From contig NZ_CP019434.1 in NCBI RefSeq assembly GCF_001975725.1, forward strand, positions 2,733,919 to 2,775,321: a DNA stretch of 41,403 bases. The letters are read 5' to 3'. The notes under the pieces were generated by a model. The model was not told the origin of the DNA. It did not search any database and worked only from the letters and a program-made list of their open reading frames with translations. Origin of the DNA: Acidihalobacter ferrooxydans (lineage in GTDB: Bacteria > Pseudomonadota > Gammaproteobacteria > DSM-5130 > Acidihalobacteraceae). The stretch's first letter is position 1, and each line of letters starts with the position of its first letter. The position numbers and the translations under genes were made by a program. Shown here piece after piece: positions 1 through 41,403 of this stretch.

Positions 1-914
1 AACATCACGCTCAGCGCGGTCTCGCTCAACTCGTAAATGGGCGACATGCGGGTGACCATGAAAATGCCCGCGGTGACCATGGTCGCAGCATGGATCAGCG
101 CGGAAATCGGCGTCGGGCCTTCCATCGAGTCCGGCAACCAGACATGCAGCGGTACCTGGGCGGATTTACCCATGGCGCCGATGAACAACAAGATGGCGAT
201 AACCGTCGGCAGCGACCACTCGGTGCCGGGGAAGATCGAAATCGTCGCGGTCGCCAGCTTCGGTGCTTGCGCGAAAATTTCGTGATAGTTGAGCGTGCCC
301 GTATAGGCGTAAATCGCGGCAATGCCGAGCAGGAAGCCGAAGTCACCGACCCGGTTGACCAGAAATGCCTTGAGATTCGCGTAGATTGCTGATTCGCGGT
401 TCATGTAAAAACCGATCAGCAGATACGACACCAGACCGACCGCCTCCCAGCCGAAGAACAATTGCAGCAGGTTGTTCGCCATTACCAGCATCAGCATCGA
501 GAAGGTAAACAAGGCGATGTAACTGAAAAAACGCTGATAGGTTGTGCTGCGCACTTGACTGTCGTCCGGCCACAGCGTCTCGTCATGCCCCATGTAACCG
601 ATGGTGTAGATATGCACCATGAGCGAGACGAAGGTCACCACCACCATCATCAGTACGGTCAGGCGGTCAATGAGAAACCCGATGGCGAAGTGGTAGTCAC
701 CCGCCACCATCCAGGTATAAACATCGCCTTCATAAGAGGGCATACCCTGGAACACCATGCGCACGAAGACCCAGACCGACAGCGCGAAGGCGACAAATAC
801 GCCGAGAATGGCCGCGCTATGCGCGCCGACCTTGCCAATCTTGCTGCCGAACAGCCCGGCGACGAGCGCGCCGAACAGCGGCGCCAGGGGAATCGCGAGA
901 TACACGGCTTCCAT
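1..914 (-). CDS. nuoL: NADH-quinone oxidoreductase subunit L (partial, C-terminus off the left edge)
   Basis: Membrane-arm antiporter-like subunit of respiratory complex I, one of the proton-pumping channels. The 304 N-terminal residues visible are almost all hydrophobic helices. Family landmarks are FFGWEAVGLVSYLLIGFY near residue 154, containing the conserved membrane glutamate (Glu157), and GKSAQVPLHVWLPDSMEGPT, the lysine-containing signature shared with Mrp-type antiporters. The ATG follows nuoK's stop by three bases, so the two are almost certainly co-translated. About half the usual ~600+ residues lie outside the window, and nuoM and nuoN presumably follow. Nothing looks broken in the part seen. 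Confidence 0.96.
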   Translation of the reverse strand, partial: MEAVYLAIPLAPLFGALVAGLFGSKIGKVGAHSAAILGVFVAFALSVWVFVRMVFQGMPSYEGDVYTWMVAGDYHFAIGFLIDRLTVLMMVVVTFVSLMVHIYTIGYMGHDETLWPDDSQVRSTTYQRFFSYIALFTFSMLMLVMANNLLQLFFGWEAVGLVSYLLIGFYMNRESAIYANLKAFLVNRVGDFGFLLGIAAIYAYTGTLNYHEIFAQAPKLATATISIFPGTEWSLPTVIAILLFIGAMGKSAQVPLHVWLPDSMEGPTPISALIHAATMVTAGIFMVTRMSPIYELSETALSVM

Positions 915-917
915 GCG

Positions 918-1223
918 TCAGCCCTTCATGTCGTCTAAATCGGTCACGTTGATGCTCCCGCGGTTGCGGAACAGCACCACCAGGATGGCCAGACCAATAG
1001 CGGCTTCGGCAGCGGCGACCGTGAGAATGAAAAATACGAAAACCTGCCCGGCCAGATCGTGCAGATACCAAGAGAACGCGATGAAATTCAGGTTGACCGC
1101 CAGCAGCATCAGTTCGATGCACATCAACAGCAGAATCACGTTTTTGCGATTGATGAAAATGCCTGCGACGGCGAGCGAAAAAAGAATCGCGGCGACAATC
1201 AGGTAGTGCGACAACGGAATCAT
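918..1223 (-). CDS. nuoK: NADH-quinone oxidoreductase subunit K
   Basis: Small membrane subunit of complex I (101 residues, the usual size) with three transmembrane helices. It carries the two conserved membrane glutamates of the family: Glu37 in [15 protein letters not shown] and Glu73 in [13 protein letters not shown]. These belong to the central proton path next to NuoJ and NuoA. The ATG start is the only sensible one and matches family N-termini ([14 protein letters not shown]). The gene lies between nuoJ and nuoL with short spacers, inside one long minus-strand transcription unit. Confidence 0.97.
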
Positions 1224-1257
1224 TGCTCCCCTCCCCGCTTCGGCATGCGCACGATTC

Positions 1258-1854
1258 TCACGACTTTTTCTCCGCGGCCATTTTCACCAGCCGCACGCGC
1301 TGTTCGCGTGTCACCGCCATCTGCTGCTCCGGTTTCTGATACTTGGTTTCAGGTCGCCGCCGCAAGGTCAGCGCGATGGCGGCGACAATCGCCACCAATA
1401 GCACCACCGCCGCGATCTCGAAGGGATACACGTACTGCGTGTAGAGCACCTTGCCGAGCGCGACCGTGTTCGGCACATCGCTGCCGCTGCCCGGCAGTGC
1501 ATCGACCTGAAAATACCGGGCACCGACGATCAGCCCCAGTTCGACCACCATGACCAGAGCGACAACGATGCCGAGCGGCAGAAAGCGAATGAAGCCTTCA
1601 CGCAGACGCGCGATGTTGATATCCAGCATCATCACAACGAACAGGAACAGCACCATCACCGCGCCAACGTAGACCAGCACGAGCACGATGCCGAGAAATT
1701 CGGCGCGCAGGGTAATCCACAGCGCGGCGCTGTTGAAGAAGGCGAAGACCAAAAACAGCACCGCGTGCACCGGATTGCGCGCGGTGATCATGCCCAGCGC
1801 GGACAGCACGGTCAGCGTCGAAAAGAAATAAAAAATAAATTCCAGAAAGCTCAT
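1258..1854 (-). CDS. nuoJ: NADH-quinone oxidoreductase subunit J
   Basis: Membrane subunit of complex I with five predicted helices, 198 residues. The reading frame is open much further upstream, but that part overlaps nuoI out of frame. The start at [16 protein letters not shown] matches the family N-terminus and begins eleven bases after nuoI. The conserved segments [19 protein letters not shown] and [18 protein letters not shown] are present; the second is the flexible helix with the conserved YVGA. The C-terminal tail after the last helix is long and basic (around residues 165-198), a common variable feature. Confidence 0.96.
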
Positions 1855-1864
1855 CGCGGCCCCC

Positions 1865-2353
1865 TCAGCGATACGGCGCGTCGGCGGCGCGGTCGGCGGC
1901 AATCTGGGCTTCGTATTTATCGCCGATCGCCAGCAGCTTCTGTTTATCCATGATCTGCTCGCCCCGGTTCTCGAAGTGGTACTCGAATTCACGAGTCTCG
2001 ACGATCGAGTCCACCGGACAGGATTCCTCGCAGAAGCCACAAAAAATGCATTTGAACAGATCGATGTCGTAACGCGTGGTACGCCGCGAACCGTCCGCGC
2101 GCACCTCGGATTCAATGGTGATCGCCAGCGCCGGACAGACCGCCTCGCACAGCTTGCAGGCAATACACCGCTCCTCGCCGTTCGGGTAGCGCCGCAGCGC
2201 ATGTAGGCCACGGAAGCGGAACGACTGCGGCGTCTTCTCCTCGGGGTACTGCACTGTAATTTTGCGTTGAAACAGATAACGCCCGGTCAGGCGCATGCCC
2301 TTGAGCAGTTCGAGCAGGAAGAAACTCTGAAACAGGTTGCGCAGCGTCTTCAT
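1865..2353 (-). CDS. nuoI: NADH-quinone oxidoreductase subunit I, 2x[4Fe-4S] ferredoxin-like
   Basis: Peripheral-arm subunit carrying clusters N6a and N6b, which pass electrons toward NuoB. Two CxxCxxCxxxCP motifs are complete: Cys63/66/69/73 ([12 protein letters not shown]) and Cys102/105/108/112 ([12 protein letters not shown]). The length of 162 residues is normal. The start was set at [16 protein letters not shown], an amphipathic N-terminal helix typical of the family. Longer in-frame options upstream run into nuoH. The ATG overlaps the nuoH stop region by a few bases, implying translational coupling. Confidence 0.97.
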
Positions 2354-2354
2354 G

Positions 2355-3428
2355 TCAAATACCTCTCGCGAACCAGGGCCCGACATTGAATGCCAGCAGC
2401 GCACCTTCGACCACAATCCATACGATGGTCACCGGAATCAGCACTTTCCAGCCCAGGCGCATGATCTGGTCGTAACGGTAACGCGGAAAGGTTGCGCGGA
2501 ACCACAAAAACAAGAACATGAACACGGCGGTCTTGAGCAGCAGCCAGTGCAACCCACCGGCCAGCACGGGTCCGATCACCGGTACGCTCGCACCCCATGC
2601 ACCGAATGGGGATAGCCAGCCGCCGAAGAACAGGAGCGCGGCCAGAGCCGAAATCAAAATCATGTTGGCATATTCGGCCAGAAAGAACACCGCGAAAGCC
2701 ATGCCGGAATACTCGACGTGGAAGCCGGCAACGATTTCGGACTCGCCCTCGGCCACGTCGAACGGCGCGCGGTTGGTTTCAGCCACGCCGGAAATCAGAT
2801 ACACCATAAACATCGGCAGCAGCGGCAACCAGTACCAATGAAAGACACCGCCGCTCTGCGCGCGCACAATGTCGCCCAGATTCAGGCTGCCGCTGGCCAT
2901 CAACACGCCCACCAGGGCGAAGCCCATGGCGATTTCGTAGGCGACGATCTGCGCCGCCGAGCGCAACGCGCCGAGCAGCGCGTACTTCGAGTTCGAGGCC
3001 CAGCCGGCGAGGATGATGCCGTACACGCCGAGCGAGGTCATCGCCAGCAGGTAAAGCAGCCCGGCGTTGATATCGGACAGAATCCAGCCGTCGTTGAACG
3101 GTATCACCGCCCAGGCCGCCAAAGCCGGCGCCAGGGCCAGCACTGGCGCGAGCAGGAACAGGAAGCGATTTGCATTGGTCGGCAAAATCACTTCCTTGAA
3201 CATCAATTTGACTGCGTCTGCAATCGGCTGTAGCCAGCCTTTCGGGCCGACACGATTCGGCCCCATGCGAACCTGGATGTAACCGATCACCTTGCGCTCG
3301 GCGAAGGTGAAATAGGCCACCGACAACAGCAGCGGCACCAGAATCAGGATCAGCTTGCCGAGAATTAACAGCACTGCCTGCCAACCGACAGGCACACTGC
3401 CCCAGGTGGCGGCCAGCCAGGCGGTCAT
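2355..3428 (-). CDS. nuoH: NADH-quinone oxidoreductase subunit H
   Basis: Membrane subunit at the junction of the peripheral and membrane arms, forming part of the quinone chamber. It has 357 residues and about eight transmembrane helices. Family signatures seen are [20 protein letters not shown] near residue 45, [11 protein letters not shown]-like text ([20 protein letters not shown]), and [20 protein letters not shown] with the acidic loop at the quinone channel. The ATG overlaps the nuoG stop as ATGA. Intact. Confidence 0.97.
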
Positions 3429-5809
3429 GCCGCGCCTCCCACTGCGGTCAGCGTGACCGGCCCGCAGGTCGCACCGAGCGCCTCCGTACCAGCCACGCCT
3501 GCCGGAATCCATGCCACACCGTCGGGCAAGGCGTCATCGGTTTGCAGGTTCAGAACGGCCACCCAGTCACCCTGCGAAACCTGCGCTTGCGCGGCGTCGG
3601 CCAGACCCAGGCGTTCGCGTTCAGTAGCATTCAATGCAATGCCGACTTGCCTCTGAGCATCCGGCGTGCGCTGCAAGGCCTCGGCGCGGCGCACCTGCGC
3701 ATCGATGGCGTACAGCCCGAGGCCACCGCTGCGCATCAACGGCGCGCCAGCATGCTGCCAGCGCAGGGTGAAGTCGCCCCCCGCATCGATGTGGTTGGAA
3801 AATGTCATATCCGGCTTCAGCGCGGCCTTGAGTTCGTCACGAACCTCCTCCGAGGACATGTAGTCAAAGCCGCGCAAATCGAGCAGATTTCCGAGCACAC
3901 GCAGCACCTTCCAGCCAGGGCGCGCTTCATCGGGCGGCAGGGTCATACCACGGAAGCTCTGCCACCGTCCTTCGGCATTGATCACCGTGCCGGACGTTTC
4001 CGCACTCAGGCCGATCGGCAGCAGGACATCCGCATAGTCCATGGCGGAAGAATTCGCGTAGGCGGAAAATGCCACGACGAAATTCGCTTGACGCAAGGCT
4101 TCGAGCGCACGCGCCGGAACGGCGCAATCGTATTCAGGCTCGACACCGTACAGCACATAGGCCGCGCGGGGGTTGGCAAGCATGGCCTGGGCATCGTAAC
4201 CGGCCTCGGCGAGCGATTGACCGGCCGGGCCACGATGCGGCACTGCGCCAGCGATCCAGGCACCTGCGGCATTGCCACCGAGCGACAAAGAACCGAGCTG
4301 CGCGCCGCTGCGGGTCGCAATTTCACTGGCCAGCACGCGCAGTGCCGACGCGTCGGGGTGGTTGATCGCCAAGCCGCCGAGCAACACGCTGGCCTGCTTT
4401 GCCGAGCACAGATTTTTAGCCATTCGCACCGCGCCAACTGCCGGTTCGCGTTTACCCAGCCATGCCGGCGCTGCAACTTTTTGCTCCGCACACACTGCGG
4501 CCAGCAAGTCGGCCAACGCCTCGCCCATTGCTTGCGGCGCCACGATCTGGCGTTCGGCCATCGCGTGCGTAAATTCGAAAGCACGCGGATTGACATCCAT
4601 GATCCGCGCGCCATCCAGTGCGGCCTTACGCAGGCGATGCCCGAGCATTGGCTGATCCTTGCGCGGGTTGGCGCCGATCAGCAGCACAGCATCATTTTCT
4701 TCCAGCGCCGCGACCGGCTGCCCTAACCAGGGAAACAACGGATCGCACGCAGCAGCCGAAAAATCAAGTTGCTGCAGGCGGTGATCGATACTCAGCACAC
4801 CGATGCCACGCAGCGCTTTTTGCAGCAGATAGGCTTCCTCCAGCGTCGCCGAGGGCGAAATCAGAGCACCGACATTGTCCGGTGCCTGATCACGCAGACC
4901 TTCGGCAACTTTCGCCATGGCGCTCTCCCAGTCGGCATCTTCCCAGCGCCCGCGCACCTTGATTTTAGGCGTACGCAGGCGATCGTCTGCGTATAATCCC
5001 TCATAGCTGAACCGGTCGCGGTCGGCGATCCAGGTTTCATTAATCGCCTCGTTATCGCGCGGCACCACCCGCACGATTTTGCCGTTCAGCGTATGCGCAT
5101 AGACATTGGAACCGACGCAATCATGCGTCGCCACACCGGCATGCTGGATCATCTCCCAGGCACGGCCGGAGAAACGCGATGGCTTGGCCGTCAGCGCCCC
5201 GACCGGGCACAAATCGATGATATTGCCGGACAGTTCGGATTCCAGCGTGTGCGCGACGTAGGTACCGATCCGCATGAACTCGCCTCGGCCCGTGGCCCCC
5301 AGTTCCCGCAGACCGGCGATTTCGTCGCCGAAACGCACGCAGCGCGTGCAATGGATACAACGGGTCATATCGGTCGCCACCAGCGGCCCGATATCCGGAT
5401 CCGGCACCACGCGTTTGGCCTCAACATACTGCGACACGTCGCGCCCGAAACCCATCGCGACATCCTGCAATTCGCATTCGCCACCCTGATCGCAAATCGG
5501 GCAGTCCAGCGGATGATTAATGAGCAGAAATTCCATCATGCCCTGCTGCGCGGCCAGCGCCAACGGCGAACGCGTGTGGACCTTCATGCCATCCTGTACC
5601 GGCGTCGCGCAGGCCGGCAACGGCTTGGGAGCCCGTTCGAGTTCGACCAGACACATGCGGCAGTTGGCTGCGACCGACAGTTTTTTGTGATAGCAGAATC
5701 GCGGAATCTCAACCCCGTGGGCATCGGCAACTTCGATCAGCATCGCGCCACGCGGAGCGGGGTAGCTGACGCCGTCGATCTGTATGGTGATCTGCTGATC
5801 TTTGCTCAT
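3425..5809 (-). CDS. nuoG: NADH-quinone oxidoreductase subunit G
   Basis: Largest peripheral-arm subunit (794 residues). It has an N-terminal ferredoxin/[4Fe-4S] region and a C-terminal molybdopterin-oxidoreductase-like fold that is not catalytic in complex I. Cluster ligands are visible: [15 protein letters not shown] (2Fe-2S, N1b), [14 protein letters not shown] with the preceding histidine region (N5), and [10 protein letters not shown] (N4). The segment that would carry the extra N7 cluster in E. coli-type NuoG holds only one cysteine ([16 protein letters not shown]). So N7 is predicted absent, as in mitochondrial-type enzymes. Start chosen at [13 protein letters not shown]; an ATG four codons upstream is possible but lies directly against a GAGG motif. 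Confidence 0.96.
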
Positions 5810-5823
5810 GCTTTTAGGCATCC

Positions 5824-7125
5824 TCAGGATTGCGTTGCCCAAGGCGTCGGTTTGGCAGTGACCATGCTGTGGCCATGCTCGATGTAGTACTCGAACTCGT
5901 GCCGATAGTGCTGGAGAAAGCTGCGCACAGGCATGGCGGCAGCATCGCCCAACGCACAGATCGAGCGGCCTTCGATCTTCATCGCCACATCGTCGAGGCG
6001 CTCGATGTCTTCGGGGCGCCCCTTGCCTTCGACAATACGGGTCAACATGCGGTACAACCAACCGGTGCCCTCGCGGCACGGCGTGCACTGCCCGCAGGAC
6101 TCGCTGAAATAAAAGCGCGAAATACGCTGCAGCACCTTGACCATGTCAGCGGTTTCGTCGAGCACCATCACCGCGCCCGATCCCAGCATGGAACCCGCTT
6201 TTGCGACGGACTCGTAATCCATCGTCGCCTTGAGCATGATCTCGCCCGGCACCACGGGTACCGACGACCCGCCCGGGATCACCGCCTTGAGTGACCGGCC
6301 CTCCAGCACGCCACCGGCCATTTCAAGCAGCTCCGCGAACGGGGTGCCCATCGGAATTTCGTAATTGCCGGGCCGATTTAGATGTCCCGACATGGAAAAC
6401 AGCTTTTCTCCGCCGGACTTCTCGGTACCCAGCCTGGAAAACCAGGCGCCTCCGTTACGCATGATCGCCGGCACCGACGACAAGGTCTCGGTATTATTGA
6501 TCGTGGTCGGATGTCCATACAGGCCGAAATTCGCCGGAAACGGCGGCTTGAACCGCGGCTGGCCCTTCTTGCCTTCCAGCGATTCGAGCAATGCGGTTTC
6601 CTCGCCGCAGATGTACGCACCGGCGCCCAGCGTCGGATACAGATCAAAATCGATCCCCGAGCCCTGAATGTTCTTGCCAAGCAAGCCGAGCTCGTAGGCC
6701 TCCTCTACCGCGCGCGCGAAACGCCGGTACACCTCGTCGATAAACTCGCCGCGCATATAGTTGTAGCCGACGGTTGCACCAATGGCGTAACCCGCGATCG
6801 CCATCCCTTCGACCAAAGCATGCGGATTGAAGCGCAAGATATCGCGGTCCTTGCACGTCCCCGGTTCAGACTCGTCGGAGTTGCAGACGATGTATTTCTG
6901 TCCCGGCGCCTGACGCGGCATGAAGCTCCACTTCAGGCCGGTCGGAAAGCCTGCGCCGCCACGACCGCGCAAATTCGAAGCTTTGACGTTTTCGATGATT
7001 TCGTCACGCGTCGGCCGCTCGGCAACGATTTTACGCCAGGCGTCATACCCGCCCTGGGCCTGGTATGCCTCAAGGCTCCAGGGCTCAGGATGATTCAACG
7101 TGGTAAAACAGACCTGATTGACCAC
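5824..7125 (-). CDS. nuoF: NADH-quinone oxidoreductase subunit F (NADH/FMN-binding)
   Basis: Binds NADH, FMN and the N3 [4Fe-4S] cluster; this is the entry point for electrons. The glycine-rich NADH/FMN motif [13 protein letters not shown] is near residue 54, [12 protein letters not shown] near 170, and the N3 ligands sit in [11 protein letters not shown] near residue 345 with a further cysteine downstream (SICALGDAA). Length 433, normal. The start is GTG (VNQVCFTTL), four bases after the nuoE stop. No in-frame ATG lies close by. Confidence 0.97.
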
Positions 7126-7129
7126 CGGC

Positions 7130-7633
7130 TCACTCCAACGCGTCGAGAATCTCGTCGACCTTCGCAGGCGTGAGATTTTCGTGGTAAACGTGATCGACCT
7201 GCATCATTGGTGCGCCACAGCAGGCCGCCAGGCATTCTTCCTCGCACTTGAGGTAAAACTTGCCATCAGGCGTACTTTCGCCCGTTTTGATGCCGAGCTT
7301 GTTTTCGATGTACTCGACGACTTCGTCTGAACCGCGCAGCATACATGACACATTGGTACAGACGGCAATCGTGTGCCGCCCCACCGGCTTGAGGCTGAAC
7401 ATCGAATAGAAGCTGGCGACCTCATAGACCGCAATCGGCGGTATGCCGATGTACGCGGCCACTGCGTCCATTTTCTCCTTGCTCAGCCAGTAATCTTCAT
7501 GCTGTACCGCGCGCAGGGCGCCCAGCACGGCCGACTGGCGCTGATCCTTCGGATAGCGACTCAGCCAATCATCGATTTCATGTCTGACGTGCGCGGACAG
7601 CAATTCCGCGCCACGAGTCATTTTTTCACTCAT
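7130..7633 (-). CDS. nuoE: NADH-quinone oxidoreductase subunit E, [2Fe-2S]
   Basis: Thioredoxin-fold subunit carrying the N1a [2Fe-2S] cluster. The four ligands Cys92, Cys97, Cys134 and Cys138 follow the family pattern Cx4C...Cx3C (CTNVSC and CLAAC). The N-terminal helical domain (roughly residues 10-80) holds the usual YPxxQSAVLxALxxVQ-type text. Length 167, ATG start; the first base of its start codon region abuts the nuoD stop. Intact. Confidence 0.97.
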
Positions 7634-8886
7634 CAGCGGTCCACCTCACCGAACACGATATCCTGCGTACCAATGATCGCCACCACATCGGCGAGCATGT
7701 GGCCGCGACACATTTCATCCAAAGCGGACAGATGCACAAAGCCCGGCGCGCGCACCTTCAGCCGATACGGCTTGTTTGCCCCATCAGACACCAGGTAGAC
7801 GCCGAACTCGCCTTTGGGGTGCTCGACCGCCGCATAGGCTTCGCCTTCTGGCAGGCAATAACCCTCTGTAAAAAGCTTGAAATGATGGATCAGCGATTCC
7901 ATCTGCGCCTTCATCGCCTCGCGTGGCGGCGGCGTCAACTTATGATCGCTGGACATCACCGGGCCTGGATTCTTGCGCAGCCAGTCAATGCATTGCCTGA
8001 TCAGTCGATTGGCCTGGCGCATTTCCTCGACGCGCACCAGATACCGATCATAGCTGTCACCATTAGCCCCTACCGGAATATCGAAATCGAGCCGATCATA
8101 GACTTCGTAGGGCTGTTTTTTACGCAAGTCCCACTCGACCCCCGATCCGCGCAACATCGGCCCGGTGAAACCCAAGGCCAGAGCACGCTCGGGCGACACG
8201 ACCCCGATGTCCACCGTCCGCTGTTTCCAGATCCGATTATCGGTCAGGAGGGTTTCATACTCGTCCACGCAGCCGGGAAAGCGCGCCGTGAATGCCTCAA
8301 GGAAATCGAGCATGGAGCCGCTGCGCTCGTCATTGAGCCGCGCCGTTTCACGCGCATTGCGCCAGCGCGATTCAGCATACTTTGGCATGCTGTCCGGCAA
8401 ATCGCGGTACACGCCTCCCGGCCGATAATAAGTCGCATGCAGCCGCGCACCCGATACCGCTTCATAGCAATCCATGAGGTCTTCACGCTCACGGAAGGCG
8501 TACAAAAATACACTCATCGCGCCAATATCCAGCGCGTGCGCGCCCAACCACAGCAAATGATTGAGAAGCCGAGTAATTTCGTCAAACATGACGCGGATGT
8601 ACTGCGCCCGCAGCGGCACCTCGACCCCCATCAGTTTCTCGATGGCGAGTACGTAACCATGCTCGTTACACATCATCGACACGTAATCGAGCCGATCCAT
8701 ATAACCGATGCTCTGATTGTAGGGCTTGCTCTCGGCCAGTTTCTCGGTGCCCCGATGCAACAGACCGATATGCGGATCGGCGCGCTCGATGACCTCGCCA
8801 TCCATCTCCAGCACCAGACGCAACACGCCGTGCGCGGACGGATGTTGAGGACCGAAATTGATCGTGTAATTGCGAATTTCAGGCAT
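7633..8886 (-). CDS. nuoD: NADH-quinone oxidoreductase subunit D
   Basis: The 49-kDa-type subunit, related to NiFe-hydrogenase large subunits. It forms the quinone-binding site with NuoB. The N-terminus [20 protein letters not shown] carries the conserved GPQHPxxHG motif, and [14 protein letters not shown] follows. The C-terminus ends in the conserved DIVFGEVDR. Length 417. A longer frame exists, but MPEIRNY is the family start and overlaps the nuoC stop by eight bases. Here nuoC and nuoD are separate genes, unlike the fused nuoCD of enterobacteria. Confidence 0.97.
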
Positions 8887-9607
8887 CGGCCACCTCGCCG
8901 TCGGGCTTGCCATGCGCCGCATTGCGGTTATCGTGCCGAATGACGCGCGGCACCAGGACGCGCGGCTCGATACTGACCGGTTCGTAAATGACGCGCGCCT
9001 GTTCCGGGTCGTAGCGCATCTCTACATGCCCGACCAACGGAAAATCCTTACGGAAAGGATGCCCGACGAAGCCGTAATCGGTCAGCAGGCGACGCAGGTC
9101 CGGATGCCCATCGAACAAAATCCCGAACAGATCGAATGCCTCACGCTCAAACCAGTTCGCAGCCGGCCAGATCTTCGTCACACTGTCTACTCGTGGCTGC
9201 TCATCATCAGCGCAGTCGACTTTCATGCGCAGACGGCGATTCGTCGAGATGGACAACAAGTGATAAACGACCGCAAACCGCGGTCCTTCATGGTGGCCTT
9301 CAGGCGGCGGTTCGTCGAAACTGAAATACGCCGCAGTTGCCGGATTGACCCCTCGGCCGAAACCCTCGGCAGAAGCTTCGGTGGTACGCCATTCATCGAC
9401 ACCGTAGTGCAGGTAATCGACACCACACACATCAATCAACTGTTCGAAACCGAATTCGGCCTCGTCACGCAGTGCCCTGGCGACATCGAGAAGCTTAGAC
9501 GCGACGACCGAAATCGTCAGCTCGCCGTATTTCTCACATGGCCGCTCTATGGCGTCTCCGAAGCGGTTTTCGAGCGCCTCGGACAAGTTGTTCAAGACAT
9601 CCGTCAT
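8879..9607 (-). CDS. nuoC: NADH-quinone oxidoreductase subunit C
   Basis: The 30-kDa-type peripheral subunit, 242 residues. The family signature [27 protein letters not shown] is readable near residue 165 ([17 protein letters not shown]), followed by [19 protein letters not shown]. The start at [18 protein letters not shown] gives a normal N-terminus and lies 26 bases after nuoB; the frame is open further upstream only across the end of nuoB. The C-terminal ~30 residues are polar and variable. Confidence 0.96.
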
Positions 9608-9633
9608 CTGCGTGTCACACTCCGCGGGCACAC

Positions 9634-10110
9634 TCAGCGCGCGATGGTATTGGTTCGGCGAATTTTGTTCTGCAACTGCAAAATACCATACAACAACGCC
9701 TCGGCTGTCGGCGGACAACCCGGGACATAAATATCCACAGGAACGATCCGGTCACAACCGCGCACTACAGCGTATGAATAATGGTAATAACCACCGCCAT
9801 TGGCACAGGAGCCCATGGAAATAACCCATCGAGGCTCGGCCATTTGATCGTAAACCTTGCGTAGCGCAGGCGCCATTTTATTAACCAGAGTACCGGCGAC
9901 AATCATGACATCCGACTGCCGTGGACTGGGTCGGAAAATGACACCGAAGCGATCCAGATCGTAGCGCGCCGCCCCTGCATGCATCATTTCGACCGCGCAG
10001 CAGGCCAGCCCAAAAGTCATCGGCCACAATGAACCCGTGCGCGCCCAATTGATGAGCTTGTCGGCGCTTGTCGTCACCCAGCCTTGTTCGAGAACGCCCT
10101 CTACTCCCAT
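9634..10110 (-). CDS. nuoB: NADH-quinone oxidoreductase subunit B (cluster N2)
   Basis: Carries N2, the last [4Fe-4S] cluster, which reduces quinone. The ligands include the tandem Cys37-Cys38 (LACCAVEMM), Cys102 ([11 protein letters not shown]) and Cys132 ([11 protein letters not shown]), all conserved. Length 158. Start at [14 protein letters not shown], which overlaps the nuoA stop by ten bases. Longer in-frame options would overlap most of nuoA. Confidence 0.98.
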
Positions 10111-10457
10111 TCCAGCGCCCCCTTTTTCCACTCGTAGATAAATCCGACGACCAAAATGCCGAGAAACAGCCCCATTGCCAGCAGGCCGAAAAGGCCGACA
10201 TGTCCCAGCGCGACCGCCCACGGAAACAAAAAGGCAATCTCAAGATCGAACACGATGAACAAGATCGCCACGAGATAGAAACGCACATCAAATTTCATGC
10301 GCGAGTCTTCAAACGCCTCGAAACCGCATTCATAGGGCGCATCCTTGGCCGGGTCCGGTCGACGTGGACCAAGCATCATGCCCATTGCGAGAGGCGCTCC
10401 GCCGATAATCACACCGACGAGCACGAAAATCAGTATTGGGAGATAGTTCTCCAGCAT
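10101..10457 (-). CDS. nuoA: NADH-quinone oxidoreductase subunit A (first gene of the nuo operon)
   Basis: Small membrane subunit with three helices, about 118 residues. The conserved loop between helices 1 and 2 ([20 protein letters not shown]) carries the YECG...RF..rFY signature. The start is the ATG before [14 protein letters not shown] one codon earlier (10460) is equally close to the strong AGGAGGAG Shine-Dalgarno and cannot be excluded. A TTGACA-containing promoter lies about 110 bases upstream. Confidence 0.96.
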
Positions 10458-10571
10458 CACCGCCTCGCTCCTCCTGCTGCCACTATCGCGGCATCACTTC
10501 GGTAAACGCATGAATCGCGCAGTGAAGTGCATCTAGTAATAACGCCGTCCACAGTGCATGGCGTGGATCGG

Positions 10572-10601
10572 AGTCTATGTCGACGATTTTCCCTCTGTCA
10601 A
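10572..10601 (-). promoter_or_regulatory. Predicted sigma70-type promoter for the nuo operon
   Basis: On the minus strand a perfect -35 TTGACA (10596-10601) is followed after 18 bases by TAGACT (10572-10577, 4 of 6 to TATAAT). Transcription would begin near 10565 and leave a leader of about 108 bases before nuoA. It lies downstream of the tRNA-Leu, so nuo need not depend on the upstream secG/tRNA unit. No activator site was recognised. Confidence 0.5.
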
Positions 10602-10683
10602 CTCAGTTGTTCACGGGGAAATTCTTTATTTTCAATAATCTAATAAAACCACGACACGCCATATGCGCAGCATGCCTCATACA

Positions 10684-10768
10684 TGGTGCCGATGGCCGGA
10701 CTCGAACCGGCACGGCTTTCGCCACTACCCCCTCAAGATAGCGTGTCTACCAATTCCACCACATCGGC
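10684..10768 (-). tRNA. tRNA-Leu (anticodon GAG), CCA encoded
   Basis: An 85-base class II tRNA. The acceptor stem is GCCGATG/CATCGGC with discriminator A and an encoded CCA. The D-arm region is TGGTGGAATTGGTAGACACGC. The anticodon stem CTATC/GGTAG encloses loop TTGAGGG, so the anticodon is GAG and reads CUC/CUU. A short variable arm (TGGCGAAAGCCG) and T-arm GGTTCGAGTCC follow. It lies after secG in the same direction, the usual place for a tRNA-Leu in Gammaproteobacteria. Confidence 0.97.
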
Positions 10769-10809
10769 AAAACATAAACTTCTAATCTAACACAAACAAA
10801 ATCGGCCCG

Positions 10810-11223
10810 TCATGGCTTTGGCACATCCGATTTGGTCGGCGGCACATCCGACTTGGCTGGGGGCACATCCGACGTGGATGACGCAGGAGCGGGAGCCTTT
10901 GTCGTGGCGCCCGCAGGCGCGGGAGCCGTCCCTTTACCGTCCAGTATCTGCTGTGCACCAGGCTGATTAATGATACTTACACCGGTGCTGGGATGCGCCG
11001 ACAGATAGGTCAGACCAAGACTGTTGACGAAAAACACGAACGCTAATACCGCAGTGGCGCGGCTCAAAAAGGAGCCGGATCCCTGTGAGCCGAACACCGT
11101 ACCTGACGCGCCGCTGCCAAATGCGGCGCCAGCGTCAGCCCCTTTACCGTGCTGCACGAGCACCAGAACAATGATGGCCAGGGCAACGACCACCTGCAAA
11201 CCAATCAACAGCGAATACAGCAT
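10810..11223 (-). CDS. secG: Preprotein translocase subunit SecG
   Basis: Auxiliary membrane subunit of SecYEG, aiding protein export. There are two transmembrane helices (about residues 3-25 and 55-75) with the conserved loop VLVQHGKGADAGAAFG and GASGTVFGSQGSGSFLSRAT. Length 137. The extra C-terminal tail is low-complexity, rich in Ala/Pro/Thr, and ends in three copies of an SDVPPxK heptad. Such tails vary in the family and probably lie on the periplasmic side if topology is standard. The gene starts eleven bases after tpiA. Confidence 0.96.
   Translation of the reverse strand: MLYSLLIGLQVVVALAIIVLVLVQHGKGADAGAAFGSGASGTVFGSQGSGSFLSRATAVLAFVFFVNSLGLTYLSAHPSTGVSIINQPGAQQILDGKGTAPAPAGATTKAPAPASSTSDVPPAKSDVPPTKSDVPKP
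10820..10882 (-). repeat. Three 21-bp tandem repeats inside the secG 3' end
   Basis: The unit beginning ggcacatccga recurs with a 21-base period starting at 10820, 10841 and 10862. On the coding strand it encodes the SDVPPAK/SDVPPTK/SDVPKP tail of SecG. The period is a multiple of three, so copy-number changes would lengthen or shorten the tail without a frameshift. Confidence 0.7.
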
Positions 11224-11234
11224 ACAATCCTCAA

Positions 11235-11981
11235 TCAGGCAGCACGGCAGATCGCCAGAAAATCACCTACGACGAGAGACGCCCCGCCAATCAAACCGCC
11301 ATCGATATCCGGCATGGAAAAAAGTTCTGCCGCATTGGAAGGCTTCACGCTGCCTCCATAGAGCATGCAGCAAGCATCCGCCTTGGCGCCCGAGTCCCTC
11401 AAGCGCTCGCGCATGAACGCATGCACGGCCTGCGCCTGATCCGGCGTCGCGGTCAAGCCGCTGCCGATCGCCCAGACCGGTTCATAAGCGATCACCGCAC
11501 TCGCCACCGTCTCTGCTCCAGCAAGCGATATAACTTCTTGCAACTGCCGTGCAATCACTTGCTCGGTCACACCGCGTTCGCGCTCATTCAAGGTTTCGCC
11601 GACGCAAAGAATCGGTGTCAAGCCGGAATCGCGCGCCGCAACGAACTTTCGAGCCACCAGATTATCGCTCTCGGCGTACAAACTACGCCGTTCGGAATGG
11701 CCGACAATCACATACTGGCAACCCACTTCTCGCAGCATGTCTGCCGAAATCTCACCGGTAAAAGCACCGGAAGTTTCTGCACAGACATTCTGTGCGCCCA
11801 GCTTCACACATGAATCGGCCAGCGCTGCGGCGGCCTGCTCTAGATATACGAACGGCGGACAGACAACCACATCCGCACTGACATCATCATGGAGACCCGT
11901 GGTAATGCCTGCCAAAAGCGAACGCGTCAGTTCTTTGGAACCATTCAGTTTCCAGTTCCCTGCTACCATTCGCTGCCGCAT
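11235..11981 (-). CDS. tpiA: Triosephosphate isomerase
   Basis: Interconverts dihydroxyacetone phosphate and glyceraldehyde 3-phosphate. All catalytic residues are visible: Lys11 (GNWKLNG), His95 (VIVGHSERR) and Glu167 (AYEPVWAIGSG). The phosphate-binding GGSVKPSNA and GGLIGGASL loops lie near the C-terminus. Length 248. An in-frame ATG six codons upstream exists, but the chosen ATG has a GGAG seven bases ahead and gives the family N-terminus. Part of the glmM-tpiA-secG run. Confidence 0.96.
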   Translation of the reverse strand: MRQRMVAGNWKLNGSKELTRSLLAGITTGLHDDVSADVVVCPPFVYLEQAAAALADSCVKLGAQNVCAETSGAFTGEISADMLREVGCQYVIVGHSERRSLYAESDNLVARKFVAARDSGLTPILCVGETLNERERGVTEQVIARQLQEVISLAGAETVASAVIAYEPVWAIGSGLTATPDQAQAVHAFMRERLRDSGAKADACCMLYGGSVKPSNAAELFSMPDIDGGLIGGASLVVGDFLAICRAA

Positions 11982-12056
11982 CCCATCACTCCACCGCATA
12001 AGTCAAAGCGCGAAAGAGTACCTTCGGCGCAGCTATAAATCAATTCAAGTCCGGAT

Positions 12057-13397
12057 TCAGCCCTGGGCGTCGCGTACCACCGCCGCCAAATGTTCGGCCA
12101 GTGACCGGACCTGACGCGTGTCGCGCCCTTCGACCATCACCCGCAGCAAGGGCTCCGTACCTGATGGCCGCAACAATATACGCCCCTTTTCTCCCAAGGA
12201 CGCGCTTGCCTCATCAAACGCCGTTGTGACAGCGGCGTTGCGCGCAAGATCAAAACCCTCACGCATCGGCACGTTGAGCAGTACTTGTGGATATTTCTGG
12301 AAACCCGCACGCAGCTGTTGCAAGGAACTACCGCTGTACACGAGTTCGACAAGCACTTCGAGGGCAGCAATGATCCCGTCACCGGTGGTTTGTCGATCCA
12401 AGCTAATCAAATGGCCTGAAGTCTCCCCACCCAGTTGCCAACCCTTCGTATGCAATAGCTCCATGACAAAGCGATCACCGACTGCCGCACGCGCAAACGG
12501 CACCCCCAGATCAGCGAATGCGCGCTCGAGCCCCAAATTGCTCATGACCGTTCCGGCCACGCCACCACCCAGCGAACCCTGGCGCAAACGCGCTTTTGCC
12601 ATGATAAACAGCAGGTCGTCACCATCAAGAATTTCGCCGCCGCTATCCACCATGATCACGCGATCACCGTCGCCATCCAGGGCGACCCCAAGATCGGCGT
12701 GCTGACTCAGCACAACGTCAGCCAATCGCTCCGGATTAGTCGAGCCGCAACCCGCATTGATGTTCAGCCCGTCAGGATCAGTGCAAAGCGGAACCACCTT
12801 GGCGCCCAGCTCGGTAAACACCGCCGGTGCCACCTGATATGTGGCGCCGTTCGCGCAATCCACCACAACCTTCAAGCCCTGCAAGCTGGCTCCGTTGGGT
12901 ACGGTACTTTTACAGAACTCGATATACCGACCAACCGCATCCCGCAACCGCTCGACCTTGCCCAGCTCGGCGGAATCGACAACCTTCATGTCACCTTGAA
13001 GTTCAGCCTCGATTCGCTCCTCAAGGCTGTCTGGCAGCTTTCGACCGGTGCCCGAAAAGAACTTGATTCCGTTGTCATAATACGGATTGTGAGATGCGCT
13101 GATCACGATACCGGCATTGGCATGAAATGTACGCGTGAGATACGCAACACCAGGCGTCGGCATAGGCCCAATGAGTCGCGTGTTGACCCCGGCCGCCGAA
13201 AGCCCTGACTCAAGTACCGATTCGAACATATAACCGGAAATACGCGTGTCCTTCCCGACCAGCACCAGACGCCGCCCATCCTGAGCCAGTACCCGCCCGG
13301 CCGCCCAACCCAGCCGCAGGACAAAATCCGGCGTCATGGGCATCGCGCCAACCCGACCGCGTATGCCGTCAGTCCCAAAAAATTGTCTTTGCCTCAT
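12057..13397 (-). CDS. glmM: Phosphoglucosamine mutase
   Basis: Converts glucosamine 6-phosphate to glucosamine 1-phosphate for UDP-GlcNAc, hence for peptidoglycan and LPS. The phosphoserine is Ser102 in [14 protein letters not shown]. The metal-binding DGDGDR loop is near residue 240, the sugar-binding GGETSGH near 320, and the phosphate-binding [15 protein letters not shown] near 405. Length 446, typical. The start [14 protein letters not shown] matches the family, and its ATG overlaps the folP stop (ATGA). Confidence 0.97.
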
Positions 13398-14296
13398 CGC
13401 GCCTCTTCATCCACACCTGTAAACGCCAATGCCACGCGCAGCGCATCCGCCGTCGCTTTTACATCATGGACACGCAGCAGACGAGCGCCGCACAGAGCCG
13501 CAGCAAGCGCTCCGCCGACACTTCCGAACAGGCGCTGATCGACCGTTGCGCCATCCAAAATAACTCCGATCAGACTTTTGCGCGATACGCCGACCAAAAC
13601 CGGATAGCCATACGCGGTCAGCGTCGGCAACTCACGCATCAACGCAAGATTGTGTGCCAGCGTTTTACCGAACCCGATCCCCGGATCAAGGACGATCCGT
13701 TCTGCTTCGATACCTTCCGATCGACAGGCGTCCGCACGGGAGCACAGATACCCGGCCACCTCATCGACTACGTCACGATACACCGGTGCCTGCTGCATGG
13801 TTTTCGGTTGCCCCTGCATATGCATCAGACATATCGCAGCATCACTCTGCGTTACTGCAGCTATCGCCCCTGGCTCCTGTAGCGCATTGATGTCATTGAT
13901 CATCCCGGCTCCGGCCGCCAAAGCACGACGCATTACCTCGACACGCCTTGTATCGACCGAAACCGGGACAGGCAACTCGCGCGTCAACGCCTCTACCACC
14001 GGCACCACGCGCCGTAGCTCTTCATCCACAGACACGTCAGCCGCCCCAGGGCGTGTCGATTCGCCCCCGACATCAATGATCGAGGCGCCCTCTTCAACCA
14101 TCGCCCAGGCATGCTTAAGCGCTTCCTCAGGCACTGCATAACGCCCACCATCAGAGAACGAGTCCGGCGTGACGTTCAACACGCCCATCAGCCGTGGCCT
14201 GGACAGATCAAGCACATGCGCGCCGCAGCGCAGCGTTATAAAAGAAGAGGGCGGTACCCGATACTCGGATGCCGCCCCATGTGAAAGCTCGGTCAT
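13394..14296 (-). CDS. folP: Dihydropteroate synthase
   Basis: Condenses p-aminobenzoate with dihydropterin pyrophosphate in folate synthesis; the sulfonamide target. Conserved blocks are [42 protein letters not shown] and [11 protein letters not shown]. Length 300 from the ATG; a TTG three codons upstream is an alternative but is less likely. It sits nine bases after ftsH and overlaps glmM by four bases, so it is probably co-translated with both. Confidence 0.96.
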
Positions 14297-14305
14297 TTCA
14301 ATCAA

Positions 14306-16240
14306 TCAATGCATACTGGCCGGGTCACCGATTTTACCGCTGCCGCTGTCTGCGCCACTCGGTTGTTCACCACTCGACGCGGTTGGCCCCGAAGATGAAC
14401 CGCTGTCCTGGTCCCAATCGGACGGCGGGCGCGGCTGTTTGCCGGACATAATGTCCTCTATCTGCTTGGTATCGATCGTTTCATATTTGATCAAGGCCTC
14501 AGACATCATGTGCAGCTTGTCCATATTATCGATCAATATCTGTTTCGCCCGGTTGTAGTTGCGTTCAATGACCGCACGAATTTCTTCGTCGATCGTATGC
14601 GCGGTTTCGTCCGAAACCTGTTTATGTTGCGTCACGCTTCGACCCAGAAAGACTTCGCCTTCTTCTTCGCTGTAGGCAAGCGGCCCGAGGCGCTCTGACA
14701 AGCCCCACTTCGTCACCATGTTCCGGGCGATATCAGTTGCACGTTCGATATCATTCGAAGCGCCTGTCGTGACATGCTCACCGCCGAAGATCAATTCTTC
14801 GGCAATGCGCCCGCCGAACAGACTTGATATCTGGCTTTCCAAGCGTTGCTTGCTGTAGCTGTACCGATCTTCCTCAGGCAGGAACATCGTCACACCCAGC
14901 GCGCGGCCGCGGGGAATAATGCTGACCTTGTACACAGGGTCATGATCCGGCACCACCAAACCGACGATCGCATGCCCGGACTCATGGTACGCCGTCTGCT
15001 TCTTCTCGTTGTCTCCCATCACCATCGAGCGGCGCTCGGAGCCCATCATGATCTTGTCTTTGGCCCGTTCGAACTCGATCATGTCGACCGAGCGTTTGTT
15101 GGCACGTGCAGCGAACAAGGACGCTTCGTTGACAAGGTTGGCCAGATCCGCACCGGAAAATCCGGGGGTGCCGCGCGCAATAATCGATGGTTCAACATCG
15201 GCGCCGATCGGCACCCGACGCATATGCACCTTGAGAATCTGCTCGCGCCCGCGCACGTCAGGCAGTGGCACGACCACCTGCCGATCGAAACGGCCGGGGC
15301 GCAGCAAGGCCGGATCAAGCACATCGGGACGGTTCGTCGCAGCAATCACAATGATGCCTTCGGTACCCTCGAAACCATCCATCTCGACAAGCAACTGGTT
15401 CAGGGTCTGCTCGCGCTCATCGTGACCTCCGCCCACTCCGGCGCCACGATGACGGCCGACAGCATCTATTTCGTCGATGAAAATAATGCATGGCGCATGT
15501 TTTTTCGCCTGCTCGAACATGTCGCGCACGCGCGAAGCGCCGACACCGACAAACATCTCGACGAAATCAGAACCGGAAATACTGAAAAACGGTACTTTTG
15601 CCTCGCCGGCAATGGCCTTGGCCAGCAAAGTCTTACCTGTACCCGGCGAACCCACCATGAGCACACCGCGCGGGATCTTGCCGCCGAGCTTCTGGAATTT
15701 TCCCGGATCGCGCAAAAACTCCACCAGTTCGGAAACCTCTTCCTTGGCCTCTTCGACACCGGCGACATCGGCAAAGGTCACCTTGACCTGATCTTCGGTC
15801 ATCATGCGCGCGCGGCTCTTGCCGAACGACATGGCCCCGCGCCCACCGCCACCGCCTTGCATCTGGCGCATGAAATACAACCACACGCCTATCAAGAGCA
15901 GCATCGGGAACCAACTGATCAGGATCGACAGCAGGAGAGATTCTTTCTTGGGCGGCGCGGCAGTCACGTCCACACCATTGTTCAGCAGATCGCCGAGCAT
16001 CCCGGTGTCATTGGGCGGCGCATAGGTGGTGAATTTACTGCCACCGTTGGTGACGCCCGTGAGTGTATCGCCATCGATTTTCACGCTGCGCACCTGCCCG
16101 CCCTTGACTGCTCCGATGAACTGCGAATAGCTCATCGTCGAGCTGGACGAACTGCCCTGCTGACTGAAATTATTGAACACAGACATCAGCACGACCGCGA
16201 TGACCGCCCATAAAATGATGTTTTTGACCAGATCGTTCAA
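14306..16240 (-). CDS. ftsH: ATP-dependent zinc metalloprotease FtsH
   Basis: Membrane-anchored AAA+ protease that degrades misassembled membrane proteins and short-lived regulators. There is one N-terminal helix (residues ~5-25), a periplasmic domain, a second helix near residue 100 ([17 protein letters not shown]), then Walker A GSPGTGKT, Walker [12 protein letters not shown] and the zinc site HESGH near residue 420. I set the start at a TTG ([12 protein letters not shown]) because it matches the family N-terminus and has GAGG seven to eight bases upstream. The ATG 26 codons earlier lies beyond that ribosome site. Length 644. The C-terminal tail is Ser/Gly-rich. Confidence 0.95.
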
Positions 16241-16280
16241 GGTCGTACCTCGTTGCGATGTCCGTATAGCATGGACATTA

Positions 16281-16901
16281 CTATAGTTTGTGGCCCACGG
16301 CCACGATATATACCTCACGACTACGTGGCCGTGAAGCCTTGGGCTTGCGTACCGAAACCTTCTGGAATCGCTGCCGCACTTCCCGTAATAAAGCGTCCGA
16401 CCCCTCGCCCTGGAACAACTTCATGACGAGCGCGCCACCCGGCTTGAGTACCTGACCGGCCATTTCCACGGCCAATTCAGCCAGAATCATCGCTCGTGGC
16501 TGATCGACCGCGTCCACACCACTCATGTTGGGTGCCATATCCGAAATTACAAGGTCCGCGATACGCCCGCCCAAGCGATCCAGCAAAGCCTGCAGAACAG
16601 CCTCCTCACGGAAATCGCCCTGCACGAATTCCACGCCGGCCAATTCATCCATCGGCAGTATATCGTTTGCCAGCACGCGCCCCGCTGGCCCTACCTTGCT
16701 GCATGCGACCTGACTCCAGCCACCCGGCGCAGCGCCCAGATCCACGACGCGCATGCCCGGTTTGAGCAATGCAGCGCGTTGATCAAGCTCGATCAGTTTG
16801 TACGCGGCCCGCGAACGCATGCCCTCGGCTTGCGCCTTGTGCACATATTCATCGTCAAAGTGTTCCTTGAGCCAGCGCTTGCTGCTCTTGCTACGGGCCA
16901 C
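16281..16901 (-). CDS. rlmE: 23S rRNA (uridine-2'-O)-methyltransferase RlmE
   Basis: SAM-dependent 2'-O-methyltransferase for U2552 of 23S rRNA; loss affects large-subunit maturation. The SAM motif [13 protein letters not shown] is near residue 54. The catalytic tetrad is readable as the N-terminal Lys (AYKLIELDQ), Asp in [11 protein letters not shown], Lys in [10 protein letters not shown] and Glu in SREVYIVA. Length 206. GTG start with AGGAG six bases upstream. It lies just upstream of ftsH, as in E. coli, and is divergent from yhbY. Confidence 0.97.
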
Positions 16902-16945
16902 GTCAAACTCCTACACTGCGCGCCCTTGCATCACGGACGCACACG

Positions 16946-17221
16946 ATGGAACTGGATATACAGCAACGCCGCGCTCTCAAAGCCCAGGCACATCATCTGA
17001 AACCGGTCATTCTGATCGGCCAGAAAGGGCTGCACGAAGCCCTGCGTGAAGAACTCGAAAACGCGTTGAATCACCATGAACTCGTGAAGATCAAAATAGC
17101 CGCAGACCGAGATAGCGCAAACGTGATCGTCGAACGTCTACTCGACATGACAGGCGCTACGCTGATTCAGCGTATCGGAGGCACGGCAACGCTGTATCGC
17201 AAACGCCCGGAGGACCTGTGA
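16946..17221 (+). CDS. yhbY: Ribosome assembly RNA-binding protein YhbY
   Basis: A single CRM-domain (CRS1-YhbY) RNA-binding protein of 91 residues, associated with large-subunit precursors. The landmarks are LKPVILIGQKGLHEALREEL (the GxxG-like loop) and ELVKIKIA, with a C-terminal IGGTATLYRK. It is the only plus-strand gene in this block. Its start is 44 bases from rlmE's, so the two share a divergent promoter region, and it ends ten bases short of greA's end, pointing toward it. I see no clear bidirectional terminator there. Confidence 0.95.
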   Translation: MELDIQQRRALKAQAHHLKPVILIGQKGLHEALREELENALNHHELVKIKIAADRDSANVIVERLLDMTGATLIQRIGGTATLYRKRPEDL

Positions 17222-17231
17222 AAATCGGGCG

Positions 17232-17708
17232 CTATTCGTAGCGTACCGCGAGAATTTCATACTCACGGGTACCGCCAGGCGCATGAACCACGGCGATGTC
17301 ACCCTCTTCCTTGCCGATTAGCGCGCGGGCGATCGGCGAACTGACTGAAATGCGGCCTTTCTTGCTATCGGCCTCGTCCTCGCCAACGATCTGATAGGTC
17401 ACTTCGTCGCCCGTATCCTCGTCCGCCAATTCGACCGTCGCGCCGAACACCACCTTACCTTCGGCATTCAATTGGGTCACGTCGATGACCTGCGCGTTAC
17501 CCAGTTTCGCCTCGATTTCCTTGATGCGGCCCTCGATGAAACCCTGCTGCTCACGAGCGGCGTGATACTCGGCATTTTCTTTCAAATCACCATGCGCACG
17601 CGCTTCCGCGATCGCGGCCACCACGCGCGGGCGGTCTTCGGACTTGAGCTTCTGCAATTCCGTTCTGAGCATCTCGGCTCCACGGAGCGTCAACGGCACT
17701 TTGCTCAT
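17232..17708 (-). CDS. greA: Transcription elongation factor GreA
   Basis: Rescues backtracked RNA polymerase by stimulating transcript cleavage. The N-terminal coiled-coil hairpin (residues ~12-75) ends in the acidic tip region [16 protein letters not shown]. The C-terminal FKBP-like domain carries [18 protein letters not shown]. Length 158. Start at MSKVPLT; an ATG six codons upstream would lie inside carB. Its ATG overlaps the carB stop (ATGA), so it is probably translated from the carB message. Confidence 0.97.
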
Positions 17709-20700
17709 TGTCGGGTCTCCCTGCACACATTCTCTTGATGCAAATCCTGTAGACGGTAAACGGCCTCGTTTTCCAGATACTCCATGGCACGGCCCATCGC
17801 AATCGCCGCAGCAATCGTCGTGGTATAGGTCACCTTATGCTGCAAGGCTTCGCGCCGAATGGTAAAGGAGTCGGCAATCGCCTGCTTGTTCGCCGTCGTG
17901 TTCACAATCAGCGCGATCTGCTCGTTCTTGATCATATCCACGATGTGCGGGCGACCCTCCGTGACCTTGTTTACTACTTCGCAGCTTACGCCCGCGGCCT
18001 GCAACGCAGCCGCCGTGCCGCGCGTCGCGACGATGTTGAAGCCACGCTCGCACAACACCCGGGCGACATCCACCGCACCGTGCTTGTCTTCGTCCCGCAC
18101 GCTGACAAAAGCACAACCGCGCCGCGGCAGTTCTACGCCGGCAGCCAGTTGAGATTTGGCGAACGCCTCCCCGAAGCTGCGCCCGACGCCCATCACCTCG
18201 CCGGTCGACTTCATCTCCGGACCGAGGATCGGGTCAACGCCCGGAAATTTGATAAACGGGAACACCGCCTCCTTCACTGCATAATAGGGTGGAATGATCT
18301 CCTCGCCTATACCCTGCTCGCGCAGACTGCGCCCGGCCATACAACGCGCGGCGATCTTCGCCAGCGGCATACCGATCACTTTGGACACGAACGGTACCGT
18401 GCGCGATGCGCGCGGATTCACTTCGAGCACGTAGATAGCATCGCCCTTGATGGCAAATTGCGTATTCATCAGCCCGATCACGCGCAGCCCCAGCGCCATC
18501 TCGCGCACCTGCTCACGCATGCGCTCAAGCAGCGCATCATCCAGCGAATACGTCGGCAGTGAGCAGGCCGAATCGCCCGAATGCACGCCTGCCTGTTCGA
18601 TATGTTGCATGATGCCACCGATCAGCACCCGCTCGCCGTCGCAAATCGCGTCGACATCGACTTCGATGGCATCATCGAGGAAGTGATCGAGCAACACCGG
18701 CGCATCATTCGACACCTTGACGGCTTCGCGCATGTACCGGCGCAAATCGTCCTCGTTGTAGACGATTTCCATCGCCCGGCCACCCAGCACGTAGGACGGG
18801 CGCACCACCACCGGGTAGCCGACCTGCTCGGCCAACTGCACCGCCTCGGCCTCGCTGCGTGCGGTACGATTGGGTGGCTGCATGAGATTCAACTCGCCAA
18901 TCAGCTTCTGGAAACGCTCGCGATCCTCGGCCAGATCGATAGATTCCGGCGAGGTGCCGATAATCGGCGCACCGGCCGCCTCCAGATCACGCGCGAGTTT
19001 GAGCGGCGTCTGCCCGCCGTACTGCACGATAACGCCCTTGGGGTTCTCGATCGCAATGATTTCAAGCACATCTTCCAGCGTCAGCGGCTCAAAATACAGG
19101 CGGTCGGAAATATCGTAGTCGGTCGACACGGTCTCGGGATTGCAGTTGACCATGATCGACTCATAACCGTCCTCGCGCAGTGCAAGCGACGCATGGACAC
19201 AGCAATAGTCGAATTCAATGCCCTGCCCGATACGGTTCGGACCGCCGCCGAGCACAATGATCTTGTCGCGTTGCGAAGGCAATGCCTCGCATTCCTCCTC
19301 ATAGGTCGAATAGAGGTAGGCCGTGGTCGTGGCAAATTCCGCTGCGCAGGTATCGACACGCTTGTACACCGGCCGCACGTTCAAGTCATGACGGCGGCGA
19401 CGCACGGTTTTTTCGGTTTCGTCCAGCAAGCGTGCCAGCCGACGATCGGAAAACCCCTTGCGCTTGAGCGCGCGCAACGCCTCTGCATCGAGAGCACCCA
19501 TCGACGTACCGCGCAGCGCATTTTCAGTGAGCACCAAATCCTCGATTTGCGCCAGAAACCACGGATCGATGTGCGTCAGTTCAAACACATCGTCGAGCGA
19601 CAAACCCAGCCGGAATGCATCGGCCACATACCAGATGCGCTCTCCGCCAGGCTCGCGCAGTTCCTGGCGCACCCGGGCCAGCGTATCGGGGCCATCGGAA
19701 AAGTCGGCAATTTCGTTGAGCCCGTCGACACCGATTTCCAGACCGCGCAGGGCTTTCTGGAAAGACTCCTGAAAGCTGCGCCCGATAGCCATCACTTCAC
19801 CGACGGATTTCATCTGCGTGGTCAGCCGACGATCCGCGAGGGGAAATTTCTCGAAGGTGAAACGTGGGATCTTGGTAACGACATAATCGATGGTCGGCTC
19901 GAACGACACCGGCGTCGCGCCGCCGGTGATCTCGTTGCGCAGCTCATCCAGCGTATAGCCGACCGCCAATTTGGCGGCGACCTTGGCAATCGGAAAGCCC
20001 GTCGCCTTCGAGGCCAGCGCGGACGAGCGCGACACGCGCGGGTTCATTTCGATCACCAGCAGCCGGCCGGTATCGGGATCAACGGCGAACTGCACGTTCG
20101 AGCCACCGGTGTCTACACCGATCTTGCGCAGCACGGCGATCGAGGCATCGCGCATACGCTGATATTCCTTATCGGTCAGCGTCTGCGCCGGCGCGACGGT
20201 AATCGAATCGCCGGTGTGTACGCCCATCGGGTCCAGATTTTCGATGGAACAGATAATGATGCAGTTATCGGCGCTGTCGCGCACCACCTCCATCTCATAT
20301 TCTTTCCATCCGAGCACCGATTCTTCGAGCAGGATTTCATGCGTCGGCGACATTTCCAGGCCGCGCTTGGCGATCAGCTCGAATTCCTCGCGGTTATAGG
20401 CGATACCGCCGCCACTGCCGCCCATAGTGAACGACGGGCGGATGATCGCCGGAAACCCGATAGTGGCCTGCCCCTGCAAGGCTTCCTCGAAGCTGTGCGC
20501 AATGGTCGCGCGCGGGCATTCGAGACCGATTTCGCACATGGCATCGCGAAAACGCTCGCGATCCTCCGCCATGTCGATGGCGTCCTGATCAGCCCCGATC
20601 ATTTCCACGCCGTACTGCTTGAGCACGCCCTCCCGCGCCAGGTCCAGCGCGCAGTTCAGCGCCGTCTGCCCCCCCATGGTCGGCAGCAGCGCGTCGGGGC

Positions 20701-20944
20701 GTTCCGCTTCGATGATGCGCGCCAGCGTGCGCCACTCAAGCGGCTCGATATAGACCGAATCGGCCATCTCCGGATCGGTCATGATCGTTGCCGGGTTCGA
20801 GTTCACCAGAATGACCCGGTAGCCCTCCTCCTTCAGCGCCTTGCAGGCCTGCGCGCCCGAGTAATCGAATTCACAAGCCTGCCCGATCACGATCGGGCCC
20901 GCGCCGATGATGAGAATGCTTTTGATATCAGTGCGTTTTGCCAT
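17705..20944 (-). CDS. carB: Carbamoyl-phosphate synthase large subunit
   Basis: Makes carbamoyl phosphate from bicarbonate, ammonia (delivered by CarA) and two ATP, feeding arginine and pyrimidine synthesis. It has 1079 residues with the two homologous ATP-grasp halves, each opening with a GxGPxxIGQxxEFDY-type motif ([18 protein letters not shown] near residue 13 and [18 protein letters not shown] near 565). The C-terminal MGS-like domain (~940-1079) binds effectors. Only about nine codon-free bases separate its ATG from the inverted-repeat end of an inserted element, so its ribosome site (GGA five bases upstream) and probably its promoter come from that element. Confidence 0.97.
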
Positions 20945-20948
20945 GTTT

Positions 20949-20971
20949 CCAGGAGCCTGTCGGACTTAGCC
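20949..20971 (+). repeat. Left inverted repeat of the carA-carB element
   Basis: Plus-strand copy of the 23-base terminal repeat, lying five bases upstream of carB's ATG (on the minus strand). It differs from its partner at 21261-21283 at three positions, two of them at the inner end. Confidence 0.6.
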
Positions 20972-21011
20972 CGAATGTTTCACAATTTCCGCCAATCTCG
21001 CGGGCCTCTTG

Positions 21012-21039
21012 ATTTTACTAGGGATAGTTCCTCAGTCGA
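21012..21039 (-). promoter_or_regulatory. Candidate promoter for carB inside the inserted element
   Basis: Minus strand: TCGACT (21034-21039, 4 of 6 to TTGACA), a 16-base spacer, then TAAAAT (21012-21017, 5 of 6 to TATAAT). The start would be near 21005, about 60 bases before carB. It reads outward from the element into carB. Prediction only. Confidence 0.35.
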
Positions 21040-21211
21040 CCGAAATCACCGATTCGCCGCTTCTTCCGAAAGCCCCTTGTGAAAACACTATCCGGCGCGA
21101 CATCAGCACGCGTTTTGAAGCATTCGGGTGAGTGAATTGTAGTGAGGCGCGAGGACAATAAAGGTCAGTTTCCCGGCTTTTTTGAGGACAATAGTGGTGG
21201 TTTTATCCCAC

Positions 21212-21237
21212 AGAAAAGAATGGGTTCCGGACCCATT
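21212..21237 (-). terminator. Hairpin with T-rich tail just downstream of carA, inside the element
   Basis: On the minus strand AATGGGT-CCGGA-ACCCATT forms a perfect 7-bp stem (21219-21237) followed by CTTTTCT. It lies about 50 bases beyond carA and could end the carA transcript before carB. The stem is AT-rich at its base and the T-run is interrupted, so termination may be partial. Confidence 0.4.
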
Positions 21238-21260
21238 ACCCCACCGCCGTAACCGATTCT

Positions 21261-21283
21261 GTCCAAGTCCGGCAGGCTCCTGG
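21261..21283 (-). repeat. Right inverted repeat of the carA-carB element
   Basis: Minus-strand copy of the terminal repeat. It begins four bases beyond the carA stop codon (21288-21290), so the insertion falls immediately outside the carA reading frame. Confidence 0.6.
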
Positions 21284-21287
21284 CTAC

Positions 21288-22430
21288 TCAACATGCCCGC
21301 TCGGCGCGCATCATGTCGACGAAACGGTCGAACAGACCCCCGACATCGTGCGGCCCGGGACTGGCTTCCGGGTGCCCCTGAAAACTGAACGCCGGACAAT
21401 CGGTCCGCTCGATGCCCTGCAAGGAGCTATCGAACAAGGAGCGATGCGTGGCGCGTGCCGTGACGGGCAAGGTATCCTCGTCGACGGAAAAACCGTGATT
21501 CTGCGAACTGATCATCACCTTGCCGGTCGCCAAATCCTGCACCGGATGATTCGCTCCGTGATGGCCGAACTTCATCTTCACCGTGCGTGCACCGCTGGCC
21601 AGCCCCAGCAACTGATGCCCAAGGCATATGCCGAATACCGGCAGCTTTATTTCAAGCAGGGCGCGAATCGCCTCGACAGCGTAGTCGCAGGGCTCCGGGT
21701 CACCCGGACCATTCGATAAAAACACCCCGTCCGGCTCCAAGTCCAACACCTCGGCAGCAGGCGTCTGCGCCGGCACGACCGTAATCCGGCAGCCGCGATC
21801 GACCAGCATGCGCAGGATATTGCGCTTCACGCCATAGTCGTACGCCACGACATGCAGGGGCAAATCCGCGCGGGCGAACGTGGCAAAACCATCCGCGTTC
21901 AGCCAACTGCCCTCTGTCCACTCGTAGCGGCTTTGCGTGGTCACGTCCCTGGCCAGATCCATGCCTTTCAGACCCGCGAACCCGCGCGCGGCGAGCAGGG
22001 CCGCATCGGGCTCGACGACGCCCGCCTGCAGACAACCATTCTGCGCCCCCTTGTCGCGCAGAATGCGCGTCAGTTTCCGGGTGTCGATCCCGGCAATCGC
22101 AACCACTCCCCGCGCGCGCAGATACTCATCCAGCGGCACCTGCTGACGCCAACTGGAACTGCGCAGAGGCAGATCGCGCACCACCAGTCCGCTCGCAAAA
22201 ATCCGCGCGGCTTCCTCGTCCTCGTCATTGACGCCGACGTTGCCGATATGCGGATACGTCAGGGTGACAATCTGGCGCGCGTACGAAGGATCGGTCAGGA
22301 TTTCCTGATAGCCGGTAAGTGCGGTATTGAAAACCACCTCTCCGACGCTTTCGCCGTCGGCGCCGATCGCCTCACCATGAAAGAGAGTGCCATCTTCGAG
22401 CGCTAACAGGGCCGGTCGTTTCAACGTCAT
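21288..22430 (-). CDS. carA: Carbamoyl-phosphate synthase small subunit
   Basis: Glutamine amidotransferase that supplies ammonia to CarB. The N-terminal domain is followed by a class I amidotransferase domain from about residue 190. The catalytic triad is visible: Cys269 in [11 protein letters not shown], His353 and Glu355 in [12 protein letters not shown]. Length 380, as in relatives. I chose the ATG at [14 protein letters not shown]. The frame stays open for 46 more codons to an ATG at 22568, but that stretch reads as structured leader, not CarA. A 35-codon leader frame ends as TGATG at this start, so translation is probably coupled to it. Confidence 0.96.
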
Positions 22431-22537
22431 CACCATCCGGATACAGAAAACGGGAAGGCTCGCAGCCTGTCCCGTCGTAGAATACGCTTCGCACCGCGAG
22501 TCTCTCCGGCGCAGGCGCGCGCCGGGGTGGCTGGCAT
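22430..22537 (-). CDS. Candidate arginine-rich leader peptide of carA
   Basis: A 35-codon frame in the carA leader. It opens at ATG 22537 (or GTG 22552 in the same frame) and its TGA overlaps carA's ATG as TGATG. Seven of 35 residues are arginine. Five fall between codons 18 and 26 (RILRRDRLR), written with CGT, CGA, CGG, AGG and CGA rather than the CGC common nearby. This cluster runs into the 5' arm of a terminator-like hairpin, the layout of ribosome-stalling attenuation. The weak point is the start: there is no well-placed Shine-Dalgarno, and the ATG lies in a small stem. It could be chance in a short frame. Confidence 0.35.
22447..22474 (-). terminator. Terminator-like hairpin (attenuator candidate) in the carA leader
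   Basis: On the minus strand the sequence CGGGA-C-AGGCT-GCG-AGCCT-TCCCG folds into ten base pairs with one bulged C and a three-base loop, then TTTT. The T-run ends 17 bases before carA's ATG, so an RNA ending here would carry no carA. A ribosome halted at the Arg codons around 22472-22480 would cover the 5' arm and let transcription continue. This is seen as structure; the regulatory role is inferred. Confidence 0.5.
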
Positions 22538-22548
22538 CCACCGATGCC
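22506..22548 (-). promoter_or_regulatory. Two further stem-loops in the carA leader
   Basis: Upstream of the attenuator hairpin the leader contains GGCATC-GGTG-GATGCC (22533-22548, 6 bp) and CCGGCGC-GCGCCT-GCGCCGG (22506-22525, 7 bp), both perfect. Neither has a T-run. They may pause polymerase or present alternative pairings. Three consecutive perfect or near-perfect stems in ~145 bases is more structure than the other leaders in this window show. Confidence 0.45.
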
Positions 22549-22581
22549 GCACACTGAAGTCTGTTCATCGGGCGAGCGGCG

Positions 22582-22610
22582 ATTTTACGCGAGGCCCACG
22601 GGCATGTCCA
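22582..22610 (-). promoter_or_regulatory. Predicted sigma70-type promoter for carA
   Basis: Minus strand: TGGACA (22605-22610, 5 of 6 to TTGACA), a 17-base spacer and TAAAAT (22582-22587, 5 of 6 to TATAAT). Transcription would begin near 22575, giving a 145-base leader before carA. An ATG in frame with carA lies at 22568, within about seven bases of that start. Confidence 0.55.
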
Positions 22611-22671
22611 CGTACTCGCACACAGGCCGTCACCCGACAGATCAACCGCGTGACAAACCGCCGGGCTGGTC

Positions 22672-23916
22672 TCAACGCCCGGCGGCGGATCTGAACCAGG
22701 CTAACGGCACCGCATCGGCCAACATTCGGTCGCCTGCATCGCTGGGGTGGATGCCGTCACCACTGTCGGCCTGCGGTCGCAGCCGCGCGGGACGCAGAGG
22801 GTCGCGCAGCGCGGCGTCGAAATCGGCCACGCCGTCGAAGGCGCCGCTGTTTCTGAGCCACGCGTTCACTTGGCGACGCACGGCTTCGCGCGTGGCCGGC
22901 AGCGCAGCCGGGGTGAGCGTGGCGGCGTAGATTTTCACCCCGCGGGCGTGCGCCTGTGCAATCAGCCGACGGTAGCCGTCGATCAGGTCTGCCGCGCTTA
23001 CCCTGGCGTGCGGCGCGTCGCAGTCCAATCCCCGGCGCGGCGGCATGTCGGCGAAATTGATGTCGTTGATGCCGATCAGCACGATCACCGCGCGCACGCC
23101 GGGCCGGTCGAGCGCGTCTCGGGCGAAGCGTGCTTCCAGGCTCTGGCCGTAGCAGGCCGAATCGTGCAGCAGACGGTTGCCGCTGATGCCGGCGTTGAGC
23201 ACGGCGACGGTGTCGATGCCAGCCGCGCGCAGACGGCGCGAGAGCGCGTCCGGCCAGCGCTGCTGCGCGTTCAGCGTGGCGCGCAGGCCGTCAGTGATCG
23301 AATCGCCGATGGCCACCACGGCCCAGCCGTGGCGAGCGCGCACGTCCACACCATCCAGCCACAGAATGTGGGTATTGCGATGCAGGAAAGCGGCACCGGA
23401 AGCATCCCGGCTGTGGTCGCCGCGCGCCGAAAGAAAGTTCACCCGCCCGGCGATCTGGTGCCAGGTGCGCGGACGGACGCGCCCAGGCACATACAGACTC
23501 ACCGCCAGCGCACGCCGCGCCACTACCGGCGCGGGCACCGGGTCGCTGACCACGGCGCCGCCTGGAGGAATGACCACGGTGGATCGCCCACCGAACGTCA
23601 CCCGCCGCAAAGTGCCGGGAACCACCGCGCCGATGCCGCGTGCAACGCCGACGGTCACCGCTCCCAAATGCAACGGTTCCACGCCATAACGATTGCTGAT
23701 GCGCAGGCGCAGCGCAGTGCCGGCAATCGTCGGGCGTACGATCTCGCGCACCGTTGCATCGTCGATCCACGGCGCGCGCAGGTAGGGCGGCGCATCCGCC
23801 GCCTGCGGCACGGCCTGCGGTGCCATGTACCAGGCGCCGACCCAACCGGCCTGCGCCGGCAAGCCCCAGCCGAGGCCGGCTGCGAAGCAGAGCGCGGCCA
23901 GCGCGCGGCGTATCAC
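22672..23916 (-). CDS. Secreted SGNH/GDSL-type hydrolase
   Basis: Exported esterase-type hydrolase of 414 residues; substrate unknown. A signal peptide (residues 1-23, [15 protein letters not shown] then cleavage after AQA) is followed by an N-terminal beta-rich region, then a C-terminal SGNH domain. Blocks visible are AIGDSITDG (nucleophile Ser206), [10 protein letters not shown] (block II Gly), VLIGINDIN (block III Asn) and [10 protein letters not shown] (Asp387, His390). The start is a GTG that overlaps radC's TGA (GTGA), giving the signal peptide at once. The frame stays open upstream, but only in the shadow of radC. The GC content is higher than in the nuo genes. Lipase, deacetylase or esterase activity cannot be told apart from sequence alone. 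Confidence 0.88.
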
Positions 23917-24584
23917 AACAGACCCCGCTCGGCCATCGACACGGCGTCGTCGCCAATGACGATGTGATCGAGCACGCGCACGTCGATCAGTGCCAGCGCC
24001 TCCTTGAGCTTGCGCGTGATGGCCGCGTCGGCCCCGCTCGGCTCGGCCACGCCTGAGGGATGATTGTGCGCAAAAATCAGCGCGGCGGCGTTGTGCGCCA
24101 ACGCGCGGCGCACCACCTCGCGCGGATGCACGCTGGCTCCGTCGATGGTGCCGCTGAACAGCTCCTCGTAGGCGATCACGCGATGACGGTTGTCCAGAAA
24201 CAGCGCAGCGAATACCTCGTAGGGTTGATGGCGCAAGCGCGCACTCAGGTAACGGATGGTATCGGCCGGTTTCTCCAGCGCGGCCCCGCGGCGTAGCTGT
24301 GCGTCGAGGTGGCGCCGCCCCATTTCCAGCACGGCCTGCAACTGTGCGTATTTGGCCGCACCGAGCCCCTTGCCGGCGCAAAAGCCAGCAATATCGGCTT
24401 CGAGCAGCGGTCGCAAGCCGCCGAAAGTATCGAGCAGTTCGCGTGCCAGATCGACCGCGCTCTTGCCGGCCACGCCCGTGCGCAGGAAGATCGCCAACAA
24501 CTCGGCGTCGGACAGCGCACCCGGTCCGCGCTGCAAGAGTTTCTCGCGCGGACGTTCGTCCGCCGGCCAATCCTTGATCGCCAT
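23913..24584 (-). CDS. radC: RadC/YeeS-family JAB domain protein
   Basis: Family long called a DNA repair protein, though its function is not settled. It has an N-terminal helix-hairpin-helix-like region (residues ~5-80) and a C-terminal JAB1/MPN metal-binding domain with [14 protein letters not shown] (His-x-His and distal Asp ligands) after [18 protein letters not shown]. Length 223, typical. Start chosen at [17 protein letters not shown], the conserved N-terminus; the frame is open 25 codons further. Next to coaBC-dut-mutase as in pseudomonads, but here with an extra gene between. Confidence 0.93.
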
Positions 24585-24840
24585 TTCTCCCCCCTGCGTT
24601 ACCTCGTCGTGCAGCGCCCCTTCGGATGGCCGCACCCGCCCAGAGTGCGAGCCAACCACAGCCCTTTCGTGTTCCAGCGCGCACTGAGCCGCCTCGAACC
24701 TGAATATAGTATCGACCGCCCGACACTTTACCCCGGTGCCACCGCTGACGCCGGGAGCGCAACACCGTTATTGACGCAGTGCCAGCGCTGCGCCGCCTCT
24801 ACGACGCCCGCAGGCGGCGCGGCGCGCGATATTGCGCCGC

Positions 24841-25323
24841 TCAGTAGCGGCCGTGCGTCTGCGTGATGTAGTTGCTCATCTCGACGTACTGCAAATTCAT
24901 GCGCTTGAGCGTGGCATGGCCGAGCCGCACGATGGCGCGCATGAAGTGGTAAACCAGATTCGGATGCTCCGGCACCAGTTTCTCGAAATCTTCCCGCTTG
25001 AGCGAAATCACCACCGTGGGCTCCTGCGCAACGATGCTCGCCGAGTGCGCAGCGCCGTCCACAAAGCCCATCTCGCCAGCGAGACTGCCGGCGCCCATCA
25101 CGTGCAAGGTAATGCTTTCACCCGCCGCATCCTTGGTCACCGCCAAACGCCCGGACACGATGATATGCAATGTGTCGTCCGTCTCGCCCTCGCGCAGCAG
25201 GTATTCATCCTTACCCAGCATCCGCTGTTCCATGACCTGCTCCAGGAAACCGCAGTCGCGTTCGGTCAAATCCTGGGCTAACGGCGAATTGCGAATCTGG
25301 TCGATCAATTTCTTATTGAGCAT
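24841..25323 (-). CDS. Stand-alone cyclic-nucleotide-binding-domain protein
   Basis: A 160-residue protein made of one CNB (CAP_ED) domain, about residues 22-125, with flanking helices. The beta-barrel text EYLLREGETDDTLHIIVSGRL and the cap GSLAGEMGFVDGAAHSASIVA are clear. In cAMP-binding proteins the cassette continues as R-[ST]-A; here the Arg position is His93 (AHSAS). So classical cyclic-nucleotide binding is doubtful. No DNA-binding domain follows; the C-terminus is a helix ending NYITQTHGRY. ATG with GGGAG seven bases upstream. Divergent from coaBC. Likely a signalling or partner-binding module; role unknown. Confidence 0.85.
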   Translation of the reverse strand: MLNKKLIDQIRNSPLAQDLTERDCGFLEQVMEQRMLGKDEYLLREGETDDTLHIIVSGRLAVTKDAAGESITLHVMGAGSLAGEMGFVDGAAHSASIVAQEPTVVISLKREDFEKLVPEHPNLVYHFMRAIVRLGHATLKRMNLQYVEMSNYITQTHGRY

Positions 25324-25375
25324 GCAACATCTCCCTGTTGAATGACAGCCAAACGAATCGAGAATGGAGGGTGCC

Positions 25376-25381
25376 ATTGTA
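25376..25381 (-). promoter_or_regulatory. Candidate -10 element for the CNB-domain gene
   Basis: TACAAT on the minus strand, about 50 bases before the ATG. No good -35 is found at 16-18 bases, so either an activator is needed or this is chance. Confidence 0.25.
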
Positions 25382-25450
25382 ACGCCCCACACGCAGCGGA
25401 TGCAGCGCGCAAACACCGTTCGGCGGCGGGCTGTTATACACTTGCTCCCC

Positions 25451-26650
25451 ATGTCCGCATCGCTTCCACACCGCATCCTGCTCGGCGTCACCGGCGGCAT
25501 CGCCGCCTATAAGGCCTGCGAGCTGACCCGCCTGCTGGTCAAGGCCGATTGCGAGGTGCGCATCGCGATGACCCCGGCGGCCACCGAATTCGTCACTGCG
25601 CTGACTTTCCAGGCATTGTCCGGCCGACCGGTGCATACCACGCTGCTGGACGAGGACGCCGAGGCCGGCATGGGCCATATCGAGCTGGCACGCTGGGCCG
25701 AGGCGGTGCTCGTAGCCCCGGCCAGCGCCGACTTCATGGCTCGTCTCGCACATGGCCTGGCCGACGACCTGCTGACCACGCTCTGTCTGGCCACCGAAGC
25801 GCCGCTAATCCTCGCCCCGGCAATGAACCGCGCGATGTGGGCCAACCCGGCGACCCAGGCCAATCGCGCCGTGCTCACCGCGCGCGGCATCACGCTGCTC
25901 GGCCCGGCCGAGGGCGCGCAAGCCTGCGGCGAGACCGGTGCCGGGCGCATGCAGGAGCCGGCCGAGATTCTCGGCGCACTGCGCACCCGCGGCGGCCCGC
26001 TGGCCGGCGTACGCGTCACCGTCACCGCCGGCCCCACGCGCGAGCCCATCGACCCGGTGCGCGTGCTCAGCAACCGCAGCTCCGGGCGCATGGGCTTCGC
26101 CGTCGCTGCCGCCGCGCGTGCGGCCGGTGCCGAGGTCAGGCTGATCGCCGGACCGGTCGCGCTGCCGACGCCGCTCGGCGTGACGCGCATCGACGTAGAA
26201 ACCGCGGCCGACATGCACGCCGCGGTACTGGCGGCACTGCCGGCTACCGACCTGTTTATCGCATCTGCCGCCGTCGCCGACTATCGGCCCGCGCAGACTT
26301 CCGACCGCAAGTTAAAGAAAACCGCCGAGTCGCTATCGCTCTCTCTGGAACGCACGCCGGATATCCTCGCCGAAGTATCGGCGCATGACCCGCGCCCGTT
26401 CTGCGTCGGCTTCGCCGCCGAGACCGATCACCTGCTCGACAACGCCCGCACCAAGCTCACGGCCAAACAACTCGACATGATCGCCGCCAATCGCGTCGGC
26501 CACGCGCTCGGCATCGAGCAGCCCGACAACGCCCTGGAAGTGCTGTGGGCCGATGGTGCCCACAGCCTGCCGCGTGCGCCCAAGGAGCAGCTGGCGCGCG
26601 AACTGGTCGCACTGATCGCCGAACGCTATCGCCTTCAATCCAAACCCTGA
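25451..26650 (+). CDS. coaBC: Bifunctional phosphopantothenoylcysteine decarboxylase/synthetase
   Basis: Carries out two steps of coenzyme A synthesis: CTP-dependent joining of cysteine to phosphopantothenate, then decarboxylation. The N-terminal flavoprotein (CoaC) domain shows [32 protein letters not shown] and [10 protein letters not shown] (active cysteine). The C-terminal CoaB domain shows [26 protein letters not shown] and [10 protein letters not shown]. Length 399. Start at [12 protein letters not shown]; an in-frame ATG 17 codons upstream (25400) is less like the family. No Shine-Dalgarno precedes the chosen ATG (gctcccc). Six bases before dut. Confidence 0.96.
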
Positions 26651-26656
26651 GGCCCC

Positions 26657-27112
26657 ATGCACAAGATCGAACTGAAAATCCTCGACCCCCGCGTCGGCCG
26701 CGATTTCCCACTGCCCGCGCACGCGACTGATGGCTCCGCCGGGATGGACCTGCGCGCCTGTCTGGACGACCCGCTAACGCTCGCGCCCAGCCAGACCGCG
26801 CTGCTCCACACCGGCATCGCCATCCACATCGGCGATCCGGGGCTGGCGGCCATCATCCTCCCGCGTTCCGGCCTCGGCCACAAACACGGCATCGTGCTCG
26901 GCAACCTGATCGGCCTGATCGATTCCGACTACCAGGGCGAGCTGATGGTCTCGTGCTGGAACCGCGGCCAGGATTGCTTCACCATCACGCCTGGCGAGCG
27001 CATCGCGCAACTGGTGTTCGTGCCGGTCGTACAAGCCGAATTCGACATCGTCGACACGTTCGATCACAGCGCGCGCGGCACGGGAGGCTTTGGCCACACC
27101 GGGCGCCAGTGA
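26657..27112 (+). CDS. dut: dUTP diphosphatase
   Basis: Trimeric dUTPase hydrolysing dUTP to dUMP, keeping uracil out of DNA and supplying thymidylate synthesis. All five motifs are present: [11 protein letters not shown] (I), [10 protein letters not shown] (II), [11 protein letters not shown] (III, catalytic Asp), GERIAQLVF (IV) and [12 protein letters not shown] (V, P-loop-like). Length 151. Six bases after coaBC. A 6-bp hairpin at 27120-27137 follows without a T-run. Confidence 0.97.
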
Positions 27113-27191
27113 CATTCGCCCCGCCCACATAGGCGGGAGACAAACAACACGACATCCATTTGATTTCCGACAACCTGACCGGGACATCAGC

Positions 27192-28571
27192 ATGAGCCAG
27201 ATCAGCCCCACCCTGTTCCGCGCCTACGACATCCGCGGCGTAGTCGACCGCGAGCTCACCGAGGACGCCGCCCGCCTTATCGGCCGCGCCTTCGGCAGCG
27301 AAGCGCTCCAGCGCGGCCAAGCGGCCGTCGCCGTTGGCCGCGACGGTCGCCTCAGCGGCCCGCGCCTGATTGGCGCACTGACCGAGGGCCTGCTCGCCAG
27401 CGGCATCGACGTGATCGACGTCGGCTGCGTGCCGACCCCGGTGGTCTACTTCGCTGCCGAAGAACTCGGCACACGCACCTGCATCGCCGTCACCGGCAGC
27501 CATAACCCGCCCGAGTACAACGGGCTGAAACTGGTCATCGACGGCGAGACCCTCTACGGCGACACCATCCAGGGCCTGCGCGAACGTATCGAACACGACG
27601 ACTTCGCCAGCGGCCAGGGTACGCGCCGCGAGGAAGACATCGCCGAACGTTACCTCGACCGCATCACCGGCGACATCAAGCTCGCCCGCCCACTGCGGCT
27701 GGCGGTCGACTGTGGCAACGGCGTCGCCGGCGAACTCGCGCCGCAGCTGCTCGAACGCCTCGGCTGCACGGTAGAAAAGCTTTACTGCGAAATCGACGGT
27801 CTTTTCCCCAACCATCATCCGAATCCGTCCGAGCCGGAAAACCTCGAAGACCTGATCGCCAAGGTCCGCGCCGACGGCCTCGATCTGGGGCTCGCCTTCG
27901 ACGGCGACGGCGACCGTCTGGGCGTGATCGACGCCGCAGGTTGCGTGATCTGGGCCGATCGCCAGATGATGCTCTACGCCGCCGATGTGTTGTCGCGCAA
28001 CCCCGGCGCAACCATTCTTTACGACGTCAAATGCTCGCGCCACCTCGGCGAGGCCATCGCCCGTCACGGTGGCCAACCGCTGATGTGGAAAACCGGCCAC
28101 TCGCTGGTCAAGGCCAAGATGCGCGAGACGGGGGCCCAACTCGGCGGCGAGATGAGCGGCCACATTTTCTTCAAGGAACGTTGGTACGGTTTCGACGACG
28201 CGCTCTACACCGCCGCACGCCTGCTGGAAATCCTCGGCAAGGACTCGCGCACGCCGACCGAAGTATTCGCCGAACTACCGGACAGCATCAACACGCCCGA
28301 GCTGAACGTGCACTTTGCCGAGGAAGGCGCACATTTCGAGTTCATGCGCAAACTTGCCGAGCACGCCGATTTCGGCAACGCCGAGCTCACCACTATCGAC
28401 GGCCTGCGCGCCGACTACGCACACGGCTGGGGGCTGGTCCGCCCCTCCAACACCACACCGAGCCTGGTGATCCGCTTCGAAGCCGACGACCCTGCCGCGC
28501 TGGATCAGATCCAAGGCATTTTCCGGGCACAAATGCTGGCGGTAGAACCCTCGCTCGAACTGCCGTTCTGA
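27192..28571 (+). CDS. algC: Phosphomannomutase/phosphoglucomutase (AlgC type)
   Basis: Interconverts hexose 1- and 6-phosphates for exopolysaccharide, LPS and nucleotide-sugar supply. Phosphoserine is Ser103 in AVTGSHNPPEYNGLK. The metal loop DGDGDR is near residue 237, sugar recognition GGEMSGH near 320, and the phosphate loop region RPSNTTPSLVIRFE near the C-terminus. Length 459, matching the AlgC branch of the family; the gene position after dut agrees with pseudomonads. Its partner argB, next in pseudomonads, is missing here; a repeat-containing spacer follows instead. Confidence 0.93.
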   Translation: MSQISPTLFRAYDIRGVVDRELTEDAARLIGRAFGSEALQRGQAAVAVGRDGRLSGPRLIGALTEGLLASGIDVIDVGCVPTPVVYFAAEELGTRTCIAVTGSHNPPEYNGLKLVIDGETLYGDTIQGLRERIEHDDFASGQGTRREEDIAERYLDRITGDIKLARPLRLAVDCGNGVAGELAPQLLERLGCTVEKLYCEIDGLFPNHHPNPSEPENLEDLIAKVRADGLDLGLAFDGDGDRLGVIDAAGCVIWADRQMMLYAADVLSRNPGATILYDVKCSRHLGEAIARHGGQPLMWKTGHSLVKAKMRETGAQLGGEMSGHIFFKERWYGFDDALYTAARLLEILGKDSRTPTEVFAELPDSINTPELNVHFAEEGAHFEFMRKLAEHADFGNAELTTIDGLRADYAHGWGLVRPSNTTPSLVIRFEADDPAALDQIQGIFRAQMLAVEPSLELPF

Positions 28572-28572
28572 A

Positions 28573-28605
28573 ACGCGCCGCCAACCGACAACCCGCACGG
28601 CGCGT
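28573..28605 (+). terminator. Possible terminator after the mutase gene
   Basis: ACGCGCCG and CGGCGCGT form a perfect 8-bp stem around a 17-base loop, beginning two bases after the stop codon and followed by ctatt. The loop is long and the T-run poor, so the call is weak. Confidence 0.35.
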
Positions 28606-28611
28606 CTATTC

Positions 28612-28888
28612 AGCCCGTCCGGGCCGCACATGGCCCGAATGCTTCAGAAACGAGCGCCTCAAAAAGCCGTCACAGGCTGGTTCAAACGCAAAGCCCTGCG
28701 CAGTGCGCAACGAAACCTGTCGAATCGAGAGCCGAGGCGCGAACGCGCAGGCGACACCACAATCGCGCAGCGCAGTTTGTTTTCCGAGGCGTCCAAATGA
28801 GTACTGAGATCGCGTCGGAGATGAGTTTCACAAGGAAGTACCGAAGGTGCGGGTCAGCACAGGCTTAACCGATCCGACAGGTTCCTGG
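28612..28888 (+). repeat. Degenerate relative of the carA-carB element
   Basis: Its right end, ccgacaggttcctgg at 28874-28888, differs by one base from the carB-side terminal repeat read on the minus strand. Inner matches in the same orientation are cccgaatgcttca (28634-28646) and tttcacaagg (28826-28835). The left end is poorly preserved (gcccgtccgggc). This looks like a shortened, diverged copy of the same family. The alignment was made by eye. Confidence 0.4.
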
Positions 28889-29007
28889 GCATTGCGCATC
28901 AACCCGCATTTTCTCAAACGCACGGATGCTTGTTTGACCTGGAACCGATAAACCGGTTACAGCGGCAAGCATTCAGTGAACGCAGGATAATTCAGCCGGT
29001 TCAGTCC

Positions 29008-29036
29008 TTTCCGCCAGCCGCTCACTTAGCTATGAT
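29008..29036 (+). promoter_or_regulatory. Candidate promoter for the DctQM genes
   Basis: TATGAT at 29031-29036 (5 of 6 to TATAAT), with a weak TTTCCG 17 bases upstream. Transcription would start near 29043, right at a palindrome. Confidence 0.35.
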
Positions 29037-29045
29037 GCCGCCTTT

Positions 29046-29061
29046 GTGTGAGGGGTCACAC
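29046..29061 (+). promoter_or_regulatory. Palindrome GTGTGA-N4-TCACAC before dctQ (possible operator)
   Basis: A perfect 6+6 inverted repeat with a 4-base centre, GTGTGAGGGGTCACAC. It lies just after the candidate -10 and 17 bases before the ATG. It contains the CRP half-site TGTGA, but with N4 rather than N6 spacing, so CRP binding is not expected. A repressor site between promoter and gene would fit. The regulator is unknown. Confidence 0.4.
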
Positions 29062-29078
29062 GATAAGGGGGATTCGCC

Positions 29079-29639
29079 ATGCGTGCGTGGCTGAAACTGG
29101 CGAGCGGCATCGACGCCTTGAACGAGCGCGTCGGTCAGTTGATGTACTGGCTTGCCATGCTCATGATTCTGATCGGCGTGTACAACGCCACGGTCCGCTA
29201 CCTGGGCCAATTCATCGGGCATAACCTTTCGTCCAACGCCTATCTCGAAGCACAGTGGTACCTGTTCGGCACCATGTTCATGCTCGGCGCCGCGTACACA
29301 CTCAAGCACAACGCACATGTGCGCGTGGATATTTTCTACAACCGCCTCTCCGCCAGAGGACAGGCCTGGGTCGAACTACTCGGCACCGTATTCTTCCTTC
29401 TGCCGTTCTCCGCCATGGTGTTTTATCTCTCGCTGCCCTGGGTCGAGTTTTCCTGGAAGCTGCATGAAATCTCATCGAATCCGGGTGGCCTACCCCGCTA
29501 TCCGATCAAGACGGTCGTGCCCATCGCCTTCGTACTGCTGTTCCTGCAAGGAGTTTCACAGCTCATCAAAGCGATTGCCGTAATCGCCGGGCAGCGCGAA
29601 CGCGTGTTCGAAAACAAAGAGGAAGGGAAACCGCTATGA
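29079..29639 (+). CDS. TRAP transporter small permease (DctQ family)
   Basis: Small membrane subunit of a tripartite ATP-independent periplasmic transporter, 186 residues with four hydrophobic helices (about 17-38, 62-78, 95-118, 145-165). Family text includes LEAQWYLFGTMFMLGAAYTLKHNAHVRVDIFY, with the conserved H-V-R-V-D. ATG with GGGGG seven bases upstream. Its stop overlaps the next gene's start (ATGA). Substrates of this family include C4-dicarboxylates, keto acids and sialic acid; this one cannot be assigned. Confidence 0.92.
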   Translation: MRAWLKLASGIDALNERVGQLMYWLAMLMILIGVYNATVRYLGQFIGHNLSSNAYLEAQWYLFGTMFMLGAAYTLKHNAHVRVDIFYNRLSARGQAWVELLGTVFFLLPFSAMVFYLSLPWVEFSWKLHEISSNPGGLPRYPIKTVVPIAFVLLFLQGVSQLIKAIAVIAGQRERVFENKEEGKPL

Positions 29640-30964
29640 GCATGGACTGGATCGGGGGAGCCATGCTGCTGGTTCTCCTGCTGCTGATTTTCACCGGCTA
29701 TCCGGTCGCCTTCGCGCTGGGCGGCACCGCGCTGGTATTCATCCCGCTCGGCATCGGCATGGGCTTCTTCGACCTGAGTTTGATGCAGGCGCTGCCGCAG
29801 CGTGTTTTCGGCATCATGGAAAACTACACCCTGCTCGCCGTGCCGTTCTTCATTTTCATGGGAACGATGCTGGAAAAATCGGGACTCGCCGAAGATCTGC
29901 TCAAGACCATGGGGCAGCTCTTCGGCCCGCTACGCGGTGGTCTGGCGCTGTCCGTGGTCGTCGTTGGCACCCTGCTCGCCGCTGCGACCGGCGTAGTCGG
30001 CGCTACGGTGGTAGCTATGGGCATGATCGCCCTTCCGGTGATGATGCGCTACGGCTACGACGGCAAGCTCTCGACCGGCATCATCGCCGCGTCCGGTACG
30101 CTTGGCCAGATCATTCCGCCCAGCGTCGTGCTTATCGTACTCGGTGCTCAGCTCGGCGTTTCAGTCGGTTCGCTGTTCGTGGGTTCGCTGCTGCCCGGCC
30201 TGATGCTCGCCAGCATGTACGCGATCTACGCTATCGGCGTTGCCATTCTCAAACCTACCGCCGCGCCGGCGCTGCCACCGGAGGATCGACCGGACAATCT
30301 TCCCCTGTTGCTGCGCCGCATCGTGCTGGTCATGATTCCACCGCTGGCCTTGATTATCGTCGTGCTCGGCTCGATTTTCGCCGGCATTGCCACGCCGACC
30401 GAAGCCGGCGCCTTCGGTGCGGTCGGCGCCATTCTGCTGGCCTTGTTCAGCGGGCGTTTCAGGTTCCACCAGATCACCGACAGTCTGAACGTCACCGTCA
30501 AACTCAGCTCGATGGTGCTGTTCATTCTGGTCGGCTCGCGTTTTTTCAGTCTGGTTTTCCGGGGCTTCGACGGCGACATCTGGGTCGACAGTTTCCTGAC
30601 CAGCATTCCCGGTGGTCAGTTAGGATTCCTGGTCGTCGCCAACCTCGTGGTATTCATTCTCGGTTTTTTCATCGATTTCTTTGAAATCGCCTTCATCGTT
30701 CTCCCGCTGCTGGCGCCAACCGCAGTGCATCTTGGGGTGGACATGGTCTGGTTCGGCGTCATGCTGGGCATGAATCTGCAAACCTCATTCCTGACACCGC
30801 CCTTCGGGTTTTCATTATTCTATTTACGCGGCGTCACGCCACCGAGCATCAGCACCGGCGCCATGTACCGCGGCGTCATTCCATTCATCATCATTCAGGC
30901 CATCGGCCTGTCGGTCATCATCGCGTACCCGAATATAGTGCATCTACTGTCCGGCAGTTCTTAG
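29636..30964 (+). CDS. TRAP transporter large permease (DctM family)
   Basis: Large, multi-helix permease, 442 residues. It uses an ion gradient to import the solute delivered by a periplasmic binding protein. Conserved stretches: LLAVPFFIFMGTMLEKSGLA, AATGVVGATVVAMGMIALP, SGTLGQIIPPSVVLIVLG and FAGIATPTEAGAFGAVGA. It ends YPNIVHLLSGSS inside a tandem-repeat tract. No DctP-type binding protein gene is in the window, so the partner is elsewhere. Confidence 0.94.
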   Translation: MSMDWIGGAMLLVLLLLIFTGYPVAFALGGTALVFIPLGIGMGFFDLSLMQALPQRVFGIMENYTLLAVPFFIFMGTMLEKSGLAEDLLKTMGQLFGPLRGGLALSVVVVGTLLAAATGVVGATVVAMGMIALPVMMRYGYDGKLSTGIIAASGTLGQIIPPSVVLIVLGAQLGVSVGSLFVGSLLPGLMLASMYAIYAIGVAILKPTAAPALPPEDRPDNLPLLLRRIVLVMIPPLALIIVVLGSIFAGIATPTEAGAFGAVGAILLALFSGRFRFHQITDSLNVTVKLSSMVLFILVGSRFFSLVFRGFDGDIWVDSFLTSIPGGQLGFLVVANLVVFILGFFIDFFEIAFIVLPLLAPTAVHLGVDMVWFGVMLGMNLQTSFLTPPFGFSLFYLRGVTPPSISTGAMYRGVIPFIIIQAIGLSVIIAYPNIVHLLSGSS

Positions 30965-31017
30965 CCAACAATTTTTAACCAACAATTTTTAGCCAACAAT
31001 TCATAGCCAGCAAAAAT
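30963..31017 (+). repeat. Four 14-bp tandem repeats at the end of dctM
   Basis: Units agccaacaattttt, aaccaacaattttt, agccaacaattcat and agccagcaaaaat run end to end from the dctM stop codon to eight bases short of the converging gene. Copies one and two differ by one base. On the minus strand they give repeated T-poor/A-rich tracts with no strong hairpin. Confidence 0.75.
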
Positions 31018-31024
31018 ACCGGCA

Positions 31025-32893
31025 CTACCGGGCGGCTGCTTTCGGGGGCATACGTGCAATTTGCGCAAGTTTGCGTTCGATCACGTGGCGCCGCTGCGGC
31101 GCAGTCGTATGCGTCAATAAATTTTCCAACACTCTGCGTGCATCAGCACGCATGCCGGCCTTGCTCAGCGCAACGGCGGCATTCCAGCGCGCCGACGCGC
31201 CCCATGGGCCGTAGGTGTTGCGACCGGTCAACAAAGCCGACTGCATATAAAGACTCGCCGCATGCGCTTCATGACCCTGCGCCGCATACGATTGTGCTTC
31301 CCAGAACAGCACTTCGCGCTGCTGCCGCACGCTCTTTAATTTCGGATACACCGCCTTGAACAAGGCTATCGCAGCCTGATTTTTATGTTGGGATTGCAGA
31401 TCGAACAGCACCTGCATCAACTCGCTGGCCTGACTCTGGTCGAACGAGGTCTGATTCGCAACCAGTGTCTGGAGACGCTCGATACCCGCTTGAGATTTAC
31501 CACCAAGGATCAACACACGCGATAGCCTCAACACCCACCGGTAAGGGTTTTCACCGGGAGGCGGTGCATCCAAACCCGCCATCAGTTGCGCCGCCAGCGG
31601 CAAATCCCCTCGGTTGACTGCATCGTGGGCCAGCACCAGACGAATACCCGCCGGCACGTCAGTATGCGCGGGAAAGCGCTTGGGTGCCTGCAGAAACAGC
31701 CGATCGAGCAGGCGGTGCCCACCCGGCAAACCCAGCACGGCTGTCGCCAGATCTCGATAGCCTGTCGCCTGCCCAGCGAGACTCTGCCCGGTTTCGCTCA
31801 GTAGAGCGTCATCGGCACGCGCCAACACCGAATGATGTGCCTTGCGGGCTTTTCGCGCAGCCGCTTCCCAGGCATGGTCATCGCCGATCAGCAGGCGCGC
31901 ACGATTACCCGCCTCAATGGCCAGGGTACGGTAGGCCCGCCATAAGGTATCTCCATCGAACGCCAGCAGCGGCGTCAGCGGCACACGGGGCGCCAGGGCC
32001 AGATAATGCTCCAGCGCGATAATCACCTTGCGCCAACTGTGTGCGCGTTTGGCCGCTGCGGCCGCAACGCCCCATAACTGCGCGGATCGCTGCGGTGCCG
32101 TTTTCGCGTCAGCGGCCGCTTTGGCCGCAAGCGTGTAGACCGTTGCGGGTGGCATTGTTCCCGCCCGCAACGCGGCCAGCCAATACAGCCAATCGTTTGC
32201 CGAACCAACCTTCGAGCCGAGCAACTCGAGCGCACGACGCGGCTCGCCGACCCGTAGCCAGACACGGGCCAGTACCGCCCGCTCGGCAACGTTTTCGGTC
32301 GGATAATCGAGTTGGTAATTCAGCAAGGCTAGGCGCGCATCATCGAGCTGATTGGAATCAAGATAGGACTCGATCAACCAACGCCGCCAGGTACGCAATT
32401 GTGAAGCGTCCGGCAACTGCTTGCCCGACCAGAGCAGCGTTCGCAACAGCTTGCGGGCACCATCGCCATGGCCGAGCGCCAACTCGGCATGCACGGCGTC
32501 GATCATGAACGGCTCGCGTTGAACAAACGACAATCCCTGCGGTTCGACGGCCTGCCGTGCGACTATCGCCGCCCAGGCATGTTGCTGCGCCAGCGCATTC
32601 ATGCGCACCCGTTCCCAGCTCAACCAGTCCTGCGGCGCCCGGGAGTAGGAGGGCTGGTAGGTATCGACCAGACGCAAGGCGAGCGTGCAGGCCCCGCTGG
32701 CGACGAAAGCGCGCGCCATGGCCACGCTGTCAGGCGCGATCCTGGCTGTCGTCTTGTTTGCGGATGTTACAGAAGTCGCTGTCTCGCCAGACGCGGACGC
32801 GGGGGAAAACATGCCGATGGACATGGCCAGCAGCACCGCCGCATGCACGGCGAGCCGTCTGGAATTATGACGTAAACAGTTCATGCTGAGCAT
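31025..32893 (-). CDS. Exported helical-repeat (TPR-like) protein, function unknown
   Basis: A 622-residue protein. A signal peptide (about residues 1-35: basic RRLAVHAAVLLAMSIG, cleavage after ASA) points to the periplasm or outer membrane. The rest is almost all helices in antiparallel pairs with TPR/Sel1-like spacing of alanines, leucines and tryptophans (for example LNYQLDYPTENVAERAVLAR and EAQSYAAQGHEAHAASLYMQ). TPR lengths are irregular, so no copy number is given. No catalytic motif is seen. ATG at 32893 or 32884; neither has a clear Shine-Dalgarno. It faces dctM end to end. A lattice or scaffold role would suit the fold, but this is inference. Confidence 0.8.
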   Translation of the reverse strand: MLSMNCLRHNSRRLAVHAAVLLAMSIGMFSPASASGETATSVTSANKTTARIAPDSVAMARAFVASGACTLALRLVDTYQPSYSRAPQDWLSWERVRMNALAQQHAWAAIVARQAVEPQGLSFVQREPFMIDAVHAELALGHGDGARKLLRTLLWSGKQLPDASQLRTWRRWLIESYLDSNQLDDARLALLNYQLDYPTENVAERAVLARVWLRVGEPRRALELLGSKVGSANDWLYWLAALRAGTMPPATVYTLAAKAAADAKTAPQRSAQLWGVAAAAAKRAHSWRKVIIALEHYLALAPRVPLTPLLAFDGDTLWRAYRTLAIEAGNRARLLIGDDHAWEAAARKARKAHHSVLARADDALLSETGQSLAGQATGYRDLATAVLGLPGGHRLLDRLFLQAPKRFPAHTDVPAGIRLVLAHDAVNRGDLPLAAQLMAGLDAPPPGENPYRWVLRLSRVLILGGKSQAGIERLQTLVANQTSFDQSQASELMQVLFDLQSQHKNQAAIALFKAVYPKLKSVRQQREVLFWEAQSYAAQGHEAHAASLYMQSALLTGRNTYGPWGASARWNAAVALSKAGMRADARRVLENLLTHTTAPQRRHVIERKLAQIARMPPKAAAR

Positions 32894-33138
32894 GGGCGCT
32901 ACGACGCACGCTGTGGATCACTTCACGACCCCATACCGGCACCCCGTCTCACACGATGCCGCGTGTGCAGGCGATACCCTCTCGTGGAAGGCGCGTCGCC
33001 GGGTCGAGGCGCGTTAAGCCCCGAAACTATGCGTTTTGAATGTACGCGCGTTTACACCGTACCCGCTGTCCCGCCGAGCCACTGAAGCGGCCTGAACATT
33101 GCGCTCGGTCTATCGCGCACGCCATCCGACGCGCGCTT

Positions 33139-33498
33139 TTAATCAGCACGCCTTTTGAGCTTTTCCTTGATGCGTGCCGACTTACCGGTACGCCCACGCA
33201 GGTAGTACAGCTTGGCGCGGCGCACATCACCACGGCGTTTGACCTCGATGCTCTCGACGCTCGGGCTATAGGTCTGGAATACACGCTCCACGCCCTCGCC
33301 GTGCGACAGCTTGCGCACGGTGAACGCGGAATTCAGACCGCGGTTGCGTTTAGCCACGACCACACCTTCATAGGCCTGCAACCGCTCGCGATTGCCTTCT
33401 TTGACCTTGACCTGCACCACGACCGTATCGCCGGGGGCGAAAACGGGAATTTCTTTCTGCATCTGCTCGGCTTCGAGCGCCTTGATGATTTCGTTCAT
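33139..33498 (-). CDS. rplS: 50S ribosomal protein L19
   Basis: Ribosomal protein at the 30S-50S interface, 119 residues. The family text [28 protein letters not shown] and [20 protein letters not shown], with [20 protein letters not shown], is all present. Start at [13 protein letters not shown]; the frame runs 28 codons further into trmD. Last gene of rpsP-rimM-trmD-rplS. I see no strong terminator after it; a weak inverted pair lies near 33110. Confidence 0.97.
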
Positions 33499-33520
33499 GT
33501 TCCAAACATCCTCGTTGATT

Positions 33521-34264
33521 CTACGGCGTTTTGACCTGCCGCTCGGCCTCATATTCATCCAATAAACGTCGATCGTCATCACTCAAAGCGCGTGCTTCGA
33601 GCAAATCCGGGCGACGCTCCCACGTCCGTCCCAATGCCTGCTTGCGTCGCCAGCGCGCGATCTCGGCATGATTGCCCTCCCGCAGCACATCCGGCACACG
33701 CAGCCCCGCCACGGCTTCCGGTCGGGTGTAATGCGGGCAATCCAGCAGACCATCCATAAAGGAATCCTGCTCAGCGGAGTCCGCATCGCCCAGCACACCG
33801 GGCAGCAAACGAGCAATCGCATCGACGACAACCATCGCGGCGAGTTCTCCGCCACTCAACACGTAGTCGCCGATCGACCATTCTTCGTCCACTTCAAGCC
33901 TGGCCAGACGTTCGTCGATACCTTCGTAACGCCCTGCCAGCAGCACCAAATTACCGCCTGCGGCAAATTCCCGCACCGCCGCCTGATCCAGCCTGCGCCC
34001 CTGCGGGCTCAGGTAAATAACCTTGCCGTTACCGGCCGCGCGCGCCGCATGCAGCGCCTGGCGAACGGGCTCGACTTTCATCAACATCCCTGGACCGCCA
34101 CCGTAGGGCCGGTCGTCCACAGTTCGGTGCCGATCAACCGTGTAGTCACGGGGATTCCACAACCCCAATTGCAGCAGACCGCGATCCACCGCACGCCCGG
34201 TTACCCCGCAACCGGCAACCGCAGCCACCAGCGAGGGGAACAGACTGACGACATCGATACGCAT
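33521..34264 (-). CDS. trmD: tRNA (guanine-N1)-methyltransferase
   Basis: Methylates G37 of tRNAs beside the anticodon, preventing +1 frameshifts. A SPOUT-fold enzyme of 247 residues. Seen are [56 protein letters not shown] (the SAM-binding trefoil knot) and [10 protein letters not shown]. The ATG begins [12 protein letters not shown], the family N-terminus, and overlaps nothing upstream. Seven bases after rimM. Confidence 0.97.
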
Positions 34265-34271
34265 CAATGCC

Positions 34272-34799
34272 TCAGAATTCCGGGTCCCAATCGACCCGCA
34301 GCACACCGGCCGCCAGATCGATTTCGGTCACCACATCGGGGCGCAGATAGGGAATCAAACGCTCCCGATCACCATGCACGACCAGAACGTCATTGGCGCC
34401 GGTCTCGATCAATTTTTCGAGCTCGCCCAGTTCGACGCCGTGCGTGGTCATGACGCGCAGACCGATCAGATCGGCCCAGTAATACTCACCCGCCGGCAGC
34501 GACTCCAATTGACTCCGCGTCACGGCGATGTCCGCGCCGTACAGCAATTCCGCCTGTTCCCGGTCTGTCACGCCAGCGAGCCTGACGACCAGGCCTTTGC
34601 GATGCATTGAACCCTCAATCACATCGTAGGTCCGCCACATGCCGCCTTGCTGCACCTGCCAGGGTGAATATTCCAGCAAGGCCTCGGGCGGCTGCGTATC
34701 GGATCGCACCTTGAGCCAGCCGCGCACGCCAAAGGCGCCGCCGATCCGTCCCATGCCAATCCGATCCTCCACCGCGTCGACTCGCGGTTCAGGCGGCAA
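34272..34799 (-). CDS. rimM: Ribosome maturation factor RimM
   Basis: Assists 30S assembly by binding S19 and processing 16S rRNA. The N-terminal RimM domain ([19 protein letters not shown]) and the C-terminal PRC-barrel ([30 protein letters not shown]) end in DWDPEF. The start is uncertain: a TTG at 34799 overlaps rpsP by eleven bases and gives 175 residues, near the usual length. A GTG at 34772 would give 166. The ATG at 34754 would remove conserved residues. Confidence 0.94.
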
Positions 34800-35043
34800 C
34801 GGCCTTGCGCGCCTCCTTCAAAAGCTGCGCAACACGTTCACTGGGGGCCGCACCCTGTGCCAGCCAATGCTCGGCACGTGCGCTATCGATGTGCAGACGC
34901 ACTTCCTGCCCGCGCGCGACCGGGTTGAAATAACCCAGCCGCTCAATGGCGCCGGAATCCCGACGCGCGCGCGAGTCAGTCACCACGATGTGATAGAAAG
35001 GCCGCTTCTTGGCCCCGCCGCGGGCCAGTCGAATAGTTACCAT
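34789..35043 (-). CDS. rpsP: 30S ribosomal protein S16
   Basis: Small-subunit assembly protein, 84 residues. [20 protein letters not shown] and [19 protein letters not shown] are standard S16 text. First gene of the rpsP-rimM-trmD-rplS operon. Preceded by a leader of about 80 bases from a TACAAT -10. Its stop is overlapped by the presumed rimM start. Confidence 0.98.
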
Positions 35044-35126
35044 GAGATACTCAGTCCTGAAGCGTTTGACGCTATCGGTTGCAAAATGAGCGCAGCAATC
35101 CGCACCACGCAGCTATAAGGGCGCGA

Positions 35127-35154
35127 ATTGTACGCGAATCCAGACAAAAAGAAA
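35127..35154 (-). promoter_or_regulatory. Candidate promoter for the rpsP operon
   Basis: Minus-strand TACAAT (35127-35132, 5 of 6). The -35 is poor: TTTCTT at 16 bases matches 3 of 6. The start would be near 35120, about 75 bases before rpsP. It lies in the ffh-rpsP spacer just after a TTTCTTTTT tract that may help end the ffh transcript. Confidence 0.4.
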
Positions 35155-35173
35155 GACTCCGTACCACCCCATA

Positions 35174-36538
35174 CTAGAACGGCATGCCCCCCGGCGGCAT
35201 ACCCCCGCCCTTGAGCGCACGCATCATTTTCCCCATACCACCCTTGGTCATTTTTTTCATCATCTTGCTCATCTGGGCATACTGCTTGAGCAGACGATTG
35301 ACATCCTGCACCTCGGTGCCGGAGCCCGCCGCAATACGGCGCTTGCGCGAACCCTTGATAACGTCGGGAAAACGGCGCTCATGCGGCGTCATCGAATCGA
35401 TGATCGCTATCATGCGCCGCATCTGACCGTCGTGGGCCTGATTCTTGACCGCGGCGGGCAATTGCCCCATCCCCGGCAGCTTATCCATGAGACCACCGAT
35501 CCCGCCCATCTTGTTCATTTGTTCGAGCTGATCGCGCAGATCCGCCAGATCGAAACCTTTACCCTTCTTGATCTTGCGCGCAAATTGCTCGGCCTTGTCC
35601 TGATCCAGGCTACGCTGAGCCTCTTCGACCAGCGAGACCACATCGCCCATACCGAGAATGCGCGAGGCAATACGTTCGGGATGAAACGGCTCCAGCGCCC
35701 GCGTCTTTTCGCCCACACCGATGAACTTGATCGGTTTGCCGGTGATGCTGCGAACGGACAGGGCCGCGCCACCACGCGCGTCACCGTCTGCCTTGGTCAG
35801 GATGACGCCGGTCAGCGGTAGCGCGGCGTCGAAGGCTTTCGCGGTATTGGCCGCATCCTGACCGGTCATGCTGTCGACCACAAACAGGGTTTCCGCCGGA
35901 TTGACGGCCGCGTGGATGCGCTGAATCTCGGTCATCATGTCGGCGTCGATATGCAGGCGACCCGCCGTATCGACCAGCAGCACATCCTTGTGCTGGCGCC
36001 GCGCATGCTCGACCGCGGCGCGCGCGATATCCACCGGATCCTGATCGCCGCGACTGGGGAAAAATTCGACCTCGACTTCGTTCGCCAATGTCTCCAATTG
36101 CTTGATCGCGGCCGGCCGGTAGACGTCGCAGCTCACCACCATCACCGACTTCTTGCGTTCGCTGCGTAACCAGCGCGCAAGTTTGCCCACGGTTGTGGTC
36201 TTGCCCGCACCCTGCAAACCGGCCATCAGCACCACGGCGGGTGGCTGCACATTCAGAGCAAGCGCCTCGTTGACCTCACCCATGATGGCGACGAGTTCAT
36301 CGTTCACCACCTTGATGAAGGCCTGCCCCGGCGTCAGGCTGCGGATGACCTCCTGGCCCACAGCGCGTTCGCGGACCCGGTTGATGAAGTCCTTGACCAC
36401 CGGCAGCGCCACATCGGCCTCCAGCAACGCCATACGCACTTCGCGCAATGCATCCTGGATGTTTTCTTCGGTCAGACGCGCCTGACCCCGCATACGCTTG
36501 ACCGTAGAGGCCAAACGATCGCTCAGACCCTCGAACAT
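35174..36538 (-). CDS. ffh: Signal recognition particle protein Ffh
   Basis: GTPase that, with 4.5S RNA, targets membrane proteins to SecYEG. N domain (1-~90), G domain with GLQGAGKTTTVGKLA (G1), DTAGRLHID (G3) and TKADGDARGGAALS (G4/G5). The methionine-rich M domain ends MSKMMKKMTKGGMGKMM and PPGGMPF. Length 454, typical. Start matches MFEGLSDRLASTVKRM. Divergent from the next gene; a promoter with perfect TATAAT lies ~37 bases upstream. Confidence 0.98.
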   Translation of the reverse strand: MFEGLSDRLASTVKRMRGQARLTEENIQDALREVRMALLEADVALPVVKDFINRVRERAVGQEVIRSLTPGQAFIKVVNDELVAIMGEVNEALALNVQPPAVVLMAGLQGAGKTTTVGKLARWLRSERKKSVMVVSCDVYRPAAIKQLETLANEVEVEFFPSRGDQDPVDIARAAVEHARRQHKDVLLVDTAGRLHIDADMMTEIQRIHAAVNPAETLFVVDSMTGQDAANTAKAFDAALPLTGVILTKADGDARGGAALSVRSITGKPIKFIGVGEKTRALEPFHPERIASRILGMGDVVSLVEEAQRSLDQDKAEQFARKIKKGKGFDLADLRDQLEQMNKMGGIGGLMDKLPGMGQLPAAVKNQAHDGQMRRMIAIIDSMTPHERRFPDVIKGSRKRRIAAGSGTEVQDVNRLLKQYAQMSKMMKKMTKGGMGKMMRALKGGGMPPGGMPF

Positions 36539-36574
36539 AATCCGCTACGACCCCGCTGGAAAAAACGAATGGGC

Positions 36575-36603
36575 ATTATACGTGTCACACCGTGTGGCGT
36601 CGC
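36575..36603 (-). promoter_or_regulatory. Predicted promoter for ffh with a palindromic spacer
   Basis: Minus-strand TATAAT is perfect (36575-36580); the -35 GCGACG (36598-36603) matches 3 of 6 after a 17-base spacer. The start near 36568 gives a 30-base leader. The spacer contains cacaccgtgtg (36586-36596), a 5+5 inverted repeat with a one-base centre, which could be a protein site or chance. Confidence 0.5.
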
Positions 36604-36674
36604 CCATCATCCTTTTCGCCACTGCCGCGATATGCAATCATGGCTGGCCAAACGGATTCCCGGCCAACCGAGCC

Positions 36675-37475
36675 ATGCAGCTTGCCGTCAGTCTTTCCGC
36701 CATCGTGCTCTATTTGATCTGTGCAGCGCAGATCTGGCGACGTTTTCGCGCGCGCATGGCCGGCGACGCCACCGGCTGCGGACGCAACTTCGCGATTCTC
36801 TGGATCGCGGCGCTGATCCTCCACGGCATCGCGCTCTACACCAACATCGTCACACCACACGGCCTCAGCCTCGGCATTACCCATGCATTCTCGCTGGTCG
36901 GCTGGATCGTCGCCCTGATGGTGCTCATTGCCCTGCATTCCCGCCCCGTCGAAGGCCTCGGACTGATCCTCCTGCCCTTTGCCGCGCTCACCATCGCCGC
37001 CGAGCTGGTTTTCCCGGGGCAAAGCATTCTGCCGCACAGCGGCGGCATCGTGCTGGCAATTCACGTCTTCATTTCACTGCTCGCCTCCAGCCTGTTCGTC
37101 ATCGCCGCGCTACAGGCAGCACTGCTCTGGTACCAGGATCACCGCCTGCGCACGCACCGGCCCGGCGGCTGGCTGCGTGCGCTGCCTCCGCTGCAACACA
37201 CCGAGAGCATCCTCTTTCAGACGATCGCGCTGGGTTTCATCCTGCTGACCGTCGGCCTGATCACCGGCATGGTTTTCATCAACCAGTTCTTCACTATGGC
37301 GTCGCCGCAGCGCACGCTGCTCTTTATTGCCTCCTGGGTCATCTTCGCCCTGCTCCTGCTTGGTCGCTGGCGTTTTGGCTGGCGCGGGCGCACCGCGATC
37401 CGCTGGACACTCACCGGCTTCGCCATCCTGCTGATCGCCTACCTGAGCGCGGAAGTCTTATCGGTACTCGCTTGA
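36675..37475 (+). CDS. CcsA/YpjD-family cytochrome c assembly-type membrane protein
   Basis: Integral membrane protein of 266 residues with about eight helices, in the same family as E. coli YpjD. It resembles the CcsA/ResC part of cytochrome c maturation but lacks the WGxYWxWD heme motif. Conserved histidines occur in LILHGIALY, ITHAFSLVGW, ALHSRP and VLAIHVFISLLASSLF. Start at MQLAVSLSAIVLYLI, the family N-terminus; the frame is open 59 codons upstream but overlaps the ffh promoter. Next to ffh and CorB, as in gammaproteobacteria. Function not settled. Confidence 0.88.
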   Translation: MQLAVSLSAIVLYLICAAQIWRRFRARMAGDATGCGRNFAILWIAALILHGIALYTNIVTPHGLSLGITHAFSLVGWIVALMVLIALHSRPVEGLGLILLPFAALTIAAELVFPGQSILPHSGGIVLAIHVFISLLASSLFVIAALQAALLWYQDHRLRTHRPGGWLRALPPLQHTESILFQTIALGFILLTVGLITGMVFINQFFTMASPQRTLLFIASWVIFALLLLGRWRFGWRGRTAIRWTLTGFAILLIAYLSAEVLSVLA

Positions 37476-37533
37476 CAGCGCCCCGATCACCGCCTGTAAT
37501 GGCCGGCGGTCCATCACCGTCACGATACAGCTC

Positions 37534-38811
37534 TTGGACAACGCTCACCTAGGCCTCTTCGGCCTGCTATTTTTTCTGCTGGTGCTGATTTCCGCCTTTT
37601 TCTCCGGCACGGAAACCGCACTGATGTCGCTCAATCGCTATCGCCTGCGGCACCTCGCCGAAAGCGGCCACCCCGGCGCGATCCGCGCCCAGCGCCTGCT
37701 GAGCAAGCCCGACCGCTTGATCGGCCTGATCCTGCTCGGCAACAACCTCACGAACATCCTGATCACGCAGCTCGCCACCTACGTCGGCTATGCCCTGTTC
37801 GGCGATGCCGGCATCGCCATCGCCACCGGCGGGCTCACCTTCGGCCTGTTAATCTTTGCCGAGGTCGCGCCGAAGACCCTGGCCGCGCTGCACGCCGAGC
37901 GCGTTGCCTTTCCGGCCTCGTATATTTACGTGCCGATGCTCGCCGTCGTCTACCCACTGGTCTGGCTGGTCAACCTGATCGCCAACTCCATCCTGCGTCT
38001 GGTCGGCGTCTCTCCCGACGATGTCGAAGCCACACCGATGAGCCGGGAAGAACTGCGCAGCGTCGTAAATCAGGCCGGCGGCCTGATTCCCCGGCGCCAC
38101 CAGAAAATGCTGCTTGGCCTGCTCGATCTCGACAAAACCTCGGTCGAAGACATCATGGTGCCGCGCAACGAGATCGTCGGCATCGATCTCGATGAACCCT
38201 GGGACGAAATCATCGAGCAACTGGAGCACACCTCCTATACGCGCCTGCCCGTGTATCACGGCGATATCGACCGCATAGCGGGCATCGTCCACATCCGCCA
38301 CGTGTTCAAACTGGCCCAGAGCGACCGCCTCGACAAAGAAACGCTGGAAGCCGAATTGCGCGCACCTTACTTTATCCCCGAAAGCACCACGCTCAACCAG
38401 CAATTGCTGAATTTCCAGTCCGAACGCCGCCGCATCGGCCTGGTGGTGGACGAATACGGCGACATTCAGGGCCTGGTCACACTCGAAGACCTGCTCGAAG
38501 AGGTCGTCGGTGAGTTCACCACAGACCCGACTGCACACAGCCGCGATATCCACCCTCAGTCCGACGGCAGTTACATGATCGACGGCTCGATCCACATCCG
38601 CGAACTCAACCGCGCACTCGGCTGGCGCCTGCCGACGCGCGGTCCGCGCACCCTGAACGGGCTGATTCTCGAACACCTGGAAATGATTCCCGAGCCGGGC
38701 ACCAGCGTCCTGATCAGCGGCTACCCGCTCGAAATCGTGCAGACTAAAAACAACGCCGTGCGCACCGTACGGGCGCAACCCAGGCTCCCACAGTATCGCC
38801 AGGCCCGCTGA
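37534..38811 (+). CDS. CNNM/CorB-family (HlyC/CorC-type) transporter protein
   Basis: Magnesium/cobalt-efflux related membrane protein, 425 residues. N-terminal DUF21 domain with three or four helices (SGTETALMSLNRYRLRHLAE, LIGLILLGNNLTNILITQL, FAEVAPKTLAALHAERVAFP), a CBS-domain pair (about 190-320: DIMVPRNEIVGIDLDE, VDEYGDIQGLVTLEDLLEEVVGEF) and a C-terminal CorC/HlyC domain. The start is a TTG; no in-frame ATG or GTG lies close upstream, and no clear Shine-Dalgarno is visible. Its stop overlaps radA's ATG (TGATG). Confidence 0.92.
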   Translation: MDNAHLGLFGLLFFLLVLISAFFSGTETALMSLNRYRLRHLAESGHPGAIRAQRLLSKPDRLIGLILLGNNLTNILITQLATYVGYALFGDAGIAIATGGLTFGLLIFAEVAPKTLAALHAERVAFPASYIYVPMLAVVYPLVWLVNLIANSILRLVGVSPDDVEATPMSREELRSVVNQAGGLIPRRHQKMLLGLLDLDKTSVEDIMVPRNEIVGIDLDEPWDEIIEQLEHTSYTRLPVYHGDIDRIAGIVHIRHVFKLAQSDRLDKETLEAELRAPYFIPESTTLNQQLLNFQSERRRIGLVVDEYGDIQGLVTLEDLLEEVVGEFTTDPTAHSRDIHPQSDGSYMIDGSIHIRELNRALGWRLPTRGPRTLNGLILEHLEMIPEPGTSVLISGYPLEIVQTKNNAVRTVRAQPRLPQYRQAR

Positions 38812-40178
38812 TGGCCAAGGCCCGCGTCGAATACCGCTGCAACGCCTGCGGCGCCTTCTCGCCCAAGTGGAGCGGGCAATGCGGCGAATGCGGCGAGTGG
38901 AACACGCTGGTTGAAGTCGCCCCCCGCAAAACATCCGCGCCGCCACCCCCCAACCCGCGCTTCAGCGGTTACGCCGGCCACTCCAGCGTACGCAAAATGG
39001 ACGAAGTCGCCCTTGAAGCCGAACCGCGCACCCCGACCCGACTCACCGAGTTCGACCGCGTACTCGGCGGCGGCCTCGTGCACGGCTCGGTCGTGCTGAT
39101 CGGCGGCGACCCCGGCATCGGCAAATCCACGCTTCTGTTACAGACCCTGGCGACGCTGGACAAAAGCCTGCCCTCGCTTTACGTCACCGGCGAAGAGTCG
39201 CTGCAACAGGTCACGCTGCGCGCCCATCGCCTCGGCCTCCCGCGCGGCCACCTGCGCCTGCTCACGGAAACCGGCGTCGAACGCATACTCGCCATCGCCA
39301 CCGAAGAACGGCCGCGCGTGCTGGTCATCGACTCGATCCAGACGCTGTACTCCGAACAACTGCAATCCGCACCCGGCTCGATCGGCCAGGTCCGCGAGAG
39401 CGCCGCGCAACTCGTACGCTACGCGAAGCAAACCGACACGTCCGTATTTCTGGTCGGCCACGTGACCAAGGAAGGCACCCTGGCCGGCCCGCGCGTACTC
39501 GAACACATGGTTGACACCGTGCTGTATTTCGAAGGCGATCCCGGCAATCGCTACCGCGTGATGCGCGCGGTCAAAAACCGCTTCGGCGCGGTCAACGAAC
39601 TCGGCGTGTTCGCCATGACCGAGCACGGCCTCAAGGCCGTCAGCAATCCCTCCGCGATCTTCCTCTCGCGCCACCCCAATCCGGTCTCCGGCAGCGTGGT
39701 GATGGTCACACGCGAAGGCACACGCCCCCTGCTCGTTGAAGTACAGGCACTGGTCGATGAGAGCCGGCAAGGCAATCCCCGACGCGTCACCGTCGGCCTG
39801 GAACAAAACCGCCTCGTCATGCTGCTCGCGGTGATGCATCGCCACGGCGGACTCGCGCTCTACGATCAGGACGTTTTCATCAACGTGGTCGGCGGCGTAC
39901 GCGTCAGCGAAACCGCAGTCGATCTCGCCGTGCTCGCGGCGGCAATCTCCAGTCTGCGCGACAAGCCACTACCCAACGACCTGGTGGTGTTCGGAGAAGT
40001 CGGCCTCGCGGGCGAAATCCGCCCGGTGCCAAATGGCGAGGAACGTCTGCGCGAGGCAGCCAAACACGGTTACACACAAGCCATCGTGCCGAAAGCAAAC
40101 GCACCGCGCCATACCTCCGCGGGCATGCAGGTGCATGCGGTGGAACGGCTCAGCGAGGCGCTGGAAAAATTGCTTTAA
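38811..40178 (+). CDS. radA: DNA repair protein RadA
   Basis: RecA-like branch-migration ATPase acting with RecA in recombinational repair. N-terminal C4 zinc finger (Cys10, 13, 24, 27), RecA core with Walker A GGDPGIGKST (Lys105), the KNRFG motif (VKNRFGAVNELG, near residue 258) and a C-terminal Lon-like domain (RRVTVGLEQNRLVMLLAVM, FGEVGLAGEIRPV). Length 455. Translationally coupled to the preceding gene. No strong terminator follows. Confidence 0.98.
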   Translation: MAKARVEYRCNACGAFSPKWSGQCGECGEWNTLVEVAPRKTSAPPPPNPRFSGYAGHSSVRKMDEVALEAEPRTPTRLTEFDRVLGGGLVHGSVVLIGGDPGIGKSTLLLQTLATLDKSLPSLYVTGEESLQQVTLRAHRLGLPRGHLRLLTETGVERILAIATEERPRVLVIDSIQTLYSEQLQSAPGSIGQVRESAAQLVRYAKQTDTSVFLVGHVTKEGTLAGPRVLEHMVDTVLYFEGDPGNRYRVMRAVKNRFGAVNELGVFAMTEHGLKAVSNPSAIFLSRHPNPVSGSVVMVTREGTRPLLVEVQALVDESRQGNPRRVTVGLEQNRLVMLLAVMHRHGGLALYDQDVFINVVGGVRVSETAVDLAVLAAAISSLRDKPLPNDLVVFGEVGLAGEIRPVPNGEERLREAAKHGYTQAIVPKANAPRHTSAGMQVHAVERLSEALEKLL

Positions 40179-40430
40179 CCCAGAGGGTCTACCCCGGATA
40201 TTCCACACATTACGGCCATTCTCACTGGCCTCCTGATTCCACAAGGGATATATCCTTGGTCGGCCTAATTACCGATCCGCAGAAACTGATGTTCGTCGGG
40301 CCACTCGAGAAATCCGAAATAGTTGCTCTGTGCTATTTATCCCTACAGACTCCATACGAGTCTATTAGTCACATGGCCCGCTCAAGAATGAAGTGCAACA
40401 CCTTTGGTCCAAAGGGATTGGAGGTGGAAG
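40179..40430. other. Spacer between radA and the IS30 element
   Basis: No gene seen. It contains small hairpins: agactc-catac-gagtct (40347-40363, 6 bp) and a caagg/ccttg pair near 40243-40259. One 69-codon frame (40256-40465) has no support. The left inverted repeat of the IS30 element must lie in the last part; I could not fix it. Confidence 0.5.
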
Positions 40431-41403
40431 ATGGGCAGCAGGTACAAACAGTTGAGCATGGATGAGAGGAACCGGTTGCAGAGGGGCTTGAACCAAGGGA
40501 TGAGTCTGCGCGCTTTGGCGCGAGCGTTAGGCCGTCACGTCAGCACCCTGAGCCGGGAGTGCCGCCGAGGGTGGATCGGCAGTAGCTATGATGCGGTCCA
40601 GGGACGGGAGGCGGCGCGGATCAGGAGACGGCGGGGCACACGCAAGCTGCTTGCAGGGAGCCCTCTGGCCGACCTTGTAGCGTGGCAGATAATCCAGCAC
40701 GCTTGGTCACCCGAGTAGATTGCCGGAAGGTTGCGTATGGAGCACCCGGAAGAGGCCCGCCAGCGGGTTTCCCACGAGACGATCTATCAGTTCATCTACG
40801 CGCACCCGGCGGGTGCGCTCAAGAAGCTCCTGGTGGAGTCCTTGCGCCAAGGCCACCAGAAGCGCCGTCCCCGTCGCCGGGGCCAGGACCGCCGCGGTAG
40901 CCTGCGCAACATGCGCTCTATCCGTGAGCGGCCAGAAGAAGCGCAGGCTCGGGAGATTCCCGGTCACTGGGAGGCAGACCTCATCAAAGGGGCCTACAAT
41001 GGGAGTGCCATTGGCACCCTGGTGGACCGCAGCACCCGGTTCACCCTCCTGGCCAGAGTGGACGACTCCTCGGCAGAGGCGGTGCTGGACGGTTTCACAA
41101 GACGCCTACGCACGCTGCCCAAGGCGCTGCGAAAGACCCTGACCTACGACCAGGGCAAGGAGATGGCGCGGCACGAAGAACTGGAGAAGCGAACTCACCT
41201 GCGGGTGTATTTTGCCGACCCGCATAGCCCTTGGCAGCGACCGACCAATGAAAATACCCATGGCCTGCTGCGCCAGTACTTCCCGAAGGGTACGGACTTG
41301 TCGCTCTACTCTCAGCAGTACTTGACCAAGGTGGCAGAGGAACTCAATAATCGACCCAGAAAAACCCTGGGATTTCGCACGCCTGCCGAAGTGATGGCAG
41401 AGA
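40385..41403 (+). mobile_element. IS30-family insertion sequence (right end outside the window; left edge approximate)
   Basis: Defined by its transposase frame. The left terminal repeat is probably close to gaagtgcaacacctttgg (40389-40406), but this cannot be tested without the other end. It lies 3' of radA and does not break it. Confidence 0.7.
40431..41403 (+). pseudogene. IS30-family transposase with an in-frame amber codon (partial at right edge)
   Basis: ATG at 40431 has GGAGG six bases ahead. An N-terminal helix-turn-helix (SMDERNRLQRGLNQGMSLR onward) runs to WSPE, then TAG at 40716-40718. The same frame continues open for 228 codons to the window edge as IAGRLRMEHPEEARQRVSHE, GHWEADLIKG (first Asp), TYDQGKEMARHEEL (second Asp) and NENTHGLLRQYFPKGTDLS (Glu). 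IS30 enzymes read WSPEQIAGRL here, so a CAG-to-TAG change explains it. A restart ATG lies at 40737. Otherwise the DDE residues are intact, suggesting recent inactivation or amber read-through. Only the last residues are cut off. Confidence 0.9.

Follow-up and report, generated by a model that had tools for sequence, protein, structure and literature searches.

MITEs inside operons, MITEs nested in one another and MITEs that form hairpins are all already known, and four described systems lie closest to the one reported here, as outlined in the parts of two articles that deal with them. In Geobacter uraniireducens, the 235 bp MITE Chunjie, which has terminal repeats and duplications, lies in a phosphate-uptake operon; the title of the original report cited there has the operon structure undisturbed, whereas the review itself describes one copy of the two operons as disrupted (PMC10969869). 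The BOX, RUP and SPRITE repeats of Streptococcus pneumoniae are described in the same review as inserted into one another (PMC10969869). The ERIC (IRU) sequences of enterobacteria form a long stem-loop of fixed length, occur in many copies and have orientation-dependent effects on mRNA, the ERIC unit being given as 127 bp with 7 bp ends and TA termini (PMC2229807). The Correia (NEMIS) elements of Neisseria, 107 or 155 bp long with 24 bp ends and TA termini, are reported in that article to be transcribed into hairpins that act on mRNA (PMC2229807).

In a 41 403-nucleotide stretch of Acidihalobacter ferrooxydans DNA (the window), the spacer between carA and carB consists of two small non-coding mobile elements, A and B, one nested in the other. 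This is an insertion of a known type, and A and B are added families. The insert shares with Chunjie the presence of small, repeat-ended elements in an operon, although Chunjie, as the review portrays it, belongs to another family and here two elements are nested (PMC10969869). Nesting is also common to BOX, RUP and SPRITE, from which A and B differ in family and phylum, going by that review's account (PMC10969869). Like ERIC, B is a long hairpin of near-constant length present in many copies, and in that sense it is an ERIC-like element, likened by description. Unlike ERIC, it is approximately 160 bp long with ends of at least 15 bp and CTAG flanks, a separation drawn from the published description of ERIC rather than from its sequence (PMC2229807); the combination of a 127 bp unit, 7 bp ends and TA termini was not found in B. 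Correia/NEMIS elements, again compared by the description given, have terminal inverted repeats and a hairpin in common with B, but with 24 bp ends and TA termini (PMC2229807). Among the titles and abstract openings listed in searches of the open-licence literature, none describes either family. Taken with the evidence below, it is very probable that two MITE-type elements inserted stepwise into a short carA–carB junction, where they are most likely tolerated and read through.

Both genes are on the minus strand, and the start of carB together with the stop codon of carA leaves a gap of 343 nt (20945–21287; table 1). The gap has a G+C content of about 51%, against mostly 58–69% in its surroundings. 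The original prediction described a segment with 23-base inverted ends, 20 of them matching, that fills the gap. These ends were recovered as described: positions 20949–20971 and 21261–21283 match at 20 of 23 positions, whereas the best match in 2000 Markov-shuffled gaps was 16, and a repeat search of the gap returned a 28-nt pair at 86% identity. Once B and its flanks are accounted for, 4 bases are left on either side before the carA stop and the carB start. The longest carA open reading frame, from 22568, encodes 426 aa, while codon usage points to a start near 22436.

Table 1. Features of the carA–carB junction (window coordinates).
Feature	Position	Strand	Basis
carB, carbamoyl-phosphate synthase large subunit	17705..20944	-	Pfam-confirmed; start at 20944
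B left flank CCAG (site type CTAG)	20949..20952		flank counts of 41 own-genome B copies
element B, ~160-bp quasi-palindrome interrupted by A	20953..21279	- (consensus orientation on minus)	nhmmer 21279-21133, E 8.9e-28
A target duplication, left copy TTAG	20966..20969		alignment of copies
element A, 159-bp putative IS1380-type MITE inserted in B	20970..21128	+	nhmmer E 6.6e-48
promoter-like site TCGACT, 16 nt, TAAAAT	21039-21012	-	weak; from changes in window copy of A
A target duplication, right copy TGAG, one mismatch	21129..21132		alignment of copies
terminator-like hairpin AATGGGT-CCGGA-ACCCATT, then CTTTTCTG	21237-21219	-	weak, particular to window copy
B right flank CTGG (site type CTAG)	21280..21283		flank counts of 41 own-genome B copies
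carA, small subunit	21288..22568	-	Pfam-confirmed; longest ORF, start possibly 22436; stop 21288-21290

The segment had been read as a single 335 bp element, a reading that the own-genome copies overturn. A search of the genome with the gap sequence, in which 40 of 237 candidates were scored, gave 45 matches; the majority spanned only about 160 bases, and alignment of these copies told two families apart. B has GAGCCTGTCGGACTT at both ends and a usual length of 157–163 bp, but copies of about 95 and 57 bp and some longer ones also occur; A has CCCGAATGTTTCAYAA at both ends and is usually 158–161 bp, again with some shorter and longer forms. In the window, A sits 17 bases from the left end of B. 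With A and one flank copy left out, the identity of the window B to its consensus is 78.8%, below the median of 95.0% for 58 full copies in the sample, whereas the window A, at 88.7% to its own consensus, is ordinary for its family (median 89.3%, 38 full copies). This difference suggests that B is an old copy and that A arrived later.

Both families are dispersed through the genome, as expected of the mobile insertion originally proposed. Allowing up to two mismatches, the ends of B occur 249 times in 3.45 Mb (119 + 130) and those of A 177 times (91 + 86), against 16 (10 + 6) and 1 (1 + 0), respectively, for the reversed patterns. If ends pair up, this corresponds to roughly 120 copies of B and 90 of A. 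Distinct pieces examined numbered 107 for B (63 full) and 63 for A (43 full). None of these 170 lay inside a called gene, with 14 at locus edges left unclassed, even though coding calls cover 77.7% of the sampled loci outside the elements; the gene caller was crude, and a gene broken by insertion would appear to it as two genes. In relatives, one of 76 copies was intragenic.

Composites or touching A/B pairs were seen at seven further loci (L002, L003, L006, L014, L018, L022 and L082), which raises the alternative that the 335 bp composite is one transposable unit moving whole. At L018, the distance between A and a B end is again 17 bases. By consensus orientation, though, the B end concerned is the opposite one from that in the window, which gives the L018 copy the appearance of an independent insertion. 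The composites differ in which element is the host and in position, A and B usually occur singly, and an A piece touches B in six of 77 B-centred loci (five places), compared with some two to three by a rough intergenic estimate. Movement as a single unit is thus extremely improbable.

For A, a candidate source of transposase is at hand. A is short and dispersed, with 16-base terminal inverted repeats, a target-site duplication and ends common to an autonomous element. Its flanks match at three or more of four bases in 28 of 43 copies, where 2000 shuffles gave a mean of 12.8 and a maximum of 21. An intact IS1380-family transposase gene is resident at 1619501–1620769 (PF13701, 8.1e-162), in an element that carries CTAG and CCCGGATATTTCA at each boundary and whose two ends differ from the 16-base A pattern at one and three positions. 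A differs from the IS1380-family element in being 159–161 bp long without a transposase and in its flanks, most often TTAA, TTAG or TTGA rather than CTAG. These shared ends identify A, at the level of sequence, as an IS1380-type MITE, most likely mobilised by the resident transposase. A second IS1380 at 3194377–3195646 is split over two reading frames. Around the intact one (L201/L223, about 1618000–1621000), a B-like copy with one exact end and the other at three mismatches, a short DDE_Tnp_1 open reading frame and the IS1380 stand side by side.

B is likewise short, with many dispersed copies and terminal inverted repeats. Its flanks are CTAG or variants of it in the source genome and in most copies of relatives; among 41 own-genome copies, the left 4-mers include CTAG (15), CCAG (12) and CTGG (4), and the right ones CTAG (17) and CTGG (9). 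The two flanks of a copy were no more alike than in shuffled pairs (25 of 41 against 25.1, own copies), because nearly all are CTAG-like, and the window flanks, CCAG and CTGG, do not form a direct repeat. The case for a target duplication therefore rests on nested insertions: B interrupts A at L002, L014 and L022, and a 4-bp site that is single in intact A stands CTAG-like on both sides of B. The decay of the CTAG flank seems directional in the 41 copies (CCAG 12 and CTGG 4 on the left, CTGG 9 and CCAG 1 on the right). Vsr repair, which would predict such a pattern, was considered as a cause of CTAGG to CCAGG decay and rejected, as no Vsr gene (PF03852) was found in the genome. An autonomous B transposon was sought at PF01609 places, and none of nine in the source genome or of 19 in nine relatives was bounded by B ends. 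B would have been mobilised by a transposase whose identity none of these places suggests. Read by eye, a 388 bp form at L060 (1501–1888) carries a portion of B as a direct repeat, its middle being made up of other sequence.

Empty sites were looked for in 122 other carA–carB loci, 80 from a genome collection and 42 from 76 matching relatives. The gap could be measured in 119 of them, with a median of 30 nt; 15 exceeded 150 nt, some of the very long ones possibly mis-measured. It was 7 nt in a genome placed in the same genus (G001) and 35, 14 and 35 nt in three of the same family. Neither A nor B was found at any of the 122 loci (E up to 0.01), among them those of seven genomes with B at other sites (G001, G042, G068, G083, G085, G088 and G094). 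This absence indicates an insertion particular to the source lineage among the genomes compared. In spite of the placement of G001, its carB is only 74% identical over 306 bases of DNA, and its CarB protein, at 86%, is no closer than those of other family members. The empty site that the original prediction had suggested looking for was found in relatives, and neither of the findings it had named as fatal, the same segment at orthologous gaps of distant relatives or a lack of other copies in the genome with the repeats judged chance, turned up. Without B and one flank copy, the ancestral gap would have been 12 nt. The likely sequence of events is that B went first into this once very short junction at a CTAG-type site and that A later entered B near its end.

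Other carA–carB gaps contain guests of a different kind. In G084, which belongs to another family, an unrelated palindrome about 82 bp long lies between the two genes (L175, 1806–1942). It is dispersed, the listing for G084 having 80 matches with many places counted on both strands. Its presence suggests that the junction tolerates such insertions. Gaps at L182, L131 and L191 have strong inverted repeats or a low fold z. Palindromes as a special feature of carA–carB gaps were rejected, however: five of 45 gaps of 40–330 nt fold at z ≤ −2, compared with eight of 24 carB–greA gaps, so that there is no enrichment.

The central functional claim of the original prediction was that the insert uncouples the operon, with a terminator after carA and an insert promoter driving carB alone. 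Both sites exist (table 1): a 7 bp hairpin followed by a T-rich tail, and a promoter-like site matching at 9 of 12 positions. On the operon strand, their order is the one that uncoupling would need. The hairpin has only three G–C pairs, however, and its T run is broken. Neither named site is present in the consensus elements: at the place of the hairpin, AATGGGCCCATT stands in the B consensus and there is no loop, so that the loop, like the −10, comes from changes particular to the window copies, the A consensus differing at the −10. A scan of 441 bases found one promoter where 0.2 were expected and two terminator-like sites, on opposite strands, where 0.4 were expected; the same scan of the surrounding 10 kb gave 11 terminators against 6.8 and three promoters against 2.3. 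A near-consensus copy of B has no terminator-like or promoter-like site. A near-consensus A likewise lacks a promoter-like site; it does contain two further weak matches of terminator type, one per strand, where 0.3 are expected, a point in favour of the uncoupling claim. Since the named sites are weak, near chance and absent from near-consensus copies, the evidence does not support an uncoupling of carA from carB, and we consider a terminator and promoter acting in this way very unlikely.

Read-through is the likelier course, with the carB start region paired to sequence behind the carA stop in the fold model. A folding energy of −129.7 kcal/mol was computed for the gap's sense RNA; its z-score varies with the control used, being −4.2 against dinucleotide shuffles and only −1.9 against Markov samples. 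The end repeat had been credited with supplying the ribosome-binding region of carB. The last bases before carB, CTGGAAAC, are in fact the flanking CTGG plus host sequence; what stands is that they adjoin the end repeat and, in the predicted fold, pair with the repeat that follows the carA stop. In the same model, the unpaired probability of the carB start region rises from 0.31 in the free RNA to 0.53 when the footprint of a ribosome at the carA stop is held open. carA and carB would still form one transcription unit, with RNA polymerase reading through an insert that becomes a long hairpin in the RNA, and a ribosome finishing carA would open the basal helix, so that coupling could persist. 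On this account the insert is most likely tolerated rather than functional.

Whether B is more than a passenger is a separate matter, on which its distribution bears. Among 95 genomes, B was matched in 12 (the source, one of the same genus and ten from other families) and A in seven (the source, the same genus and five others). Of the ten other families, nine, all of the same class, have a B profile match close to full length, and the match in G025 is partial; blastn identities of near-full matches to the own-genome consensus are 68–79%. Copies elsewhere are mostly 156–161 bp, with longer ones in G085 and G042, and a plasmid collection gave one match to B, a partial one in Pseudomonas. G071 had 103 first-look candidates for B and no match among the eight scored; these perhaps belong to another repeat family.

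Forty B copies from ten genomes and nine families (six from the source genome; G042 and partial copies left out) were examined for covariation, using the RNAalifold pairs and five inner pairs added by hand. The hairpin scores 0.350, against 0.120 when shuffled and at most 0.103 for slid versions, with 93.9% of cells paired (80.0% shuffled) and two-sided changes at 23 pairs (18.7 shuffled; seven of 500 shuffles reach 23). The A hairpin is weaker, with two-sided changes at 17 of 32 predicted pairs (23 copies, seven genomes, no shuffle control). One orientation folds better by about 15 kcal/mol in 22 of 23 A copies and in 38 of 40 B copies, where it is the minus one. In the source genome, B pieces that lie between co-directional genes have the stabler orientation in the sense RNA in 38 of 51 cases (38 to 13, p = 0.0006), and in 17 of 24 when loci added after the first count are taken alone (one-sided p = 0.03), whereas A shows no such bias (14 to 13). 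A replication-strand bias was tried as the cause of the B bias and rejected (plus/minus 33/22 in one replichore, 24/25 in the other).

These observations could mean that B is a hairpin under RNA-level selection, an ERIC-like element of mRNA processing or stability, for which the covariation, the better-folding orientation and its prevalence in sense RNA all speak. The covariation, though, was judged against shuffles that are blind to relatedness, with a structure derived from the same alignment, and a transposition hairpin or template-switch repair of palindromes would also yield it. The orientation bias did not recur in five relatives (19 against 16), which led us to reject a general RNA-level rule, and the window B itself lies in the less stable orientation. 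Distinct G–U changes exceed A–C changes in B within the source genome (19 to 8), while the counts do not clearly differ otherwise (37 to 28 for B over all genomes; 33 to 32 and 29 to 28 for A), so that strand-specific selection on RNA appears weak. Rfam 15 gave no covariance-model match at window positions 20600–21600 (E up to 1); at six loci searched with E up to 0.5 it gave a tRNA and, overlapping a B copy, MIR1219, which was not accepted (E 0.24; 25.5 bits against a gathering score of 79). Selection of B at the RNA level is unlikely. A bolder version, in which the transcribed hairpin serves host mRNA, its pairing being kept in at least nine families, and also acts in carAB as a zipper, is distinctly unlikely; if true, the zipper would hold the carA stop beside the carB start and coupling would be kept despite 331 inserted bases.

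On the preferred reading, of two tolerated insertions, an odd operon gap becomes a record of successive nested insertions that can be placed in order, and two dispersed repeat families are described. B is the more notable of them for its near-constant length, covarying hairpin, CTAG-type flanks and near-full-length presence in nine further families. The locus also offers a natural test of a 340-nt hairpin between two subunit genes that need production in step. For annotation, such repeats explain spurious open reading frames and apparent promoters or terminators. Further partial copies of A lie within the window itself, at 40193–40283 on the plus strand (nhmmer E 2.3e-16) and at 28792–28852 on the minus strand (E 1.3e-7).
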